From Paenibacillus dendritiformis (GTDB taxonomy: Bacteria > Bacillota > Bacilli > Paenibacillales > Paenibacillaceae), in NCBI RefSeq assembly GCF_945605565.1, contig NZ_OX216966.1, positions 5,944,001 to 6,008,000 of the forward strand: a DNA stretch of 64,000 nt, in the 5' to 3' direction. This document shows positions 1-64,000 of the stretch, piece by piece. The position numbers and the translations under genes are program-made. Numbering within the stretch: the first letter of the stretch is position 1; each line of letters opens with the position of its first letter. The notes under the pieces were generated by a model. It searched no databases, was not told where the DNA came from, and saw nothing but the letters and a program-made list of their open reading frames with translations.

Positions 1-1281
1 CGGCCAGACGAGATATTGCGACACCGCCTGATCCTGGGTCAAGCCGTCGGGATGATGCTTGATTTCGTCCGTATAATCGACCTCGCCATTGGCCTTCTCG
101 ACGAACGTCTTATCCTTGAAGCCCATGAAGAACATTTTGATGCCTTCCTCGCTGTACAGATGGTCCACCCAACGCACAGTCGCTTCCGGATGCTTGTTCT
201 TGTCCGTAATGACGAACTGTCCCGGATTGCCAACCGGCGATCCGATATAGGAATAGATCTTGTCGCCATGCGGCCCGGCAAGCGCCGAGGCGCCGACATA
301 GCCCTTCAGATTGCTGTAGACGGCCTCCGGATTGTAATCGGCAATCACGGCGTATACGCCCTGGGAGCCTTTGGCGATGATCTGATCGGCATTGGCGGTG
401 AAAAAATCTTTGTCGATCAAGCCTTCGCTGTAGATTTTGTTCACATATTGGAGCATCTCCTTGTAGCGATCGTCTGCCGGGAAGAAACGCAATTCGTTGC
501 TTGCCGGGTCGACATCCACATACGGATGGGATACGCCGCGGTTGCCCAGCCCCCACGCGCCGTACAAGTAGTTCCCTAAGTAATTCCAGCCCGGGCCGCC
601 GCCAAGCGGGATGATGTTCGGATCCGCCTGCTTGATCGCCTTCAAGTACTCGTAGAATTCCTCCGTCGTCTGCGGCTCCGGCTTCCCGACCCGGTCCAGC
701 CATTCCTGGCTGTACCACATGAAGGCTCCCGTCAGCATCGAAGTGAAGCCCGGATCCGTCACGGTAGGGAAGGAGTAAATATTGCCGTCCGGCATCGTTA
801 TCGCCTTGCGCACTTCCGGATTCTCGTCCAGCAGCTTTTTGAAATTCGGCGCATAATCGTCAATCAGCTGATTGAGCGGGATAAAGACGCCCTGTTCGCC
901 GTACAGCATCAGATCGGATGGCGTGAACCGGTTCCCGTAGAACGCATCCGGATAATCGCCGCCCGCAAGCAAAATGTTGCGCTTCTCGACCAGATTATCG
1001 CGATCGACCGTATTCCATGTGATATGAATATTGCTCATCTTCTCGAACTCCTGCCACAGCAGCAGGTTGTTCCAGTCCGAGGCCGCGAACCGCTTCGGCG
1101 CGAAGAACTCCAGTTCGATCCTGTCCTGCGCGATCGGCATCCCTTCCTTGTTCACGCCGGCGGATTCCTTCGAGCCGCCGTCTTCTCCCCCTCCTCCGCT
1201 CTGGCTGCCGCAGCCCGCGAGCGCGGTAGCCCACGCCAGCATCAAGACGAGAAGCAGCACGGCACAACGTCGGTTTTTCAT
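1..1281 (-). CDS. ABC transporter substrate-binding lipoprotein (partial, runs off left edge)
   Basis: Extracellular solute-binding protein of an LplA/YtcQ-type sugar or oligosaccharide importer. The frame is open from the ATG at 1281 to base 1, giving 427 codons, so the C-terminus lies outside the window. The N-terminus is a lipoprotein signal: MKNRR, a hydrophobic stretch, then the lipobox LAGC with the lipidated Cys near residue 24, followed by a Ser/Gly/Glu-rich linker. The mature part has features of this family, such as LLAGGDYPDAF, DGNIYSFP and WLDRVGKPEPQTTEEF. It lies 31 bases downstream of two permease genes on the same strand, so the three form one import operon. No ATPase is encoded here; such systems usually share the MsmX ATPase (family knowledge). 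The substrate cannot be read from the sequence. Confidence 0.9.
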   Translation of the reverse strand, partial: MKNRRCAVLLLVLMLAWATALAGCGSQSGGGGEDGGSKESAGVNKEGMPIAQDRIELEFFAPKRFAASDWNNLLLWQEFEKMSNIHITWNTVDRDNLVEKRNILLAGGDYPDAFYGNRFTPSDLMLYGEQGVFIPLNQLIDDYAPNFKKLLDENPEVRKAITMPDGNIYSFPTVTDPGFTSMLTGAFMWYSQEWLDRVGKPEPQTTEEFYEYLKAIKQADPNIIPLGGGPGWNYLGNYLYGAWGLGNRGVSHPYVDVDPASNELRFFPADDRYKEMLQYVNKIYSEGLIDKDFFTANADQIIAKGSQGVYAVIADYNPEAVYSNLKGYVGASALAGPHGDKIYSYIGSPVGNPGQFVITDKNKHPEATVRWVDHLYSEEGIKMFFMGFKDKTFVEKANGEVDYTDEIKHHPDGLTQDQAVSQYLVWP

Positions 1282-1312
1282 CACGTAACCCCCTATATTC
1301 AAATATGTCGTG

Positions 1313-2191
1313 TTACCCTTTGATTGCGCCGATCGTCATCCCTTTGACGAAGTAGCGCTGCAGGAACGGATACAGTAGGAAGACCGGCAGATTCGCGACA
1401 ATGACGACCGCATATTTAATCGCCTGGCCGTACATGATCTGTTCGGACAGTGCCGAAGCGCCCCCGGCCATTTTATCCATCTGGTTCTGTATCAGAATTT
1501 CGCGCAGGATGAGCTGCAGCGGGAATTTGTCGCGATCGGTCAAATAAATGAGCGCGCTGAAGTACGAGTTCCAATGATCGACGCTATAGAACAGCACCAT
1601 GACCGCGATAATCGGCATCGACAGCGGAAGCATGATGCGATACAGAATCTGGAGCGTCGTGCAGCCGTCGATCATCGCCGCCTCCTGCACTTCATACGGC
1701 ACGCTCGTGCGGAAGAAGGTCCGCATGATGATGATGTTATAGACGGAGACGGCCCCCGGCAGCACGAGCGCCCACATGCTGTTCAGCAGGCCGAGCTTCT
1801 TCACGACGAGATAGGAAGGAATGAGGCCGCCGCTGAAGAACATCGTGAACACGAGCGCGAACATGATGACGTTGCGGCCGGGAAGATTGGTTCGCGACAA
1901 TGGAAACGCCGCCAATATGGTCATCAGCAGATTGATCGATGTCCCGACAACCGTATAGAGGATGGTATTGCCGTACCCCGTCAATATTTCCCGATTCTGA
2001 AAGACCTTCTGATAACCAACGAACGTAATCTCCTTCGGGAACAGCCACAGCTCGCCCCGCGACACGGCGGCGGGATTGCTGATGGACGCACTCAGCACGA
2101 AGACAAGCGGGTATAGAACGATCAGAAGAGTCATGACGAGCAGCAAACTATTGATGAAGCCGAACAGCTTATCTCCACGGGTCTCCCCCAC
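1313..2191 (-). CDS. carbohydrate ABC transporter permease (YtcP/LplC type)
   Basis: Inner-membrane permease of 292 residues, the normal length for the MalG/YtcP branch. About six hydrophobic segments are visible, starting with residues 11-35. The cytoplasmic EAA loop that docks the ATPase is at residues 170-190 (EAAMIDGCTTLQ). The start is a GTG preceded by AGGGGAGGA at good spacing. It lies 18 bases after the partner permease and 31 bases before the binding lipoprotein, so it belongs to one operon. The C-terminal FVKGMTIGAIKG is typical of the family. Confidence 0.92.
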   Translation of the reverse strand: MGETRGDKLFGFINSLLLVMTLLIVLYPLVFVLSASISNPAAVSRGELWLFPKEITFVGYQKVFQNREILTGYGNTILYTVVGTSINLLMTILAAFPLSRTNLPGRNVIMFALVFTMFFSGGLIPSYLVVKKLGLLNSMWALVLPGAVSVYNIIIMRTFFRTSVPYEVQEAAMIDGCTTLQILYRIMLPLSMPIIAVMVLFYSVDHWNSYFSALIYLTDRDKFPLQLILREILIQNQMDKMAGGASALSEQIMYGQAIKYAVVIVANLPVFLLYPFLQRYFVKGMTIGAIKG

Positions 2192-2209
2192 TGAAATCCT
2201 CCCCTTTCC

Positions 2210-3106
2210 TCACCATAGGCTCGTGTTGCCGGCTTTTCTCGCAATGAAATTAACGCTGACGAGCAGAATGAAGTTGACGATGTTGCTGAATAAGCCGACG
2301 GCGGCGGAGAAGCTGTACTGCGCGCCCAGCAGGCCGCTGCGGTAGACGTACGTGGCAAAGACGTCCGAGCTCTCCAGGTTCATGTCGTTCTGCATCAGGA
2401 ACACTTTCTCGAAGCCGACGCTCAGAATAGATCCGGTATTCAGAATCAACAGAATGACGATGGTCGGCATGATGCATGGAAGATTGACGTGCCAGATACG
2501 CTGCAGCCGGCTTGCCCCATCAACGCGGGCCGCCTCGTGAAGCTGCGGGTCCACTCCGGACAGCGCGGCCAAATAAATGATGGAACTCCACCCCATCTGC
2601 TGCCAGACGCCCGAAAAGACATATAATGATTTGAACCAGCCCGGCTCCGTCAGGAAGGAGATCGGCTCCCCGCCGAAGGCGCGAATAAGATGATTGATCA
2701 TCCCCGTATCCGGCGACAGGAAAATGACGAGAATTCCGACCATGACGACAGTCGATAAAAAATGCGGGGCATACGTGACAGTCTGCACCGTCTTCTTGAA
2801 CCATTTGCCCCGAATCTCATTAATCATCAAGGCCAGCAGGATCGGGACCGGGAAGCCGACCAGCAATTGGTACAATCCAATGCCCAGCGTATTCTTGATT
2901 AGACGCCAGAAATAATAGCTCTGATAAAAGCGCTCGAAATGCTTCATCCCGACCCAGGGACTTCCGGTAATGCCCTTCGTCGCAATAAAATCCTTAAATG
3001 CGATCTGGACCCCGTACATCGGAACATAGTGAAATACGATAAAATAGACCATAACGGGTGCAAGGAGCAGATACATCTGCCAATGCTTGCGCAACACTCT
3101 TGCCAT
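2210..3106 (-). CDS. carbohydrate ABC transporter permease (LplB type)
   Basis: First gene of the leftward sugar-import operon, 298 residues, MalF/LplB branch. The N-terminal LLAPVMVYFIVFHYVPMYG is the usual first membrane helix of LplB permeases, and the ATPase-contacting EAA loop begins at residue 191 (EAARVDGASRLQ). The ATG at 3106 has a GGAGG ribosome-binding site. A cre-like sequence lies about 40 bases upstream (3148-3161), which fits carbon-catabolite control, as is usual for such operons. LplB/YtcP pairs import oligosaccharides or polysaccharide fragments in Paenibacillus relatives; the exact substrate is unknown. Confidence 0.92.
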   Translation of the reverse strand: MARVLRKHWQMYLLLAPVMVYFIVFHYVPMYGVQIAFKDFIATKGITGSPWVGMKHFERFYQSYYFWRLIKNTLGIGLYQLLVGFPVPILLALMINEIRGKWFKKTVQTVTYAPHFLSTVVMVGILVIFLSPDTGMINHLIRAFGGEPISFLTEPGWFKSLYVFSGVWQQMGWSSIIYLAALSGVDPQLHEAARVDGASRLQRIWHVNLPCIMPTIVILLILNTGSILSVGFEKVFLMQNDMNLESSDVFATYVYRSGLLGAQYSFSAAVGLFSNIVNFILLVSVNFIARKAGNTSLW

Positions 3107-3147
3107 GCAGCAGCCTCCATCTGTTCAAAGTCGTGATCTCTTCTTGA

Positions 3148-3161
3148 TGTAAGCGTTTTAG
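3148..3161 (-). promoter_or_regulatory. cre-like site upstream of the sugar ABC operon
   Basis: TGTAAGCGTTTTAG agrees with the CcpA consensus TGWNANCGNTNWCA at 12 of 14 positions, missing only the final CA. It sits upstream of the lplB-like start at 3106. The context, a sugar importer, supports it, but the match is imperfect. Confidence 0.4.
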
Positions 3162-3330
3162 TTTTGTTGCAGCTGTGTTATCGCTAATTGTAGAAAGGAG
3201 CCCTGCACGTGTCTATCTGCAATAATTTCTTCATCGGCTTTTTTTGTGATTCGAAGCCACAGGTGTGCGTTGTATCATTGACAACTCCGAAGACAGGCGC
3301 AGAAATTCGCCTGTGGAAAAAAATTAATTG

Positions 3331-3359
3331 TTGTGTTCTCGCTTTATGGTTACTATAAT
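3331..3359 (+). promoter_or_regulatory. sigma-A promoter for the MFS gene
   Basis: A perfect -10 hexamer TATAAT (3354-3359) is preceded by TTGTGT (3331-3336) at a 17-base spacing. It lies 42 bases upstream of the TTG start of the MFS gene. The -35 is weak (three of six) but the -10 and spacing are good. Confidence 0.6.
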
Positions 3360-3400
3360 GGTAGTAACTTTTTGAATCCTGCAGATTGGAGTTGTTTCCT

Positions 3401-4606
3401 TTGAATTTCCGGGTATACATGTTGGCGGTCGCCGCCTTCGTCGTCGGCACGGTGGAGCTGATCATCGGAGGGCTGCTTGACCAGATCGCGTCTGACCTCG
3501 GCATTACGGTCAGTGCCGCAGGCCAGCTAATCACGATCTTCTCCGTCGCCTTCGCCATATCCGCGCCGATATTGATGAACGTGACCGCGCGGTTCGAACG
3601 GAAGAAGCTGTACTTATTCTTTTTGTTCGTCTTTATGCTGTCTAATCTGATCGTCGCCTTCAGCTCCGATTACGGGGCATTGATGGCCGCCCGGGCGCTG
3701 TCCGCCGCGAGCGGATCGCTCATTATCGTCCTGTCGGTTACGATCGCGTCGAAGCTGGTGAAGCCCGAGTATAAAGGCCGGGCAATCGGAATTATCTATA
3801 TGGGCGTCAGCGGCTCGCTCGTGCTGGGCGTTCCGATCGGCATGGTTATCGGCCATGCTTACGGCTGGAGAGCGCCGTTCCTGTTCGTCGCCCTGCTCAC
3901 GGTCGTGGCCATGATTGCGATTTTCTTCTCGCTGCAGCCCGTCGCGCCGTCGCCGGCGGCGCCGCTTCGCGCCCAGTTCGCCTCGCTGAAGAACGCCAAG
4001 CTGGTAAGCGGTCATCTGCTGGCCTATTTCATGCTGACCGGCCATTTGACCTTGTATGCGTATTTGACGCCGTACCTCCAGGCAACCTATCAATTAAGTC
4101 CGGAGATGACGAGCGTCGCCTACTTCCTGTTCGGCATCGCCGCCGTCGCCGGCGGGGGACTCGGGGGCTGGATTGCGGACAAATGGGGCACGAAGCGCTC
4201 CATTCTGACCGTCGTAGCCAGCTTCGCCTGCATCATGTTCATCCTGCCCTTCGCGGCTCATCTGCCGTTCTACCTGTTCATGGCCGTGGTCATGATATGG
4301 AGCGCGCTAAGTTGGGCGCTGACTCCGGGACAGCAGAGCTATCTGATGCAGTGCGCGCCCGATACCGCAGATATCCAGCTGAGCCTCAGCTCCTCGGTGC
4401 TGCATATGGGCATCGCGACCGGCTCGGTCGTCGGCGGGATTGTGATCGAGAAGAGCGCCGTCACCTACAACGCCTGGGTCGGCTGCTCCATCGTCCTGGT
4501 GGCACTGGTCGTGGCGGTCTATTCCTTGACCCGCCCGTTCCACGGCAAGGCAGCCGCCGCTCACCAAGCAAGCGCCGGCGCTTCGGCGCCATTAGCTGAA
4601 TCGTAA
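3401..4606 (+). CDS. MFS transporter, DHA1 (AraJ/YdhP-like) family
   Basis: Twelve-helix major facilitator protein of about 401 residues, probably a drug or sugar efflux pump. The first helix contains the acidic pair of the AraJ/YdhP group (GTVELIIGGLLDQIASDLGI). The loop 2-3 region (ARFERKKLY) and helix 5 (GVPIGMVIG) are present, and the second half repeats the layout with ADKWGTKRS. I chose the TTG at 3401 because GGAG (3388-3391) is nine bases before it; an earlier in-frame TTG at 3386 overlaps that site. The gene stands alone between its own promoter and a terminator. The substrate is not inferable. Confidence 0.85.
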   Translation: MNFRVYMLAVAAFVVGTVELIIGGLLDQIASDLGITVSAAGQLITIFSVAFAISAPILMNVTARFERKKLYLFFLFVFMLSNLIVAFSSDYGALMAARALSAASGSLIIVLSVTIASKLVKPEYKGRAIGIIYMGVSGSLVLGVPIGMVIGHAYGWRAPFLFVALLTVVAMIAIFFSLQPVAPSPAAPLRAQFASLKNAKLVSGHLLAYFMLTGHLTLYAYLTPYLQATYQLSPEMTSVAYFLFGIAAVAGGGLGGWIADKWGTKRSILTVVASFACIMFILPFAAHLPFYLFMAVVMIWSALSWALTPGQQSYLMQCAPDTADIQLSLSSSVLHMGIATGSVVGGIVIEKSAVTYNAWVGCSIVLVALVVAVYSLTRPFHGKAAAAHQASAGASAPLAES

Positions 4607-4613
4607 CCAGAAG

Positions 4614-4642
4614 CCGCCCCGGGGCAGTAAGCCTCGGGGCGG
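4614..4642 (+). terminator. hairpin terminator after the MFS gene
   Basis: An 11-bp GC-rich stem (CCGCCCCGGGG / CCTCGGGGCGG, one G-U pair) with a 7-base loop follows the MFS stop codon. The T tract is poor, so termination may be partial. Confidence 0.55.
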
Positions 4643-4686
4643 TGTTGTGATTAGGGGCACATTCACTGCAGAAGAATGAAACTATA

Positions 4687-4716
4687 TTGCCCTCTTCAAA
4701 TCATATATGATATGAT
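4687..4716 (+). promoter_or_regulatory. hpaG1 promoter with GntR operator
   Basis: The palindrome ATCATATATGAT (4700-4711) lies between a possible -35 TTGCCT (4687-4692) and -10 TATGAT (4711-4716) spaced by 18 bases. The same 12-mer occurs in the promoters of hpaC and of the gntR gene. A second partial copy, ATGATATATCA, follows at 4712-4722. A repressor bound here would block RNA polymerase. Confidence 0.8.
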
Positions 4717-4755
4717 ATATCAAAACAATTACAAATAGAAACTGAGGCGAAGCAC

Positions 4756-5550
4756 ATGGTCAATGCAATGATTAAGCTATGCGGCATGCAGCAGTGGACG
4801 GAGGCTTTGGTATATCCGGAGAATAATACGGTCGAACTAAATGGTAAGCGCATTCATTCCTCCAAGCTGGCGTTGGATACTCCCGTAACCGGCATGATTT
4901 ACGGAACGCTGCTCAATTACAAGGGAGTGCTGGAAGCACTGGGGAATGCGGTGAATGAACCGCCTTACAACGCCCCCCCTATTGGCCCGGTCCTGTATAT
5001 CAAGCCCGCGAATACACATATCGGGTACGGCTCGGCCATTCCTCTTCCCGCAGATGCCGAACAGGTAGCGGTCGGCGCCGCGTTAGGCGTTGTCATCGGC
5101 CGCGCCGCAACGCGGGTTAGCGAATCCGAAGCCCTTGATTATGTGGCAGGCTACACGATCGTGAATGATGTCCAGATCCCGCATCAGCATCTGTTCCGGC
5201 CCGCTATCCGCCAGCTGTCGCGGGATGGCTTCTGCCCTGCAGGTCCTTGGGTCATGAAGCCGGAAGCGATCGGCGACCCGCATAATCTGAAGATCCGCGT
5301 ATATGTGAATGGGGTACTGAAGCAAGAACATACGACGGCCCGTCTGATTCGCACGATCCCCCGCTTGCTTGCGGAGGTTACGGATTTTATGACGTTGAAC
5401 GCAGGGGATATGCTGCATGTCGGCATTCCCGAGAACGCCCCGCTCGCGGCAGCGGGAGATGATGTCCGGATTGAAATCGATGGAATCGGCTGCCTGGACA
5501 ATCCCGTTGTGCCTGAGCAGGGGAGAGCTGAAGGAGGAGAAGCGATATGA
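4756..5550 (+). CDS. hpaG1: FAH-superfamily isomerase/decarboxylase, HpaG N-terminal-type subunit
   Basis: Fumarylacetoacetate-hydrolase-fold protein of 264 residues resembling one half of HpaG/HpcE. That enzyme decarboxylates 5-oxo-pent-3-ene-1,2,5-tricarboxylate and isomerises the product to 2-oxo-hept-3-ene-1,7-dioate in homoprotocatechuate breakdown. Readable family motifs are LNYKGVL near residue 52, PVLYIKPANT, and VGAALGVVIGRAA...DYVAGYTIVNDV, the last with the metal-site region of the fold. The motif NYADH...FLKGP of active partners is altered here, so this half may be the weaker or structural one (inference). It overlaps hpaG2 by four bases (ATGA), indicating translational coupling, and is first in a three-gene operon under the GntR operator. 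Confidence 0.82.
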   Translation: MVNAMIKLCGMQQWTEALVYPENNTVELNGKRIHSSKLALDTPVTGMIYGTLLNYKGVLEALGNAVNEPPYNAPPIGPVLYIKPANTHIGYGSAIPLPADAEQVAVGAALGVVIGRAATRVSESEALDYVAGYTIVNDVQIPHQHLFRPAIRQLSRDGFCPAGPWVMKPEAIGDPHNLKIRVYVNGVLKQEHTTARLIRTIPRLLAEVTDFMTLNAGDMLHVGIPENAPLAAAGDDVRIEIDGIGCLDNPVVPEQGRAEGGEAI

Positions 5551-6308
5551 GACATGCGCGCGTCGCTTATTCCGGATCGATTCATCACGCGATAGACTGG
5601 GACGGACGGCTGAAGCTTGATGACGGACGAGAAGTTAGCGAATCGGACGTCGTATGGCTTCCGCCGCTGCAGCCCCGGACGATATTCGCGCTCGGCTTGA
5701 ATTATGCGGATCATGCCAGAGAACTATCCTTTGCCGCTCCGGCTGAACCGCTTGTGTTCCTGAAGGGACCCAACACATTAATCGGCCATCGCGGGCATAC
5801 TCGCCGTCCCGCTGACGCCGCTTATATGCACTATGAGTGCGAACTTGCCGTCGTCATCGGCCGCACCGCACGCGCCGTGAAGCAAGAAGATGCTTACGAT
5901 TATGTAGCCGGATATACGGTAGCCAATGATTATGCCATCCGCGATTATCTGGAGAACTATTATCGGCCGAATCTGAGAGTGAAGAACCGGGATACATGCA
6001 CCCCAATCGGCCCTTGGCTCGTTGATGCCGGCGATGTGTCCGATCCGATGAATTTAACTCTTCGCACCTATGTGAACGGCGCCTTGACCCAGGAAGGCTC
6101 CACCGCCGACATGATCTTCGGCATTCCTGCACTTATCGAATATTTGAGCAGCTTCATGACGCTGAAGCAAGGCGATATCATCCTGACCGGCACGCCCGAA
6201 GGATTGGTCAATACCGAAATCGGGGATGAAGTGGTGACCGAGATCGAAGGCATTGGCCGCCTAGTGAATACGATAGCAGGCGATGATGTTTTTCATATAC
6301 GGGGCTGA
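5547..6308 (+). CDS. hpaG2: FAH-superfamily isomerase/decarboxylase, HpaG C-terminal-type subunit
   Basis: Second FAH-fold protein, 253 residues, closest in appearance to the catalytic half of HpaG. It shows FALGLNYADHARE (about residue 50), EPLVFLKGPNTLIGH, the metal-ligand region MHYECELAVVIGR, DYVAGYTVANDYAIRDY, and the late motif GDIILTGTPEG. In enterobacteria the two halves are one fused polypeptide; here they are separate coupled genes. It probably performs the OPET decarboxylase and HHDD isomerase steps together with HpaG1. It is followed after 34 bases by hpaF. Confidence 0.88.
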   Translation: MRHARVAYSGSIHHAIDWDGRLKLDDGREVSESDVVWLPPLQPRTIFALGLNYADHARELSFAAPAEPLVFLKGPNTLIGHRGHTRRPADAAYMHYECELAVVIGRTARAVKQEDAYDYVAGYTVANDYAIRDYLENYYRPNLRVKNRDTCTPIGPWLVDAGDVSDPMNLTLRTYVNGALTQEGSTADMIFGIPALIEYLSSFMTLKQGDIILTGTPEGLVNTEIGDEVVTEIEGIGRLVNTIAGDDVFHIRG

Positions 6309-6342
6309 TTCCGGCTGGACAACGATTGGAGGAGGTAGTGAT

Positions 6343-6729
6343 ATGCCGCATATTATCGTGGAATATACGAGTAATATTAAAGAGGAAGCCAATATTCCAT
6401 CCCTATTACAAACGATCCACCATGTGCTCCTCGCACGGCGCGATAGTTTCCCCATCGGAGGGATTCGTTCGCGGGCGATCGAACTGCATGATTACCTCGT
6501 TGCCGATGGCGCGGAAGATGACGCCTTCGTTCACATCACCTTAAAAATCGGCTCAGGCCGTTCGGAACAAGTCAAGCGAAATACATGCGACGCGCTGTTC
6601 GATGCGGTCAAGACCCATTTTGCCCCGTTGTTCGACCAACGATATTTGGCGCTGTCGCTGGAACTGGCGGAATTTAGCGAAGGCGGCACCTACAAGCATA
6701 ATAATATTCACGCAAGATATGCAACATAG
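6343..6729 (+). CDS. hpaF: 5-carboxymethyl-2-hydroxymuconate delta-isomerase
   Basis: HpaF/CHMI of the tautomerase superfamily, 128 residues. It isomerises 5-carboxymethyl-2-hydroxymuconate to 5-oxo-pent-3-ene-1,2,5-tricarboxylate. After Met removal the chain begins with Pro (MPHIIVEYTSNI), the catalytic Pro-1 of this superfamily. The family signature FPIGGIRSRAIELHDYLVADG is recognisable from about residue 36. The start at 6343 was chosen over an upstream ATG because it restores Pro-1 and has GGAGGAGGT six bases before it. It is the last gene of the hpaG1-hpaG2-hpaF operon. Confidence 0.92.
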   Translation: MPHIIVEYTSNIKEEANIPSLLQTIHHVLLARRDSFPIGGIRSRAIELHDYLVADGAEDDAFVHITLKIGSGRSEQVKRNTCDALFDAVKTHFAPLFDQRYLALSLELAEFSEGGTYKHNNIHARYAT

Positions 6730-6744
6730 CCGGATCGGCCAGTC

Positions 6745-7113
6745 AAAAGGGGCTGTCTCATAGGCATTGCATAATGATTGAGGTGACGAGTTAACAGAGA
6801 GTGAGGATGCGGGAAAACAGCGACGCGAAACCGGTGGAAGATGGATGAAGCAGTGAAATGCTGCGTGGATGCAGCAATTTCTGTTCTTTAAGCCGTTATT
6901 TGATTAAATTACTGCGATAGTACATTATTTACATCGATTTTTGTCTTTTATCGATTGGATAGTCTGAAATTGATGCCGTTTTGCAGGATTCCCTGTAACG
7001 GAGTACACATCATAAAGGAAAGGTGCATTTTTGCAGTTTTCGGCGAGTCGAGCTTTGAGAATCAGGGGAGCTGTCTCACTGTAGTGAAATACTACTTGTG
7101 GGACAGCCCCTTT
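6745..7113. mobile_element. MITE-like non-coding element with terminal inverted repeats
   Basis: This gene-free stretch between hpaF and the convergent aldehyde dehydrogenase is bracketed by inverted repeats: AAAGGGGCTGTCTCATA at the left (6746-6762) and the complement of AAAGGGGCTGTCCCACA at the right (7097-7113), 15 of 17 matching. Ends of the GGGGCTGTC type are common on insertion sequences. No transposase is encoded. Part of the interior recurs near 30.9 kb. It could be a MITE, an IS remnant, or two unrelated terminator-type hairpins. Confidence 0.4.
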
Positions 7114-7115
7114 CT
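6976..7115. repeat. dispersed intergenic repeat, copy 1
   Basis: About 140 bases that align by eye with 30845-30987: TTGCAGGA, a GGAGTACACATCA / AGAGTAGACGTCA block, TTTTGCAGTTTTCGGCGAGTC / TTTCGCAGCTTTTCGGCAAGTC, AGCTTTGAGAA / AGCTATGAGAA, then a hairpin. Both copies lie between genes and are non-coding. Confidence 0.6.
7070..7107. terminator. hairpin between convergent hpaF and ALDH genes
   Basis: GCTGTCTCAC (7070-7079) pairs with GTGGGACAGC (7098-7107), and the inner GTAGT/ACTAC extends the stem. CCCTTTCT follows on the plus strand. It could terminate transcription from both sides, and is also the right end of the repeat element. Confidence 0.5.
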
Positions 7116-7202
7116 CGTTCGGGTTTGGAAACTCTACTTCGTCTTTGAAGACTTTCCTTCGGCTTACCCTGTTGAATCCGTCCCCTGTTGCGTAAGTTCA
7201 CT

Positions 7203-8621
7203 TTACTTTTTCCAGACGACAAGCTTCATTTCTGTCATCTCTTCTATGGCATATTTAATTCCTTCACGCCCGATCCCGCTCTCCTTCACGCCGCCATACG
7301 GCATATGATCAACGCGGAAGCTCGGGATGTCGTTAATCATGACGCCGCCGACATGCAGTTGGTCTGCAGCATGCAGCGCTGTATGCACATGTTCCGTATA
7401 AATGCCGGCTTGCAGGCCGAAGCGGGACTCATTCACCTGTTGAATCGCCTCGTCAACCGACTTCACCTGATTGATTACGACAATCGGTCCGAACACTTCC
7501 TGGCAGCAGACCTTCAGCTTAGACCCCGCCTCCAGAATCACCGTCGGATGCAGCACATTGCCGTCGGCACAGCCGCCAGTCGCAATCGTCGCTCCGGCCT
7601 GTCTTGCTTCTTCAATCCAATCCAGCAGCCGCCGGACATCTTCAGGCGAGATCACGGCCGATACATCCGTAGCAGGGTCAAGCGGATCCCCAATCTTCAG
7701 TTGCCGCGTGCGCTGAATGAATTGGTCCACAAATTCATCATGCACCTCTTCATGGACATACACACGCTGCAACGAAATGCATACTTGCCCCTGATTAGCG
7801 AAAGCGCCCGTGACGGAACGATCGATAATATCGTCTATCCGAACGCCTTTGTCGACAATAAGCGCCGAATTGGAGCCAAGCTCCAGGGTTACGCGCTTGA
7901 GACCGGCCTGGTTGCGAATCCCGATGCCAACCGCCGGACTGCCGGTGAACGTAATCATCCGAACCCTGTCGTCTGTCACGATTCGCTCGCCAATGAGGCG
8001 GCCGCTGCCGGTCACGACGTTCAAAGCGCCGTCCGGCAGTCCGGCCTCCTGCAGCAATTCGGCGATGAACAGGCTCGACAGGGGCGATTGCGAGGCAGGC
8101 TTGAGCACAATCGCATTGCCCGCCGCGATCGCCGGGCCTACTTTATGAGCGACCAGGTTCATGGGGAAGTTGAACGGGGTAATCGCCCCTATCACTCCGA
8201 GTGGTTCTCGCAGCGTATAGGCCAATCTCCCCTCCCCGCTCTTCGATGCGTCCAGCGGCAATGTCTCCCCGTGTATCCGCTTCGCCTCTTCCGCCGCGAA
8301 CCGATACGTCTCAATCGTACGCTCCACTTCAAGCATGGCGGTCCTGATCGGCTTGGCCACCTCGAGCGCGAGAAGGCGAGCCGCCTCGCCCGCGCGTGCT
8401 TCAATCAAGCCTGACAAGCGCTCAAGGATTGCCGCACGCTGATACGCGGGCATCCTGGCCATGACGGTTCCGGCTTCGTAAGCAGCTTGGATAGCCTGCT
8501 CGATGTCTTCTTCCCCGGCGACGGGAATCTCCGCTATCACTTCGCCTGAATAGGGAGAGCGCAGCATACTGTAATCCCGCGTGTCCACCCATGCACCGTT
8601 AATGAACAGTCTTCTCTTCAT
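7203..8621 (-). CDS. aldehyde dehydrogenase (probable succinate-semialdehyde-type)
   Basis: NAD(P)-dependent aldehyde dehydrogenase of about 472 residues with the general base Glu247 (LELGS) and nucleophile Cys281 (GQVCISLQRV), plus the cofactor loop TFTGSPAVG. It is a second ALDH in the cluster, distinct from HpaE. The pathway ends in pyruvate and succinic semialdehyde, so oxidation of the latter to succinate is the most economical role (inference from context). I used the ATG at 8621, five bases after AGGTGA; in-frame alternatives are ATG 8624 and GTG 8630. It is the last gene of the leftward operon, 19 bases after hpaD. Confidence 0.85.
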   Translation of the reverse strand: MKRRLFINGAWVDTRDYSMLRSPYSGEVIAEIPVAGEEDIEQAIQAAYEAGTVMARMPAYQRAAILERLSGLIEARAGEAARLLALEVAKPIRTAMLEVERTIETYRFAAEEAKRIHGETLPLDASKSGEGRLAYTLREPLGVIGAITPFNFPMNLVAHKVGPAIAAGNAIVLKPASQSPLSSLFIAELLQEAGLPDGALNVVTGSGRLIGERIVTDDRVRMITFTGSPAVGIGIRNQAGLKRVTLELGSNSALIVDKGVRIDDIIDRSVTGAFANQGQVCISLQRVYVHEEVHDEFVDQFIQRTRQLKIGDPLDPATDVSAVISPEDVRRLLDWIEEARQAGATIATGGCADGNVLHPTVILEAGSKLKVCCQEVFGPIVVINQVKSVDEAIQQVNESRFGLQAGIYTEHVHTALHAADQLHVGGVMINDIPSFRVDHMPYGGVKESGIGREGIKYAIEEMTEMKLVVWKK

Positions 8622-8640
8622 CATCGTCACCTGAATATCC

Positions 8641-9624
8641 TTAGATCAAATGCTGCGGCTGCCGGGAAGGCAGCGCCGCCGTCAGCAACTCAGCATGCTC
8701 GCCGGTCTGGATATCGACGAATGGCGTGCCTTCATTGAACCAGGATTCCGGTGTCGCGCTTCCCCAGAACGTCTGCCGTCTCGGATCGTGGATGTCCCAT
8801 TTAATAGGCCCAAGATCAGGATCGCTAGTTAAATAATCTCCATTATACAGTTCAATCCGGATGCCGTCAGGATCTCTCAAATAGAGGAAGAAGGCATTAG
8901 ACAATCCATGCCTGCCGGGCCCGCGTTCAATGCTCCCCTGATAACCAAGCGATGCCAGCACATCGCACGCATGAATCAGCGCCAACGGATCCGGAAGCCA
9001 GAAGCCAACATGATGCAGTCTTGGACCCGGTCCATTCATGAAGGCTTGATCATGTACGTTATGCTTGCGATGCAGCCAAGCTGCGTACAAACTGTCATCT
9101 TCGAGCGCCGTATACTCGGAGCAGGCGAAGCCCAGTTCATTGACGAAAAAATCATAGGCCCGGGCCACATCGGGAACAAAGCAATTGACATGGTCAATGC
9201 GCTGAATGCGCGCGCCCGTATATAGATCATACCGCTGCAGCAATCGTTCCACCTTATCCATTTCCGCGTAGAACTGGAGCGGAAGTCCGCTGACATCCTG
9301 CACATGCAAAGCCCGGCCCATCGCATGCAGCGTCCCCTTCGGTATCCATCGGGTCGGAAGGCCCCGGGACGCAAATAGCCGTTCCAGTGCGTCCAGGTCG
9401 CTTTCCCGCATGACTTTGTAGCCTAGAGCGACGATTCCAGGCTTGTCCGCTTTGATCAGATGCAAGCAGTGATGGTTATGCTCTTCCAGACCGCGGAGAT
9501 ATAAATGGTTTTCGTCGCTTTCCGTTTCAATGAAGCCCAATGCATCTACATAAAATTTCCGCGACTGTTCCAGATCCGTAACATTCATAATGACATTCCC
9601 GATTCGAATAATGGAGAAATCCAA
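8641..9624 (-). CDS. hpaD: 3,4-dihydroxyphenylacetate 2,3-dioxygenase (extradiol)
   Basis: Ring-cleaving vicinal-oxygen-chelate dioxygenase, 327 residues with two glyoxalase-like modules (about 5-120 and 140-265). The Fe/Mn ligands are visible in the second module: His145 (IDHVN), His204 or 205 (LHHVGF) and Glu258 (RIELYNGD), spaced as in the homoprotocatechuate dioxygenases of Brevibacterium and Arthrobacter. It opens homoprotocatechuate to 5-carboxymethyl-2-hydroxymuconate semialdehyde, the HpaE substrate. This is the Gram-positive-style enzyme, not the LigB-type HpaD of E. coli. The start is a TTG with GGAGGCGATAGA upstream. Confidence 0.92.
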   Translation of the reverse strand: MDFSIIRIGNVIMNVTDLEQSRKFYVDALGFIETESDENHLYLRGLEEHNHHCLHLIKADKPGIVALGYKVMRESDLDALERLFASRGLPTRWIPKGTLHAMGRALHVQDVSGLPLQFYAEMDKVERLLQRYDLYTGARIQRIDHVNCFVPDVARAYDFFVNELGFACSEYTALEDDSLYAAWLHRKHNVHDQAFMNGPGPRLHHVGFWLPDPLALIHACDVLASLGYQGSIERGPGRHGLSNAFFLYLRDPDGIRIELYNGDYLTSDPDLGPIKWDIHDPRRQTFWGSATPESWFNEGTPFVDIQTGEHAELLTAALPSRQPQHLI

Positions 9625-9650
9625 ATCTATCGCCTCCTCACATGAATGGA

Positions 9651-11120
9651 TTAATGAGTAACAAGCTGCTCGGAACGCTCCAGAAACTCCTTGACCCGAT
9701 CGACATATTCCTGCTTATCGTAGCCATTGTATAACGCTCCGGCCATTCTTACCGGATCGCCGAAGAAGAACCGTTCATACAAGGTTTGGCGGCTTCCAAA
9801 GGCGCTCATGCACACATCCCATGCCAGCCGGTACAGCTTGACGCGATGGTATGCGTCCTGATTCGCAGCCTGCAAGTATTTATCCAGATCCGGCCGAAGC
9901 ACGGATTGAAAATCCGCCTCGTTCGGAAGCGCCATGAGCCCGCTTGCGCCAAGCAACTGCATAATCTCTGAAAAACGGGGGTACATCTTCGGAAAATAGT
10001 TCCGTGCGGCATTCAGAGGCCCAAAATCAGGTGTCATCACGCCCCAGCGATCGATCTTGGCATTGGCCTCCGAAGCGATTAAGAACGCTTTCAATGTTTC
10101 CAAGGCAATAATGACTTCCGCCATTTTCTCCTGCACATGCTGGTATTGGCCGATATTAATGGTCTCCACCATCAGCTGAAGGATGCCAAGAATGAATTCG
10201 GTTTTCGCTACGTTCTTCGAGACAACCTGGTGTGTCATATGAACCGCGGCGTTGCTGTCCGCATATATGCGGTTGCAAATATCGGTATTGCCCAGGGCAA
10301 AGATTCGATTCCATGGCACCGTCACATCATCGAAGACAACGATCGCGTCCATTTCTTCAAAACGGGAACCGAGCGGGTGATCAAAAGGAGATTTGCCGTA
10401 ATCGAACGATTCCCGGCATATAAATTTCAATCCAGGCGTGTTGTTCGGAATCGAGAATGCAAACGCATACGGATTCTCCTCTTCCGATTGCTTCAATACC
10501 GTTGACGGAAAGACCATAATTTCATCCGTAATCCCGCCCTGGGTCGCAAGCAGGCGGGCGCCGCGAATCACCACGCCATCGTCATTCTTCCTTACGATTC
10601 GAGCCGCGATATAAGGATCGGACAACTGATGAGTCTGAACTCCCCGGTTCACTTGCGGCTGAATTAACGTATGGGTAAGCGACAGATCATTTTCACGAAT
10701 GTATTCAATATATTGCCGCATATTGTCGGCATACATCGTATCTTGTGCCCCGAATATATCTGCTGCCGCGCCATAGGCCATCATCCCCGAATTGATGTAG
10801 TCAGGAGAGCGTCCCATCATTCCGCCATTGAACTTGGCCCACTCCTGAATCATGTTTCTTCGCTTCTCCAGATCTTCTCTGGTGCTTGGCTGGAGGAAGG
10901 ATGTTCCTACCCGCTCCCCTGTTGTTGGAGATACGTAGGTCATGATCTCGATTTTGCCAGGGTCGAATTGCATATCATACAGAGCGGCCTGACTTCTCAT
11001 CACCCCCCGGAACGCCGGGTGCTCGGACACGTTCCCTTGGACTTGCTGTCCGTCGATCCAGACATTGGACTTCGCTGCATCAATACGGTCAATATATTGT
11101 TGACCTGTCTTGGCTGGCAT
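9651..11120 (-). CDS. hpaB: 4-hydroxyphenylacetate 3-monooxygenase, oxygenase subunit
   Basis: Flavin-dependent hydroxylase large subunit, 489 residues, in the normal HpaB range. It adds the second hydroxyl to 4-hydroxyphenylacetate using FADH2 supplied by HpaC. The acyl-CoA-dehydrogenase-like layout is present: an N-terminal helical part (MPAKTGQQYIDRIDAAK, usual for HpaB), a central beta domain with RGARLLATQGGITDEIMVFP, and the C-terminal helical bundle with MTHQVVSKNVAKTEFILG and PRFSEIMQLLGASGLMALP. AAGGAGGTCATTCT precedes the ATG. Its reductase gene hpaC is at the other end of the same leftward block. Confidence 0.95.
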   Translation of the reverse strand: MPAKTGQQYIDRIDAAKSNVWIDGQQVQGNVSEHPAFRGVMRSQAALYDMQFDPGKIEIMTYVSPTTGERVGTSFLQPSTREDLEKRRNMIQEWAKFNGGMMGRSPDYINSGMMAYGAAADIFGAQDTMYADNMRQYIEYIRENDLSLTHTLIQPQVNRGVQTHQLSDPYIAARIVRKNDDGVVIRGARLLATQGGITDEIMVFPSTVLKQSEEENPYAFAFSIPNNTPGLKFICRESFDYGKSPFDHPLGSRFEEMDAIVVFDDVTVPWNRIFALGNTDICNRIYADSNAAVHMTHQVVSKNVAKTEFILGILQLMVETINIGQYQHVQEKMAEVIIALETLKAFLIASEANAKIDRWGVMTPDFGPLNAARNYFPKMYPRFSEIMQLLGASGLMALPNEADFQSVLRPDLDKYLQAANQDAYHRVKLYRLAWDVCMSAFGSRQTLYERFFFGDPVRMAGALYNGYDKQEYVDRVKEFLERSEQLVTH

Positions 11121-11171
11121 AGAATGACCTCCTTGGATTCATTCGGATCAGGCAATCTGCCTGTCAGATAA

Positions 11172-12671
11172 CTATCTGGCTGCCTTCTTGCCGAAAGCAG
11201 GAATATGCTGTTCATCAAGCGCGACGTGAATGATCTGGGTTTCCGTATAGAAATCGAACCCGTAATGGCCCCCTTCTCTGCCGATTCCGCTTGCTTTGGT
11301 CCCGCCGAACGGCGTGCGCAAATCCCGCACATTTTGGGAGTTCACCCATACCATCCCGCACTCAAGCTGCTGCGCCATCCGGTGTCCGCGCTTCATATCG
11401 TTCGTCCATACATAACCGGCCAGCCCGTATTTGGAATCATTGGCCATTCTGAGCGCTTCCTCCTCGGTGGAGAAGGGAATGACGGTGAGCACGGGGCCGA
11501 ATATTTCCTCTTGGGCAACCGTCATCTGATTGTTGGCGTTCAGAATAAGGGTGGGCGCTACATAATTGCCTGCGCTCAGTGCCTGAGGGATCGAAGCGGA
11601 GATGACTTCTGCGCCCTCATTCCGCGCTGTGTCGATATACCGGATGACATGGTTATAATGTTCGCGGTGAATCAGCGGACCCACTTCCGTAGCCGGATCT
11701 TGCGGATCGCCGACGATAATGTTCTGCAATCTGTCCTTCAGCCTGTCAACAAACGGATCATGAATGGATTCGTGAATAAGCAGTCTCGAATTGGCGGTGC
11801 ACCGCTCTCCGTTGAAGGAGAAAATCTGCCATACGACCGCGTCCAATGCCGTATCCAGATCGGCATCCTCGAATATGATGGCCGGGGACTTGCCGCCCAG
11901 TTCCATCGAGACGCGCTTAAGCGTATCGGAACCGTTCTTAATAATTGCCGAACCGGTCGTCGTTTCCCCCGTAAAAGAAATCAGTTGCACGTCAGGGTGA
12001 GCGACTAACGGCGCGCCGCAAGTCTCGCCATAGCCATGGACGACATTGAATACGCCCGGCGGCAACCCGGCTTCATGAATAATCTCGGCCAGCTTGTTCG
12101 CTGTAAGCGGAGACCACTCGGCCGGCTTCAAGACACAAGTATTTCCGGTCGCGAGGGTTGGAGCCACTTTCCAGGTGGCCAGCATGAACGGCGCATTCCA
12201 CGGTGTAATCAATCCCGCAACACCGACCGGCTTATGAATCGTATAGTTAATGAACGAGTTGTCCACTTGGTAGGATTCGCCGACAAGACGCGTCTTGACC
12301 ATCTCGGCATAGAAGCGGAAATTGGCAGCCGCGCGTTCAGCCTGCTTCTTCGTCTGTGCAATCGGCAAGCCGCTATCCAGCGATTCCAGGTACGAAATAT
12401 CTTCCGCATATTTCTCTATCAGTTCGGCAATTTTGATGATATATTTCATTCGTTCGTTGATGCGCATCGTCCGCCATGGCCCTTCATCGAACGCTTGGCG
12501 CGCTGCCGCCACAGCAAGGCCGATATCCTCGGCGAATCCTTCTGCCACTTCATTGATCGGCTCATTGTTGAACGGATTGAGGTTGCTGAATGCCCGGCCA
12601 GACACGCTCTCTACGAATTGGCCGTTAATATAATGCAATACGTTGCCGATATGAGTGTGTGACTGCTTCAT
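11172..12671 (-). CDS. hpaE: 5-carboxymethyl-2-hydroxymuconate semialdehyde dehydrogenase
   Basis: Aldehyde dehydrogenase of 499 residues with the general base Glu257 (MELGGKSP), nucleophile Cys291 (NGERCTANSRLL) and GETTTG cofactor loop. The extended N-terminus (GNVLHYINGQFVES) and the SRLL following the active site are typical of HpaE/HpcC. It oxidises the ring-cleavage product of HpaD to 5-carboxymethyl-2-hydroxymuconate, the HpaF substrate. It lies between the DapA-like gene and hpaB in one operon with short gaps, with AAGGAG before the ATG. Confidence 0.92.
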   Translation of the reverse strand: MKQSHTHIGNVLHYINGQFVESVSGRAFSNLNPFNNEPINEVAEGFAEDIGLAVAAARQAFDEGPWRTMRINERMKYIIKIAELIEKYAEDISYLESLDSGLPIAQTKKQAERAAANFRFYAEMVKTRLVGESYQVDNSFINYTIHKPVGVAGLITPWNAPFMLATWKVAPTLATGNTCVLKPAEWSPLTANKLAEIIHEAGLPPGVFNVVHGYGETCGAPLVAHPDVQLISFTGETTTGSAIIKNGSDTLKRVSMELGGKSPAIIFEDADLDTALDAVVWQIFSFNGERCTANSRLLIHESIHDPFVDRLKDRLQNIIVGDPQDPATEVGPLIHREHYNHVIRYIDTARNEGAEVISASIPQALSAGNYVAPTLILNANNQMTVAQEEIFGPVLTVIPFSTEEEALRMANDSKYGLAGYVWTNDMKRGHRMAQQLECGMVWVNSQNVRDLRTPFGGTKASGIGREGGHYGFDFYTETQIIHVALDEQHIPAFGKKAAR

Positions 12672-12701
12672 GTCTTCTCTCCTTCCTCTCCCAATATGTC
12701 A

Positions 12702-13631
12702 TCATGAAGACGCATTCATTTGCTTGGTTATGATCCCGTACTGAACGAGCGTCTCCTCGATTTCCTGGCGAAGAGCTTCGGATGGCGGTCCAAGCGGAAG
12801 CCGGACGGCCGGATTGATTTTCCCCATCATGCCCAATGCCGTCTTGACAGGTACCGGATTCGTATCTTTGAATAGAACGTCATTCAGCGTCAGCAAATGG
12901 TAATGAAGCTCCACCGCGCCTTCAACATCCCCGGCAGACCAGCGATTATACAGCTCGGCGACTTCCTTCGGCGCTATGTTCGCTGTAGCGGCAACGTGGC
13001 CTGCCCCGCCGATCGCCAGCATCGGGTAACATAACAACTCAATCCCTGAATACAGCAGGAAATCCCTTCCGCAGCGATGAAGAACCCGGTTCACATGTTC
13101 GAAATCTTTGTTGGACTCTTTGATTCCGACAATGTTATCGCAATCTTCTACCAGGCGGGCCAGTGTGCTTACCTCCAAATTCACGCCGGTTCGGCCCGGG
13201 ATATTATACAGAATGATCGGAATATCCACGGAATCGGCAATCGTTCTGAAATGTTGATATAATGCTTGCTGGTTCGGACGATTATAATACGGCACGATGA
13301 CAAGCGCCGCATCTGCCCCCATTTCTTGGGCAAGCTTCGTCAAGTGCAGCGCTTCCTCATGATTCGTTGATCCCGTGCCCGGAACAACAGGAACGCGTTG
13401 ATTGACCGTACGAATGACATGCTCCATAATCATCTCGCGTTCCGCAAGCGTGAGCGAGCTTGGCTCTCCGGTCGTTCCGGTAACCGAAATTCCATGAGAA
13501 CCGGATTCAAGATGCCATTCAATCAAGCCGCTCATCGCCTGCAAATCCACTTGATTGTTGCTGTCAAACGGAGTTACAATCGGCGAGATCGAACCTCTCA
13601 ATCGTTGCTTCATTTCTTTCGCGTTGATCAT
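12702..13631 (-). CDS. DapA/NAL-family aldolase, probable pathway aldolase
   Basis: Class I Schiff-base lyase of the dihydrodipicolinate synthase family, 309 residues. The family residues are in place: GTTGE at 52-56, Tyr142 (LYNIPGRTG) and Schiff-base Lys171 (VGIKES). True DapA makes a lysine precursor, but the four-base overlap with livF and the position between transporter genes and hpaE argue for a catabolic role. I infer that it cleaves 4-hydroxy-2-oxoheptanedioate to pyruvate and succinic semialdehyde, the step done by the unrelated class II aldolase HpaI in E. coli. A plain DapA is the alternative. Confidence 0.75.
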   Translation of the reverse strand: MINAKEMKQRLRGSISPIVTPFDSNNQVDLQAMSGLIEWHLESGSHGISVTGTTGEPSSLTLAEREMIMEHVIRTVNQRVPVVPGTGSTNHEEALHLTKLAQEMGADAALVIVPYYNRPNQQALYQHFRTIADSVDIPIILYNIPGRTGVNLEVSTLARLVEDCDNIVGIKESNKDFEHVNRVLHRCGRDFLLYSGIELLCYPMLAIGGAGHVAATANIAPKEVAELYNRWSAGDVEGAVELHYHLLTLNDVLFKDTNPVPVKTALGMMGKINPAVRLPLGPPSEALRQEIEETLVQYGIITKQMNASS

Positions 13632-14398
13632 TTTGCCAACATCCTTTCGTTCTGTATTGGGATGGATTCCGCTTCCGCTGCCCTGCTTTTGCCGAAATAC
13701 GCGCTTCGAACATCGGGGTGATCCATGATCTCCGCCGCGGCTCCATGCAATGCGATCTCTCCCCGCTCAATGACGCACGCATAATCTGCAACGCCTAGCG
13801 CTGCCTTCACATTCTGTTCGACGAGAATGATCGTCGTCCCGATTTCTTGCTTGAGCTGTACAAAAATGTTCATCATATCTGTGACGATCAGCGGCGCAAG
13901 TCCAAGCGAGGGTTCGTCCAGCAACATTAGAGCGGGGCGGGACATTAAGCCTCGGCCAATCGCCAGCATCTGCTGTTCACCGCCGCTCAACAGGCCTCCC
14001 GGACGCGAAAGCATCGTCTTCAGCTTCGGGAACAACTCAAGCACCTGATCATAGTCTTGCTGGATTCGGCGCTTGTCCTTCCTTCTGCGGTGGTACGCGC
14101 CCAGCAACAGATTGTCCTTTACCGAGAGGGAGTCAAAGATTTGCCGCCGTTCAGGCACGAGACAAATCCCCTTCGCGACAACCTGCTCCACGGAGAGCCG
14201 CGTAATATCAGCGCCTTCGAACATCATCCTCCCTGCCCTTGGTTGGAGCATTCCTGCCAAGGTCCCCAACAACGTGCTCTTTCCGGCTCCATTCGATCCA
14301 ACGATGGCGAGTAGTTCTCCCTTCCTTACTGTGAATGAAATCCCTTTAAGAGCATGTAAATGGCCGTAATACGTATGCAAGCCCGTTACTTCCAGCAT
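13628..14398 (-). CDS. livF: Liv-type ABC transporter ATP-binding protein (LivF)
   Basis: ATPase of 256 residues with Walker A GSNGAGKST, signature LSGGEQQMLAIGRGL, Walker B LMLLDEPSLGLAP and the switch His in ILVEQNV. The last of these, with TYYGHLHALKGISF at the N-terminus, is typical of LivF rather than LivG. It overlaps livG by one base and the DapA-like gene by four, so all are translated in sequence. As part of the hydroxyphenylacetate operon it probably powers uptake of the aromatic acid (inference). Confidence 0.92.
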   Translation of the reverse strand: MLEVTGLHTYYGHLHALKGISFTVRKGELLAIVGSNGAGKSTLLGTLAGMLQPRAGRMMFEGADITRLSVEQVVAKGICLVPERRQIFDSLSVKDNLLLGAYHRRRKDKRRIQQDYDQVLELFPKLKTMLSRPGGLLSGGEQQMLAIGRGLMSRPALMLLDEPSLGLAPLIVTDMMNIFVQLKQEIGTTIILVEQNVKAALGVADYACVIERGEIALHGAAAEIMDHPDVRSAYFGKSRAAEAESIPIQNERMLAK

Positions 14399-15186
14399 CA
14401 GAGCGCGATCTCCTCATCTCCCAAATAAGCGGCTATAACCGCAGGGTTATTGTAGATTTCTTCCGGCGTGCCTTCCGCAAGCTTCTTGCCAAAATCAAGC
14501 ACAACGATATGATCCGCCATCGACATCACGGTTTCCATGTCATGCTCAACGAACAGAAATGTCATACCCTCCGCCCGCATTCGTTCGATTGTGGTTACCA
14601 GCTTCTTGGATTCTTGCGGATTTAAGCCAGCCATCGGCTCATCAAGCAATATCAGCTTGGGGGCCGATGCCGCGGCCCGGGCGATTTCAAGAAGACGTTG
14701 GTTGCCGTAAGGGAGCTTGTCTGCTTCTTCATAGGCATATTCAACCAATCCCACATTCTCCAATAGCTTCAGAGCATCATCATGCGCCCTTCTTTCCTCC
14801 CGGCTTACCGCGGGCGGCCGAAATGCTGATCGTATCATCCCCGTCTTGAGCTGCGTATGCGCGCCTGTCATCACATTTTCCACAACGGACATATTCCCGA
14901 AGATTTGCAGGTTCTGAAAGGTTCTCGTTATTCCTAACCTCGCAATTTGCGGAGCTTTCATCCCGGTAATCTCGGTATTCTCCAAAAAGATGCGGCCGCT
15001 TGTCAGCGGGAGAATGGCCGTAATCAAATTGAACATGGTCGTCTTGCCCGCACCGTTCGGACCAATGACCGCCGTGATTTGCCCTGGATACACATCAAAG
15101 GAAACCGCTTCGACCGCGGCGACTCCACCGAACCATTTTGTTACATTAGACATCCGAAGAAGGGGCGCTTGCGCTGCCATGTCCAC
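14398..15186 (-). CDS. livG: Liv-type ABC transporter ATP-binding protein (LivG)
   Basis: ATPase partner of LivF, 262 residues. Walker A is GPNGAGKTT, Walker B LILLDEPMAGLNP, and LFVEHDMETVMSMAD carries the LivG-type switch. The canonical LSGGQ signature is replaced by LPYGNQRLLEIARA, which is normal in LivG. Possible starts are GTG 15192, GTG 15186 and ATG 15180; GGGAGG (15198-15193) suits 15186 best. The reading frame overlaps the livM 3' end by about 40 bases. Confidence 0.9.
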   Translation of the reverse strand: MDMAAQAPLLRMSNVTKWFGGVAAVEAVSFDVYPGQITAVIGPNGAGKTTMFNLITAILPLTSGRIFLENTEITGMKAPQIARLGITRTFQNLQIFGNMSVVENVMTGAHTQLKTGMIRSAFRPPAVSREERRAHDDALKLLENVGLVEYAYEEADKLPYGNQRLLEIARAAASAPKLILLDEPMAGLNPQESKKLVTTIERMRAEGMTFLFVEHDMETVMSMADHIVVLDFGKKLAEGTPEEIYNNPAVIAAYLGDEEIAL

Positions 15187-16228
15187 TCTCACCTCCCGAA
15201 GAACCCGCCAGATGGTCTCGTCCGGCTTGCTTCTTCGCTGCCGGCTTCAGCTTCCTCATCATCTTCCCGCTGACAGGCGCCAACCCGTCAGGCATATAGA
15301 TTAATATCGCAACAAGCAGCATCCCGAAAAATATAATGTTGAATTCATCGCTGACATTCGGCAGGACGAACGGCATGATATCCTTCAACGCTTCGCCGAG
15401 CGCTACATAAGCGAGAGCGCCAACAAACCCGCCCCATATGCTTGTCCCTCCGCCCAGAACCGACATGATCAGAAATTGGATAGATGCGTTGGAATGAAAG
15501 AGCATCGGGTTAATAAACGAAATATAATGGGCATATACGCTTCCGGCGATCGAGGCAAAAACGGCACTCATCACAAATACTTGCAATTTGTACTTTTGGG
15601 TATCAATGCCAATCGAAGCGGATGCAATTTCACTGCTCTCAATCGAGCGCAGTGCGCGGCCGACACGGGAATGAATCATGTTCCGAGCGGCCAGAATGCC
15701 GAGAAGCGCCAAGCACCATACGACGTAATAATATTGAACGTCCGTATCAATCCTTAGCCCGAACAGGGATAATGACGGTATATTTAGAAACCCGTCCAGC
15801 CCTCCGGTGATCCCCTTGAGCTGCTTGAACAAGGCAAACATAATCATTCCGAACCCGAGCGTGGCGAGCGCCAGGTAATGACCGGTTAATCGGAGTGTAG
15901 GGATGCCGACGATATAAGCAATGAGCGCGGCCAGCAATATGCCGACCGCCATGCCTGCCAGCGGCGGCATGCCCAGTTTTACCGTAACGAAAGCAGATGA
16001 ATAGGCGCCGACTCCATAAAACGCGGCGTGACTCAACGATATTTGACCTGCATACCCCATCAGCATGCCGAGACCCGTGCCCACCAAAGAATAAAGCCCG
16101 ATGATGACCAAAGTGCTTAGAATATAGGCTGACGGAGAGAAGAGCGGAATGATTGCCAACAGCAAGGCAACTACGGCAATTCCCGTCAAACTCCGATTAT
16201 ATACATTACCTGTTCCCGATTTGATCAT
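15146..16228 (-). CDS. livM: Liv-type ABC transporter permease (LivM)
   Basis: Membrane protein of 360 residues with about ten helices and the LivM signature GQISLSHAAFYGVGAYSSAF near residues 75-95 and GRALRSIESSEIASASIGI in the cytoplasmic loop. The tail after residue 330 is Lys/Ala/Ser-rich and long. AGGAGG precedes the ATG at 16228, nine bases after livH. Confidence 0.92.
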   Translation of the reverse strand: MIKSGTGNVYNRSLTGIAVVALLLAIIPLFSPSAYILSTLVIIGLYSLVGTGLGMLMGYAGQISLSHAAFYGVGAYSSAFVTVKLGMPPLAGMAVGILLAALIAYIVGIPTLRLTGHYLALATLGFGMIMFALFKQLKGITGGLDGFLNIPSLSLFGLRIDTDVQYYYVVWCLALLGILAARNMIHSRVGRALRSIESSEIASASIGIDTQKYKLQVFVMSAVFASIAGSVYAHYISFINPMLFHSNASIQFLIMSVLGGGTSIWGGFVGALAYVALGEALKDIMPFVLPNVSDEFNIIFFGMLLVAILIYMPDGLAPVSGKMMRKLKPAAKKQAGRDHLAGSSGGESGHGSASAPSSDV

Positions 16229-16237
16229 GAGGGCCTC

Positions 16238-17119
16238 CTATACTCGCTTACCTGACATTTTGGCAAACAGGCCGTTAGGCAAAATGAATAACACGAGCAG
16301 CAACACCCCAAAAATGACGAGGTCTTTGTAACCGCTGGACCACAATCCCTCCGTGAACGATTCAAGCAGACCGACGATCAAGGCGCCGACAATCGCTGCC
16401 GGAGCGTTCGTCAGACCGCCGATCACAGCGGCGATGAACGCCTTCATCCCGAGCATGAGGCCCATCTCGTAAGAGGCGCCGGAGATAGGGGCTATAATAA
16501 TGCCGCCGATCGCTCCGAGCGCGGCGCTTGCGCTTATCGACAACAGCGACATCTTCTCCGGCTTGATTCCCATTAACCGGGCTGCAAAGCGATTGATCAC
16601 ACAGGCGGTTACCGCTTTGCCCATAAATGTTCGCTCAAAGAAAATATACATCGCGATTAAGCTAAGCATGGCTACCCCGATAGCCCAGAGACTCTGTAAT
16701 TGAACGACGGCCCCGAACAGGTCGAGCGGTTCACCCGGAGTAAAAGGAGGCAGCATCTTCGGATCGGTCCCCCAGATGAACAGCGCAATCCCGCGGACGG
16801 CAATCGCAACGCCGATCGTAATAATAATCATGGCCGAGCCTTTGGAATGTCTGGCCGGATGAATCGCTGCCCGCTCGAACAGCGCGCCGCTAACCAGTAC
16901 AATCAGAATGGCCATGATAAAGGCCGGCATGTAGGACAAACCTGCAGCAACGAGCGAAATGGCGATCATGGCCCCGAGCATGGCAAACTCCCCTTGAGCA
17001 AAATTCAATACACCAGTAATGTTGTACGTAATGACGAACCCGGTCGCGATTAACGCATAGATACTGCCAATCGTTAATCCCGAAATGATTAATTGAATGA
17101 TTTGCTCATGGAACCCCAT
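16238..17119 (-). CDS. livH: Liv-type ABC transporter permease (LivH)
   Basis: Permease of 293 residues with the LivH N-terminal IISGLTIGSIYALIATGFVITYNITGVLNFAQGEFAM (motif GxxNFAQGE) and the loop TACVINRFAARLMGIKPEKM. Pairs with LivM. The start has GGGAGGAC nine bases before it. The mapped order is binding protein, H, M, G, F, which is the standard HAAT operon order. Confidence 0.92.
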   Translation of the reverse strand: MGFHEQIIQLIISGLTIGSIYALIATGFVITYNITGVLNFAQGEFAMLGAMIAISLVAAGLSYMPAFIMAILIVLVSGALFERAAIHPARHSKGSAMIIITIGVAIAVRGIALFIWGTDPKMLPPFTPGEPLDLFGAVVQLQSLWAIGVAMLSLIAMYIFFERTFMGKAVTACVINRFAARLMGIKPEKMSLLSISASAALGAIGGIIIAPISGASYEMGLMLGMKAFIAAVIGGLTNAPAAIVGALIVGLLESFTEGLWSSGYKDLVIFGVLLLVLFILPNGLFAKMSGKRV

Positions 17120-17153
17120 TCGTCATGTCCTCCCCCCAAATCATGTTCGTGCC

Positions 17154-18353
17154 CTACTTTGTCAATATCCATTTCTTATCTTTGATCTCGATCATCGACA
17201 GCGCATCCGGCTTCAGTCCATTATGGTTATTGGCCGACATGGTGAAGATTCCGCTCACACCTACAAGGTCCTTTGTCCCGCTTTCCAATTCATCCCGCAG
17301 TGCAACCGGGTCCGTGCCTGCCGTCTCAGCCGCTCGCTTAATCATTTCAAATGCATCCCAGACATGACCGCCAAAGGTGCTCGTCTCATATCCGAATTTG
17401 TCTTCAAATTGCTTCTTATACTGTTCCAGCACGTTCTTCTGTGCATTGTCCTCTGCTAGCTGACTGGATACGAGCAGGCTGCCTGCCGGAAACACGATAC
17501 CTTCTGCAGCATCGCCCGCAAGCTCAATGAATTGGGAATTCGCAATGCCATGGGACTCAATAATAGGCAAGTCAATCCCAAGCTCACGCACGTTCTTCGT
17601 TACGATGGCCGACTCCTGCGCCGTGCCCCAGATGATGATGGCTTGCGGATTGGCATTCTTCACACGTGTCAGCATCGGCTTCGCATCGTTCACCGAAGGT
17701 TCGAACACATCCTCGATGACAATCGTAATTCCGGCCTCAGACGCCATATTCTTGAATTCTTCATGCGCGCTGGAACCGAAGGAGTTGTCCACATTGATCC
17801 AGGCAATCTTGGTCAGGTTATGTTCTTTGGCATATTGAATGACACGCGGGACGACCAGATCGTCACCCTGGGCTGTTTTGAAGACAAACGGTTTCGTCGG
17901 GACGTTAATGTTTTTGCTCGCTGCTACGGCGATGAGGGGAACCTTTGCCTTTTCCGCGAGGGGAATGATGGCCAGCGCATTGCCGGATATGGTGCCCCCG
18001 ATCACAACCGACACGTTGTCCTGCTCCAGTAATTTCTTCATATTAAGGACGGCTTCGTTCTGATCCGACTTATCATCATACGTATACAGCTCGATCATCC
18101 TGCCGCCGATGCCTCCGGACGCATTGGCTTCTTCAACTAACATTTTGAGTGTATCCAATTGAGGCTTGCCAAGGGTGGAGGCACCTCCCGACACGGAGAA
18201 CAAGCCGCCGATTTTAATCGTGTCTGAACCCTTTGCCGAGGAATCCGATGGCGAATTGCCTGCAGAAGATGTCCGGTTGGCATCCCCTCCCCCGCAACCA
18301 GACAGAACGAATACAAGCAGCAAACTGATGAATATGGACCAACTCTTCTTCAT
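17154..18353 (-). CDS. livJ: Liv-type substrate-binding lipoprotein, probably for hydroxyphenylacetate
   Basis: Periplasmic-binding-protein type I lipoprotein of 399 residues. The signal is MKKSWSIFISLLLVFVLSGC, with the lipidated Cys at residue 20. The Leu/Ile/Val-binding family fold is seen in IKIGGLFSVSGGASTLG, DDKSDQNEAVLNMKKLL and VVIGGTISGNALAIIPLAEK. GGGAGGATTTCT before the ATG at 18353 decides this start over one 24 codons upstream. It is first of the Liv genes, 211 bases after hpaC on the same strand. Because every downstream neighbour is a hydroxyphenylacetate gene I infer an aromatic-acid ligand rather than an amino acid. Confidence 0.88.
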   Translation of the reverse strand: MKKSWSIFISLLLVFVLSGCGGGDANRTSSAGNSPSDSSAKGSDTIKIGGLFSVSGGASTLGKPQLDTLKMLVEEANASGGIGGRMIELYTYDDKSDQNEAVLNMKKLLEQDNVSVVIGGTISGNALAIIPLAEKAKVPLIAVAASKNINVPTKPFVFKTAQGDDLVVPRVIQYAKEHNLTKIAWINVDNSFGSSAHEEFKNMASEAGITIVIEDVFEPSVNDAKPMLTRVKNANPQAIIIWGTAQESAIVTKNVRELGIDLPIIESHGIANSQFIELAGDAAEGIVFPAGSLLVSSQLAEDNAQKNVLEQYKKQFEDKFGYETSTFGGHVWDAFEMIKRAAETAGTDPVALRDELESGTKDLVGVSGIFTMSANNHNGLKPDALSMIEIKDKKWILTK

Positions 18354-18564
18354 AGAAATCCTCCCATATTCCGAATTGCAAGCGGATACTTTTCTCGACA
18401 TCAACATCTCATCATCCGGGCGCATATCTCTGGAAGTTACAGCCCCCCGATAGTATAAGCTTATTGGTAGATTGCGGTTGATACGTAACTAGCTGAACGA
18501 AGCTGTGGTTGTGGTGGTATTTCTAGATGAGGGAGACGTAACAGGGTGGGCCGGCAAATTGATT

Positions 18565-19035
18565 TTAGAGCGATGAGGCCTGCAGCATTCGATAGTTGCC
18601 GCCAAAAAATAATAAGGGTTCAAGCTCATGTGTCGTTATATGGTTAACCTTCCCGATAAATAAAGTGTGGTCGCCGGCGACATGCGCATCATACACGTCG
18701 CAGACAAGCGCCGCGAGAGAATGGGGCAGGACGGGCATGTCGTTCACCCACGTAAATTCGATTTCCCGCCGCTCTTTTGCTTGACCCGCAAAATATATCG
18801 ACATTTCTTTCTGTTCCTGACTCAGGACACTAACGGCAAATGTTCCGGATTCTTTCATCGTTTCAAGCATTTTGGCGTTCTTGCTTATCGACACCAAAAT
18901 CAACCTGGGATCCAAAGACACCGAGACGAAAGCGTTTGCAGTCATGCCGTGAACTTCCCCTTGCAAGCATGCCGTGATGACGGTAACGCCCGTGGCGAAC
19001 TTGCCCATGGCCCTTCGAAAAGCTTTATCGTCCAT
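18565..19035 (-). CDS. hpaC: 4-hydroxyphenylacetate 3-monooxygenase, flavin reductase subunit
   Basis: Flavin:NADH reductase of 156 residues (HpaC/DIM6-NTAB family). It supplies reduced FAD to HpaB. Family motifs are FRRAMGKFATGVTVIT at the N-terminus, GMTANAFVSVSLDPRLILVSISKNAKM, and the C-terminal GDHTLFIGKV. The ATG at 19035 is chosen because GGGAGG lies just before it; an upstream in-frame ATG (19050) overlaps that ribosome-binding site. It is the first gene of the leftward block and carries the GntR operator in its promoter. Confidence 0.93.
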   Translation of the reverse strand: MDDKAFRRAMGKFATGVTVITACLQGEVHGMTANAFVSVSLDPRLILVSISKNAKMLETMKESGTFAVSVLSQEQKEMSIYFAGQAKERREIEFTWVNDMPVLPHSLAALVCDVYDAHVAGDHTLFIGKVNHITTHELEPLLFFGGNYRMLQASSL

Positions 19036-19066
19036 TCCAAAACCTCCCATAAATTAGAATGAGTTC

Positions 19067-19095
19067 ATTTTACAATAAATCATATATGATTTCAA
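19067..19095 (-). promoter_or_regulatory. hpaC promoter with GntR operator
   Basis: Reading leftward, TTGAAA (-35, 19095-19090) and TAAAAT (-10, 19072-19067) are separated by exactly 17 bases. The operator ATCATATATGAT (19079-19090) lies within the spacer, overlapping the -35 by one base. The gntR promoter has the same design with identical bases through the operator. Confidence 0.85.
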
Positions 19096-19145
19096 CTTAT
19101 AAACTATATTTTATTTTATATTTTAATATATTATATAGTATTTTG

Positions 19146-19157
19146 ATCATATATCAC
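19146..19157. promoter_or_regulatory. degenerate extra GntR operator
   Basis: ATCATATATCAC matches the operator palindrome at 10 of 12 positions and lies 66 bases upstream of the main hpaC operator. It could be an auxiliary site or chance in this AT-rich stretch. Confidence 0.4.
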
Positions 19158-19218
19158 TTTGGAATGCGATGCTGAATCTCACAAGCTTCCACACCGATCC
19201 GAATATTTGCTACTATAG

Positions 19219-19246
19219 CAAAAAAGGAGTGCTGATTAAGCACCCC
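19219..19246 (-). terminator. terminator of the gntR gene
   Basis: On the minus strand GGGGTGCT pairs with AGCACTCC across a 5-base loop (TAATC) and is followed by TTTTTT, 15 bases after the gntR stop codon. Confidence 0.75.
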
Positions 19247-19260
19247 AAAAGGTCCTGCGG

Positions 19261-19929
19261 CTACGTATCCAGTACGATATCCGAATCTTTGCGCTCCTTA
19301 AAAGCTTTGACGGTGTTGAGCTTGTGCTGCCGCACGAATTGTTCATCAAGGTTCTGTTCCCTGATCATCGCGATCATCTGTTCATGCTCTTTTATCGATT
19401 CCTTGGCACGCTTGGGCATAAAGGCAAAGCCGGATTTGCGAACTCGACTGAGACGATCCCAGCATTGACGTATTTGTTCCTTCAAATACTCATTCTCGCA
19501 ATTGTCGATAAGGACATCATGGAATTTACGATTCAATTCACTGAATTGTTCAAACTCAAATTCATACAATGCATCGCTCATGCTTTGGTTAATCTGTTCC
19601 AGAAGCCGAATGCCATCCGGATTCATTCGCTTGGCACTAAGTGAAGACGCATATCCTTCAAGGACTGCCAACACGGCCAATGTCTCCATATATTCTTCTT
19701 CGTTGATTTTACTGACTATCGCGCCGCTGTATGGCTTGTATTGGATTAAGCCATCGGCTTCGAGCTGGCGAATCGCTTCCCGGACGGGAATAATGCTAAG
19801 TTTAAGCTCTTTGGCAATCTGATCAATCACGATGCGATAGCCGGATCCGAACACGCCGTTCACAATTTGCGAGCGAATGTAATCATAAGCTAACTGTTTC
19901 TTATTTACACTTGGTTTTGTCGTTTTCAT
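19261..19929 (-). CDS. GntR/FadR-type transcriptional regulator of the hydroxyphenylacetate genes
   Basis: Regulator of 222 residues: a winged helix (about 8-75, with QLAYDYIRSQIVNGVFGSG and PVREAIRQLEADGLIQYKPYSGAIV) followed by an all-helical FCD ligand domain whose metal or ligand residues would include the Arg/His pairs around NRKFHDVL and KEHEQMI. FCD members often bind organic acids. It is transcribed leftward toward hpaC, with its own terminator. The same palindrome overlaps its own promoter and those of hpaC and hpaG1, so I infer an autoregulated repressor released by 4-hydroxyphenylacetate or a downstream intermediate. Confidence 0.88.
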   Translation of the reverse strand: MKTTKPSVNKKQLAYDYIRSQIVNGVFGSGYRIVIDQIAKELKLSIIPVREAIRQLEADGLIQYKPYSGAIVSKINEEEYMETLAVLAVLEGYASSLSAKRMNPDGIRLLEQINQSMSDALYEFEFEQFSELNRKFHDVLIDNCENEYLKEQIRQCWDRLSRVRKSGFAFMPKRAKESIKEHEQMIAMIREQNLDEQFVRQHKLNTVKAFKERKDSDIVLDT

Positions 19930-19935
19930 ATGATA

Positions 19936-19964
19936 ATCATAAATAATATCATATATGATTTCAA
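19936..19964 (-). promoter_or_regulatory. gntR promoter with autoregulatory operator
   Basis: Leftward -35 TTGAAA (19964-19959), 17-base spacer, -10 TATGAT (19941-19936). ATCATATATGAT (19948-19959) fills the spacer, exactly as at hpaC; the 17-mer ATCATATATGATTTCAA is identical at both sites. Confidence 0.85.
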
Positions 19965-20271
19965 GTGCTTTACATAAGATAAGCGCTAAATTGCCCGCCT
20001 TGCACCAGGATGAAGGCTGCGTTAAGCTAAAGATTCGAATGAAAACACGGCTGTGCCGGGAGTATAGCGGAAGCAGTCAAGTTTTATTTAAATATAGTTG
20101 TAAACAATAGGTTTATATGGTAAATATGTATGTAGAACATAGAATAGTTCTCCCCCACACCACGTTATACCGACCCGCCATGCATTCTCGCATCAGGAGT
20201 TCCATTGATGTCTTCATGATTCCAGCAGCAGTGCAGCAGAAGATGAGACGGTAATTTGCCAACAACCCCAT

Positions 20272-20285
20272 TGAAAGCGATTACA
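20272..20285 (+). promoter_or_regulatory. cre site (CcpA) upstream of the lipase gene
   Basis: TGAAAGCGATTACA matches TGWNANCGNTNWCA at all 14 positions. It is only 18 bases upstream of the lipase ATG, so bound CcpA would act as a roadblock. The rest of the roughly 340-base gap before the lipase (19965-20303) shows no gene. Confidence 0.75.
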
Positions 20286-20303
20286 ATGTGAAGGAGGCTG
20301 TTT

Positions 20304-21575
20304 ATGAACCGCAAACGGTCACTTTATGTGGCGCTCTTCTTTCTTCTTTTCTACTCTATTCTTTGTCATGTTGGCTTGCCGTCTGCCCGCGCGCAGGCCA
20401 CACATGCCAACAATGATTACCCCATCGTGCTCGTCCATGGATTTGGCGGCTGGGGAAGAGACGAGATGTTTGGTTTTAAATACTGGGGCGGATTCGGCGA
20501 TATTCAAGAGAAGCTGCGTAAAGACGGATATTCCGTCTTCACGGCCACGGTAGGAACGGTATCGAGCAATTGGGATCGAGCCTGCGAGTTATATGCGCAG
20601 ATTAAGGGAGGCACCGTCGATTACGGCAAAGCCCACTCGGAAAAGTACGGTCATTCGCGATATGGAAGGACCTATGAAGGTCTGTATCCGGATTGGGGAG
20701 AGATCGATCCGGAGACGGGGCAGCCGAAGAAGATTCATCTGATCGGCCATAGCATGGGGGGACAAACCGCACGAATACTGGTCCATCTGCTGGAGAACGG
20801 AGACGCCGCCGAACGCGATGTTACCGCTGCATCTGAGCTATCGCCATTATTTAGCGATCGGCCGCTGGCGCATGTAAGAAGTCTCGTGTCCATCGCCACG
20901 CCGCATGACGGCACCAGCTTCACGCATTTCGTCGAAGGAGTCGCTCCCTATACCCACCAGTTGATAGGCCTGGTTGCCGCAGCCGTCGGTAATTTTGAAC
21001 AGCCCTTATATGATTTCAAATTGGATCAATGGGGGCTGAAGCGATTGCCCGATGAATCATGGCTCCGTTATTCCAAGCGCGTGCTAAACAGCGAATTCTG
21101 GACGCTATCGAAGGACAGCTCGCAGTGGGATTTAAGCCCTGACGGGGCCAAAGAATTGAACGAGCGGGTGCAGGCGCAGCCCCGCGTCTATTACTTCTCG
21201 ATCGCGGCCAACAACTCCTATCGGGTGCCGCTACTGGGCTGGCATGTGCCGAAAGCGTTCATGAATCCGTTTTTATTGCCGTCCAGCTTTTTTGTCGGCT
21301 CCTTTACCTATCATGCCCCGGGGCATGTCACCATCGATCGGACATGGTGGCCGAATGATGGTCTGGTCAACACGATTTCGATGAACGGGCCGAAAAACGG
21401 ATCAACCGATCACATCGTGGCTTACCGCGGAAAGCCGCAGCCCGGAAAATGGAACTATCTCGGCCTGATGGACTCCTGGGATCATCTCGACGTGGTGGGA
21501 CTGGGGATAAAGCGAACGGATGATTTTTTTCGCAACGTAGCGAAAATGGTTGCGGGTTTGCCTGTTGGGGATTGA
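20304..21575 (+). CDS. secreted triacylglycerol lipase (family I.5-like)
   Basis: Extracellular lipase of 423 residues with a Sec signal peptide (about 1-30, ending SARA). The nucleophile is Ser150 in GHSMGG, the acid Asp352 (WWPNDGLVN) and the base His394 (SWDHLDVVG). The oxyanion motif VLVHGFGGWGRDE and the zinc-site neighbourhood of the Geobacillus thermoalkalophilic lipases (DYGKAHSEKYGHSRYGRTYEG) are both present. Those lipases have AHSQG; here the elbow is GHSMG as in staphylococcal lipases. AAGGAGG precedes the ATG. Carbon-catabolite repression is likely from the cre site. Confidence 0.9.
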   Translation: MNRKRSLYVALFFLLFYSILCHVGLPSARAQATHANNDYPIVLVHGFGGWGRDEMFGFKYWGGFGDIQEKLRKDGYSVFTATVGTVSSNWDRACELYAQIKGGTVDYGKAHSEKYGHSRYGRTYEGLYPDWGEIDPETGQPKKIHLIGHSMGGQTARILVHLLENGDAAERDVTAASELSPLFSDRPLAHVRSLVSIATPHDGTSFTHFVEGVAPYTHQLIGLVAAAVGNFEQPLYDFKLDQWGLKRLPDESWLRYSKRVLNSEFWTLSKDSSQWDLSPDGAKELNERVQAQPRVYYFSIAANNSYRVPLLGWHVPKAFMNPFLLPSSFFVGSFTYHAPGHVTIDRTWWPNDGLVNTISMNGPKNGSTDHIVAYRGKPQPGKWNYLGLMDSWDHLDVVGLGIKRTDDFFRNVAKMVAGLPVGD

Positions 21576-21658
21576 GGGAGCCCAAAACAAAAACCTCGAC
21601 TGGCGCCAAGCCAATCAAGGTCCATGAACAAGTAACAATTAAGTCCTGCTATTCATCT

Positions 21659-22993
21659 CTAAATAACTCCCATAAATATAGCCGTAATGACGAGAACAAT
21701 ACTAATTCCCCATATCCAGAACAGCGAATAACGGATATGGCGGCCCATCTCCAGGCCCGCCAACCCGAGCGCCAGCCACAAGGCCGGGGACAGCGGGCTC
21801 ACGAACGTGCCGACGATATTGCCGATCACCATCGCGTACGCCGTGGACAGCGAAGCGACGCCGAAGCCGGAAGCAATCTGATCGACGACAGGCAGCAGGG
21901 CGAAGTAATACGCATCCGTGCTCAAGATCAAATCGAACGGCACGCCCAGCAAGCCGACGATAATATGCAGGTAAGGCGCAATGCTGCCTGGAAGTATCGT
22001 CACGGCATCATTCGCGATAGCCGTGAGCATGCCGGTTCCGTTAAGTATGCCCAAAAATAAGCCGGCCGCAAGAATGATCGATGCCATCGTGAGCGCATTG
22101 GGCGCATGAGCGCGCAGCCGTTCCATCTGATCATTCACCTTGAAGAAGTTAAGCGGCAAGGCGATGCTTACCCCAATCATGAAGGCCAGGCCCGCCGGGA
22201 TAATTCCGGCCACGAGCACGCCAACGACCGCGATAGCCAGGCAAGCATTGACCCACAGCAATTGAGGACGAGCGAGGCCATTCGCCGGCCCGGTCTGGAC
22301 GGAAGCGGAGGCATCCGGCGCGGCTGCGGCCGGCGCTTCAAGCGTGGCTGCAACCTCCAACGAGCCGTACTTCCGAATGATTCTCCGCTTCTCCCTGATG
22401 CCGAGAAGTACGGCCAATCCAATCATGAGCACCATGCCGATGATCTGAATCGGAATGAGCGGCTGCCATAATTCCGTAACATCCGCTTCCAGGACGGTAG
22501 CCGTTCGGCCCAGAGGACCGGCCCAGGGAATCATATTCATAATACTTGCGCTTCCTCCGACTAACAGGAGCAGCAAATACGGATTCATTTGTAAGCGCTT
22601 GTAAACGGGTAAAAGCGCAGGAATCGTAATTAAAAAGGTCGAAGCTCCCGATCCGTCCAAATGGGCAATCGCTGCCACCAAAACGGTTCCGACACTTACC
22701 GTAATGACGCTTCCACGCGAAAAAGCGACCATTTTATTAATTAATGGATCAAAGAGCCCAACGTCCTGCATAATGCCAAAAAAGATAATCGCAAAAATAA
22801 ACATAATCGCGACATTGATAACCGAGCTGACGCCGTTGCCAAAAAAGCCGCCGATTTCCGTAAAACTATACCCCGCGATGAATGCGCCAAGGATCGGCGG
22901 TATAACCATGGCAACAATCGGGGTCACTTTGCCGCTGATAAGCAAGGCGACAATAAATAAAATCGTAATCAGACCAATCAAACTAAGGCTCAA
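21659..22993 (-). CDS. CitMHS-family citrate/metal-citrate transporter
   Basis: Polytopic symporter of about 444 residues of the CitMHS family (B. subtilis CitM/CitH), which takes up citrate complexed with divalent metal. Typical segments are FGIMQDVGLFDPL near residue 75, LDGSGASTFLITIPALLP, MNMIPWAGPLGRTATVL, and the C-terminal GNIVGTFVSPLSPALWLALGLAGLEMG. The TTG at 22993 fits the family N-terminus (SLSLIGLITILF) and has GGGG at good distance; the frame is open further upstream but that part is AT-rich and includes a cre site. It lies beside a CitS/CitT-like pair on the same strand. Confidence 0.85.
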   Translation of the reverse strand: MSLSLIGLITILFIVALLISGKVTPIVAMVIPPILGAFIAGYSFTEIGGFFGNGVSSVINVAIMFIFAIIFFGIMQDVGLFDPLINKMVAFSRGSVITVSVGTVLVAAIAHLDGSGASTFLITIPALLPVYKRLQMNPYLLLLLVGGSASIMNMIPWAGPLGRTATVLEADVTELWQPLIPIQIIGMVLMIGLAVLLGIREKRRIIRKYGSLEVAATLEAPAAAAPDASASVQTGPANGLARPQLLWVNACLAIAVVGVLVAGIIPAGLAFMIGVSIALPLNFFKVNDQMERLRAHAPNALTMASIILAAGLFLGILNGTGMLTAIANDAVTILPGSIAPYLHIIVGLLGVPFDLILSTDAYYFALLPVVDQIASGFGVASLSTAYAMVIGNIVGTFVSPLSPALWLALGLAGLEMGRHIRYSLFWIWGISIVLVITAIFMGVI

Positions 22994-23057
22994 TAGGATA
23001 TCCCCTTTCCGTGATGTGCTTGCCAGCGTTTCACACCTAACCTCATTCCACACCGTA

Positions 23058-23071
23058 TGAATGCGTTTACA
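23058..23071 (-). promoter_or_regulatory. cre site upstream of the citrate transporter
   Basis: TGAATGCGTTTACA matches the CcpA consensus at 13 of 14 positions, 65 bases upstream of the transporter start. B. subtilis citM is known to be CcpA-repressed. Confidence 0.6.
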
Positions 23072-23169
23072 ATTCGGTGTAAAGCATAATCCTTTATAGA
23101 TTAGTATGAAATTTATCACAGTTGAGACAGGGGATAAATATTGTGAGCATAAAATCAATATCGCTCATT

Positions 23170-23892
23170 TTACCGATTTTGTTCATAAGTTTCACAGAGG
23201 ATATATCTTCGTTCCGGCCTTCCCACCGTGCCATAGATGAGCTTCGTCTTGACCATCTTCAAGGACACTAAATATTCTAAATAACGCCGCGCCGTCGAAC
23301 GGCTGATGCCGAGCTCGGAGCTTAATTCAACGGCCGTAATTCCGCCGATCTCCTTGTGCGTGAAGACGCGGTGAATCTTGTCCAGCGTGATCGAGTCAAT
23401 CCCCTTCGGGAGCGCCGCATCCGTCCTGGCGGAAGAGCCCGAAGGGCGATGCAGGCCGAAGACAGCGTCGATATCGCTCTGCTCCATTTCTTTGGTGGAG
23501 CGCAGCATGCTCCGGTATTCCTTATATTTTGTCAAGGCAAGGCTGAAGCGCTCCTCGTCTACGGGCTTGACGATATAATCGAACACGCCGGCGCGAAGCG
23601 CTTCCTGAACCGACCTGGCTTCCTTCTCCGCCGAGACGATAATGATATCGGTGTCATGACTGGACTGACGAAGCTCCCACAGCAGCTTCATCCCTTCCAC
23701 ATCCGGGATATATACATCCAACAGGATAAGATCCGGAACCGCTTTGCCGCTTTCCATATAAGCCAGCGCTTCTTTGCGGCTCTTGGCGATGTATGGAACG
23801 GCAAAGCCGGTTGTTTTTTCAACATATTGCCGATGAATATCCGCTACTCGAAAGTCATCCTCGATAATCAGCACCGAAAACAAGTCCTTCAC
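23170..23892 (-). CDS. CitT/DctR-type response regulator
   Basis: Response regulator of 240 residues for citrate or C4-dicarboxylate sensing. The receiver has acidic residues EDD at 11-13, phospho-acceptor Asp59 (LILLDVYIPD) and Lys at IVKPVDEERF. The C-terminal part (about 150-235) is the DNA-binding domain of the CitB/DcuR group (KEIGGITAVELSSELGISRSTARRYLEYL). It starts with a GTG overlapping the kinase stop by four bases. The obvious target is the transporter gene that follows 11 bases downstream of its stop. Confidence 0.9.
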   Translation of the reverse strand: MKDLFSVLIIEDDFRVADIHRQYVEKTTGFAVPYIAKSRKEALAYMESGKAVPDLILLDVYIPDVEGMKLLWELRQSSHDTDIIIVSAEKEARSVQEALRAGVFDYIVKPVDEERFSLALTKYKEYRSMLRSTKEMEQSDIDAVFGLHRPSGSSARTDAALPKGIDSITLDKIHRVFTHKEIGGITAVELSSELGISRSTARRYLEYLVSLKMVKTKLIYGTVGRPERRYILCETYEQNR

Positions 23893-25517
23893 CGCGATCC
23901 CCTTTCATCCTTAGGCATCATAATCATAAAGCAAGCTCCTCCGAGCTCCCCTTCCCCTGCTTCTAACAAAATCTCGCCGCCAACGCCATTCAGCATCAGC
24001 TTCGACAGCGCCAGGCCCGTTCCCCGATGGCTGCCCTGCTTCGTCGAAAACCCTTGCTCAAAAATGCGGGGGATATCCGCCTCGGCAACCCCTGGACCGG
24101 AATCTTCAATTTCAAAAATGCAATCCTCCCCGATATCCGTAAAAAAGATGGCCACCTTGCGCTGGCCGTCTTCCTTCTGCTTGACCGCCTCCAATGCATT
24201 CTCAATAACATTGCCCAGCGCGGTTAACAGCGCATCCTGCTTCTCCTCTGCAAATGAGCCTTCCAGCCGGCTGTCCGGATGAATGACCATGGAGATGCCC
24301 AGCTCATTGGCTTGATTGAACTTCCCTTGAAATAAGGCCTGAAGCAGAGGGTCCGCTACCTTTTCCGATAAAAACGTTAACCTGGCCTGCTGCATATTGC
24401 TTTCTTTTTTAATAAAATCAATCGCTTCCTTATGCCGCTGGTTCTGCATCAGCCCAAGGATGATATGCAGCTTATTGGAGTACTCATGCGTCTGCGCCCG
24501 CTGCGCATTCGCATATTGCTTAATGCGGGACAGCTCCTCCGTCACCGTTTCCAGCTCCGTTTTTGTGCGGAACGTATAGACGCTCCCCGTAACTGCATTT
24601 TCACTGACAATGGGCGTCTGGTTGACGAGCACGACATCTTCGCCCAGCACCATTTCCCGGTTCACCAGGCGGCTTCTCTGCTTGCCATACGCGCCCCTGT
24701 TCAAGGAAGGAACAATCTCTTGAATGGATGCGCCTGCATAATTTCTTTGTTGCTGCGCCATGTCCATGAACAGAATCTCCTTGGCCGCTTTATTCATCGC
24801 CGTAATGGCTCCATCATTATCCACCGCGATAATGCCTTCATGCGTGGACTGCAGAATCGCTTCCTTCTGAAGATACAGATGAGAAATTTCCTCGGGCTCC
24901 ATATTATGCAATAATCTTTTGATATAAGAAGCAATGAAGACAGCCCCTGCGATGCCGAACAGAATAATGAGACTCAAGGTCAGCCAGAGGCCTTTGCTCT
25001 GGTCCGCCACGATGCGGTGCACATCATTATTGAGAAAACCGACCGACACGACCCCCACGATCTTGCCTTCATCGAAAATGGGCACCTTCCCCCGAATCGA
25101 CAACCCGAGCGTTCCTTCCTTCTTCGATACGTACGACTCGCCATGAAGCAAGGCCCTGGCATTATCGCTTCCGACCATTTTCGCTCCGATAATGCTCAAG
25201 TTGGGATGGGATTGCCGGATTTCCTGCGTATCCCCGACAACAATGAACTCCGCGCCCGTCTCCCGCTGTATCGGCTGCACGATCGGTTGAATCACCACGG
25301 AGGGATTATCCAAGCGGAAAGCTTTTTGGATTTCCGGTATATTGGCGACGCTTTGCGCCAGATTCAACGCTCTTTTTCCGGTCTGATCCTCGGCCATATT
25401 CCATATAAAACGTTCCAGAAACACCCCGAAAATCGCACAGATTCCAATAATCAAGAGACTGATGAGCAGAATCATCTTCATCCGTAAATTACATTTAAGA
25501 GTCAATAACCGGGCCAT
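23889..25517 (-). CDS. CitS/DcuS-type sensor histidine kinase
   Basis: Membrane sensor kinase of 542 residues: TM1 (about 15-37), an extracellular PAS-like ligand domain (about 40-170), TM2 (about 177-197), a cytoplasmic PAS (about 220-325), then a Spo0B-type helical hairpin with phospho-accepting His344 (QTHEYSNKLH) and an HATPase domain (NVIENALEAV, DSGPGVAEADIPRIFEQGFSTK, GTGLALS). AGGAG before the ATG at 25517 decides the start over one nine codons upstream. It pairs with the downstream regulator to control the citrate-type transporter. Confidence 0.9.
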   Translation of the reverse strand: MARLLTLKCNLRMKMILLISLLIIGICAIFGVFLERFIWNMAEDQTGKRALNLAQSVANIPEIQKAFRLDNPSVVIQPIVQPIQRETGAEFIVVGDTQEIRQSHPNLSIIGAKMVGSDNARALLHGESYVSKKEGTLGLSIRGKVPIFDEGKIVGVVSVGFLNNDVHRIVADQSKGLWLTLSLIILFGIAGAVFIASYIKRLLHNMEPEEISHLYLQKEAILQSTHEGIIAVDNDGAITAMNKAAKEILFMDMAQQQRNYAGASIQEIVPSLNRGAYGKQRSRLVNREMVLGEDVVLVNQTPIVSENAVTGSVYTFRTKTELETVTEELSRIKQYANAQRAQTHEYSNKLHIILGLMQNQRHKEAIDFIKKESNMQQARLTFLSEKVADPLLQALFQGKFNQANELGISMVIHPDSRLEGSFAEEKQDALLTALGNVIENALEAVKQKEDGQRKVAIFFTDIGEDCIFEIEDSGPGVAEADIPRIFEQGFSTKQGSHRGTGLALSKLMLNGVGGEILLEAGEGELGGACFMIMMPKDERGSR

Positions 25518-25633
25518 TCTATTACTCCTAAAAATTGAAATCATTAGTTTTCAGCTATCCTATCGTCAAATAATTCCATTATATCATGATCCGTTTTTAT
25601 GAGCAGAAGGGAGAATGCCCGTAAGAACTCAAC

Positions 25634-25674
25634 TTAAAAACACTCCTGCAGCGGCAGAGCCAAGCAAGAGTGTT
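25634..25674 (-). terminator. terminator after the TrmB-type gene
   Basis: On the minus strand AACACTC and GAGTGTT form the stem of a hairpin (25639-25674), followed by TTTTTAAG, 8 bases after the stop codon at 25682. Confidence 0.7.
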
Positions 25675-25681
25675 GTCGATG

Positions 25682-26446
25682 CTAATAACGAAGCTGCATC
25701 AGCAGGGCCTTCATCTCCTCGTCCTGCATCAGCTCGTCATAATATTTTTGCGAGATGGCCGCCAGCGCGACATCATGATAGAAAAATTCCGTGAAGAAGG
25801 TGACGAACGGCTGCGCGCCCGTCTGCATCGCCTGCCAGTTCCCGTGGTCGAGTCCCCCGAACATCAGCCGCTCGCCATCGACGACGATGATCGCGAACCG
25901 CTCCAGCCGCTGATGCTCGTCCGTCGGCGTAAGGGTATGCAGCTTCGACAGCCGGGCCTGCGGCACATGATAGCCGGTCACCATCGCCTCGACGCGGACT
26001 CCCTCCTGCTCCTTCCGTTCCAAGAGCGGCACATAGGCCGCGAAGTCGTCCTTCCACATCGAGATCAGAATCGATTGCTCCGCTCCCTCGATCAGATGCT
26101 TGCCGTAAGCTTGAATGCTCGTGTCCGATTTGATGGTCCACACCTGATCGTCGACGTACGCTCTGCGTTCGCTGCTTCGTCTGAGCTGAGCAATGCTGTT
26201 CTCGAATTCCTGGGCCAGCTTGTCGATGACGACCTGGAGCGGCAGCGCCGCATACAGCTTCTTCTTGCCGGAGATCGTGTCGGACGCGACGCCCTTGTCG
26301 ATGAGCCGGGCCAGCACCTCATAGATTTTCGCTTTAGGGACGCCCGAATATTTCACGACCGTCGTCGCGTCCATCGGTTCGCCGCTGGAGACGAGCGCCT
26401 CGTATACTTTACTTTCATATTGGGAAAATCCAAACTTCTGAAGCAT
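25682..26446 (-). CDS. TrmB-family transcriptional regulator
   Basis: Regulator of 254 residues: an N-terminal winged helix (about 1-70; LQKFGFSQYESKVYEALV, AKIYEVLARLIDKGVA) followed by a C-terminal phospholipase-D-like/TrmBL sensor domain (SILISMWKDDFAAYVPLLERKEQEGVRV). In Bacillota such proteins usually sense sugars or small molecules; the ligand is not evident. It is divergent from the zinc-ribbon gene at 26640, and a palindrome between them could be its operator (inference). Confidence 0.85.
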   Translation of the reverse strand: MLQKFGFSQYESKVYEALVSSGEPMDATTVVKYSGVPKAKIYEVLARLIDKGVASDTISGKKKLYAALPLQVVIDKLAQEFENSIAQLRRSSERRAYVDDQVWTIKSDTSIQAYGKHLIEGAEQSILISMWKDDFAAYVPLLERKEQEGVRVEAMVTGYHVPQARLSKLHTLTPTDEHQRLERFAIIVVDGERLMFGGLDHGNWQAMQTGAQPFVTFFTEFFYHDVALAAISQKYYDELMQDEEMKALLMQLRY

Positions 26447-26570
26447 GACTCCTCCTTCTTCCCTTCGTTCTCATCCTGCCGCCGTGCCGCTACCTGTCAT
26501 TTATTTTACCATGTTTCTTTTCCCCTTCAAAAAGCAGGATCACTCCAAAAACAATTTTCTCTTCCTGTCT

Positions 26571-26594
26571 AACCTGACACAGGGTTGTCAAGTT
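26571..26594. promoter_or_regulatory. inverted repeat between trmB-like and zinc-ribbon genes
   Basis: AACCTGACA (26571-26579) and TGTCAAGTT (26586-26594) form 9-base arms with one mismatch around CAGGGT. A TATACT -10-like hexamer follows at 26603-26608, and the repeat covers its expected -35 region. It looks like a dimer-binding operator. Confidence 0.5.
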
Positions 26595-26639
26595 CCATGG
26601 CGTATACTAAAGCCATCACAGGATGAGGAGTGATTGTTC

Positions 26640-27413
26640 ATGGAACAAACCGTGCAACGCGAATGCCAAAGCTGCGGAATGCCGCTGCACAGCGAGGAAC
26701 AGCTTGGAACGGACAAGGAAAACAATAGAGTGCTGGATTACTGCATCTATTGCTATGAGGGCGGAGCCTTCAAGCAGCCGGATATGACGATGGAAGAGAT
26801 GGTTGAGGTGTGCGTCCCCTTCGTCGTCGAGAACGGGATGGAAGAGCAAGCTGCGCGTACAATGCTGAAAAACTATCTTCCGACGCTAAAGCGATGGGCC
26901 GATCAAGCAGGGGCGGCGATCCCGGAGCTCCAGCCGGTCAAGATTGTCGAGCGCGGAGAGATGACGCTGGCCGGCATCTCGGCCCGCACCTCGAATATGC
27001 GCGAATACACGCCGGAAGCGGTCATTCCGCAGATGTGGGAGCGATTCTGGACAGAAGGCATGCTGGCGCGCATCCCGAATGCGGCCGAGCCTGGCGTCAT
27101 TTACGGCTGTTATCATGATTATGAGAACGGGGCGGCCGGTGAGTATTCGATGCTAATCGGCACGAGCGTCATTACCGATGCTGCGCTGCCGGCAGGATTC
27201 AAGGCGGTCACGGTTCCCGCCGCGAAATATGCGGTATTCACGACGGCACGCGGGCCCTTGGCCAAGGTTGTGACGGAAGCATGGGCGGCCATCTGGAAGT
27301 GGTCGGCGGCCTCGGGGATGACGCGCACGTTCACCGGAGATTTCGAGCGGTATGACGAGCGGAGCGCCAATCCGAATGACGCGCAGGTCGATATCTACAT
27401 CGCGGTGCAATAA
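26640..27413 (+). CDS. zinc-ribbon protein with GyrI-like effector-binding domain
   Basis: Two-domain protein of about 257 residues. Residues 1-85 form a small zinc-ribbon domain with CQSCGMPL and YCIYCYEGGAFKQPDMTMEEMVE, the Zn_ribbon_2 pattern. Residues 100-257 look like a GyrI/AraC-type effector-binding domain (VKIVERGEMTLAGISARTS, FKAVTVPAAKYAVFTTARG, FERYDERSANPNDAQVDIYIAVQ). Such domains bind hydrophobic drugs or sequester gyrase inhibitors. The ATG at 26640 has GAGGAG eight bases before it. Probably a soluble small-molecule sensor or sequestering protein; the partner is unknown. Confidence 0.75.
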   Translation: MEQTVQRECQSCGMPLHSEEQLGTDKENNRVLDYCIYCYEGGAFKQPDMTMEEMVEVCVPFVVENGMEEQAARTMLKNYLPTLKRWADQAGAAIPELQPVKIVERGEMTLAGISARTSNMREYTPEAVIPQMWERFWTEGMLARIPNAAEPGVIYGCYHDYENGAAGEYSMLIGTSVITDAALPAGFKAVTVPAAKYAVFTTARGPLAKVVTEAWAAIWKWSAASGMTRTFTGDFERYDERSANPNDAQVDIYIAVQ

Positions 27414-27742
27414 TGTCGCGGGGCACCGGGCCAGACGGCTCGGTGCTGCTGCTGTTCCAGATGAGGTAAAAATTTCCCTCAACTTTTCTCCTGGCCTCCC
27501 GTATTATTAAGATGAGCGGCCCAGTCTGACAACGCCTAGGTCGATGTGATGGATATAATGGAAGAAAGAAGGTACTCATTGCGGGCAATGACGCGCGGAC
27601 ACCGGAAAACCGGCCGTCAAGCCCATTCTACATAATCGTTGCTACGCTCACCTGACGTTGAAGGATGGAAGCCGCCGGGACATGGAAGAAGAAGGCGGCA
27701 TGTTCGCATGTCTTCCATAGGCATGAAGGGGGAAGGTTCAAG

Positions 27743-30073
27743 TTGAAGAAAAGAATTGTCGCGGCTGTACTGGCCGCAGTCATGGCATGCTCCATGCCGT
27801 TGACCGTCATGGGGGCAGAGAAAAGCTCCACTGCGCCTTGGTATGCCCATGGCGTACATTCGCTTGTCACGGCAGGGGCCGTGGACGCCAAGGCCGATCT
27901 GACCGCCAAGGTCACGGCCAATGATTTCATCCGCTATGCGGTGACGGTGCTCACGTACCAGCATGGCGTCGACCCGATGAAGGTCGCGCAAGAGGAAGGC
28001 TGGATCCGGGAAGGCGAGCTCGCCTCCCCGGATGACGCGTTAACGCGCGGCGAGGCCGCCCGCATTCTGGTGCGCGCCTTCGGGCAAGACAGCGAAGAGA
28101 ACAGCCTCACCGCCTATGCGGAGCAGGCGAAGTCGCTCGGTCTGCTGCACGGTTACCGCGACGGCAGCCTCCGCGCCGACGAGGCGGTTACGTTAAGAGA
28201 AGCGGCCGCAGCGCTGAACAACGTGAAAAAGCTGCGTCTGGCCTCGATCAGCGATCAGGGCGTCGCTCCGATTCCGGTCGAAGACTTCATGCGCAATCCG
28301 GGCAGCCTCGCCTACCAGATCTCTTCGGACGGCAATTACTTGACGTTTATGGCGCCGTGGGAGAACCGGGCCAACGTATTCGTGAAGAACATGGGAGGCA
28401 GCGGCGAACCGGAGCGCGTAACCAGCTCCAAGGATCGGGATATCGCGGCCTTTTTCTGGAAGGGCGACACGCTCCTGTATGTCAAAGATAACGGCGGGGA
28501 TGAAAACTTCCATCTCTACTCGTCCAGCTTCAATGGAGCACAGGAGAAGGACCTGACGCCGTATTCCGGGGTCAAGGCCGGTCTGGTCAGCCTGCTGGCG
28601 GGAGTCAAGGACGAGATTCTCGTCACCCTGAACAAAGAGAATAAAACCGTCTTCGATGTCTACAAGCTGAACATCAAGACAGGCGCGCTCCAGCTCGTCG
28701 CCAAAAATCCGGGCAACGTCCAGGGCTGGCTCGCCGATCGCAACGGCAATATTCGCATGACCGTCGTATCGGACGGAGTCGTGGGCGAAATTATGTACCG
28801 CGATTCGGATAAGGAAGAATTCCGTTCCTTCCTGAAGCTGAATGCCGGAGACGAAGTGAACCTGCTTGGCTTCACGCAGGACAATCAATCCGTCCTCGCC
28901 GTATCCAATCAAGGACGGGATAAGGCGGCCCTCGTCCGCTTCGATCTGCAAGCGAACGAGAAGGTGCTCTTCGAGCATCCCGAGGTCGATATTGCCAATG
29001 CACTGTATGATTCGAAGCGGGACCGGCTGCTCTATGCGGCTTATGTGACAGACAAGGCTCATCTGCAATTTTTCGATAGCGAATTCGAAGGGCTGTACCG
29101 CAAGCTGACGGCGAAGCTGAAGGTGAGCGAAAGCGAAATCGGCATTAACGATTACAACCAGGACATGAACAAGTTCATCGTCAGCGTGTCGAATGACAAG
29201 ACCTACGGCCGGTATTACTATTACGATTCCACGACCGATCAGTTGACAGAGCTGGCCAATCTCAGCCCGTGGCTGAAGCCGGAGCTGATGGCCGATATGC
29301 ATCCGATCTCTTACAAGAGCCGGGACGGTCTGACGATTCACGGCTATTTGACGCTGCCGAAGAACAAGAAGCCGGAGAACCTGCCGCTTATCGTCAATCC
29401 GCATGGCGGGCCATGGGCGCGGGACATGTGGGGCTTCAATCCGGAGGTGCAGCTGCTGGCGAACCGCGGCTATTCGGTGCTGCAGGTGAATTTCCGGTCG
29501 TCTACGGGCTATGGCAAGGAATTCCTGAATGCCGGCAACAAGCAGTGGGGACGGAACATTCAAAATGACATTACCGACGGCGTGCAGTGGGCGATCAAGC
29601 AAGGCATCGCCGATCCGGATCGCATCGGCATTTACGGCGCATCCTTCGGCGGATACGCGACCTTGGCCGGCATCACCTTCACCCCGGATCTGTATGCCGC
29701 CGCCGTCGACTATGTCGGGGTCTCGAATATCTTTACGCTGCTGGAGACGCTGCCGCCGTACTGGGAGACGTTCCGCAATATGTTCTATGAACGGGTCGGC
29801 CATCCGGAGCAAGACAAGGAGCTGCTGAAGGCCGTCTCGCCGGTGTTCCATGTCAACCGCATCAAGACGCCGCTCTTCGTCGCTCAGGGTGCCAACGACC
29901 CGCGCGTTAATCAGGCGGAATCGGATCAGATTGTCGAAGCGCTGAAGAAGCGGGGCGTCGATGTCCAGTACATGCTGAAGGAGAACGAAGGACATGGATT
30001 CAACAACGAGGAGAACCGGATCGAGTTCTATAACGCGATGATCAAGTTCCTCGACGATCACTTGAAGAAATAA
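27743..30073 (+). CDS. secreted S9 prolyl-oligopeptidase-type peptidase with SLH-like N-terminus
   Basis: Secreted serine peptidase of about 776 residues. Order: signal peptide (1-25, ending VMGA), SLH-like segments (about 33-70, 100-125 and 130-165: WYAHGVHSLVTAGAV, DDALTRGEAARILVRAFG, GLLHGYRDGSLRADEAVTLREAAAAL), a beta-propeller (about 190-510), and an alpha/beta-hydrolase domain with Ser634 (GASFGGYA), Asp719 (NDPRV) and His751 (EGHGF). It resembles acylaminoacyl peptidase/DPP-IV relatives. The TTG at 27743 is preceded by GGGGGAAGG and gives a clean signal peptide. The SLH-like part suggests attachment to the cell-wall polymer, so it would trim peptides at the surface. Confidence 0.87.
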   Translation: MKKRIVAAVLAAVMACSMPLTVMGAEKSSTAPWYAHGVHSLVTAGAVDAKADLTAKVTANDFIRYAVTVLTYQHGVDPMKVAQEEGWIREGELASPDDALTRGEAARILVRAFGQDSEENSLTAYAEQAKSLGLLHGYRDGSLRADEAVTLREAAAALNNVKKLRLASISDQGVAPIPVEDFMRNPGSLAYQISSDGNYLTFMAPWENRANVFVKNMGGSGEPERVTSSKDRDIAAFFWKGDTLLYVKDNGGDENFHLYSSSFNGAQEKDLTPYSGVKAGLVSLLAGVKDEILVTLNKENKTVFDVYKLNIKTGALQLVAKNPGNVQGWLADRNGNIRMTVVSDGVVGEIMYRDSDKEEFRSFLKLNAGDEVNLLGFTQDNQSVLAVSNQGRDKAALVRFDLQANEKVLFEHPEVDIANALYDSKRDRLLYAAYVTDKAHLQFFDSEFEGLYRKLTAKLKVSESEIGINDYNQDMNKFIVSVSNDKTYGRYYYYDSTTDQLTELANLSPWLKPELMADMHPISYKSRDGLTIHGYLTLPKNKKPENLPLIVNPHGGPWARDMWGFNPEVQLLANRGYSVLQVNFRSSTGYGKEFLNAGNKQWGRNIQNDITDGVQWAIKQGIADPDRIGIYGASFGGYATLAGITFTPDLYAAAVDYVGVSNIFTLLETLPPYWETFRNMFYERVGHPEQDKELLKAVSPVFHVNRIKTPLFVAQGANDPRVNQAESDQIVEALKKRGVDVQYMLKENEGHGFNNEENRIEFYNAMIKFLDDHLKK

Positions 30074-30123
30074 GCAAGGACACTGGCCGGATCTCGCTGT
30101 TAGGCTTGTTTCCGAAGGAAAAG

Positions 30124-30174
30124 AAGCCCGTGAGGTTCCTCTGTGATGTGCAGGGGGGCTTCGCGGGCTTTTGT
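30124..30174 (+). terminator. terminator after the S9 peptidase gene
   Basis: AAGCCCGTG pairs with CGCGGGCTT, and inner CCTCTG/CAGGGG extends the stem; TTTTG follows. It lies 50 bases past the stop codon. Confidence 0.75.
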
Positions 30175-30300
30175 TCGGGTACGTCCGCCTCGGCCCTCAC
30201 CGCAGATAGCGCGCAGATAGCGGCGATTGCGGCCGCTCGCCGCTCGCCAGGCACCGGCCTATCCCCAAGCCTCAGGCCGGTTCACGGCACTTAAAAATCC

Positions 30301-30317
30301 CTTGGACTTTCTCAACA
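30301..30317. repeat. direct repeat copy A (CTTGGACTTTCTCAACA)
   Basis: The 17-mer CTTGGACTTTCTCAACA occurs here and again at 30824-30840; both are followed by a CCTG and then TTGCRGG-like bases. This marks the starts of two related repeat blocks about 523 bases apart. Confidence 0.7.
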
Positions 30318-30412
30318 GCCTGATTTGCGGGATCCAAGAGACGCGTCGGATCCTGGGGGCATCATCACCTTCTGGAGGCATCGTTGCCTCCTGGGGATTG
30401 AACGTGTGGAGG

Positions 30413-30700
30413 GAATTGCTGCTATTTTACAGGAATTTCGGCTTAATGAGTCCACATCCCGAGGAATTGCTGCATATCTACATCATTTTAAGCCCTTTTG
30501 CTCCAAGTCGTAGCGAAACGGGTGAAATTCCTGCAGGTTTGCAGGATTCCCTTTCTGGTGAAGTCGTCCCTATCGAATTGCTGTATTTGCGCAGTATTTC
30601 GCCTGCTGGATAGACGTGTCTGGACAAATCGTGCAGTTTTACGGATTTCGCTTACCGAATAGGCGTGTCTAGGGAAAGTGTGCAGGTTTCAGGCCGTTTG
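30413..30700. repeat. degenerate array of GAATTGCTGCA / GCAGGAATTTC units
   Basis: Six diverged units begin near 30413, 30470, 30519, 30573, 30627 and 30675, about 48-57 bases apart. Each has a GAATTGCTGCA-like arm, 6-9 spacer bases, a GCAGGAATTTC-like arm, and then unrelated sequence. Units of the same type occur at 49425-49620 and near 6850-7040. Confidence 0.55.
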
Positions 30701-30823
30701 GAAACTCTTTTTTTACGAAAGCGTGGAGATTATCCATTTTCCTAACCAAAACTTGGCACTCAGAGCGTTTTAAATCAATTTTTTCTACTGAGAAGCGAGT
30801 CCAAATGAAGTGCCGAAAAACAC

Positions 30824-30840
30824 CTTGGACTTTCTCAACA
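30824..30840. repeat. direct repeat copy B (CTTGGACTTTCTCAACA)
   Basis: Second exact copy of the 17-mer at 30301-30317; it immediately precedes the 30845 repeat copy. Confidence 0.7.
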
Positions 30841-30844
30841 TCCT

Positions 30845-30987
30845 GCGTCTTGCAGGAATGTCGGTCACAGAGTAGACGTCAACATGGAAAACTATATTTT
30901 CGCAGCTTTTCGGCAAGTCAAGCTATGAGAAGCAGCGAGGACTATCTCAATGTAGGTAGAAACTACTTATAGAACAGCACCTTCATA
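30845..30987. repeat. dispersed intergenic repeat, copy 2
   Basis: Aligns with 6976-7115 over its whole length, ending in a decayed version of the same hairpin (CTATCTCAATGTAGGTAG / AAACTACTTATAGAACAGC). Copy 2 has lost much of the stem pairing. Confidence 0.6.
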
Positions 30988-31176
30988 GAATTGCAATAGC
31001 CCGCTGTTTTGCTAATTCAATGTACGCTTCTCTTCAGCGTTCTGCTTCTTCAGCGCCGGCCACGATTCACGCTGAGGTGGAAGACCTGCTCCCCCCAAAA
31101 AAAAATTATAAATTCTATAATATTGCACAAAAAACGCCGGGGACGCAAATCCTCCGGCGCTGCGAAATTGTTCTCG

Positions 31177-32943
31177 TTACTGTGTACCTGCCCCGATTGA
31201 AAAGAGCAGCGGCTTCTCGTCTTCCGTCTGCTGATAGACGACGAGCAGATAGCTCGCCTGGGCATCCTCCACATCCAGCCTGCCCGCCGCCTGCACGGCA
31301 TCCGCCTTCCATGCGAAGGGGAGCCGCTCGACGACGGCATGCTTGTGCAGCTCCTTCTCGCTCAAGCCCAGCGCCGCGAAGGCGGAGGACACGGCCTCCG
31401 GCCGCTCGGCAGCCTGCCGCATCACGCGGGCCGCTTCTTCCTTCGGTACGGTCATCTCCCACCACGTCTTACGCGGCTTGTACTTGTGGTTGCGGAAATA
31501 GTCCAGCTTCATCAGCCCGCGCGCCACGTCCGGCCGCCGCAGGCCGTGCGCATCCAGGAAGGCCTGCAGGCGCACGAACAGATCCTCCAATTGATGCCCG
31601 ATCTTCTGCCACCCGTTCTCTTCCCAGAAGTCGCCGAACGCCTGAAAGAAATCGAACGGAGAATCGAATTCCTCCTGCATCAGATGCTCCATCGTATAGT
31701 CCATCCGGTGGGCGTTCCAATATTTCTCCAGCACATCCTCCAGCCGCTTCAGGCGTACCACGTCGCTGAAGGGGAGCACGTCATTGCTCAGCATTTCATA
31801 AGGCGCTTGATCCATATATACATACCCGTACTTGTCCGCGTCGTTGCGCAGCCCGGTCCCCCGCAGCATCTTCAGGAAGCCGAGCTGCAGCTCCTCCGGA
31901 CGAAGCTCGAACACATCATTGAACGTTTTGCGGAACGTTCCGTAGTCTTCGAGCGGCAGCCCGGCGATCAGATCGAGATGCTGATCGATTTTACCGCTGT
32001 CCTTCACCTTCGTTACGGTGCGGGTCAGCTTGGTGAAGTTCTGACGGCGCTTCACGAGCTCGTTCGTCGGATCATTGGTCGACTGGACGCCGATCTCGAA
32101 GCGGAAAATGCCGGGCGGCGCGTTCTCCGCCAGGAAGTCGAGCACCTCCGGCCGCATGATGTCCGCCGTAATCTCGAACTGGAACACGCAGCCGCGGTGA
32201 TTCTCGATCAGGAAGCGGAACATCTCCATCGCATAATCCCGCTTGATGTTGAACGTGCGGTCAACGAACTTGATCAGCTTCGCCCCATTGTCAATCAGGA
32301 ACAGCAGATCCGCCTTCGTCCGCTCAATATCGAAGTAGCGGACCCCGACCTCGATGCTCGACAGGCAGAATTGACAGCTGAACGGACAGCCGCGGCTCGT
32401 CTCGAAGTAGACGACCCGCTTGCCCAGATGCGGCAAATCCTCCGCGAACCGGTGCGGCGAAGGTATCGCGTTCAGGTCCAGCTTCGGACGGCCCGGATTG
32501 ATGCGGACCTCATCCCCTTTGCGGTACGCAAGGCCGAACACGAAGTGATACTTCTGTTCGTCGCGAATCTCACGCAGCAGATGCAGGAAGGTCTCCTCCC
32601 CTTCTCCCATGACGATGAAGTCCACGTCCGGCAGCCGATTCATCCAGTACTCGGTGTCATAGGATACTTCTGGCCCGCCCAGGACGATGCGCAGCTCAGG
32701 CCTTACCTTCCGCAGCATGCCGATGACCCGGATCGTCTCCTCGATGTTCCAGATATAGCAGGAGAACCCGATGACATCTGGCTCGCGGCGGAACAGATCG
32801 GAGACGATATTCATCGCCGGATCCTTGATCGTATACTCCGCCAGCTCGACGTCGAACTCGTCGCCGCAGTGCGCCTTCAGGCAGCGGATGGCGAGCGAAG
32901 TATGAATATATTTCGCGTTCAATGTGGATAGTACGACTTTCAT
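31177..32943 (-). CDS. B12-binding-domain radical SAM protein (DUF4080 type)
   Basis: Radical SAM protein of 588 residues. Residues 1-130 form a cobalamin-binding-like Rossmann domain (MKVVLSTLNAKYIHTSLAIRCL, VIGFSCYIWN, LGGPEVS). The TIM-barrel core starts near 170 with the cluster motif CPFSCQFC (Cys-X3-Cys-X2-Cys) in ETSRGCPFSCQFCLSS, followed by GAKLIKFVDRTFN and FEIGVQSTND. The C-terminal 200 residues match the DUF4080 extension found with this group. The substrate is unknown; relatives modify RNA, lipids or natural products. The protein is cytoplasmic, and the gene is 70 bases after csaA on the same strand. Confidence 0.85.
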   Translation of the reverse strand: MKVVLSTLNAKYIHTSLAIRCLKAHCGDEFDVELAEYTIKDPAMNIVSDLFRREPDVIGFSCYIWNIEETIRVIGMLRKVRPELRIVLGGPEVSYDTEYWMNRLPDVDFIVMGEGEETFLHLLREIRDEQKYHFVFGLAYRKGDEVRINPGRPKLDLNAIPSPHRFAEDLPHLGKRVVYFETSRGCPFSCQFCLSSIEVGVRYFDIERTKADLLFLIDNGAKLIKFVDRTFNIKRDYAMEMFRFLIENHRGCVFQFEITADIMRPEVLDFLAENAPPGIFRFEIGVQSTNDPTNELVKRRQNFTKLTRTVTKVKDSGKIDQHLDLIAGLPLEDYGTFRKTFNDVFELRPEELQLGFLKMLRGTGLRNDADKYGYVYMDQAPYEMLSNDVLPFSDVVRLKRLEDVLEKYWNAHRMDYTMEHLMQEEFDSPFDFFQAFGDFWEENGWQKIGHQLEDLFVRLQAFLDAHGLRRPDVARGLMKLDYFRNHKYKPRKTWWEMTVPKEEAARVMRQAAERPEAVSSAFAALGLSEKELHKHAVVERLPFAWKADAVQAAGRLDVEDAQASYLLVVYQQTEDEKPLLFSIGAGTQ

Positions 32944-33013
32944 GTTGACTCCCTTCTATCGTCACGCAAGCGCGGCCAGACCGCATTCTGTCCGGCACGC
33001 CTTGCGCCATGGC

Positions 33014-33424
33014 CTATGCAATCGGCGTTCCGTTCGGCACCGCCTCGTCTGTCCGCAGCAGCACGACATCCCCTTCTTCCGGCACGCCGCCGAGCACGAG
33101 CACCTCCGAGGAGAAGCCCGCAATCTTCCGCGGCGGGAAATTGACCACCGCGGCAACCTGGCGCCCGATCAGCGCTTCGGGCGTATAGCGGACCGTAATC
33201 TGCGCGCTCGAGTGCTTCAGGCCGAGCGGACCGAAATCGATCAGCAGCTTGATCGCGGGCTTGCGCGCCTTGTCCAATGGAGACGCCTCTACGATCGTGC
33301 CGATCCGGATATCCAGCTTCATGAAATCTTCGATGGTCGCCTGGGCCACTTGCGGCTGCGTTCCTTCTCCCGCATTCACGCTGCCCGTACCGGCTCCATT
33401 GCTATGCTTCTTCGAATCCATCAT
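33014..33424 (-). CDS. csaA: CsaA-type tRNA-binding-domain chaperone
   Basis: OB-fold tRNA-binding-domain protein, about 136 residues. The core ATIEDFMKLDIRIGTIVEA...KARKPAIKLLIDFGPLGLKHSSAQIT...NFPPRKIAGFSSEVLVLG is that of CsaA, an export-related chaperone. The N-terminal ~28 residues (Ser/Gly/Asn-rich) are an extra, low-complexity extension compared with the usual ~110 residues. The ATG at 33424 overlaps the recQ stop (ATGA) with AGGAGG at seven bases, so csaA is translationally coupled to recQ. Confidence 0.9.
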   Translation of the reverse strand: MMDSKKHSNGAGTGSVNAGEGTQPQVAQATIEDFMKLDIRIGTIVEASPLDKARKPAIKLLIDFGPLGLKHSSAQITVRYTPEALIGRQVAAVVNFPPRKIAGFSSEVLVLGGVPEEGDVVLLRTDEAVPNGTPIA

Positions 33425-35250
33425 GCCCATTCCTCCTGTGCATCAAGCCGTACCGACTCTTCTTCCCGTTGACGGAAGAAGGCCATGAACGGCTCGCCGA
33501 ATTGTTTTAGCTTCGCTTCCCCGATGCCTTTGACGAGCATCATCTCGGCTTCCGTCGTCGGCATTCGCTCCGCCATTTCCCGCAGCGTGCTGTCGTTGAA
33601 CACGATATATGGCGGCACGCCCGCCTTGCTCGCCAGCTCGCGGCGGATCAGGCGCAGCTGCTCGAAGATCGTCTCGTCGACCGCGCCGGCGGCCTTCGGC
33701 TTGAGCGAGGTCGCGACCCGCTGCGTCACCTGACGCTGCCCCTTGAGCACCTCGGCCGCGGGCGGCAGCAGGCGAACGACCGGATACTGTCCTTCGCTCA
33801 ACTGCAAATAGCCTTCCGCGATCAGCACATAAATCAAATCAGCAATCGCCTTCTCGGTCAAATGCCGCATCTCCCCGTGCGTCGGCAGCTTCTCGAAGCC
33901 GTATTGGACCACCTTTTTGTTGCGCGATCCCTTCAGCACGGAGGCTACCATCGAGACGCCGAACCGTTCCCGCATCCGGAAGATGCAGGAGAAAATTTTC
34001 TGTGCTTCCGTCGTAATGTCAATCGACTCGCGCTCATCCTTACAGTTCCCGCACATGCCGCAGGTCTCGTCCGACATTTCGCCGAAGTAGCGCAGCATGT
34101 ACGTCTGCAGGCAGCCAGTCGTGTAGCAGTAATCGATCATCGCCTGCAGCTTCTTATATTCATGCGTCTTCCGCTCTGGCGCGGCTTCGCTCTGTTCAAT
34201 AAAAAACTTTTGCGTCAAAATATCCTGCGGATGGAACAGCAGCACGCATTCGCTCGGCTCGCCGTCCCGGCCCGCGCGCCCGGCCTCCTGCACATACGCC
34301 TCCATATGCTTCGGCATATTGTAGTGCAGCACATAGCGCACGTTCGATTTGTCGATGCCCATCCCGAAGGCGTTCGTCGCCACGATGACACGCAGGTCGT
34401 CGTACAGGAACGCCTCCTGCATATGCGCGCGCTCCTCGTCCGACATACCGGCATGGTATCGTCCAGCGGCAAGGCCCGCCTTCCGCAGCATCTCGCACAG
34501 ATCCTCGACTTCCTTCCGCGTCGAGGCATAGATGATGCCCGGCTGATGCGTCCGCTCCCGCACATAATTCAGCGTGAACGCCCGGCGCTCCTCGCCGCGC
34601 AGCACGGCGAACGCCAGGTTGTCCCGCTTGAAGCCGGTGACCACCAGCTCCGGCTCCCCAAGCTCGAGCAGCCGGATCAAGTCCTCCGTCACCTCCGGCG
34701 TCGCGGTGGCCGTAAAGGCCGCCATGAGCGGGCGCGGACGTCCCGCTTCCTCCAGTTCCTTCAGGAAAGGCGCGATCGCGCGGTAGCTCGGTCGGAAATC
34801 ATGCCCCCATTGCGACACGCAGTGAGCCTCGTCCACCGCAATGAACGCGATGGGCAGCGACTTCGCCCGCTCCCGGAACCATTCGCTCTCCAGCCGCTCC
34901 GGCGCGACATACAGCAGCTTCAGCCGCCCTTCCTCCGCCCGGCGCACAATCCGTCCCGCCTCCCCCATCTCCTGGGTGCTGTTGATGAACGCGGCCTCCA
35001 CGCCCAAGCTGTGCAGCGCATCGACCTGATCCTTCATCAGCGAGATGAGCGGCGAGACAACCAGCGTCACGCCCTGCAGCATCAGCGCCGGAATCTGGTA
35101 GCAGATCGACTTCCCGCCGCCGGTCGGCATAATGCCTACCGTATTTTTTCCTTCTAATATATATTCAATTATTCGCTTCTGTCCCTCGCGGAAGTCATCG
35201 TAGCCGAACACCCGCTTCAATGTGCTCCGTGCTTGGTCCATTGATATCAT
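33421..35250 (-). CDS. recQ: ATP-dependent DNA helicase RecQ
   Basis: Helicase of 609 residues. Motif I TGGGKS (43-48), DEAH box (AVDEAHCVSQWGHDFRPSY), motif VI QEAGRAGRDGE, the RQC zinc cluster (YCYTTGC...CGMCGNC), a winged helix, and a C-terminal HRDC domain (about 520-600). It unwinds recombination intermediates with RecJ and RecA partners. The ATG at 35250 has AAGGAG nine bases before it. It is first of recQ-csaA. Confidence 0.95.
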   Translation of the reverse strand: MISMDQARSTLKRVFGYDDFREGQKRIIEYILEGKNTVGIMPTGGGKSICYQIPALMLQGVTLVVSPLISLMKDQVDALHSLGVEAAFINSTQEMGEAGRIVRRAEEGRLKLLYVAPERLESEWFRERAKSLPIAFIAVDEAHCVSQWGHDFRPSYRAIAPFLKELEEAGRPRPLMAAFTATATPEVTEDLIRLLELGEPELVVTGFKRDNLAFAVLRGEERRAFTLNYVRERTHQPGIIYASTRKEVEDLCEMLRKAGLAAGRYHAGMSDEERAHMQEAFLYDDLRVIVATNAFGMGIDKSNVRYVLHYNMPKHMEAYVQEAGRAGRDGEPSECVLLFHPQDILTQKFFIEQSEAAPERKTHEYKKLQAMIDYCYTTGCLQTYMLRYFGEMSDETCGMCGNCKDERESIDITTEAQKIFSCIFRMRERFGVSMVASVLKGSRNKKVVQYGFEKLPTHGEMRHLTEKAIADLIYVLIAEGYLQLSEGQYPVVRLLPPAAEVLKGQRQVTQRVATSLKPKAAGAVDETIFEQLRLIRRELASKAGVPPYIVFNDSTLREMAERMPTTEAEMMLVKGIGEAKLKQFGEPFMAFFRQREEESVRLDAQEEWA

Positions 35251-35608
35251 ATCCTCGAACTCCTTCTCGCTCTCCCTGCTATTGTTCTAGTATAACCTAA
35301 CGGGAAGCCGGTTGGGAGGGCCAGGCCGGATTCTCTCGGAACAAGGCCGGATTCGTGCCGGCTCTCCGGTCTGGATATCGGCTGCCGCATTGAGGCAGCG
35401 GGCCTTCTTATACCTGTCCATTCGCATCAATCATTGAGAATCAGAAGCTGGCCCTATACAACATCGATCCTATCGGTCCGTCCCAGCTTGCCTGCATGCT
35501 TCGTCCTCGCTGCTGAGGCTCAGACCTCGTTGCGGGCGATTGGCGCCCATCCGTTCTTTTTGCTATAGTGAGAGCAGTTGAATCTGAAGGCAGGAGCGAA
35601 GACCAGAC
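35251..35608. other. intergenic region between divergent recQ and rlmCD-like genes
   Basis: 358 bases without a supported gene. It holds the promoter region of the methyltransferase gene at its right end and GC-rich inverted repeats (for example TGCCGC/GCGGCA-like around 35380-35400), with no clear structure otherwise. Confidence 0.5.
35540..35569 (+). promoter_or_regulatory. promoter of the rlmCD-like gene
   Basis: Extended -10 TGCTATAGT (35561-35569) with TTGGCG at 35540-35545, an 18-base spacer. It lies 40 bases upstream of the start codon. Confidence 0.5.
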
Positions 35609-37111
35609 ATGAATGAACGAAAAACCGGTACAGGCCGGAGTTATAGAGGAAACAATCCTAAGGAGCGACCAGCTTGGAAAAAGGGCCCGCGTCCCGGTGC
35701 GGCCGGAGCGAGGCCGCGAGTGACCGATGCCTCGGCGGAGCAGGTGAAGGTTGGCGACCGCATCGTCGTCACGATCAAGCGGATCGGCATTAACGGAGAG
35801 GGCGTTGGCTATTATCGGAAAAAAGCCGTCTTCCTCGACGGCGCTCTTCCGGGGGAGGTCGTGCGGGCGAAGGTAACCGCAGTGCACGACAAGCATATCG
35901 TCGCCGCCGTGACGGCGTACGAGAAGGAATCGCCGGACCGGCGCCAGCCGCCTTGTCCGGTCTACGAGCGCTGCGGCGGCTGCCAGCTGCAGCATCTCGC
36001 TTACGAGGGCCAGCTCCGGGCGAAGGAGGAACTGGTGCGGGAGGCGTTCCGCCGCTATGCCGGCATCGAAGGAGATGCGCTGCCGCTGAAGCCGATGCTG
36101 GGCATGGACGATCCGTGGCACTACAGGAACAAAGCCCAGCTGCAGCTCGGCGCCGGACGGGACGGCCGCATCGTGGCCGGCCTGTACGAGGCCCAGTCCC
36201 ACCAGCTCGTCGATATTACGGGCTGCACGATCCAGCATGACCGCATCAATCAGACGGTCGAAGAGGTGAAGGCGATTCTGGAGCGGCTGCACATTGCACC
36301 GTATGACGCCAAGCGACGCACCGGCGTCGTCCGCACGATCATCGTGCGGACCGGCTTCCAGTCCGACGACCTGCAATTGACGCTCGTCACCGGCACGGAG
36401 ACGCTGCCGAAGAGCGACCAGCTCGTCAGCGAGCTGCTGCGGAAGGTGCCCGATCTGACCACCATCGCGCACAATATCAACACGCGCAAGACGTCGCTCG
36501 TGTTCGGCGACAAGACGCGCATCCTCTGGGGCAAGCCGACGATGGAGGACTCGCTCGGCGACGTGAAGTTCTCGCTGTCGCCGCGCGCCTTCTTCCAGCT
36601 CAACCCGCAGCAGACGCTGAAGCTGTACGAGGCGGTGCGCGTGGCCGCGGCCTTGAGCGGGCGGGAACGGGTCGTCGACGCCTACTGCGGGACAGGCACG
36701 ATCGCCCTCTGGCTGGCTCCTTATGCGGCCGAGGTGCGCGGCATCGAGATCATTCCGGAGGCCGTCGAGAACGCCCGCCAGAATGCCGAGCGCAGCGGCC
36801 GCACGAACGCCGCCTTCTATGCCGGAGAAGCCGAAGCGCTGCTTCCCCGCTGGGTGAAGGACGGCTACCGCCCCGACGTCATCGTCGTCGACCCGCCGCG
36901 CACCGGCTGCGACGAGCGTCTGCTGCGGGCCATCCTCGCCGCCAATCCGAAGCGGCTCGTCTACGTCTCCTGCAATCCGTCCACCTTGGCGAAGGATTGC
37001 AAAGCGCTGCTGGCCGGCGGCTACGAGCTGGCCTCCGTCCAGCCGGTGGACATGTTCCCGCAGACGGCGCATGTGGAGTGTTGTGTGTTGCTTACAAAAT
37101 TTAATGATTGA
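35609..37111 (+). CDS. rlmCD: 23S rRNA (uracil-C5)-methyltransferase, RlmCD/RumA family
   Basis: Methyltransferase of 500 residues. An N-terminal basic tail (1-45) leads into a TRAM domain (about 46-105). The [4Fe-4S] ligands start CPVYERCGGCQLQH near residue 115. The SAM fold has VDAYCGTGTIALWL, followed by VVDPPRTGCDERLL, and the catalytic Cys in YVSCNPSTLAKDC, ending with the base Glu in QTAHVECCVLL. In B. subtilis RlmCD makes m5U747 and m5U1939. Which uracil this copy modifies cannot be read from sequence alone. Confidence 0.92.
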   Translation: MNERKTGTGRSYRGNNPKERPAWKKGPRPGAAGARPRVTDASAEQVKVGDRIVVTIKRIGINGEGVGYYRKKAVFLDGALPGEVVRAKVTAVHDKHIVAAVTAYEKESPDRRQPPCPVYERCGGCQLQHLAYEGQLRAKEELVREAFRRYAGIEGDALPLKPMLGMDDPWHYRNKAQLQLGAGRDGRIVAGLYEAQSHQLVDITGCTIQHDRINQTVEEVKAILERLHIAPYDAKRRTGVVRTIIVRTGFQSDDLQLTLVTGTETLPKSDQLVSELLRKVPDLTTIAHNINTRKTSLVFGDKTRILWGKPTMEDSLGDVKFSLSPRAFFQLNPQQTLKLYEAVRVAAALSGRERVVDAYCGTGTIALWLAPYAAEVRGIEIIPEAVENARQNAERSGRTNAAFYAGEAEALLPRWVKDGYRPDVIVVDPPRTGCDERLLRAILAANPKRLVYVSCNPSTLAKDCKALLAGGYELASVQPVDMFPQTAHVECCVLLTKFND

Positions 37112-37153
37112 TTGTCATAATCTTAAGGCAACCGAAGAAGGGAGTGTTAAACA

Positions 37154-37861
37154 TTGAATTTTGACATGGTGATGCAGGAGCTTGAAGCTCTCGGCAAGGA
37201 ACGACTCAAGAAGATGTATATATCCAACGGCGCACATGAACCGCTTTTTGGCGTGGCGACAGGCGAGATGAAGCCCATCTTCAAGAAAACAAAAATCAAT
37301 CAACCTCTGGCCGAGCAGCTATACGCGACAGGGAACTACGACGCTATGTACTTCGCCGGCATCATTGCAGACCCCAATGCGATGACGGAAGCGGATTATG
37401 ACCGTTGGATGGATGCGGCTTATTTTTACATGCTGTCTGATTATGTGGTTGCCGTAACCCTGGCGGAAGCAGATATCGCACAAAAGGTTGCCGATAAATG
37501 GATCGCAAGCGGCGAAGAGTTGAGAATGTCGGCGGGCTGGAGCTGTTACTGCTGGCTGTTGGGGAACCGTCCGGATGATGAATTCTCCGAAGACAAAATT
37601 GCCGGTATGCTTGATCTGGCGGAACGCACGATTCACGATGCTCCCGAACGAGCGAAATACGCGATGAACAATTTTATGTACACCGTCGCCGTATCTTATT
37701 TACCGCTCCATGATAAGGCCGTCGAGACCGCTAAGGCAGTAGGCCCGGTAGAAGTCACACGGGACAAGACCAAAAGCAAGCTCATACACGCTTTCGAAAA
37801 TATTCAAAAGGCTGTAGATAAAGGGCAGCTTGGTTTCAAACGCAAACATGTAAGGTGTTAA
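37154..37861 (+). CDS. AlkD-like DNA alkylation repair protein (HEAT repeat)
   Basis: All-helical protein of about 235 residues of the DNA alkylation repair (PF08713-like) family. These HEAT-repeat glycosylases excise cationic N3-/N7-alkylated bases. The usual N-terminal pattern LFGVATGEMKPIFK (FGV near 30) and the W/Y-rich helix ELRMSAGWSCYCWLL are present. The TTG at 37154 has GGGAG upstream; the first in-frame ATG is 12 bases later. It is not clear that the catalytic Trp/Asp/Arg set is complete. Confidence 0.75.
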   Translation: MNFDMVMQELEALGKERLKKMYISNGAHEPLFGVATGEMKPIFKKTKINQPLAEQLYATGNYDAMYFAGIIADPNAMTEADYDRWMDAAYFYMLSDYVVAVTLAEADIAQKVADKWIASGEELRMSAGWSCYCWLLGNRPDDEFSEDKIAGMLDLAERTIHDAPERAKYAMNNFMYTVAVSYLPLHDKAVETAKAVGPVEVTRDKTKSKLIHAFENIQKAVDKGQLGFKRKHVRC

Positions 37862-37877
37862 ACTCTATTGTGCTGCA

Positions 37878-37900
37878 CTCCGCATACGGTACATGCGGAG
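37878..37900 (+). terminator. hairpin after the AlkD-like gene
   Basis: CTCCGCAT / ATGCGGAG stem of 8 bp with a 7-base loop, 17 bases after the stop. T-poor tail, so it may only slow polymerase. Confidence 0.4.
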
Positions 37901-37953
37901 CGTTGTTCACTACTTGTGAGAATGGATTAAAAATAAGATGCATCGGTGTTTAG

Positions 37954-37980
37954 ACCCTTCAAAATTCGGAAGGGTTTTTT
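37954..37980 (+). terminator. intrinsic terminator
   Basis: ACCCTTC (37954-37960) pairs with GAAGGGT (37969-37975) and six Ts follow. It ends the AlkD-like transcription unit. A TATAAT at 37983-37988 begins the next unit. Confidence 0.8.
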
Positions 37981-38031
37981 GTTATAATAAAAAATGGTTG
38001 AGGTTGCCAAATGATAGTCTAACTTATTGTT

Positions 38032-38592
38032 GTGTTTTTGGGGGAAGTGTGGGCAGATAACGCAATGAATCCGTCATCCGCCATCGTATGGTCGAGCGGA
38101 TTGGAAGGCTTCAACTTCATGGGGAGCGTTAAATCGAATTTGAACAATCATGAGTCCCTCCGTCTAAATCACGTCGTCCCTTATCAGGCTGTGGAAATCG
38201 ATCAGGCTTTCGCTCTTGCACTGACGAATGGCGAAATGAAAAATGCCGACTTTTTGCATAATTACATTGAACAATATTGGGGCACGCTCGATCACTTTTT
38301 AGAAAAAGGCTATGGATACGTTGCACTCACAGCTAACAAAGAGGTCGCAAGCCTAGCCATCTCCTCATCCATATATGGTTCCACACACGCCATTGGAGTG
38401 GAAACACTTGAAGATTACCAACGACAAGGATTATCGAGCTCACTCGTGAAATTATTACTAAATAAATTCAACGAAAACAAGATTATTGCCTGGTGGGACT
38501 GCATGGAGAGCAATATCGCTTCTCAAAAAACAGCCGAGAAGGCAGGCTTATGTAAAACGCATCGTTACAAAATAAATTGGTTCCATTTTTAA
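38032..38592 (+). pseudogene. GNAT acetyltransferase remnant, 5' part missing
   Basis: The C-terminal half looks like a GNAT domain of the GNAT_acetyltran (PF12746-like) group: GYVALTANKEVASLAISSSIYGSTHAIGVETLEDYQRQGLSSSLVKLLL, with the cofactor-binding QRQGL. The N-terminus is irregular: it starts with GTG and no ribosome-binding site, in-frame stops lie just upstream (TAA 38020-38022), and the family's first ~70 residues seem absent or shortened between MGSVKSNLNN and HESL. I read this as a truncated or decayed gene; a short functional protein is possible. Confidence 0.6.
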
Positions 38593-38619
38593 GAACCAAA
38601 ATGAAATGAGTGGTGAAAC

Positions 38620-39155
38620 ATGGTTTTCATTGAAACTTCCAGGTTATTTCTAAGACCATTCGATGATGAGGATGTCGCGTCCCTGCATCCTGTTTTTTCT
38701 GACCCGGAGACCATGGCATATTATCCTGCTCCTTTCAGCTATCAGCAAACCCAAGCTGGATTCAAAGAAATCAAGCCCGATATGCGAATGACGGTTATGG
38801 ATTATGGGCCGTTTGTTTGAAGGATACGGGGCAGGTTATCGGAGACTGCGGACTTATTAATCAAAATGTAAACGGAAAAACCGAGGTTGAAATCGGCTAC
38901 CATCTGAATAAAGCCTACTGGTCCAAAGGCTATGCTTCGGAAGCCGCCGCAGCTTGCAAGGAATATGGATTTGAACGTTTGGGTTTAAGCAGGGTGATAA
39001 GCATCATCGCCCCCCGAAACGTAGCATCGATACGTGTAGCTGTGAAGATCGGCTTCTCCAAGGAAAAAGAGGCTTTTATTTTCGGTAAATCTCATTATAT
39101 TTTCTCGGGGAGTAGGCCCCAAAGAAGTAAATTATTGGGACAATGTTACTTTTGA
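38620..39155 (+). pseudogene. RimJ/RimL-type GNAT acetyltransferase, frameshifted
   Basis: Two overlapping reading frames together make one normal acetyltransferase. Frame 1 gives MVFIETSRLFLRPF...PFSYQQTQ; then a -1 shift at about 38752-38754 gives SWIQRNQARYANDGYGLWAV and CLKDTGQVIGDCGLINQNVNGKTEVEIGYHLNKAYWSKGYA. Without the shift frame 1 stops at 38820. The conserved reading QTQSWIQRNQARYANDG spanning the join shows that one base was lost. It could be a real mutation or a sequencing error; other broken genes nearby favour decay. Confidence 0.8.
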
Positions 39156-39238
39156 ACTATATTCTTTATAAGGGATATTTTGGTATTATAAGGATTGAAA
39201 GGCGGCCGCTTTTACATAACCAAAAGGATGGGTTGCTA

Positions 39239-39697
39239 ATGAAATTCAAAAAGTCCATTACAACTTTCATTATGGTCGCCATGGTTTTGGTATTAGCGCA
39301 AAGCGCATTTGCGCTGCCTGGAATGGGAGATACCATGGAGAAGGCAATTAAGATCGAACCAGGCGTCAAGCTTAATGGAGTATTGCAAGACGCCAATGAT
39401 TATGATTGGTACACGTGGGAGAACAAATCAGGAAAGAATAGGTATGCGTATTTTCAAGTTACAACGCCATCGGAAGATTCGGGCGCATTACTAGGTGCGG
39501 TTGTTGTTTATCCTCTTGGATTTAATTCATCTCCATTCTTTGCCGATCCAACGCAAAGAAGACACCAAAACCTTTCGACCATACTAGTTCCTCCTCATGG
39601 AAAAATCTATTTCTTCTTAAAGAACACGGGAAATAAACTTGAACCGTATGAAATCCGTAACTTTGGTTTAACATATGAAAACCCCGGTGATATTTAG
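39239..39697 (+). CDS. small secreted protein with pre-peptidase-like domain
   Basis: Exported protein of 152 residues. Signal peptide 1-24 (MKFKKSITTFIMVAMVLVLAQSAFA), then a beta-rich domain with GDTMEKAIKIEPGVKLNGVLQDANDYDWYTWEN, resembling bacterial pre-peptidase C-terminal (PPC) modules. It lacks an enzyme domain. The ATG at 39239 has AAAGGATGG upstream. No known function; perhaps a surface or calcium-binding accessory protein. A terminator follows. Confidence 0.65.
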   Translation: MKFKKSITTFIMVAMVLVLAQSAFALPGMGDTMEKAIKIEPGVKLNGVLQDANDYDWYTWENKSGKNRYAYFQVTTPSEDSGALLGAVVVYPLGFNSSPFFADPTQRRHQNLSTILVPPHGKIYFFLKNTGNKLEPYEIRNFGLTYENPGDI

Positions 39698-39710
39698 TAG
39701 ACAACACAAA

Positions 39711-39737
39711 ACAGCCGCTGATTAGTCAGCGGTTGTT
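39711..39737 (+). terminator. terminator after the secreted protein gene
   Basis: ACAGCCGCTGA pairs with TCAGCGGTTGT (11 bp, with G-U pairs) around a TTAG loop, running into TTTTTTC. Confidence 0.8.
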
Positions 39738-39902
39738 TTTTCTTCATTTTGCCATTGCCGGTGATGACGCTGCGGGAGAGTGTTAGATTCGTTGCAAAAC
39801 AAGGCGACTTCCGCTATTCCATTTCGCATAGATATATCCATAATGAGTCCGTACAGCATGGCTGGCGTTTTATCAATGAATCAATAAGAGGAGGTTGTTG
39901 AA

Positions 39903-40493
39903 TTGGCCCAACTTGTCGAGATACGCTTCGCTGCCTTCATCCCTGAAGCGTGGATAGAGCATAAGCGAACCGCGAATGCGATCATTCAATTCAATGGCAA
40001 CAACAGAGGCTTTACTTATTTCACGGAAGATCAACCCGAGCTCTCGAAAATGGCACAGCACATTGTCGTGGATTTCGAGAAAACGGAAATAAAACATTTT
40101 CGATCGACAGGCCCGACAATCGAAAGAACCGTTGAACTAAGCAGCGGTAAAGTTTTGCAGGAAGTATTCGGCCATGCCTCTGATTCCGGACTGACCATCT
40201 CGAATAAGAGTATCTCAAACACGTCAGCGTCGTTTTTCATACAAGGCAGTGCGTCCAACCCTTTGAACGCTGACGCTTCTCCACTGGACTGGGAGTATGA
40301 CGTAACGGTTGACCGTTCAGGAAAAGTAACCGTTAAGGGACGCCATGACGGCTTTCCGGCGCATGAAATTTATAAACGTGTAGATAAGGGGACTCCGTTC
40401 ACCATCTATACTCACGATCCGCGCGTTACAGGCGATACGCCCCTGTCTCTGTTCCCTCCAATGGAGCGTATAGTAGACAGAATCGCTCCTTAA
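39903..40493 (+). CDS. DUF3238-family protein
   Basis: Protein of 196 residues beginning LVEIRFAAFIPEAWIEHKRT, with a conserved histidine-containing VDFEKTEIKHFRSTGPTI and the C-terminal YDVTVDRSGKVTVKGRHDGFPAHEIYKRV. This fits DUF3238, a family of unknown function common in Bacillus. No signal peptide or transmembrane segment. The TTG start has GAGGAGG nearby. I cannot assign a function. Confidence 0.65.
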   Translation: MAQLVEIRFAAFIPEAWIEHKRTANAIIQFNGNNRGFTYFTEDQPELSKMAQHIVVDFEKTEIKHFRSTGPTIERTVELSSGKVLQEVFGHASDSGLTISNKSISNTSASFFIQGSASNPLNADASPLDWEYDVTVDRSGKVTVKGRHDGFPAHEIYKRVDKGTPFTIYTHDPRVTGDTPLSLFPPMERIVDRIAP

Positions 40494-40658
40494 GCTTCCA
40501 TACTGTGCCTCAGCTTCTCCTTCACCCAAACCAATCTCGATGTAGCAGAGATCCGTGAAAACACGATAAACTGCAAATATACACCAAAAGCCGGCACATC
40601 GTAATTGATGGAATCGGGAAGAGGATCTTGCCAAGAATCACGGGAAGGAGCAGCCTTA

Positions 40659-41082
40659 TGAATTTTAATATAGCGGTAGCTATCGAGGTTTTGGAACGCA
40701 CACCGCAGACATTGGAGAATTTTTTGTCCGGTTTATCGGAAGGTTGGCTGCAATGCAATGAAGGTGAAGGCAAACCCTTTCCCCGTTCGATCGCTATTCT
40801 CATCTGCATGACAAGCATGAGCGCTCCATGGAACAAAAGCTGCTAGAATTTAAAATAATAAGAGCGCAAAATATAGCCAAGTTGAAGGAGCTTATCAAAA
40901 CGGAAGGGCTTGAATTGACGGGTTTTCACCCTGCATTTGGTGTCGTGAAGATCAGAGAATTGATTGCGGCGTGGGCGGTTCATTATTTAGCGCATATGGG
41001 TCAGATCGTTCGGGTCATGGCCAAGAGATACAGGACGGATATCGGGCCTTGGATAGAATATTTGGGAGTCTTGAAAAAGTAG
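40659..41082 (+). pseudogene. DinB-family gene with internal deletion and frameshift
   Basis: The beginning [25 protein letters not shown]...WLQCNEGEG and the end [22 protein letters not shown]...HYLAHMGQIVRVMAKRY...GPWIEYLGVLKK are the two ends of a DinB (YfiT/DinB_2-like) metal-binding four-helix protein. About 27-30 residues expected between CNEGEG and KPFP are missing, including one of the metal His residues. In addition one base is lost near the CCCC run at 40777-40787, so [14 protein letters not shown] is read only in the other frame. Two lesions argue against sequencing error. Confidence 0.8.
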
Positions 41083-41086
41083 TGAT

Positions 41087-41111
41087 GAGGGGCGGCGACC
41101 CCCTCTTTTTT
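41087..41111 (+). terminator. terminator after the DinB pseudogene
   Basis: GAGGGG (41087-41092) pairs with CCCCTC (41100-41105) across a 7-base loop and TTTTTT follows. Confidence 0.8.
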
Positions 41112-41124
41112 GTTGTTAAGCCGG

Positions 41125-42130
41125 CTATCGTACGATGCTGGTGACTTTTTGGCGAATGTCGAACAACGTTTCGAGGGCCCTCATTCTCTTGCGGATCTTG
41201 CTGCTGCGGAACACTCCCGTCTGTGCATCGTTCAACATTGACCCCATGAGTCTCACCATGCAGGCTTTGACCAAATAGGGAAACAGACCTTCGGAAAATT
41301 CCTGTGGCACCTCGACATTGCAATAGACCTTAAGCGTGGAACGGATTCTATCCAATGAAGCGGTCCCTGAAAACTCCCACAAAAAGGTCCAGTATAAAAA
41401 CTGAGAGAGAGCATATAATTCATTTTCGTACTCGGGCGTGAAATCAATGATCGCTTGTATGCTATTTCCGCAAAAGACGACATTTCCAGGCCCTACATCG
41501 GAATGAATGAGCTGTTTCGGATTACGGTTAAAATCATCCATATAATCCGATAAAACTTTTTGGGCGCTCCTCAATAGAAACCTCTGCTTCTTCCAGTTCG
41601 AACTGCTTCACTATCTCATCAACCTGGTCACACAAGAAGACACCGGATTTCACTTTATCCCAAGCGTTTTTCTCTTCGATTTCCGTTTCTTCAAAAGGCA
41701 CTTGGCGCAGGATTTGATGATATGTACGTAAATAGCGGATAACCGAATAAAATTGCTCATCGTTATAGGTCTCTATAGCCTCGCCTGGGACATATTCCGT
41801 TAACGAATAGCCAGCACTGGACATTAACTTATTTTCCCGTGTAGGAATAAGCCTTCCTTGAATCAATCCATTATCGGTTAGCACTTTTTGAGCCTTATGG
41901 TATATCTTTAGAAAGTCTGACCTGTCCACCTGCTTCAACATATAACTACCTTCACTCGTAGCTATCTGATAGCAAGGGCTGCTTGCAGACATGTCCCGCA
42001 GCTCCCATATTTCACGAAGATCATATTCATTTTTCAAAATTTCTTCAATGGACATGTTCATGAGAACTCCTTCATCATTCAATAAATGATTCGTGATCAG
42101 CGGCATTATCTCCTTCGTTCGCAGCGACAT
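41125..42130 (-). pseudogene. APH/choline-kinase-type phosphotransferase, frameshifted
   Basis: The N-terminal part (42130 down to about 41560) has kinase-like features, such as EGSYMLKQVDRSDFLKIYHKAQ and SLTEYVPGEAIETY. The C-terminal part (from about 41570) has the catalytic loop LIHSDVGPGNVVF (HxDxxxxN) and IDFTPEYENELYALSQFLYW. They lie in different frames and join at the run CGCCCAAAAAG near 41555-41565, where an in-frame stop appears instead of QKVLSDYMDDFNR. A one-base indel explains it. Family: aminoglycoside phosphotransferase/CotS-like. Confidence 0.75.
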
Positions 42131-42279
42131 CAGGCTCTCCTGGCCTGCAGCGATGATTCAATCAATAATCGTGAATACATAGTTGAAGCATTCCAATTAT
42201 TGGGCTATCATATTTAGTATCTGATACTAATAGCAATGACTAAGCTCGTTTATTCGTTTGCAGGGTATAAAATGGAGGG

Positions 42280-43083
42280 ATGATTTTGGAGGACCTGACT
42301 GCTCCACAACGCCGCGCTTATAACCATGAGACCGCTCATCAACCGCCAACTCCATGGACAGAAGTTGACACACAGGTCACCGGGAGCGGCGATTATGTTA
42401 TCGATGTCACCCCTATTCGCCATACTATCGCTGCACGCACGAAGCTGAGCAAAACGGAAATCCCTCATGCCGGGATGATGATCGAAGCGGACGTTACCAA
42501 CCTAGTATTGCTGCGCAACAAGCGCAAAGACGAGTTCAGGCGTCAGGAAGGGATGAATCTTACGTATTTGCCCCTCTTTGTCAAAGCGGTGGTTAGCGCG
42601 ATCAAAGATTATCCCATGATGAACGCTGTATGGGCGGCAGACAAAATTATTGTCAAACGCGACATCAACATGTCCCTGCTCATTGGGACCGAGGATTCCG
42701 TACTCGCGCCTGTCATCCATCACGCCGATCAGAAAAGTATCGCCGGTCTCGCCCTGGCTATCGACTCCCTCACCAGAAAAGCCCGTTCCGGCAAACTGAC
42801 CCCTAACGATATGCAAGGGGGGACATTTACGGTCAACAATACCGGCTCGTTCGGCTCCGTTTCCTCCAACCCAACCATTAATTATCCGCAAGCAGCCATC
42901 TTAACTCTGGAGTCCATTGTGAAGAAGCCCGTCGTCATCGGCGAGATGATTGCAATACGATCGATGGTGAACCTATGTTTATCCATTGACCATCGCCTGC
43001 TCGATGGCGTCATATGCGGACGTTTTTTGCAAAGGGTGAAAGAGAATCTGGAGAGCTATGAGTTACATACGAAGTTGTATTAA
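42280..43083 (+). CDS. 2-oxoacid dehydrogenase E2 catalytic domain without lipoyl domains
   Basis: About 267 residues matching only the C-terminal acyltransferase domain of branched-chain 2-oxoacid dehydrogenase E2 (BfmBB/PdhC). The full domain is present: DVTPIRHTIAARTKLSKTEIPHAGMMIEADVTNL, NDMQGGTFTVNNTGSFGSV, and the active site IDHRLLDG. The lipoyl and E1/E3-binding domains of the normal ~430-residue protein are absent, and no E1 or E3 gene is nearby. The junction piece (QRRAYNHETAHQPPTP) resembles the interdomain linker. It is either a relic or a free-standing acyltransferase; GGAGG lies one base before the ATG, so TTG 42286 may be the real start. Confidence 0.75.
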   Translation: MILEDLTAPQRRAYNHETAHQPPTPWTEVDTQVTGSGDYVIDVTPIRHTIAARTKLSKTEIPHAGMMIEADVTNLVLLRNKRKDEFRRQEGMNLTYLPLFVKAVVSAIKDYPMMNAVWAADKIIVKRDINMSLLIGTEDSVLAPVIHHADQKSIAGLALAIDSLTRKARSGKLTPNDMQGGTFTVNNTGSFGSVSSNPTINYPQAAILTLESIVKKPVVIGEMIAIRSMVNLCLSIDHRLLDGVICGRFLQRVKENLESYELHTKLY

Positions 43084-43100
43084 GAAAGGAACATCTTTCA

Positions 43101-43538
43101 ATGGAAATTAGAAAACCGAACAACGCAGAATTGGAAACTATTTTACAACTGTCGCCACAGGCTTTATTTGAAGGGACATTAGGGAGAGTGAGGCCAACAG
43201 ACGAGAAGATCAAGCGGCTTGTTGAACCTCTTCTGGAAAAAGGCTGCTGCTATTTCATTGCGGCGGAACAAGATACTCTCATGGGATGGATTCTGATCGG
43301 ATCAGCCAAAGACCAATTCACCGATGAGACGATTGGTTTTATTTACGAACTATACGTAATCCAGGAGTTCAGAGGCAAAGGCATTTCCAAGCACCTCATG
43401 AGAAGTGCCATGGAACACCTGCAATCGGAGGGATACCGTGAGATACGTCTGGGTGTGTTCGCAGGCAATCATGCGATTGAACTATATAAGCAAATGGGGT
43501 TCACAGAAAGAAACACAACGATGAGCCTGATGCTGTAG
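43101..43538 (+). CDS. GNAT N-acetyltransferase
   Basis: Acetyltransferase of 145 residues with the acetyl-CoA loop FRGKGISKHLM (Q/RxxGxG/A) and the C-terminal AGNHAIELYKQMGFTERN. The substrate is unknown. Starts 17 bases after the E2-like gene with AAAGGAA upstream, and is followed 14 bases later by another GNAT gene, so they may be co-transcribed. Confidence 0.85.
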   Translation: MEIRKPNNAELETILQLSPQALFEGTLGRVRPTDEKIKRLVEPLLEKGCCYFIAAEQDTLMGWILIGSAKDQFTDETIGFIYELYVIQEFRGKGISKHLMRSAMEHLQSEGYREIRLGVFAGNHAIELYKQMGFTERNTTMSLML

Positions 43539-43552
43539 TAAGGGGAGATTTG

Positions 43553-44008
43553 ATGCTTATTCGCAAGGCAAATCTGGATGAAGCCAGTTATCTAAGCGGC
43601 CTGGCCTTTCGTTCCAAAGCTCACTGGGGATACAGCGATGACTTCATGGAAGCCTGCCGCGATGATTTAACGATTACTCCGGAACAGATCGCATCTGCAA
43701 TGATATATGTGGTGGAAGATGATAGCCGCATCAAAGGTTTTATAGGTCTGGAAATAGAGAACGGAGAATGCTTGCTTAGCGATCTGTTTATTGAACCTGA
43801 CGCGATTGGAAAAGGATACGGCAGCGCATTGTATAATCATAGTATAGAAGCAGCTAAAGGCTTAGGCGTTCGTACTGTCACGGTCCATAGCGACCCGAAT
43901 GCCGAGAACTTCTATCTCCGCATGGGAGCCAGACGGATTGGAGACATCGAATCGACGGTTTTTCCGGGCCGCAAGCTGCCATTGCTGGAGATTGCAATCA
44001 GGTATTGA
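43553..44008 (+). CDS. GNAT N-acetyltransferase
   Basis: Acetyltransferase of about 151 residues. It has MLIRKANLDEASYLSGLAFRSKAHWGY, typical of a small GNAT group, the cofactor loop GKGYGSALYNHSI and SDPNAENFYLRMGARRIGDIES near the end. GGGGAG six bases before supports the ATG at 43553. Substrate unknown. A terminator follows. Confidence 0.87.
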   Translation: MLIRKANLDEASYLSGLAFRSKAHWGYSDDFMEACRDDLTITPEQIASAMIYVVEDDSRIKGFIGLEIENGECLLSDLFIEPDAIGKGYGSALYNHSIEAAKGLGVRTVTVHSDPNAENFYLRMGARRIGDIESTVFPGRKLPLLEIAIRY

Positions 44009-44047
44009 CAATACGAAGCAAACTGCGTGCAACAGTTGCATTCCTTG

Positions 44048-44078
44048 GGAGTTCTATATGAACTCCTATTTATTTTTT
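44048..44078 (+). terminator. terminator after the GNAT pair
   Basis: GGAGTTC (44048-44054) and GAACTCC (44060-44066) around TATAT, followed by TATTTATTTTTT. Confidence 0.75.
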
Positions 44079-44140
44079 CCACTGATAAACCCCAGCCGTT
44101 CCCACATGCAAATTAGTGCAAAATTTTAACGGAATTCTAA

Positions 44141-44154
44141 GTGATATATATCAC
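44141..44154. promoter_or_regulatory. CRP/FNR-type palindrome upstream of the amino-acid permease
   Basis: GTGATATATATCAC is a perfect 14-base palindrome with the GTGA-N6-TCAC core of CRP/FNR-family sites (TGTGA-N6-TCACA). It is 142 bases upstream of the permease TTG. In Bacillota such boxes serve Fnr or ArcR. Confidence 0.45.
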
Positions 44155-44295
44155 GAGTCCCCTATTTCCTCCTATGCTACATTCTTAAAACGACAGCATT
44201 GAAGTGGTATGCAGAATCATGAATTTCCCATTTATTGAAATACTATGGGTGACTTTATGTGTTTCCTGCGTACCTTTTGCATGGGAGGAATCATA

Positions 44296-45678
44296 TTGAA
44301 TCAGCTTTTCCGCAAAAAAACATTGAACCTCATGCTCGCTCACAGTGAGAAAAAAGAATTAGCGCGAACGATGTCATTGATGGATTTAATCTTTCTTGGC
44401 GTGGGATGCGTGATCGGGACGGGAATTTTTGTGGTGACGGGTGTCGTTGCGGCAGAATCTGCCGGACCGGCGATCATGTTGTCCTTTGTTCTCGCAGGGA
44501 TTGCCTGTGCGCTCGCTGCTTTCTGTTATGCCGAGTTTTCCTCTGCCGTACCTGTCTCCGGAAGTGTATATACGTACACGTATGCCACGCTAGGCGAATT
44601 ATTCGCCTTCCTTATCGGATGGGATCTTATGCTTGAATATGTGATGGCTATTTCTGCCGTGTCTACGGGATGGTCTGCTTACTTTCAATCGTTGCTAGCG
44701 GGCTTTCATATCCATCTTCCCGCCATTCTCACCTCCGCCCCTAGTGTTGGAAAAGGAGGCCTCATCGATTTACCTGCCGTTCTGATCATCTTGTCCATCA
44801 CGGCACTCGTCAGCAAAGGCGTAAAAGAAAGCATTAAATTTAACAATATGATGGTGTTCGTCAAATTAGCCGTTATCTTGCTCTTTATTGTAGTAGGGAT
44901 TTGGTATGTAAAACCTGATAACTGGGTGCCTTTTGCGCCCTTTGGAATTCAAGGGATCGTAACCGGAGCAGCTACGGTATTCTTTGCCTATATCGGGTTC
45001 GATGTTATCGCTACGGCATCGGAAGAAGTGAAGAATCCGAAAAAAACAATGCCGATTGGGATTATCTCGTCCTTGCTCATTTGCACGATTTTGTATATGA
45101 CCGTCTCTGGGGTATTAACAGGGATGATCTCGTATACCAAGTTAAACGTTGGCGCTCCTGTCGCTTTAGCATTAGAAACGGTAGGACAAAACTCGATCGC
45201 GGGTATCATTTCAATCGGGGCGGTATTTGGCATTACAACCGTCATTCTGGCCTTAATCTATGCGCAAGTTCGTTTAACCTACGCCATGAGCCGTGATGGA
45301 TTATTGCCAAAGCAATTCTCCAAAGTAAATGCAAAGACCCAGACTCCGTTCGCAAACACATGGTTAACCGGATTTGTCGCTGCAGGCATTGCAGGTTTTA
45401 TTGATCTCACCACACTGGCACATTTAGTGAATATGGGCACGTTGGCTGCGTTTACCCTCATATCGATTGCCGTCATCGTCTTGCGGAAGAAGTTCCCTGA
45501 CATCAAGGCCTCGTTCCGCGTCCCGTTCGTCCCCGTGCTGCCGGCCATTAGCGCTTTGCTGTGTCTTTACCTTGCATTGAGCTTGCCGTTAATTACATGG
45601 ATTTCCTTTGTGATCTGGATTGCGATCGGTACGGTTATCTACTTTATTTATTCGCGCAAGCATAGCAAGTTGAATTGA
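44296..45678 (+). CDS. APC-superfamily amino-acid permease (YfnA/CAT type)
   Basis: Permease of 460 residues with about twelve membrane segments. The first has the APC substrate-binding motif GVGCVIGTGIFVVTGVVAAESAGPA, and helix 6 reads FFAYIGFDVIATASEEVKNPKKTMP, typical of cationic-amino-acid/YfnA transporters. The TTG at 44296 has GGGAGGA seven bases before it. The gene stands alone, 287 bases after the previous gene; that gap holds a terminator and an FNR-like palindrome. Probably imports amino acids; the specific one is unknown. Confidence 0.88.
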   Translation: MNQLFRKKTLNLMLAHSEKKELARTMSLMDLIFLGVGCVIGTGIFVVTGVVAAESAGPAIMLSFVLAGIACALAAFCYAEFSSAVPVSGSVYTYTYATLGELFAFLIGWDLMLEYVMAISAVSTGWSAYFQSLLAGFHIHLPAILTSAPSVGKGGLIDLPAVLIILSITALVSKGVKESIKFNNMMVFVKLAVILLFIVVGIWYVKPDNWVPFAPFGIQGIVTGAATVFFAYIGFDVIATASEEVKNPKKTMPIGIISSLLICTILYMTVSGVLTGMISYTKLNVGAPVALALETVGQNSIAGIISIGAVFGITTVILALIYAQVRLTYAMSRDGLLPKQFSKVNAKTQTPFANTWLTGFVAAGIAGFIDLTTLAHLVNMGTLAAFTLISIAVIVLRKKFPDIKASFRVPFVPVLPAISALLCLYLALSLPLITWISFVIWIAIGTVIYFIYSRKHSKLN

Positions 45679-45754
45679 TATCGTTATAGCAATTGCTTCC
45701 ACCCAGCCTCTGATGTATGATGGAAATACCTTACTGTTGAAGGGAGTGATCGGC

Positions 45755-45808
45755 ATGACACGCCGGACTAGATTGACTACTGTTGCTAATAAGGTGAGCC
45801 TGAACTGA
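45755..45808 (+). CDS. leader peptide of the rsgA-like operon
   Basis: A 17-codon ORF, MTRRTRLTTVANKVSLN, with AAGGGAGTG eight bases before the ATG. It contains RRTR. It ends nine bases before a hairpin that can rearrange with the terminator ahead of the rsgA-like gene, which is the layout of a ribosome-controlled transcription attenuator. No homolog was recognised. Confidence 0.6.
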   Translation: MTRRTRLTTVANKVSLN

Positions 45809-45816
45809 ATAGGACA

Positions 45817-45957
45817 GGCAGACGCAACCGGTCTGCCGCAATTTAAGGATATCGCTGCCCATTTTTCCTGAGAACATCGAGGGTTTGTTTGCTTATGCTT
45901 TTTTTACCCTCTCATCTGGATAATGCAGACCGCAGGCGTTAGCCTTGCGGTCTTTTT
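45817..45957 (+). promoter_or_regulatory. transcription attenuator upstream of the rsgA-like gene
   Basis: Three mutually exclusive pairings: (1) GGCAGAC (45817-45823) with GTCTGCC (45831-45837); (2) CGGTCTGC (45829-45836) with GCAGACCG (45925-45932), an antiterminator; (3) AGACCGCA (45927-45934) with TGCGGTCT (45946-45953), a terminator followed by TTTTT. A further GAGGGT/ACCCTC stem (45879-45911) lies between. Pairing 2 uses the strand needed by both 1 and 3. Confidence 0.7.
45927..45957 (+). terminator. intrinsic terminator of the attenuator
   Basis: Stem AGACCGCA/TGCGGTCT extended by GGC/GCC with one bulged T, loop GTTA, then TTTTT. It lies 32 bases before the rsgA-like ATG. Confidence 0.8.
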
Positions 45958-45988
45958 GTGTGCAAAAAAATCGTTTCGGAGGAAGAGT

Positions 45989-47062
45989 ATGCTACAAAAA
46001 ACATTGCAGTCATTAGGCTGGAATTCCTTTTTTCATAGACAATGTCTCCCTTCGGCACATCCCGGCTTGATTCCGGCGAGGGTTATCTCTCAACACAATG
46101 ACAGCTACCACGTGATGTCGGAGCAGGGCGAATGTACGGCCAAGGTTACGGGTAAATTCCGGTATACGGCCCATCGCCTTGCAGATTACCCCGTCGTTGG
46201 AGATTTTGTATGGATAGAGCCGAATGGAGACCATGCACGGATTCATCAGGTTATGCGCCGAAAAAATAGTTTCTCGCGAAAAATGCCGATCTCAGGCGGA
46301 CGGAAGATGAAGAACGGCGTGATAGAAGGCGGAGTCACCCAGGAACAGGTCATTGCCTCGAACCTCGATACCCTGTTCATCATGTGCGGAGTGGACGGCA
46401 ATTTCAACATTCCACGAATAGAACGGTATCTGACGATTGCCAGACATCAGAAGTTAGAAGCCGTTATCCTTCTCAACAAAATCGATCTGGTCCAACAACC
46501 TGACCGCTATGCAGCACAGGTCAAGGAAATAGCCGGAGGAGCAAGCATCCTCCCCATAAGCGCCGCGCACCGCACAGGACTCGACCCGCTGGCGGCCTAC
46601 ATGCTCCCTGGCAAAACGATTGTCTTCATCGGCTCATCCGGCGTAGGGAAATCAACCCTGCTGAATACATTGCTCGAACGGGAAGTGCAAACGACCCGTC
46701 TCACAAGTCATTATTCCGGCAAGGGCAAGCATACGACGACTCATAGACAAATGTTCTTTCACCCTTCCGGCTGTATGATCGTGGATACGCCAGGAATGAA
46801 AGAATTGCAGCTGTGGGCAGATGACACGGATCTCGATTCGGTATTCGCTGAGATTGCCGACATCATGTCGCAATGCCGATTTTCGAATTGCACGCACCGC
46901 AGCGAGCCGGGCTGCGCTCTACAAGCGGCGCTCAAGAGCGGCGCGCTGTCACGGGAACGCTATGGGCGGTATACAGCCCAGTTGAAGGAACTGCAGCGGC
47001 TGCAGGATAAGAAAAGAGAGTACGCACGGAGGCAAGGCAAGAAAAATAAATACGAATCATAA
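45989..47062 (+). CDS. rsgA: RsgA-like circularly permuted ribosomal GTPase
   Basis: Ribosome small-subunit-dependent GTPase of about 357 residues. OB-fold (about 28-85), then GTPase motifs in permuted order: G4 NKID at 163-166, G1 GSSGVGKST near 215-223, G3 DTPG at 266-269. A zinc cluster follows with Cys296, Cys301, His303 and Cys309. The length is greater than the ~300 residues of housekeeping RsgA, so this may be a second, specialised copy. GGAGGAAGAGT precedes the ATG. An attenuator controls it, and an APH-type kinase follows after 16 bases. RsgA binds the 30S decoding region, so ribosome stress may induce it (inference). Confidence 0.85.
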   Translation: MLQKTLQSLGWNSFFHRQCLPSAHPGLIPARVISQHNDSYHVMSEQGECTAKVTGKFRYTAHRLADYPVVGDFVWIEPNGDHARIHQVMRRKNSFSRKMPISGGRKMKNGVIEGGVTQEQVIASNLDTLFIMCGVDGNFNIPRIERYLTIARHQKLEAVILLNKIDLVQQPDRYAAQVKEIAGGASILPISAAHRTGLDPLAAYMLPGKTIVFIGSSGVGKSTLLNTLLEREVQTTRLTSHYSGKGKHTTTHRQMFFHPSGCMIVDTPGMKELQLWADDTDLDSVFAEIADIMSQCRFSNCTHRSEPGCALQAALKSGALSRERYGRYTAQLKELQRLQDKKREYARRQGKKNKYES

Positions 47063-47078
47063 AAGGAGCTGCAACCGA

Positions 47079-48062
47079 ATGTTGAAACTGAAATATTTAT
47101 TCCATGATGAGAACTTGGCGGAAATGCTTGTGAAAAATTGGGAGTACGATCCGGAATCGCTGGATATGTTTCAGTATTACCGCATCTCATCCAATGCCAT
47201 TTATCCCTTCGAATATGAAGAACAGACCCGGCTTTTGCGCTTTGCCCCAACGACGGAGAAATGCAAAACGAATATCGCCGCGGAGCTTGACTTTATTGCG
47301 TACTTGCGCGGCAACGGCTACAGAGCATTGGAACCGGTTGCCTCGTTAGGCGGGGAGGAGCTTGTCGAAGCACGCACTCCATGGGGGGACTTCTATGCCT
47401 CCGTCTTTAAGCGTGTACCCGGCGTGCAAATCAGCCAGACCGATTGCAACGACGAGATTATGTTCTGCTATGGCAAAGCGCTAGGAAAGCTCCATCAATT
47501 ATCCAGCGAGTACGTTCCTGTCACGTCCAAGCGCTGGACCTGCCACGATGTATTGGACTGGATTGAGGAGCTGTTCATCGATTCTCCACAGGAGGAAGCC
47601 GCATTGGCGGAGGCGAGATTGCTGCGGAACTACTTCGCTTCTCTTCCTGTCACCAAGAGCAATTTTGGACTCGTTCATTATGATTTTGAATACGATAACG
47701 TTTTCTATGATGAGACAACGCATTCCTGCCATGTCATCGACTTCGATGACGCGATGTATCACTGGTACGCGATGGACATCGAGCAAGCATTGGCCAGTTT
47801 GCGGGACTGTGTGTCCCCGGACAGCTTCAATGCGACAAAACAATGCTTTTTAGACGGTTACCGCTCGGAATTTGACATCTCAGATGATATGGAGGCGCTC
47901 CTGCCGGCATGCCGGCGGTTCGCCGCTCTGTACGGATATGCCCGCGTATGGCGAGCCATGGCGGAACAATGGGCGAACGAACCGGATTGGCTCGTTGAGC
48001 TGAGAGAGAACTTGAGAGGGCATCTGACAGAAGATTCGTCCTGCTTCGGGAAGGAGATCTAG
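47079..48062 (+). CDS. APH-type phosphotransferase, attenuator-linked
   Basis: Kinase of 327 residues of the aminoglycoside phosphotransferase/homoserine kinase-like superfamily. The catalytic loop is VHYDFEYDN (His200, Asp202, Asn207) and the metal motif IDFDDA begins near 220. The N-terminal lobe has TRLLRFAPTTEK and the conserved EARTPWGDFYASVFKRVPG. It lies 16 bases after the rsgA-like gene and shares its leader and attenuator. A ribosome-targeting antibiotic substrate is plausible from this context, but a metabolic substrate cannot be excluded. Confidence 0.75.
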   Translation: MLKLKYLFHDENLAEMLVKNWEYDPESLDMFQYYRISSNAIYPFEYEEQTRLLRFAPTTEKCKTNIAAELDFIAYLRGNGYRALEPVASLGGEELVEARTPWGDFYASVFKRVPGVQISQTDCNDEIMFCYGKALGKLHQLSSEYVPVTSKRWTCHDVLDWIEELFIDSPQEEAALAEARLLRNYFASLPVTKSNFGLVHYDFEYDNVFYDETTHSCHVIDFDDAMYHWYAMDIEQALASLRDCVSPDSFNATKQCFLDGYRSEFDISDDMEALLPACRRFAALYGYARVWRAMAEQWANEPDWLVELRENLRGHLTEDSSCFGKEI

Positions 48063-48091
48063 GAAGGCCAACGCGATATCAAGGAAAATGG

Positions 48092-48119
48092 AGAAGAGGG
48101 GGCCCCCCTCTTCTTTCCT
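48092..48119 (+). terminator. terminator after rsgA-like/APH operon
   Basis: AGAAGAGGGGG runs into CCCCCCTCTTCT, an 11-bp near-perfect stem with a minimal loop, followed by TTTCCTT. Confidence 0.75.
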
Positions 48120-48138
48120 TACGGCACGATTCGATCGT

Positions 48139-48168
48139 TTGCATTCGTCAAGCTGTACCTGCTATACT
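48139..48168 (+). promoter_or_regulatory. erm promoter
   Basis: TTGCAT (48139-48144), an 18-base spacer and TATACT (48163-48168), 35 bases upstream of the leader peptide. This makes erm a separate unit from the preceding operon. Confidence 0.55.
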
Positions 48169-48202
48169 ATGACCATATTTCAAGCTGGGAGGCCCTGCTT
48201 TC

Positions 48203-48244
48203 ATGCACATGCACGGCATCGCATTTATTCGGCTACGCAAGTAA
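48203..48244 (+). CDS. erm leader peptide with Arg-Leu-Arg arrest motif
   Basis: Upstream ORF of 13 codons, MHMHGIAFIRLRK, with GGGAGG ten bases before the ATG. The IRLR near the C-terminus is the Arg-X-Arg (+X+) motif, known from ErmDL to stall macrolide-bound ribosomes. Its stop codon is 105 bases before the erm start. It is too short for routine gene calling. Confidence 0.85.
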   Translation: MHMHGIAFIRLRK

Positions 48245-48348
48245 AAGGTACAGAACGGTAAGCTCGTCCATTTTTTGAAGAAATGGTCCGGGTTTATTTG
48301 TGCTGTGCCTTTTTCATTGCCTAATCCGAATGAATGAGGTGCTTTTTT
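48226..48348 (+). promoter_or_regulatory. translational attenuator of erm
   Basis: ATTCGG (48227-48232), covering the Ile and first Arg codons of the leader, can pair with CCGAAT (48326-48331), just upstream of the GAGGTG ribosome-binding site (48337-48341). A second stem CCATTT/AAATGG lies around 48268-48286. Bases 48268-48354 align with 57733-57820 upstream of the rlmA(II)-like gene. A ribosome stalled on the Arg codons would open the long-range pair and expose erm. Confidence 0.75.
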
Positions 48349-49215
48349 GTGTCTAAAAACAAATATTCCCAGCGCGAAAAGTCCGGCATCGCCAACTTTT
48401 CCGCCCAACATCTATTAATCAGCAAGCGCGTGATCAACGAATTAATCGAACTGGCCCAGATTCGGCCAACCGATACGATATTGGATATTGGCGCAGGCGC
48501 GGGAGCCATTACCTTCCCGGCTGCGGAGAAAGCGGCACAGGTGCTGGCCATTGAAAGCGATCCTGCCCTCGCCGGCACAATCGAGAAGAAGATGGGGAAA
48601 GGAACCAATATCCGCATCAGACAGGCGGATATTTTGCAGACGCGCTTGCCCAAGGCTCCGTTCTCCGTCGTAGCGAATATTCCGTACTCGATCACGACAC
48701 CGATCTTCGGCAAGCTGCTTGACCAGCCGGCCGTGCCGCTGCAGCGGGCCGTGCTCATTATCGAAAAAGGGGCGGCCAAACGCTTTACCGCCGCTCCGAT
48801 TACCGATCCGCGCATTCTCGTCTGGAGAATGTGGCATGATATCCGGCTGGTGCGAACGGTGTCGCCGCAGCATTTTGCGCCGCCTCCGCGCGTTGATTCC
48901 GCGGTGGTGACGATCTGCAAGAAACCCGCCCCTGCGGTTCCCCTGAAGCATCATGCGAGGTTTCTCGCGTTGGCGTTGCATGCCCTGCAATATCCGCTTA
49001 TGCCATTCGGTGCAGCGCTATCGGAGATATTCACGTCTCCTCAGCTTGCTAAGCTGGCGCGAACGCTGGGAGCCGACCGGAATATGCCGATCAGCCATGT
49101 GCAGGAGCGGCAATGGGGAGAGCTGTTCCACGCCATGCTTCGGCATGTGGATCCTTGTCGCTGGCCGAGGATGCAGAAGAAAAATGCGCGAGGCTTACGG
49201 AATCGCAGAAAATAA
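48349..49215 (+). CDS. erm: 23S rRNA (adenine-N6)-methyltransferase, ErmD-like
   Basis: Erm methylase of 288 residues, the class that methylates A2058 and confers macrolide-lincosamide-streptogramin B resistance. Motifs: N-terminal QREKSGIANFSAQHLLISKRVI, SAM motif I DIGAGAGAIT (46-55), catalytic NIPYSITTPIF (110-120), then EKGAAKRFT, WRMWHDI and FAPPPRVDSAVV. It reads closest to Bacillus ErmD-type proteins. The GTG at 48349 is chosen because GAGGTG is seven bases before it; an ATG at 48334 would overlap the ribosome-binding site. Own promoter and leader, two terminators after. Confidence 0.92.
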   Translation: MSKNKYSQREKSGIANFSAQHLLISKRVINELIELAQIRPTDTILDIGAGAGAITFPAAEKAAQVLAIESDPALAGTIEKKMGKGTNIRIRQADILQTRLPKAPFSVVANIPYSITTPIFGKLLDQPAVPLQRAVLIIEKGAAKRFTAAPITDPRILVWRMWHDIRLVRTVSPQHFAPPPRVDSAVVTICKKPAPAVPLKHHARFLALALHALQYPLMPFGAALSEIFTSPQLAKLARTLGADRNMPISHVQERQWGELFHAMLRHVDPCRWPRMQKKNARGLRNRRK

Positions 49216-49218
49216 TTA

Positions 49219-49236
49219 ACCGCCCGTCCGGGCGGT
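49219..49236 (+). terminator. first hairpin after erm
   Basis: ACCGCCCG-TC-CGGGCGGT: an 8-bp GC stem three bases after the erm stop, with only TTTC following. The same stem recurs at 50226-50243. Confidence 0.6.
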
Positions 49237-49239
49237 TTC

Positions 49240-49275
49240 AGACTGTCGACAAAGTCCTGTCGACAGTCTTTTTTT
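49240..49275 (+). terminator. main terminator after erm
   Basis: AGACTGTCGAC (49240-49250) pairs with GTCGACAGTCT (49259-49269), a perfect 11-bp stem with an 8-base loop, then seven Ts. Confidence 0.9.
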
Positions 49276-49340
49276 CTTAGGAAGGGCGGGGCCGGGGAAG
49301 GCAGGACAGGTTAGGTTAGGGCGCAACCTGGTCCCTGCGT

Positions 49341-49424
49341 GAAGCTAGATGGTCTGCGCATGAAGCAAGATGGTCTCCGCATGAAGAAAGCTAGTCTCCG
49401 TATGAAGCAAGCTAGTCTCCGTAT
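49341..49424. repeat. 21-bp tandem repeat, four units
   Basis: Units start at 49341, 49362, 49383 and 49404, each 21 bases, sharing GAAG-N-NAGNTRGTCTSCGYAT. Units 3 and 4 differ at one base from each other; units 1 and 2 at two. No ORF with a start codon and ribosome-binding site uses it. Confidence 0.85.
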
Positions 49425-49620
49425 GAAATTGCTGCACAGGCGCAGCATTTTTAACCTCAATAGGCTAAATTCCGAGAAAATCCTGCAAAATTACATTATT
49501 TCGCCATTTTGAATGCTATTTATGCCTTGCCATGTGGTAATTGCTGTATTTTTGCAGCAATCTTATTTTCGCAACCTCGTGCCAATGAAATTGCTGCATT
49601 ATTGCAGTATTGGTGGAGCA
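49425..49620. repeat. interspersed GCTGCA-palindrome units
   Basis: Units such as ATTGCTGTATTTTTGCAGCAAT (perfect 8-base arms, near 49542-49563), TTGCTGCACAGGCGCAGCA and AATTGCTGCATTATTGCAGTA lie about 46-70 bases apart. They are of the same kind as the array at 30413-30700. Confidence 0.6.
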
Positions 49621-50002
49621 GGTGACTAGAGTGGCGGGAGATACTGCAACTTTAGTGGAGTGGGATGACTAGAGCGGCGGGATTAACGCAGCTTCTGCCT
49701 CTTTGGTGAAAAAGCCATCGGCCACCGATTTGGCGTTCAATCCATCCAGCGCGCTGAGGACAATCAATCCGTATTTGCAGCGCAGCCAATCGCTTGGTGC
49801 AGCGGATAATGATATTCTCGCGGCGGGAGAGTACGCCTGAGAAGTGGACCTCTCCGTCCCCGGCGAGCCGATCCGGCCATACGTGGAAGCCGTTGATCAC
49901 GATCGGCAAAGCCAAGGAGGCTTGCATGCCGATGTTCAGGATCAGCTGCGGCATGTGGAGAGGGTGTGCCCCTTCCGCTATTTGCGAGTTCATAGCATCT
50001 TC

Positions 50003-50137
50003 GACGATGAGATGATGGTATACGATGAGGACGAGGCGGGTCACCTCCGCCATACAGAAGAAAACAAACAGATTTATGCGCAGAGGAAAGAAACAATAGA
50101 GCGGGTTTTGCTGGAAGACCGGTCGCCCCTCTCCTAG
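50003..50137 (+). pseudogene. transposase fragment, IS1182-like C-terminal piece
   Basis: The reading frame ending at 50137 has HTEENKQIYAQRKETIERV, which resembles the end of the catalytic domain of IS1182-type transposases (xxKxxYxxRKxTIERVF with the essential Glu). The next residues (LLEDRSPLS) depart from the family and a stop follows. The frame before about 49990 gives no recognisable transposase. No terminal inverted repeats were found. Confidence 0.5.
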
Positions 50138-50180
50138 GTTCTCTTTCGTATTTGTAAAAATGGATAAAAAACGTAAAGAA

Positions 50181-50208
50181 CTCCCGCAGCTACTGTATTT
50201 CGCGGGAG
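50181..50208. terminator. bidirectional hairpin downstream of the BTAD regulator
   Basis: CTCCCGC (50181-50187) / GCGGGAG (50202-50208), with TTTGTCTT on the plus side and TTCTTTACGTTTTTT on the minus side. It lies about 77 bases past the leftward BTAD regulator stop. Confidence 0.6.
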
Positions 50209-50225
50209 TTTGTCTTCAATCTGGA

Positions 50226-50255
50226 ACCGCCCGTCCGGGCGGTTTTTCTTTTTTG
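50226..50255 (+). terminator. plus-strand terminator
   Basis: ACCGCCCG-TC-CGGGCGGT with TTTTTCTTTTTT. The stem is identical to the one after erm at 49219-49236. Confidence 0.7.
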
Positions 50256-50284
50256 GACGGTATATATCTTCAGTCGTGCATACT

Positions 50285-51430
50285 TTAAATTGCATAATTC
50301 CTTTGCCTCCATCGTTCGTACCAGGCGTAAATGCTGCGCGGGACGGCGGATTCCAGGTCCCCCTCGACTCGCGCCCTGAGCAGCCAATACTGCTCTTCTA
50401 CGCCGCCCTTATCCCCTAATTCATCGTACAGCATCATTAGGGTGAAATACGTTTCTTCCTCATCGGGAAGCTGCTGCTGAATGCGCTGGTTGACCTGAAC
50501 AGCCGCTTGCAGCCTTCCTTGCTCCACATAAAACCTGCTCAAATTTCTCGCATGCTGCAGCCATAGCTGTCGAAGCCGTTCCCTTTCGTATTCCGCCCAC
50601 AGGTACTCATAATCTCCAAGATAATTGCCCTCGAATAGCTTCAGCGCATGCTCATGCGCATCAATATGATCCGGACCGAGAGCTTTTAATTGCTTAAGCT
50701 GCCGTTCCCATTCCTCCACGTCAATCTGGACATCGCCAATCTCCAGCCGGTACCCGACCTCCAAATCTCCGTTTTGGATCGATATCGAATCCATTCCGCT
50801 ATTCTTCAGGGTTTGCCTGATTTGGTACACTGTCGCATACAACTGTTGGACGGCCCTTGACATTTCGAAGTCCGGCCACAGCAGTTCAATAAGTGTGCTT
50901 CGCTCAATCATGCGCCCGCGATGATGGAGCAAATAGGCAAACAGCTCCTGAGCTTTGCTCGTACGCCACTTGAACATCTGAGGCTCCTTGCCCGGGAGTT
51001 GGAAGCGGAGCTGATTGAAGCAGAGGATGCAGGGAGGATTTATCTCCATTTTCTTCTTTTGGCTTGTATGCAGCCGGTCTCGCAACCGCTGGACGGTTCG
51101 CCGCAGGCGCTCCAATTCAATGGGCTTCATGACATAATCCAGCGCATACAGCTCAAATGCCTTCACGGCATACCGATCATATCCCGTCACGAACACAATC
51201 TCGATGCCGGGTACGGCCGCCTTCAGTTCCTCTCCCAGCTTCAGTCCATTTAGCTCCGGCATATGGATATCAAGGAAGACAACATCGGGGCGGTGTCTCG
51301 TCATCAACTCCACCACCTGCCGCGGCTCCGAGCACATATCGACAATCTCAATGCCGCCGATATCGCTTTCCAGCATTTCCTTGAGCCCTCTCAGTGCCAA
51401 GTGCTCATCATCAACCAATACGGCTCGCAT
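50285..51430 (-). CDS. response regulator with SARP-type DNA-binding and BTAD domains
   Basis: Regulator of 381 residues. The receiver domain (1-118) has DDE at 7-9, phospho-acceptor Asp54 (VVFLDIHMPELNG) and Lys in VMKPIELERL. The middle (about 145-240) is a winged helix (ELFAYLLHHRGRMIERSTLIELLWPDFEMSRAVQQLYATVYQIR), and the rest (about 245-381) is a tetratricopeptide-like bacterial transcriptional-activation domain. This three-part form is common in Paenibacillus. No partner histidine kinase is adjacent, so it appears orphan here. Starts at ATG 51430. Confidence 0.88.
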   Translation of the reverse strand: MRAVLVDDEHLALRGLKEMLESDIGGIEIVDMCSEPRQVVELMTRHRPDVVFLDIHMPELNGLKLGEELKAAVPGIEIVFVTGYDRYAVKAFELYALDYVMKPIELERLRRTVQRLRDRLHTSQKKKMEINPPCILCFNQLRFQLPGKEPQMFKWRTSKAQELFAYLLHHRGRMIERSTLIELLWPDFEMSRAVQQLYATVYQIRQTLKNSGMDSISIQNGDLEVGYRLEIGDVQIDVEEWERQLKQLKALGPDHIDAHEHALKLFEGNYLGDYEYLWAEYERERLRQLWLQHARNLSRFYVEQGRLQAAVQVNQRIQQQLPDEEETYFTLMMLYDELGDKGGVEEQYWLLRARVEGDLESAVPRSIYAWYERWRQRNYAI

Positions 51431-51557
51431 CGGAGTCCCCTTCCTTTACACGATAGTTGATCCTTCCCGACAACACCAGGCATTTTTCCACATGATTCCC
51501 GGTGTTACTAGATTAACAACCGCACCTATACCAAACCTATACATGCCGATGTACGCC

Positions 51558-51582
51558 AAAAAACCCCTGTCACCGACAGAGG
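51558..51582 (-). terminator. terminator of the tagA-like gene
   Basis: On the minus strand CCTCTGTC / GACAGGGG (51582-51564) around GGT, followed by TTTTTT, 26 bases past the stop codon. Confidence 0.75.
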
Positions 51583-51607
51583 CTTCGAATTCAGTTGAAG
51601 GCAGGTA

Positions 51608-52345
51608 TTACAACCTTTCCTTGTAAAACAGCGCCCGCACCGCAAAGCGAGGCAAGATTAACTGTCTTCGTAATCTCGATGGCTGTTGAATGAGACGATA
51701 CAGCCATTCGGCGTGAAGCCTTTGCCAGAGCTGCGGCGCCCGCTTCACTTTCCCGGCGATAATATCGAGGCTTCCGCCGACGCCAATCGCGACCTTGGCT
51801 TGCAGAATCTCCCGATGTTTATGTATCCAATGCTCGGCATACGGCGCTCCCAGCGCGACGATTAAGAAGTCAGGCGCAGAAGAGCGGATCTCTTCCACAA
51901 TCTTCGCTTCTTCCTCCGGTTGGAAAAAGCCATGATGCCTGCCCCGAATCGCCACATTCGGATAGGTGCGGGCAATCACTTCTGCCGCTCTCCGGCTTGT
52001 CTCCTCCTCGGCCCCCAGCAGATAGAAGGACCATCCCTTCCGATTGCCGGTTTCCAGCAGCTTCAGCAGCAGGTCGCAGCCGGTCACTCTTTCCGGAAGC
52101 TGACCGCCCCGGAGCCGGGATACCATGACGATGCCGATCCTATCCGCCGTGACAAGCCCCGCCTCGTCCACGATGGAGCGCAATTGCGCATCCTGCTGAC
52201 AGGACATGACGATTTCGGGATTCCCCGTCACGACGTGGAACAGATCGGAGCGCTCCTCGGCGATGACTTCGCCAAGCGTGTACAGCGTCTCATCCATCGT
52301 CATCTTGGGGAACGATATTCCCATAATCTTGGCGACATTATCCAT
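51608..52345 (-). CDS. tagA: WecG/TagA/CpsF-family glycosyltransferase
   Basis: Glycosyltransferase of about 245 residues in the TagA/WecG family, which transfers N-acetylmannosamine to a GlcNAc-PP-undecaprenyl acceptor in teichoic acid or related wall-polymer synthesis. Motifs: VVTGNPEIVMSCQQD, DRIGIVMVSRLRGGQLPERVTGCDLL (TADG/RVTGxD), GAPYAEHWI and VGGSLDIIAGKVKRAPQ. The last includes the conserved Asp. GGAG at eight bases supports ATG 52345. No other wall genes are adjacent. Confidence 0.88.
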   Translation of the reverse strand: MDNVAKIMGISFPKMTMDETLYTLGEVIAEERSDLFHVVTGNPEIVMSCQQDAQLRSIVDEAGLVTADRIGIVMVSRLRGGQLPERVTGCDLLLKLLETGNRKGWSFYLLGAEEETSRRAAEVIARTYPNVAIRGRHHGFFQPEEEAKIVEEIRSSAPDFLIVALGAPYAEHWIHKHREILQAKVAIGVGGSLDIIAGKVKRAPQLWQRLHAEWLYRLIQQPSRLRRQLILPRFAVRALFYKERL

Positions 52346-52423
52346 GAGCGAACTCCACCTTCGACTAAGATATCCATATCGTACCATAATTCATCGCCTG
52401 GAGCCATCACCGGACCGTCCGCA

Positions 52424-52903
52424 TCAACGACTGCCTATTTTTTTGAAAAACAAGACTCTGCTCTCTCCCCGCCCGTCATAATTGGAATGAACCGACACGC
52501 CGCCCGCTTCGCTGTCGCCCGGCTCGATACGGAACCCCATTCGCGTATGGAACGCAATCGAGGTTGTATTGATGGGAGAAGTGACGCAGCGGACCGTATC
52601 GCACCCGAGTTGACATACGTTGTCTATAAATGTCTGATACAACCTTCTCGCCACTCCGTTCTTCCGCTGATCGGGATGCACGCCGATAAAATGAATGTAC
52701 GCTTCATTCGGACAAGTCTGGGACTGGAACCCGATCAGGAACCCGATAATTTCGCCATCCTGTTCCGCAATGAAGCTGGTCGGCTGGAAATGGACAAAAA
52801 ACAGCTTCGGCAGCATATCAGACATCTGCCTGCCTCCCCACCAATCATTCAGGACCGCAATCACTTCCGCATAGTCCGACGCGTTAACCGTACGAATGTT
52901 CAA
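52424..52903 (-). CDS. GNAT N-acetyltransferase
   Basis: Acetyltransferase of 159 residues with FIAEQDGEIIGFLIGF, the cofactor loop VHPDQRKNGVARRLYQTF and FHTRMGFRIEPGDSE. The frame is open for another 190 codons upstream, but AAAGGAG before the TTG at 52903 and the family N-terminus (NIRTVNASDYAEVIAVLNDWWGGRQ) decide the start; this removes an overlap with the divergent araC-like gene. Substrate unknown. Confidence 0.87.
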   Translation of the reverse strand: MNIRTVNASDYAEVIAVLNDWWGGRQMSDMLPKLFFVHFQPTSFIAEQDGEIIGFLIGFQSQTCPNEAYIHFIGVHPDQRKNGVARRLYQTFIDNVCQLGCDTVRCVTSPINTTSIAFHTRMGFRIEPGDSEAGGVSVHSNYDGRGESRVLFFKKIGSR

Positions 52904-52999
52904 TGTGCCGGCTCCTTTCGTTATAGAATTCCGTTTTTTTCTAACCCTTGCTATACTCATAACATTACATCGATAAGATAACATTTTCCAGGTGAAAAA

Positions 53000-53863
53000 A
53001 TGACGATTGCGAACCGAACAGCCCGGCCAATCTCCCCCATCCTGCACGCCATCTCCAGAACCCATTATTGGAAGGGGCATGGCGCCTTGTCCATCAAGAC
53101 GTTCCGGAACGGCCGCGCTTTTTACGAGGCGGGCCAGGGGCATTTTGCCGTGGACGACAACAGCTATCTTGTACTCAACCAAGGCCAGGAATATGCCATC
53201 ACGATAGAAGCCGAGCAGCCGGTTGAATCCTTTTCCGTCTTTTTCCCCGACTCTGTGGCAGAAGCGGTCTTGCATCATCTGACGGTGTCGGACGAGCAAC
53301 TGCTGGACGATCCCTTCTCGCCGAAGCGTGGGACCATCGAGTTCGTGCAGAGAACATACCCGCATGATCAATGGATCGCTCCCGCTCTTCGGAGGTTGCG
53401 GGCCGAGTATGCCTCCAGACAAGGCGAAGCGATGTGGCTGGAGGATAAGCTGCATGGGCTGGCACAGGCGCTCCTGCAGGTTCACCTTCAAGTCCGGCGG
53501 GACATCTCGAAGCTTCCGGCTCGGAAATCAGCGACGCGCTCAGAGCTGTACAAGCGGGTCCATACAGGCCATGATTATATGTCAGCCTATTACGATCGTC
53601 CGATTACATTAACCGACATCGCAAGGGCGGCGTGCCTGTCGCCCAACCATTTTCTCCGAAGCTACAAGCAATTGTTCGGCAGGTCTCCCCATCAATATAT
53701 TATGGAAAAGAGGCTTCAAGCAGCGAAACAGCTTCTGCTTCATACCGAGAAGTCCGTAACCGAGATTTGCCTGGAGGTCGGATGTCACAGTCCCGGTTCG
53801 TTCAGCAGCCTGTTCTCCCGGCGGTTCGGTGTTCCTCCGTCCCGGTTGCGGACAAAAAGGTGA
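53000..53863 (+). CDS. AraC-family transcriptional regulator
   Basis: Regulator of 287 residues: an N-terminal cupin-like sensing domain (about 25-110) and two C-terminal helix-turn-helix units (about 190-285) with ITLTDIARAACLSPNHFLRSYKQLFGRSPHQYIMEKRLQAAKQLL and SVTEICLEVGCHSPGSFSSLFSRRFGVPPSRLR. It is divergent from the GNAT gene, with 96 bases between the two starts, so that gene could be a target (inference). The ligand is unknown. Confidence 0.9.
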   Translation: MTIANRTARPISPILHAISRTHYWKGHGALSIKTFRNGRAFYEAGQGHFAVDDNSYLVLNQGQEYAITIEAEQPVESFSVFFPDSVAEAVLHHLTVSDEQLLDDPFSPKRGTIEFVQRTYPHDQWIAPALRRLRAEYASRQGEAMWLEDKLHGLAQALLQVHLQVRRDISKLPARKSATRSELYKRVHTGHDYMSAYYDRPITLTDIARAACLSPNHFLRSYKQLFGRSPHQYIMEKRLQAAKQLLLHTEKSVTEICLEVGCHSPGSFSSLFSRRFGVPPSRLRTKR

Positions 53864-53964
53864 TTTTCAAGAAGCGCATCCCCTTGGATTCGGCTATCGT
53901 AAAGATCGCAGCATCACGAGAACATAACTCGATAACTCGAGAGAAAGAGAACGGAGGATGCCAA

Positions 53965-54471
53965 GTGATCGAAGAGGTATGTAAAGCGGCGCAGGCGGGC
54001 GACGCATCGCGGCTGTCCGCCCTTCTGGAAGCGAATCCGCAGCTCGCCAATGAAGAGAACGGAGACGGGCTTCTTCCATTGGGAATTGCGGCCCATTGCG
54101 GCCGCGTCGATGTGGTCCGGACGCTATTGGACCGAGGTGCCGATGTCAATGCCCTGTCCTGCTCCGCCATATCCATCATCCCGTCCAACACTGCATTGCA
54201 TGCCGCGATTGCAGGAGCCCGGGACCGGGAGGTCATCCAATTGCTTCTGGAGCGCGGCGCGAACCCCGCTTTGCTCGACAGCAACGGTCATACTTGCCTG
54301 CATGTGGCGGTTCTGCACGACGACGGCATCGAATTGATTCGTCTGTTGCTGGACCATGGAGCCGACGCCAACGCCCGAGCAGAGGGCGGCGACACCGCCT
54401 TGTCGCTTGCCCTGGCGCAAGGGCATCGGCATACAGCCGAGTTCCTGCGCCGGAACGGGGCCAAGGCGTAG
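53965..54471 (+). CDS. ankyrin-repeat protein
   Basis: Soluble protein of 168 residues made of about four ankyrin repeats (GDGLLPLGIAAHCGRVDVVRTLLDRGADVNA, NTALHAAIAGARDREVIQLLLERGANP, HTCLHVAVLHDDGIELIRLLLDHGADANA, GDTALSLALAQGHRHTAEFL). It likely mediates protein binding. The GTG at 53965 has CGGAGG eight bases before it. No signal peptide. It ends before a strong bidirectional terminator. Confidence 0.88.
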   Translation: MIEEVCKAAQAGDASRLSALLEANPQLANEENGDGLLPLGIAAHCGRVDVVRTLLDRGADVNALSCSAISIIPSNTALHAAIAGARDREVIQLLLERGANPALLDSNGHTCLHVAVLHDDGIELIRLLLDHGADANARAEGGDTALSLALAQGHRHTAEFLRRNGAKA

Positions 54472-54527
54472 GCAGGCCACAGACTCTGCCTGGAGGGGAA
54501 GTGAGGATAGACGCGCCACTAAATGAA

Positions 54528-54558
54528 GAAAGGACAGCGATTCAGCCGCTGTCCTTTC
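54528..54558. terminator. bidirectional terminator between ankyrin and APH genes
   Basis: GAAAGGACAGCG (54528-54539) pairs with CGCTGTCCTTTC (54547-54558), a perfect 12-bp stem with a 7-base loop, between convergent genes. Confidence 0.85.
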
Positions 54559-54586
54559 TCATGTCTCACCCTAAGCAGTACGCCTG

Positions 54587-55318
54587 TTACGCTGAGTGCT
54601 CTATGAAACTCGTGAAATCCGCCAGACGATCCGCATCAACATCCTGTCTTCCATACGCGTCAAGAAACCGCTCATGATACCGGTCTGTCTTCAGATTATA
54701 GCGAAGCGTCCACAATCCCCAGTACAGATCGAAATGTCTGTCGCCGACTCCGCCATTCCCCACATCGATAAACGATCGAAATGAGAAGCGATCCAGAATC
54801 ACATTCGGCAGGCAATAATCCCCGTGAATCAAGACATCATCGCTGGTGAAATTCTCCAAGCGATGCACAAGTCCGGGATCGATCCCCTTGTCGATCGCTT
54901 CCTCCAGCATCTCTGCCGTCCGGTGCGGATAAGGACAGCCGTCTACCGGAAGCGAATGCAGCATCCGCAGCGATTCGCCGAAGACAGCCGCCAATCTGTC
55001 CGGCTGTTCAAGATGCACGGCCTCGGCGCCATCCTGCCCTTCCACGGCCTCGGTCAGCAGATAATCCCGCTCCCCGTCCGATTCATACGCAATGACGTCT
55101 GGCGCGAGGCCAAGACCGTGCATGAACCGCGTCATCCGGCATTCCCGTTCCAGACTGCCGCCGGCGCATATTTTAAGGAACGCGTGCTCCGCCCCCTCTA
55201 CGAACAAGGTCTTCGCCGCTTCCGAACAGCTGCTGTCATAGATAGTTGCCTGTTCAAGATACGGCCGCATGGCGCCCGGCACCGTCCCGAAATCAAAAGT
55301 TATTTCCGTTCTCTTCAT
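54587..55318 (-). CDS. aminoglycoside phosphotransferase APH(3')-like
   Basis: Kinase of about 243 residues of the APH family. The catalytic loop is LIHGDYCLPNVILD (HGDxxxxN), followed by IDVGNGGVGDRHFDLYWGLWTL, which resembles the DxGRxGxADRxxDL of aminoglycoside 3'-phosphotransferases. The ATP-binding lobe has AFLKICAGG. The ATG at 55318 has AGGAGG upstream. It is shorter than plasmid APH(3') (about 264) but has their layout, so aminoglycoside phosphorylation is plausible but unproven. Confidence 0.8.
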   Translation of the reverse strand: MKRTEITFDFGTVPGAMRPYLEQATIYDSSCSEAAKTLFVEGAEHAFLKICAGGSLERECRMTRFMHGLGLAPDVIAYESDGERDYLLTEAVEGQDGAEAVHLEQPDRLAAVFGESLRMLHSLPVDGCPYPHRTAEMLEEAIDKGIDPGLVHRLENFTSDDVLIHGDYCLPNVILDRFSFRSFIDVGNGGVGDRHFDLYWGLWTLRYNLKTDRYHERFLDAYGRQDVDADRLADFTSFIEHSA

Positions 55319-55358
55319 TTCTTTTCCTCCTGCCGCCAAAGACGCTCCCCCTGCCCGC

Positions 55359-56060
55359 TTACGCTCTCCGGGACAGCTTCAGCATCGTATCCGCATTCTT
55401 CTGGAAGCGATACGGAACGCGCACCTCTTCCGCGTCCCACCCTTGGCTGTCCATATATTCGAGCAGCGGTCCGGCATGCTCATACTTGCGGTTCGACAAG
55501 TCCGCCAGCGGGAAAATGCGAATCTCTTCGCGCGTCACCCGCATCAGCTCGCGAATCGTCCGCACATGAAAATCATAATCCAGCCGATCCGCATACATGA
55601 ACAGGAAATGGGCCGACAAGGTAATGTCGAAGGCCTCGTCCGGGAACGGCAGCTCGGGCAGCACGGCCGGCACATAGCGCTCCGGGGCCTGCTTCATGTC
55701 TGCCGCGCAATCGCGCAGCGCCTGTATTCGAGTCCGCTTCAATCCGGCTACCGATTGATATTCGTCCCAGATGTAGTTCGCTTGCGCCTTCTCCATATGC
55801 TCCATCGCATGCTCAATATCCTGCAGTCCTTTGCGTTCCAGCTCTTCCGCCGCATAATAGTAAGCGATATCGGCTGCCGTCACATCCACCCCATGCCGGC
55901 TGGCGACAGCCGTGAAGGAGCATGCCCCGGACGGACAATCCAATATCCGCTTCCCCGCCATCTGCTCCGCCGACAGATCGAACATCTTCACATACTCTTC
56001 GAACGTCCTTCCAATAAACACGATCCGGCTCAAATCCAGCTTTACCTCCGCTTGACTCAT
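55359..56060 (-). CDS. class I SAM-dependent methyltransferase
   Basis: Methyltransferase of 233 residues. SAM motif I reads RILDCPSGACSFTAVAS with GVDVTAADIAYYY as motif II and LPELPFPDEAFDITLSAHFLFMYADRL as motif IV. The N-terminus (RIVFIGRTFEEYVKMFDL) is shared with a small group of uncharacterised Bacillota proteins. The substrate is unknown. It is 40 bases from the APH gene and may be co-transcribed. Confidence 0.8.
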   Translation of the reverse strand: MSQAEVKLDLSRIVFIGRTFEEYVKMFDLSAEQMAGKRILDCPSGACSFTAVASRHGVDVTAADIAYYYAAEELERKGLQDIEHAMEHMEKAQANYIWDEYQSVAGLKRTRIQALRDCAADMKQAPERYVPAVLPELPFPDEAFDITLSAHFLFMYADRLDYDFHVRTIRELMRVTREEIRIFPLADLSNRKYEHAGPLLEYMDSQGWDAEEVRVPYRFQKNADTMLKLSRRA

Positions 56061-56127
56061 CTCTGCTCAGCTCACCTTTCTCCGCTAAATAATAATTCAC
56101 TCGCATTGTACCATATGGTGGAGAATT

Positions 56128-57072
56128 TTACTGCATATCCGCCTGCCTCGCAGACGGCTTGCCGCCCGGTCTGCGGGGATCGGAGGTGGCCAGGTATACC
56201 CCGGCCAGGACGACAGCCATCCCTGCGGCTTGCTCCCAGGTGACGGTGCTGCCATAGACGGCTACGGACATCAGCGTCGCCACGATCGGCGTCAGGTTCA
56301 AGTACATGCTGGCCATGTTCCCGCCCAACACCTCTACCCCTTTATTGAAAATAAGATATCCGATCAGCGTCCCGCCGACAATCATATAGATCATCTCCGC
56401 CCAGCTCTGGGCCGACATCGCCGCTGCCCGTTCCCAGCCTCCTTCGAACAGCGTCCCGGCCGCAAGCAGGACGGAGCCCGACAGCATCATGACCGCATTT
56501 GCGGGCAATGCGGGAACACCTTGAAGGATCGATTTGCCTGTCAGGCCATACAGAACCCCGCACACTAGGGCCGCCATGAACAGCAGATCCCCGTAATTCA
56601 AGCGCAGCGAGAGGAGCGCCGAGACGGAGCCGTTCACGATGACGGCAATGACACCGACGAGCGACAGCGCCACACCGAGTCCGGCGCGCGGATTCCACGC
56701 CTCCTTGCGGAGGAGGACGGAGCCGAGCAGGGTGAAGGCTGGCATCGCCGCAATAATGAGCGCCCCATTGGTCGCAGACGTATATTTCAACGCGGTGAAG
56801 AACAAGGCGTTATAGCCAAATATGCCGACCGCGCCGATAAAAAGCAGCCCCTTCCAGCGGCTTGCGATCTCGGACCAACGCCATTCCTTCCGCACCGTCA
56901 CGACGAGCGCAAGGAGAAGCCCGGCGATGCCGAAGCGGATTGTCGCCGCGACAAGCGGGGGAATTTCCGTAATGACATGCTTGGCCGTCGCGAACGCGCC
57001 TCCCCAAAATAAAGGTACGAGCAGCATCAGCCAATACATCACTTTCGGTTTCGTTCCGTCCTCTTTTCCCAT
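56128..57072 (-). CDS. EamA/DMT-family transporter
   Basis: Ten-helix drug/metabolite transporter of 314 residues with two EamA halves (about 10-145 and 155-305). Typical bits are PLFWGGAFATAKHVI, PPLVAATIRFGIAG, KYTSATNGALIIAAMPAFTLLG and the second-half GVEVLGGNMASMYLNLTPIVATLMSV. It lies 89 bases after the ArsR gene, and the region between carries a copy of the ArsR operator. Probably an exporter under ArsR control; substrate unknown. Confidence 0.87.
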   Translation of the reverse strand: MGKEDGTKPKVMYWLMLLVPLFWGGAFATAKHVITEIPPLVAATIRFGIAGLLLALVVTVRKEWRWSEIASRWKGLLFIGAVGIFGYNALFFTALKYTSATNGALIIAAMPAFTLLGSVLLRKEAWNPRAGLGVALSLVGVIAVIVNGSVSALLSLRLNYGDLLFMAALVCGVLYGLTGKSILQGVPALPANAVMMLSGSVLLAAGTLFEGGWERAAAMSAQSWAEMIYMIVGGTLIGYLIFNKGVEVLGGNMASMYLNLTPIVATLMSVAVYGSTVTWEQAAGMAVVLAGVYLATSDPRRPGGKPSARQADMQ

Positions 57073-57120
57073 CCTGGTTTCACATCTCCCATGTTCGATT
57101 CATTTTCGCTATATGTTTAT

Positions 57121-57142
57121 ATGTTTAAAATCTTAAACCTAC
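57121..57142. promoter_or_regulatory. ArsR operator upstream of the EamA gene
   Basis: A 22-base sequence starting ATGTTTAAAA and ending TTAAACCTAC, an imperfect dyad (GTTTAA/TTAAAC). Its reverse complement lies at 57496-57517, upstream of the arsR-like gene; 20 of 22 bases agree. Confidence 0.75.
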
Positions 57143-57161
57143 GAGTCAAAAAAAGAACAAA

Positions 57162-57482
57162 TTAACAATCCGACTCGATCGCCAAGCACAGATCTTTAAT
57201 TTGCTTCAGGAACTCCCTCGAGCTCAACGCATAATATTTTTCATTTCCTTGCTTGTCGAACCCAATCAGTCCGGCCTGTCTCAATATTTTCAAATGATGG
57301 GACACGGCGGGCCGCGACAGCTCCATTCTCTCTGTAATCTGGTTCACATTCAAGCGTCCCTGTTCCAGCAGCAGCATAATGATCTGCTGGCGGTTCTCGT
57401 CCCCCAGCGCCTGAAAAATCGGCGTCGCCAAGCGGAACTTCTCCAATACAAGCTCCTTGTTCGTGCATCCGGAAGCTTCCAT
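57162..57482 (-). CDS. ArsR-family transcriptional regulator
   Basis: Winged-helix regulator of about 106 residues with IFQALGDENRQQIIMLLLEQGRLNVNQITERMELSRPAVSHHLKILRQAGLI and a beta wing ending YYALSSREFLKQI. No CxC metal motif at helix 3, so it is probably not a metal sensor. Two Cys (residues 6 and 106) may matter for redox sensing. ATG 57482 fits AAGGG spacing better than GTG 57491. Matching operators before itself and the EamA gene support autoregulation and control of export. Confidence 0.87.
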   Translation of the reverse strand: MEASGCTNKELVLEKFRLATPIFQALGDENRQQIIMLLLEQGRLNVNQITERMELSRPAVSHHLKILRQAGLIGFDKQGNEKYYALSSREFLKQIKDLCLAIESDC

Positions 57483-57495
57483 ATGATTCACCCTT

Positions 57496-57517
57496 GTAGG
57501 TTTAAACTTTTAAACAT
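57496..57517. promoter_or_regulatory. ArsR operator upstream of the arsR-like gene
   Basis: A 22-base sequence starting GTAGGTTTAA and ending TTTTAAACAT, the inverse of the 57121-57142 operator. It lies 14 bases upstream of the ATG at 57482. Confidence 0.75.
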
Positions 57518-57610
57518 AGATCATTATCTTCGAATCATCTCCTCGTGTCAAGCCATCCCTTGCCTGCGTCCGTCCGGGAAGGCCGCCCGAGCATATGTGT
57601 GCAAGCCTTA

Positions 57611-57619
57611 TGTTATAAT
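57611..57619 (+). promoter_or_regulatory. extended -10 promoter of the rlmA(II)-like gene
   Basis: TGTTATAAT, an extended -10 (TGN plus TATAAT). No good -35 is visible. It lies 63 bases before the leader peptide. Confidence 0.55.
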
Positions 57620-57675
57620 AAAACTTGTCAGGAGCCTGATGGCCCTGCCTATGAGAATGTTCAGAGAGGGTGCTC

Positions 57676-57813
57676 CCATTCATGATCCATTACATTCGGT
57701 TGCGTTAATGAGAGGTGCGGATGAAGGCTCAGCCATTTTTTTGAGTAATGGCCTGGGTTTATTTTTCTGCGCCTTTTTTCATTCACCAATCCGAATGAAT
57801 GGGGTGTTTTTGC
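57676..57813 (+). promoter_or_regulatory. translational attenuator of the rlmA(II)-like gene
   Basis: CATTCGG (57693-57699), within the leader Ile-Arg codons, pairs with CCGAATG (57791-57797); CCCATTC (57676-57682) pairs with the adjacent GAATGGG (57797-57803), which covers the GGGG ribosome-binding site. Together they make a 13-14 bp long-range stem with the leader start as a bulge. Bases 57733-57820 align with the erm leader at 48268-48354. Confidence 0.75.
57682..57708 (+). CDS. leader peptide of the rlmA(II)-like gene, with Arg-Leu-Arg
   Basis: An 8-codon ORF, MIHYIRLR, with GAGAGGG about 11 bases before the ATG. It ends in IRLR, as the erm leader does before its last Lys. Its stop is 105 bases before the main start codon, the same as at erm. 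Confidence 0.8.
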   Translation: MIHYIRLR

Positions 57814-58710
57814 ATGTCTATCTATGGCAAAAAACAGATGAGTATCCGTCTCCTAACCGAATATGAAGCGATGCTGGCCTGCCCGATCTGCTCCGGCCCG
57901 ATACAAGTGATGCAGGCGGCGAACACAGGCAGCTTGCGCTGTTCTCGCGGGCATTGCTTCGATATCGCCAAGCAGGGGTATGTGAACCTGCTTCCGCATC
58001 CTCCGCGCGGCGCTTACGGCAAGTCGATGTTCGAAGCCCGCAGGAGAGTAAGCGCCAGCGGCTTTTTTGAACCGCTGCTGGAGCGGATCAGCGGCCGAAT
58101 CTCCCGGGAGCTCGCCTTCGATGCGAAGCCGCCGCATCTGTTGGATGCAGGCTGCGGGGAAGGCTCTGCTTTAGCCCGCATTGTGGACCAAGTTCACGAA
58201 CGCGCTAGGACCAAGCTGTTGGGCGCAGGCGTCGACATTTCCAAGGAAGCGATCCGCATCGCGGCAAGAGAGTCATCCCGGGCGATATGGTGCGTCGCCG
58301 ATCTGGCGCGGTGCCCGTTCGCCGATCGGACATTCGGCTTCATCCTGAACCTGTTGTCTCCGTCGAACTATGCTGAGTTCCGCCGGCTGCTCACCGATAA
58401 CGGGATGGTCATTAAAGTGATTCCGGGCAGCGCCTATTTGCGTGAGCTCAGGGAGGTGCTGTACCGGCAGACGGACAGGCAGCACTACGATAATGAGCGC
58501 ACGGCCGCGCTATTTTTCCGACATTTTCATCTGTTGGAGGCCGAGTCGGTGCAGTATCGTCTCCCGGCAGCCCCTACATTCCTGGCGGATGCGATCCGCA
58601 TGACGCCCTTGTCCTGGGGCGCTTCGGAAGAGCGAATCCGTCAGGCGCTGCGCATGGAGGCCACCGAGATTACCGCGGACTTCACGATCCTGTACGGGAT
58701 GAAAAAATAA
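57814..58710 (+). CDS. 23S rRNA (guanine-N1)-methyltransferase RlmA(II)/TlrB-like
   Basis: Methyltransferase of 298 residues of the RlmA family, which modify G745 (RlmA-I) or G748 (RlmA-II/TlrB). An N-terminal zinc finger has Cys23, Cys26 (CPIC), Cys43 and His47 (CSRGH), followed by IAKQGYVNLL. SAM motif LLDAGCGEGSALARIV follows, with GVDISKEAIRIAA and LNLLSPSNYAEFRRLL. Gram-positive members mostly act at G748, and TlrB acts with an Erm-type methylase in tylosin resistance. The ATG at 57814 has GGGGTG seven bases before it. Own promoter, leader and terminator. Confidence 0.88.
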   Translation: MSIYGKKQMSIRLLTEYEAMLACPICSGPIQVMQAANTGSLRCSRGHCFDIAKQGYVNLLPHPPRGAYGKSMFEARRRVSASGFFEPLLERISGRISRELAFDAKPPHLLDAGCGEGSALARIVDQVHERARTKLLGAGVDISKEAIRIAARESSRAIWCVADLARCPFADRTFGFILNLLSPSNYAEFRRLLTDNGMVIKVIPGSAYLRELREVLYRQTDRQHYDNERTAALFFRHFHLLEAESVQYRLPAAPTFLADAIRMTPLSWGASEERIRQALRMEATEITADFTILYGMKK

Positions 58711-58723
58711 AGGCTCGAATCGA

Positions 58724-58754
58724 CATCCACCCTGCCTGGCGGGGTGGATGTTTT
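58724..58754 (+). terminator. terminator after the rlmA(II)-like gene
   Basis: CATCCACCC (58724-58732) pairs with GGGTGGATG (58742-58750), then TTTTG. Confidence 0.85.
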
Positions 58755-58921
58755 GCTTGTGCCCGTGCCGTTCTTCAAGGGCTGACATCTTCCTGACACC
58801 TTCATCCTGTACGCTGTCGGGCAGGGGAACCGATGCGCCAGATTAATTTTTCCTAAGGCATCGCTCCCCTGCCGCCTGATACAATAGCCTGTACGTATGA
58901 AGCTTGAAAGGATGTCATGCC

Positions 58922-59599
58922 GTGAAAAAAATATTGTTGATCGAAGATGAAGCGCCCATCGCCCGTTTGCTGCAGGCGTATCTGGCGCGTGAACCATATG
59001 AAGTGCGGTGGGATGCGGGAGATGGAGACCTGGAGGGGCTTTTCTTGTCATGGAGGCCGGATCTGGTGCTTCTCGACTTGACCCTGCCCGATCAGGACGG
59101 GATGGAGATCCTGAAGCAGCTAAGGCAGTATGGCAGCTGTCCGATCATTATTGTGACGGCGCGCGGCGCCGTGCCGGATCGGCTGCGGGGACTGCAGGAA
59201 GGCGCCGATGACTACATTCCGAAGCCTTTCGACCCGGAAGAGGTTGTCGCCCGCGTCCAAGCGGTTCTGCGGCGCTCCACCTATATGGCCGATCACGAGG
59301 CCGTGCGGCTGGGAAGTCTGGTTATCGACTTCACCTCCTGCGCCGTGTACTTGAACGAGCAGGCGGTGCCGCTGATCCCGCGCGATTGGAATGTGCTCGC
59401 CTTCCTTGCCCGGCATCCCAATCAATGCTTCAGCCGCGAGCAGCTGCTTGACAGCATATGGGGAATCGATTATGAAGGCGGCGATCGGGCGGTAGACACG
59501 ACAATCAAGCGGCTACGGCAGTGCCTGAAGGATTGGCCGGAATCCGAAGGCGCTATCCGGACGTTGCGGGGAATGGGGTATTCTCTCCATGTCCGCTAG
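58922..59599 (+). CDS. OmpR/PhoB-family response regulator
   Basis: Response regulator of 225 residues: receiver (1-118; acidic residues at 8-10 IEDE, phospho-acceptor Asp52 in LVLLDLTLPDQDG, Lys in IPKPFDPEEV) and a winged-helix output domain (about 128-225; HPNQCFSREQLLDSIWGIDYEGGDRAVDTTIKRLRQCL). The GTG at 58922 is used because GAAAGGATG is upstream; a TTG lies 18 bases earlier. It overlaps the following kinase gene by 11 bases. The regulon is unknown. Confidence 0.9.
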   Translation: MKKILLIEDEAPIARLLQAYLAREPYEVRWDAGDGDLEGLFLSWRPDLVLLDLTLPDQDGMEILKQLRQYGSCPIIIVTARGAVPDRLRGLQEGADDYIPKPFDPEEVVARVQAVLRRSTYMADHEAVRLGSLVIDFTSCAVYLNEQAVPLIPRDWNVLAFLARHPNQCFSREQLLDSIWGIDYEGGDRAVDTTIKRLRQCLKDWPESEGAIRTLRGMGYSLHVR

Positions 59600-61103
59600 A
59601 CAGCCGCTCCCGATGCTGCGCGTCTGGACGTGGCGCTACGCCCTGATTCTGTTCGCCGCGCTGCTCCTTATCGGTCTCCTCGCCGGAATCTGGATCTATG
59701 CGAATGCATACCGGCACAGCTATGATGTGCTGCAGGCGCGGGCGGAGCAGTTGGCCGATTCCTATGTCCGGATCTCCAGTCTGACCAGCGTCCAGGCCGA
59801 TACCCAGCCTGCTGCGAACAGCCTCAAGACGGATCTGTCCGTCCGTCCTATCGTTCCGCTCGCGTCTGCCGAAGTGAGCAGCCCGGTCCAAGCCATTAGC
59901 GCGACCGTAGTAGCAAGACCTGCGAATGGCGAGACGATGCAGATTGTTGACGCGCAAGGTAAGGTGCTCGATATGTATGCGGAAGACAGCGGGAACGCCG
60001 ATTCCGGAACCGCCGCTGCGCCTTCCGATTACAAGACCGTGCTCTCCGGGCAGCCGACCCGGGAACGCCTCGTCAAGCAGGACGTGACGTGGCTGCGCAT
60101 CGGCGTGCCGCTCCAGCAGCAGTCGGGCGTGGCAGGGGCACTGTACTTGAGCGCGCCGATACAGGAGGATATCAACAACACGAAGCAGCTCTATGTCCTG
60201 ATCGCGTTGATGGCCTTCGGCATCGCCGCAGCCGGCTGGGCGGCGATCTATCTGCTGCTACGGAAGCTGACGCAGCCGCTGCGCCAGCTGGCGCATGCCG
60301 CGCTGCAGGTCGCCGACGGACAGTATTCCCCGGCGCTGCCCGCCGTCCACGGGATCAAGGAGCAGGAGCTGAGGCAGCTTATCTCCTCCTTCGGTGATAT
60401 GACCTCGCGCCTCAAGCAGCTGGAACAGATGCGTACCGATCTGCTGGCCGGGGTATCGCATGAACTGCGGACACCGCTTACCTCGATTCGCGGCATGGTT
60501 CAAGCCGTGCATGGACGAGTCGTCGCGGGGAATGAAGCCGATGAATTCCTGCAGATCTCGCTCGAGGAAGCGAAGCGGATGCAGTCGATGGTCGACGATC
60601 TGCTCGAATTCTCCTCACTGGAAGCAGGGGCCATCAAGACCGAGCGCGATAAGGGTCCGCTCTCCCCGCTCATCCGCAGCGTCACTCAGCAGCTGCGATC
60701 TCTGCCGTCGTTCGCCTCTATACAGTTGAATGCCGTCCTGCCGGACGAAGAACTCGAATGCGATGGGGATCAGGGGCAACTCAAGCAGATAGTGACGAAT
60801 TTGATCATGAACAGCTCGGCAGCCGGGGCGACAGAGATTGCCGTGGAAGCCGCGGTGGTCGGAGAGGACATCGTCATCGAGGTCCGGGATAACGGCGGCG
60901 GCATCCGGGAATCTGAGGTCCCGTTCATCTTCGAACGCTATTACCGCGGCAGCAGCCGGCGCAAGAAAAAGCAAGGCCTCGGGCTGGGCTTGCCCCTCAG
61001 CCGGCTGCTGGCCCGCGCCAATGGCGGGGATCTCGTCCTCCATTCCACCTCTGAGGCCGGCACCGTGTTCCGGTTGTCCCTGCCCAAGCCGCCCGGGCCA
61101 TAG
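59589..61103 (+). CDS. sensor histidine kinase
   Basis: Membrane kinase of 504 residues: TM1 (about 15-40), an extracellular domain (about 41-200) rich in Ser/Ala, TM2 (about 201-220), HAMP, then HisKA with phospho-His291 (GVSHELRTPLTSIRG) and HATPase (NLIMNSSAAGATEIAVEA, VRDNGGGIRESEVPFIFERYYRGSSRRKKKQGLGLGLPLS). The last has the usual N/G1/F/G2 boxes. Partner of the overlapping upstream regulator. The signal is not apparent. Confidence 0.9.
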   Translation: MSARQPLPMLRVWTWRYALILFAALLLIGLLAGIWIYANAYRHSYDVLQARAEQLADSYVRISSLTSVQADTQPAANSLKTDLSVRPIVPLASAEVSSPVQAISATVVARPANGETMQIVDAQGKVLDMYAEDSGNADSGTAAAPSDYKTVLSGQPTRERLVKQDVTWLRIGVPLQQQSGVAGALYLSAPIQEDINNTKQLYVLIALMAFGIAAAGWAAIYLLLRKLTQPLRQLAHAALQVADGQYSPALPAVHGIKEQELRQLISSFGDMTSRLKQLEQMRTDLLAGVSHELRTPLTSIRGMVQAVHGRVVAGNEADEFLQISLEEAKRMQSMVDDLLEFSSLEAGAIKTERDKGPLSPLIRSVTQQLRSLPSFASIQLNAVLPDEELECDGDQGQLKQIVTNLIMNSSAAGATEIAVEAAVVGEDIVIEVRDNGGGIRESEVPFIFERYYRGSSRRKKKQGLGLGLPLSRLLARANGGDLVLHSTSEAGTVFRLSLPKPPGP

Positions 61104-61272
61104 CTGCCCGCGGCTGTCCTTGTTCCGGGCGGCCCTTATGCCGGAGCAGGTTGCGGATCAAGGCCGCCCCGCAAGCGGCGCGGCCTTCACCGCGTTCCGG
61201 CCTGTCGGCCCCTGCAGCCTGGCCGGGCTTGCCAGCGGGACGCCTCGCGCCGCTGAGATAAAGGCGAGGCCT

Positions 61273-61911
61273 TTATCCCCCGATTCGGCGGCCGCACGAA
61301 GCGGAGCCGAGCCAGGTATGCGGATTGCCCGCCCAGCACCAGCCCAGCTTCGGCCGGCCGCCGCTTATCCACAGCGCGGTGACCCTGCGGTCTCCGCAGC
61401 GGGAGGCGAGCAGGGAGAACCCGTTATTTTTCTGCAACATGTCCGGGTAATGGGTAATGAGCGCAATGCCCTCCTCGATCGTAAGCGGAGAGCGGCCCTG
61501 CTGCGCTATCGTCTTGAGCGCCTCATTCGGCGTTACATTGAGCGTCTCCATCCCCCTATCGATATCCGCCGCCACATACGCGATGCCGGCAGGAAGCTCA
61601 ACGCCCTCGATGGGTTGAAACCGGCGAAGCTCTTCGGCCTCCATAATGCTGAAGCCCCGCTTGCCCTGCCGCTCGACCTGCTCCATGGCCTTATCCCCGG
61701 CCACGCCATCGCTCCTCACGACGATAATGTAAGGAACATGCCCCTGCCGAGGTTCGATCTCTTCCGGCATGGGCAGCGACTGAACGCGCTGCCTCAGGGG
61801 CGCAAGCTGCTCCTTGAACGCCTCTTCGTCCAGCCCGACAAATGCAGGATAGCCCGCCTGAATCAAGTTCCCTGCCTGCCGATCGAATTCATTCCTATCC
61901 GGTCTACTCAT
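61273..61911 (-). CDS. DUF5701-family protein
   Basis: Protein of 212 residues ending LGWCWAGNPHTWLGSASCGRRIGG, a diagnostic tail of DUF5701, with a conserved core VPYIIVVRSDGVAGDKAMEQVERQGKRG...GVELPAGIAYVAADIDRG. No signal peptide or known enzymatic motif. It faces the kinase gene convergently. Function unknown. Confidence 0.7.
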   Translation of the reverse strand: MSRPDRNEFDRQAGNLIQAGYPAFVGLDEEAFKEQLAPLRQRVQSLPMPEEIEPRQGHVPYIIVVRSDGVAGDKAMEQVERQGKRGFSIMEAEELRRFQPIEGVELPAGIAYVAADIDRGMETLNVTPNEALKTIAQQGRSPLTIEEGIALITHYPDMLQKNNGFSLLASRCGDRRVTALWISGGRPKLGWCWAGNPHTWLGSASCGRRIGG

Positions 61912-62092
61912 CCGGTCTCCTCCTCTATGCTTCTCTCGCTATCCATCTACGAATCCATCGTACAACATGGAAGCTAATTATAAACTTATGCGGCAAGACC
62001 ACCTGTCACTATCGCATTAGCTTGCCAAAACATTATAAGTGAGCTTTAATCTTTAGTAACGAAGACAACATGCCGGGAGAGGACGGGATACG

Positions 62093-62797
62093 ATGAGACC
62101 GATCGATGTAGCGAGACGATTGAACCTGAGCACCAGCGCCCTCCGCAATTACGAGGCCCAGGGCATCATCCCCCCTGCGCTGCGCGATCCGAACGGATAC
62201 CGGAACTATACGGACGAGCATCTCGCCTATCTGGAATGCATAGCTGCCATGGCCGCGGGATACGGCATGGAGGTGACTTCCGATGTGATGCGGCTGCTTC
62301 TAGCCAAGGATACCGCATCCGCCCTGTGGCTGGTGAATGAAGCGCAAGCGCTGCTTCACCGGGATCGCTGCCTGGCCGAAGAAGCGATTCGCCGCTTCGA
62401 ACTGGAAGAACGCGGCGCTTTCGAGCCGGACGCGGACAACGATGGGATGACGATCGGCGAAGTGGCGGCCGAGACCGATGTCCCCCCCTCCACCCTCCGC
62501 TACTGGGAGAAGGAAGGGCTAATCGCCTCGTCCCGGGACGAACAGAACGGATACCGCCGGTTCAGCCCGTCCCAGCTTCGTAAAATTTGGCTGCTCCGCA
62601 CGCTGCGAACCGTCCTCTACTCAGCGGATTCGGTCCGGCTGAAGCAAGCCATTCGGAAGCTGGAGGACAATGACGCGGAGCGCGCCCGGGACATTGCCCA
62701 TGAATCGCTGCAATATTTGAATCGGCTTAATCAGGAACAGCTTCGCGGCTCCTACTATTTGTTCCGGCTGTGCCGCCGCTTGAACCTGCTGCAATAA
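62093..62797 (+). CDS. MerR-family regulator with two DNA-binding domains (TioE-like)
   Basis: Regulator of 234 residues with two MerR-type winged helices. The first is residues 1-70 (MRPIDVARRLNLSTSALRNYEAQGIIPPALRDPNGYRNYTDEHL). The second is about 115-185 (MTIGEVAAETDVPPSTLRYWEKEGLIASSRDEQNGYRRFSPSQL). Normal MerR proteins have one such domain plus a coiled coil. The second copy may bind DNA as well or be a duplicated module. No effector domain is visible. Confidence 0.83.
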   Translation: MRPIDVARRLNLSTSALRNYEAQGIIPPALRDPNGYRNYTDEHLAYLECIAAMAAGYGMEVTSDVMRLLLAKDTASALWLVNEAQALLHRDRCLAEEAIRRFELEERGAFEPDADNDGMTIGEVAAETDVPPSTLRYWEKEGLIASSRDEQNGYRRFSPSQLRKIWLLRTLRTVLYSADSVRLKQAIRKLEDNDAERARDIAHESLQYLNRLNQEQLRGSYYLFRLCRRLNLLQ

Positions 62798-62849
62798 CCG
62801 GCGCGCGAATAAGCCGCTTCGTCCTGTCTGGGGCGGAAGCGGCCAGCTC

Positions 62850-63197
62850 TTACTGCTTCCCGACATACATCAATATTAGGTTAAGCAAAGCCACGGCCCC
62901 ATAGCCGATCGCCCCGCCCGTTCGGCCAAGCAGCGCCAGCAGCACAACCGGAAGACCGAACATGGCAAGCTGGAACAGAAAATAATAAGGTTCGTCCAAT
63001 CGGATCGTAGCCTTGGGCGAGCCCATCATGCTCCACAACAAGGCGAGGACGAGCGGAAGACCGATCCCTGCCATCCCCTTCCACATCCATCCTTGCCCCG
63101 TACGGAATCCCCAATAGCCGGCGATCGCGAGCACGCCGAGCTCCAGCACAAAACGAACACCGAGATTGGCATATTTCAGCACCGTCAACAAGCCCAT
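62850..63197 (-). CDS. DUF2568-type small membrane protein
   Basis: Membrane protein of about 115 residues with four helices (about 5-30, 40-60, 72-92, 95-112): LKYANLGVRFVLELGVLAIAGYWGF, then GWMWKGMAGIGLPLVLALLWSMMGSPKA. This fits the YrdB/DUF2568 family of unknown function. GGGAGGA before the ATG at 63197 decides the start. A double palindrome lies directly upstream. Confidence 0.82.
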   Translation of the reverse strand: MGLLTVLKYANLGVRFVLELGVLAIAGYWGFRTGQGWMWKGMAGIGLPLVLALLWSMMGSPKATIRLDEPYYFLFQLAMFGLPVVLLALLGRTGGAIGYGAVALLNLILMYVGKQ

Positions 63198-63231
63198 GAG
63201 CGAATCTCCTCCCTTTTCGCCACGCACCAAA

Positions 63232-63272
63232 ACTAATATAATTAGTTAAAATTCTATACTAACGACATTAGT
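63232..63272. promoter_or_regulatory. tandem ACTAA-N5-TTAGT palindromes
   Basis: ACTAA-TATAA-TTAGT (63232-63246) and ACTAA-CGACA-TTAGT (63258-63272), 26 bases centre to centre, upstream of the DUF2568 gene and with the GNAT gene 130 bases away. They look like two dimer sites for a TetR-, MarR- or MerR-type repressor. Confidence 0.65.
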
Positions 63273-63403
63273 TTAGCAATCGTTTTTACTGATCCCCAGG
63301 AAATCCGTCCCCCGAAGGAGTGAATCTCATTCCTGGGATCATTCCGCCCTGACGCCGTTTGCGTTATAGTCAAGCTATCAAGATGAAGGAGGTGCGCAGC
63401 CTT

Positions 63404-64000
63404 ATGATCCCGCTTACGTTCCAGACGCTGGATAAGCTGGGCGAAGCCGATGTGGAGCAGGCGGCTCACGTGTTCGTGCACAGTTATATGGATGCGCTGA
63501 CAAGGGTATCCTCCGATCCGGACGTGCTGATCCGTCTGATTCGGAAGTCATTCATTCGCGAGCAATTTTACGCCGCATTGTGGAATGATCAAGTGGTAGC
63601 CATAATGGCGTACTCAACGCGCGGTACCCGTTCCCAGCGGTTCGACAAGAGCGGGCTGCAGCGCATCCTTGGCACATGGAAGGGATGGCTGTTCTATCGA
63701 TCCTTTGCCCGGGAATTCCATGCTCCCCACCGCTTGACGGACGAGGAATGCTTCCTGGAGGCGGTGGCGACCGCGCCGGAACACCGGGGCCAAGGCATTG
63801 CCGCCGCACTGCTCCGGCATATCATCGTTCAGCTCCCCTACCGGGTGTTCAAGCTGGAGGTCGCGGATACGAACGTGAAGGCGAGACGGCTCTATGAGCG
63901 TCAAGGCTTTACCCTTTTCCATACAAAAAAACAGTGGTTCCTCCCCAAGATGTATGGCTTTCGCGAAAGGCTATATATGAAGTTGGAGACAGACAAGGGG
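63404..64000 (+). CDS. GNAT N-acetyltransferase (partial, runs off right edge)
   Basis: Open frame of 199 codons from the ATG at 63404, preceded by AAGGAGGTG, to the window edge. The GNAT core has ECFLEAVATAPEHRGQGIAAALLRHI (cofactor loop RGQGIA) and LEVADTNVKARRLYERQGFTLFH. The end of the gene is not seen. Substrate unknown. Confidence 0.85.
   Translation, partial: MIPLTFQTLDKLGEADVEQAAHVFVHSYMDALTRVSSDPDVLIRLIRKSFIREQFYAALWNDQVVAIMAYSTRGTRSQRFDKSGLQRILGTWKGWLFYRSFAREFHAPHRLTDEECFLEAVATAPEHRGQGIAAALLRHIIVQLPYRVFKLEVADTNVKARRLYERQGFTLFHTKKQWFLPKMYGFRERLYMKLETDKG

Follow-up and report, generated by a model that had tools for sequence, protein, structure and literature searches.

A homologous leader RNA, a candidate macrolide-responsive attenuator, precedes two unrelated rRNA methylase genes in Paenibacillus dendritiformis

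Introduction

The tylosin attenuator of the Bacillus subtilis tlrB (yxjB) gene has been studied experimentally (Yakhnin 2019, PMC6851288). The RYR sequence of its leader peptide, MIIQFIRYR, stalls ribosomes in the presence of tylosin; the leader responds to this drug and not to erythromycin, and was presented as the control of one gene (PMC6851288). In the portion of PMC4335068 drawn on here, the leader peptides MTHSMRLR and MTASMRLR are given for B. licheniformis erm(K)/erm(D) and for mef(E)/msr(A), and the mef(E) and erm(K) regions, of 327 and 354 bases, are described as lacking discernible homology to each other. In the tylosin producer S. fradiae, RlmA(II), acting on G748, and TlrD, acting on A2058, confer synergistic resistance to tylosin (PMC6851288). 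Here we analyse a 64,000-nucleotide stretch of P. dendritiformis DNA (hereafter the window) in which an erm gene and an rlmA(II)-like gene are preceded by similar leaders.

Results

Two homologous leaders in one genome

A first-pass annotation of the window held that the regions upstream of the two genes align, and this is confirmed. Used as a blastn query against its own 6.72-Mb genome, the erm leader matched itself and the rlmA leader only, the latter with 80% identity over 94 nt (E 7.3e-16). A covariance model, R2, was built from the rlmA leaders of genera other than Paenibacillus; no erm leader was in the training set, but the model's structure came from an alignment (A2) that includes erm leaders. 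R2 was run on the whole genome (~6.7 Mb). It recovered two sense-strand places only, the rlmA leader (E 1.5e-25) and the erm leader (96.3 bits, E 7.7e-20), in a scan that scored 150 of 1060 first-look candidates and whose E-values are rough. At E up to 10, just antisense mirrors at the same two places were added. Rfam 15 gave no match in the window at gathering score. Blastn and R2 support homology between the leaders of these two unrelated rRNA methylase genes; judged from the sequences, the similarity is not due to chance.

The gene behind the erm leader is not rlmA(II): the RNA is the same and the gene another. Its product matches NF000499 (214.4 bits, above the cut-off of 212) and PF00398. 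The product of the second gene matches PF21302 Zn_ribbon_RlmA (50.5 bits, cut-off 27) and methyltransferase models; NF008300 scores 165.8, below its cut-off of 303, and Erm32, MyrA and ChrB are weaker. These matches point to an RlmA(II)-like enzyme, with G748 (versus G745) as putative target base. The features of both loci are collected in Table 1.

Table 1. Features of the two leaders and their genes, in window coordinates
Feature	Position	Strand	Basis or detail
erm leader uORF, MHMHGIAFIRLRK then stop	48203..48244	+	sequence and translation
Candidate SD of erm uORF, GGGAGG	48187-48192	+	sequence
Predicted stall, erm uORF	P site Leu codon 48233-48235, A site Arg codon 48236-48238	+	analogy with PMC6851288 toeprint
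erm terminator-like stem T1	48247..48309	+	arm GGTACAG 48247-48253, inner hairpin, arm CTGTGCC 48303-48309
U run after erm T1	48310-48314	+	sequence
GGGTTTATTT, conserved T-rich stretch, erm leader	48290..48299	+	near-invariant alignment columns
CCGAATGAAT and SD AGGTG (48337-48341), erm	48326..48341	+	folds and pair counts
erm, 23S rRNA adenine methyltransferase	48349..49215	+	likely start GTG 48349
rlmA leader uORF, MIHYIRLR then stop	57682..57708	+	sequence and translation
Predicted stall, rlmA uORF	P site Leu 57700-57702, A site Arg 57703-57705	+	
rlmA terminator-like stem T1	57714..57773	+	arm GGTGCGG 57714-57720, inner hairpin, arm CTGCGCC 57767-57773
U run after rlmA T1	57774-57779	+	sequence
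GGGTTTATTT again, rlmA leader	57755..57764	+	near-invariant alignment columns
CCGAATG and SD GGGGTG (57801-57806), rlmA	57791..57806	+	folds and pair counts
rlmA(II)-like 23S rRNA guanine methyltransferase	57814..58710	+	likely start ATG 57814

Both uORFs had been described as ending in IRLR. This is exact for rlmA, whereas the erm uORF ends IRLR-K, one additional Lys following RLR. The equal distance claimed for the two leaders was borne out, 8 nt separating the last RLR base from the GG of the terminator stem in each. Since the distance is the same in spite of the extra Lys, what is conserved is the spacing from RLR rather than that from the stop codon.

Structure of the leader RNA

As modelled, the leader consists of an IRLR uORF, a terminator-like stem (T1) and a long-range helix pairing the uORF with the SD region of the gene. 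All 7 outer T1 pairs are present in the minimum free energy (MFE) folds of both window leaders (z -6.6 for the erm stem region). The CCGAATGAAT/SD region of erm is predicted to pair with ATTCGG (48227-48232), CATT (48222-48225) and GCATC (48216-48220) of the uORF, hiding the SD; the predicted partners of the CCGAATG/SD region of rlmA are CATTCGG (57693-57699) and ATCCATT (57685-57691). Alignment A2 comprises 45 leaders, and because these were picked for lying before rlmA or erm (plus L008) it is uninformative on gene choice, for which the R1 and R2 matches are informative. The MFE fold of each of the 45 is one long hairpin that contains the terminator-like stem, with 5 or more of its 7 outer pairs, and in which the uORF pairs with 2 or more bases of the SD; the mean z is -6.1, or -5.7 for stem regions folded alone.

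In A2, 93.8% of cells are paired, and changes on both sides of a pair number 17 against 4.3 in shuffles, none of 500 being as high. Non-pairing cells include 10 of 45 at pair 33/145 and 9 of 45 at pair 30/148. A set of 127 leaders, from which L008 was dropped as a duplicate of L102 and which is without L109 (leader-like, lacking a clear start codon, beside an O-methyltransferase-like gene), yielded 118 both-sided changes, where 300 shuffles averaged 36 and reached 49 at most. As the share of paired cells is 87.2% versus 82.9% in shuffles, support for the structure comes mostly from the both-sided changes; the shuffles leave relatedness among the leaders in place. T1 is the best-kept helix (98.7% of cells paired), with the U run directly after it. 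RNAalifold on A2 returned the outer terminator stem only, and the long-range helix was derived by folding the sequences singly and by counting pairs on a structure that we specified. A structure first drawn by eye, with an inner AACCC/GGGTT hairpin as terminator and TTCATT/AATGAA as a local SD hairpin, was replaced: the TTCATT/AATGAA pairing occurs in none of the 45 MFE folds, versus all 45 for the outer stem and long-range helix.

By prediction, then, the terminator overlaps the footprint of a stalled ribosome in both leaders, lying 8 nt from RLR, and the SD-sequestering structure includes the R-X-R codons, with compensatory changes in its support. TTATTT is found in 109 of the 127 leaders, and GGGTTTATTT lies roughly where the NusG pause of PMC6851288 would fall, which makes it a candidate pause region for RNA polymerase. 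Consensus scans found no plus-strand promoter at threshold in either leader and no plus-strand terminator with a loop of 3-8 inside either.

Reach of the RNA family

The same RNA stands before genes for RlmA, Erm, macrolide esterases, Mph-like kinases and Mef-like pumps. Among the matches listed at family level (150, of which 37 antisense mirrors were removed), 113 places comprise 80 before rlmA, 14 before erm, 18 before other macrolide-resistance relatives and one whose downstream gene is not clear. At class level (64 listed sense places outside the family and one inside), 63 of 65 copies among the matches listed have a macrolide-resistance relative within 1.3 kb. Conversely, 17 of 97 listed rlmA genomes have no leader match, and R2 finds no leader in three distant loci (40-42% identity) from an Erm protein search. 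The annotation had proposed a small macrolide regulon controlled by RNA; this is supported as a candidate, and a larger one than proposed.

The pairing of A2058 and G748 enzymes recurs. Nine of the 14 genomes with a leader-erm also have a leader-rlmA among the matches listed, the gene lists compared being the stronger rows of longer ones, and in L156 leader, erm and rlmA follow in a row. Close linkage, 9.5 kb here, is found elsewhere among the nine only in G015 (7.9 kb).

R/K-x-R/K closes the uORF in 121 of 125 leaders with an assigned gene. MIIQFIRYR is the peptide of 10 of 63 rlmA leaders, and THSMRLR uORFs occur before some mef-like genes (L113, L116, L119). In this peptide tally L146, L150 and L162 are labelled RlmA, and Erm in the identity comparison and tree presented below; L155 is labelled RlmA by tblastn in the tally, by our own label in the identity comparison, and has no label by blastp. 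An Rfam search of seven related loci (E up to 0.1) found purine riboswitches in two of them, L149 and L154, together with a miRNA match that fell short of its gathering score. L149 and L154, which are R2 matches and carry MIIQFIRYR near the riboswitch, look like Bacillus tlrB by these features.

Discussion

The homology of the leaders, their conserved parts, the compensatory base changes and the association with macrolide-resistance genes are apparent in the sequences. Both genes most probably carry members of one RNA family, a dual attenuator that responds to macrolides as B. subtilis tlrB does to tylosin. In the absence of drug, translation of the uORF would run to completion, and the GGTACAG/CTGTGCC stem with its U run would terminate transcription; in transcripts that escape, the uORF codons would pair with the surroundings of the SD, making the ribosome-binding site inaccessible. 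When drug is present, a ribosome with bound macrolide would stall at R-L-R and cover two elements: the terminator stem at its 5' base, 8 nt further on, and the strand that the uORF contributes to the SD-hiding helix. We propose that, with these covered, the gene is transcribed and translated, and the same drug may induce both genes jointly. Erm (A2058) and RlmA (G748) would then modify the ribosome, and the stall should end.

A recent duplication of the rlmA leader to a place before erm, devoid of regulatory meaning, is suggested by the 9.5 kb between the genes, by the local blastn identity of 80% and by the CGG/CCG that both window leaders have at a pair where most of the 45 have CGT/ACG. Over its whole length, however, the erm leader has its nearest relatives among the erm leaders from other genera (0.77-0.78), no rlmA leader exceeding 0.736, and erm leaders of this RNA are present in other families of Bacilli. 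Also contrary to a local duplication, G015 is the only other one of the nine genomes with both leaders in which the two genes are closely linked. In a quick tree (158 columns, 63 of 122 inner branches open), leaders group by gene, with most Erm and all Mph leaders in one clade. Since leaders cluster by gene, the erm leader is no recent local copy; the first-pass annotation spoke of a duplicated leader, and a local duplication was rejected on the whole-leader identities and the tree; we regard it as hardly tenable. Convergence, by which any macrolide-responsive uORF with a terminator would resemble these leaders, could draw on the recurrence of MRLR-type peptides before erm(K), erm(D), mef(E) and msr(A), and on mef(E) and erm(K), for which the portion of PMC4335068 used here notes no RNA homology beyond the peptide. 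It is very improbable, given that the likeness goes past functional motifs, that R2 detects the erm leader genome-wide at 7.7e-20 and that a second erm group of 16 loci (L055-L070) is free of R2 matches at E up to 1.

A further possibility is that the leaders, using the same mechanism, sense different macrolides, that of rlmA 16-membered tylosin-like drugs and that of erm others, in which case the genes would be wired in parallel and not co-induced. The tlrB leader is unresponsive to erythromycin (PMC6851288), and the residues before R-X-R differ: most leaders of RlmA and esterase genes have MIHY or MII[KQ]F, and 11 of 21 Erm leaders and 10 of the 12 Mph leaders have IAF. Most Erm and all Mph leaders fall in one clade. 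Against this, both window uORFs contain IRLR, and L156 has both enzymes behind one leader; we see different sensing as possible but somewhat doubtful. Control might also be chiefly translational, or act by mRNA protection, with the terminator stem minor or inactive: in B. subtilis a transcriptional fusion responded about 2-fold to tylosin, and a translational fusion was almost fully drug-dependent (PMC6851288 Table 1). Such a minor role seems unlikely for a stem that is the best-kept helix, is followed by a U run and has folds with a mean z of -5.7.

Returning to the dual attenuator, the new part, as read from the sequences, would be the reach of a tlrB-type RNA over five kinds of macrolide-resistance gene. 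We tentatively suggest a portable macrolide-sensor cassette, gained a handful of times by unrelated resistance genes of Bacilli and forming an RNA-only regulon without a protein regulator, in which the residues preceding R-X-R tune each copy to the drugs of its gene, typically MII[KQ]F-IR[LYF]R before RlmA and macrolide esterases and [CG]IAF-[IM]R[LI]R before Erm and Mph. If the family is shared by five gene kinds, one sequence model would predict which macrolide-resistance genes of Bacilli are inducible, among them genes carried by plasmids typed as mobilizable. Such a family would also offer a natural series of leader peptides with which to test which nascent-chain residues set which macrolide stalls, and an example of a regulon wired by RNA copies alone.

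The closest described system is tlrB. The leaders share with it a short uORF ending in R-X-R (with one extra Lys in the window's erm copy), a terminator just downstream, an SD-sequestering hairpin formed with the uORF, a T-rich stretch in the NusG-pause region and, for the rlmA copy in the window but not the erm copy, RlmA(II) downstream; R2, trained on rlmA leaders, points to homology in sequence and structure with tlrB leaders. They differ from it in that the RNA also precedes erm, esterase, mph-like and mef-like genes, the peptides vary, and the family is known from sequence. With erm(K)/erm(D) and mef(E)/msr(A), in the portion of PMC4335068 used here, they share a stall peptide of the MRLR type; erm(K) and mef(E) are, moreover, controlled by transcription attenuation, as is predicted here. 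As in translational attenuators of the ErmC/ErmB type, a drug-stalled ribosome on the uORF is predicted to free the erm SD; unlike in those, it would be the strand of the uORF itself that hides the SD, with a terminator-like stem in between. The pair of modifications, G748 and A2058, is that of S. fradiae, whereas here each gene has its own copy of a shared RNA leader, which links the two.

Two leaders of one kind in the window

The P. dendritiformis genome is a single contig of 6.72 Mb, in which the window occupies 5944001-6008000. The first-pass annotation had held that the sequences preceding erm and the rlmA-type gene align almost throughout. This was borne out: in pairwise comparison the two leaders aligned nearly end to end, and blastn with the erm leader against its own genome matched only two places, the erm leader itself and the rlmA leader (80% identity over 94 nt, E 7.3e-16). 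The further claim, that both upstream ORFs (uORFs) end in IRLR at the same distance, stood in part. RLR lies 8 nt from the terminator arm in both leaders, but the erm uORF carries one extra Lys after RLR that displaces its stop codon. About 140 nt separate the erm uORF from the end of an APH-family phosphotransferase-like gene (47079-48062) on the same strand, and an ArsR-type regulator gene (57162-57491) is divergent from the rlmA leader.

Leader ORFs and gene starts in window coordinates (peptides translated and uORF positions taken from the sequence)
Feature	Position	Start codon	Peptide
erm uORF	48203-48244		MHMHGIAFIRLRK*
erm start	48349	GTG	
rlmA uORF	57682-57708		MIHYIRLR*
rlmA-type gene start	57814	ATG	

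In profile searches, the erm product was identified as an Erm protein (NF000499, 214.4 bits, cut-off 212). The rlmA-type product carries the RlmA zinc ribbon (PF21302) and scored best with NF008300, below the cut-off of that model. By analogy with Gram-positive RlmA(II), whose methylation target is named as G748 in the relevant passages of PMC6851288, it is predicted to methylate G748.

A conserved RNA structure

Relatives were sought in 295 Paenibacillaceae genomes with the rlmA protein and in an equal number with Erm. By eye, the leader was seen upstream of many rlmA homologues, and every one of the 12 Erm loci fetched (L043-L054, with 49-64% identity) likewise had it. Forty-five leaders were aligned. 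Folded singly, 45/45 gave one long hairpin (mean z -6.1 for the whole leader, -5.7 for the stem region). Its outer part is a terminator-like stem (GGTACAG/CTGTGCC) with a U run behind it; uORF codons form a long-range helix with the stretch before the Shine-Dalgarno (SD) sequence, and bases of the SD itself pair with the uORF. In this alignment 93.8% of cells were paired, with 17 both-sided changes, a number that none of 500 shuffles reached (4.3 in shuffles); when the structure was slid along the alignment, pairing fell to 35.5-50.7%, with 3 to 18 such changes. Extension to 127 leaders gave 87.2% pairing vs 82.9% in shuffles, and 118 both-sided changes vs a shuffled mean of 36 (maximum 49 among 300); within the uORF codons these included an exchange of C-G for A-U (pair 31/147) and one of U-A for G-C (pair 30/148). 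A regular expression found RXR-stop in 121 of the 127, and both helices were present in the minimum free energy fold of every one of these; the remaining six lie outside the fold count.

A covariance-model check, of the kind proposed at first pass, was run with model R2, trained on 24 rlmA leaders from other genera with the structure carried over from the 45-leader alignment. R2, whose training set contained no erm leader, recovered the window erm leader at E 7.7e-20, alongside the rlmA leader at 1.5e-25 and antisense mirrors of both; up to E 10 nothing else appeared in this genome among the 150 of 1060 first-look candidates scored. The leader was also matched in 12/12 loci L043-L054 and in 19/19 loci L101-L119, the latter picked by R1, a model trained on all 45 leaders. 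In a second Erm group, L055-L070, where the upstream region is by eye of another kind, R2 found the leader in 0/16 loci at E up to 1.

A second erm of the same genome, outside the window (G000:C1:4219218-4220039), is 50% identical and had no R2 match in the genome scan. Its upstream region and many of those in L055-L070 share the pattern GCTCTGC..GGTCTGCCCATTTT, and some contain an ACAGGCA..TGCCTGT kind of hairpin with a T run; this is perhaps a different attenuator.

Distribution among resistance genes

Searches wider than the one suggested at first pass yielded further copies, with R1 matching in 102/295 family genomes and R2 in 57/398 genomes of the class Bacilli, covering 21/146 genera (E up to 1e-4). 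Among the matches listed, 150 R1 rows less 37 antisense mirrors left 113 family places: 80 before rlmA, 14 before erm and 19 elsewhere. Eight of these 19 lie before alpha/beta hydrolase genes; two of the eight, L104 and L105, were scored and reached 480 and 477 against the macrolide esterase model NF052610 (cut-off 420), and L104 closely resembles EstT (PDB 11tu, E 5e-132). Nine precede Mef-like MFS pumps, of which three were scored, all under the exception cut-offs; at one (L101, G193) a short erm remnant separates leader and pump gene. One lies before a kinase of Mph-like type, which scored 320 bits with MphC (cut-off 550) and whose PDB match is an Mph. The last, L109 (G012, 1947-2104, minus strand), is a leader-like RNA, perhaps a remnant: it has IRLR but lacks a clear start codon, and an O-methyltransferase-like gene lies downstream.

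At the 65 class places examined among the matches listed (64 on the sense strand beyond the family, plus one within it), tblastn within 1.3 kb assigned 33 to RlmA, 11 to esterase, 11 to Mph, 7 to Erm and one, weakly, to a Mef-like protein (24% identity), with two lacking a relative; some downstream frames are short (e.g. L145, L152). At L180 (G651:C9:35223-35361), a partial leader with the uORF peptide MCCIAFMRLR precedes a membrane-protein frame resembling part of an ABC-2 transporter, a possible further target or remnant. By blastn, copies of the leader were also located on three plasmids typed as mobilizable in PLSDB: NZ_CP127373.1 of Bacillus arachidis, where a hydrolase gene follows, and two from Priestia, including Priestia megaterium NZ_CP071469.1, where the gene that follows encodes a putative RNA methyltransferase. 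R2 confirmed the leader on both plasmids fetched (the two with accessions).

Among the matches listed, leader-erm occurs in 14 genomes, and 9 of these carry leader-rlmA as well (Fisher p 0.003, genomes being counted without correction for kinship); in only two of the nine, that of the window and G015, are the units close neighbours. In L156 (G334), a single leader (287-440; uORF ..GIYFIRIR*) is followed by slightly overlapping erm (434-1312, 292 aa) and rlmA (1300-2187, 295 aa) frames, an arrangement predicted from sequence to put the A2058 and the G748 enzyme under a single sensor. In L150 and L162 the leader is separated from rlmA by erm remnants, and in L146 by another short stretch.

Descent of the leader

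In a quick tree of the 127 leaders, whose deep branches are weakly supported, eight labels required 10 changes (minimum possible 7; shuffled mean 61.7) and the five main gene labels alone 6. The 19 esterase leaders were set apart from all others by a single branch (SH-aLRT 95), and a set of 35 rows (96) held 12/12 Mph leaders and 21 of the 24 then labelled Erm (L146, L150 and L162 being counted as RlmA in the peptide comparison), L053, L167 and L169 falling outside. The nearest neighbours of the window erm leader were other erm leaders. Since label changes are few and leaders cluster by gene, the leader seems to have passed from one gene family to another on a few occasions and to have travelled with its gene thereafter.

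The peptides differ as well: exact MII[KQ]FIRLR occurs in 17/19 esterase, 21/63 RlmA and none of 33 Erm and Mph leaders, the ending GIAFMRLR in 10/12 Mph leaders, and IAF within 11/21 Erm leader peptides. Such differences before R-X-R could be a drug-spectrum code or mere ancestry.

Proposed mechanism and known systems

The structure would best be explained by a macrolide-stalled ribosome on RLR that blocks the terminator and frees the SD of erm or rlmA; stalling, pausing, termination and induction at the window leaders would follow this scheme. Among the papers listed in our search of the openly licensed PMC literature, none was found that describes one RNA leader common to RlmA, Erm, esterase, Mph and Mef-like genes. 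A resemblance among the MRLR peptides encoded ahead of mef, msr and erm genes is described in PMC4335068, which in the portion concerned notes no RNA homology between the leaders of mef(E) and erm(K); the upstream regions of erm genes are surveyed in PMC11264731, with Paenibacillus and RlmA absent from its main text. In the relevant section of PMC6851288, Yakhnin et al. (2019) describe the tylosin attenuator of B. subtilis tlrB, in which ribosomes stall with tylosin at the RYR of the leader peptide MIIQFIRYR, and align 180 predicted leader peptides from upstream of Gram-positive tlrB homologues. Because of the results given there for B. subtilis tlrB and its homologues, the window rlmA leader is a member of the known tlrB system.
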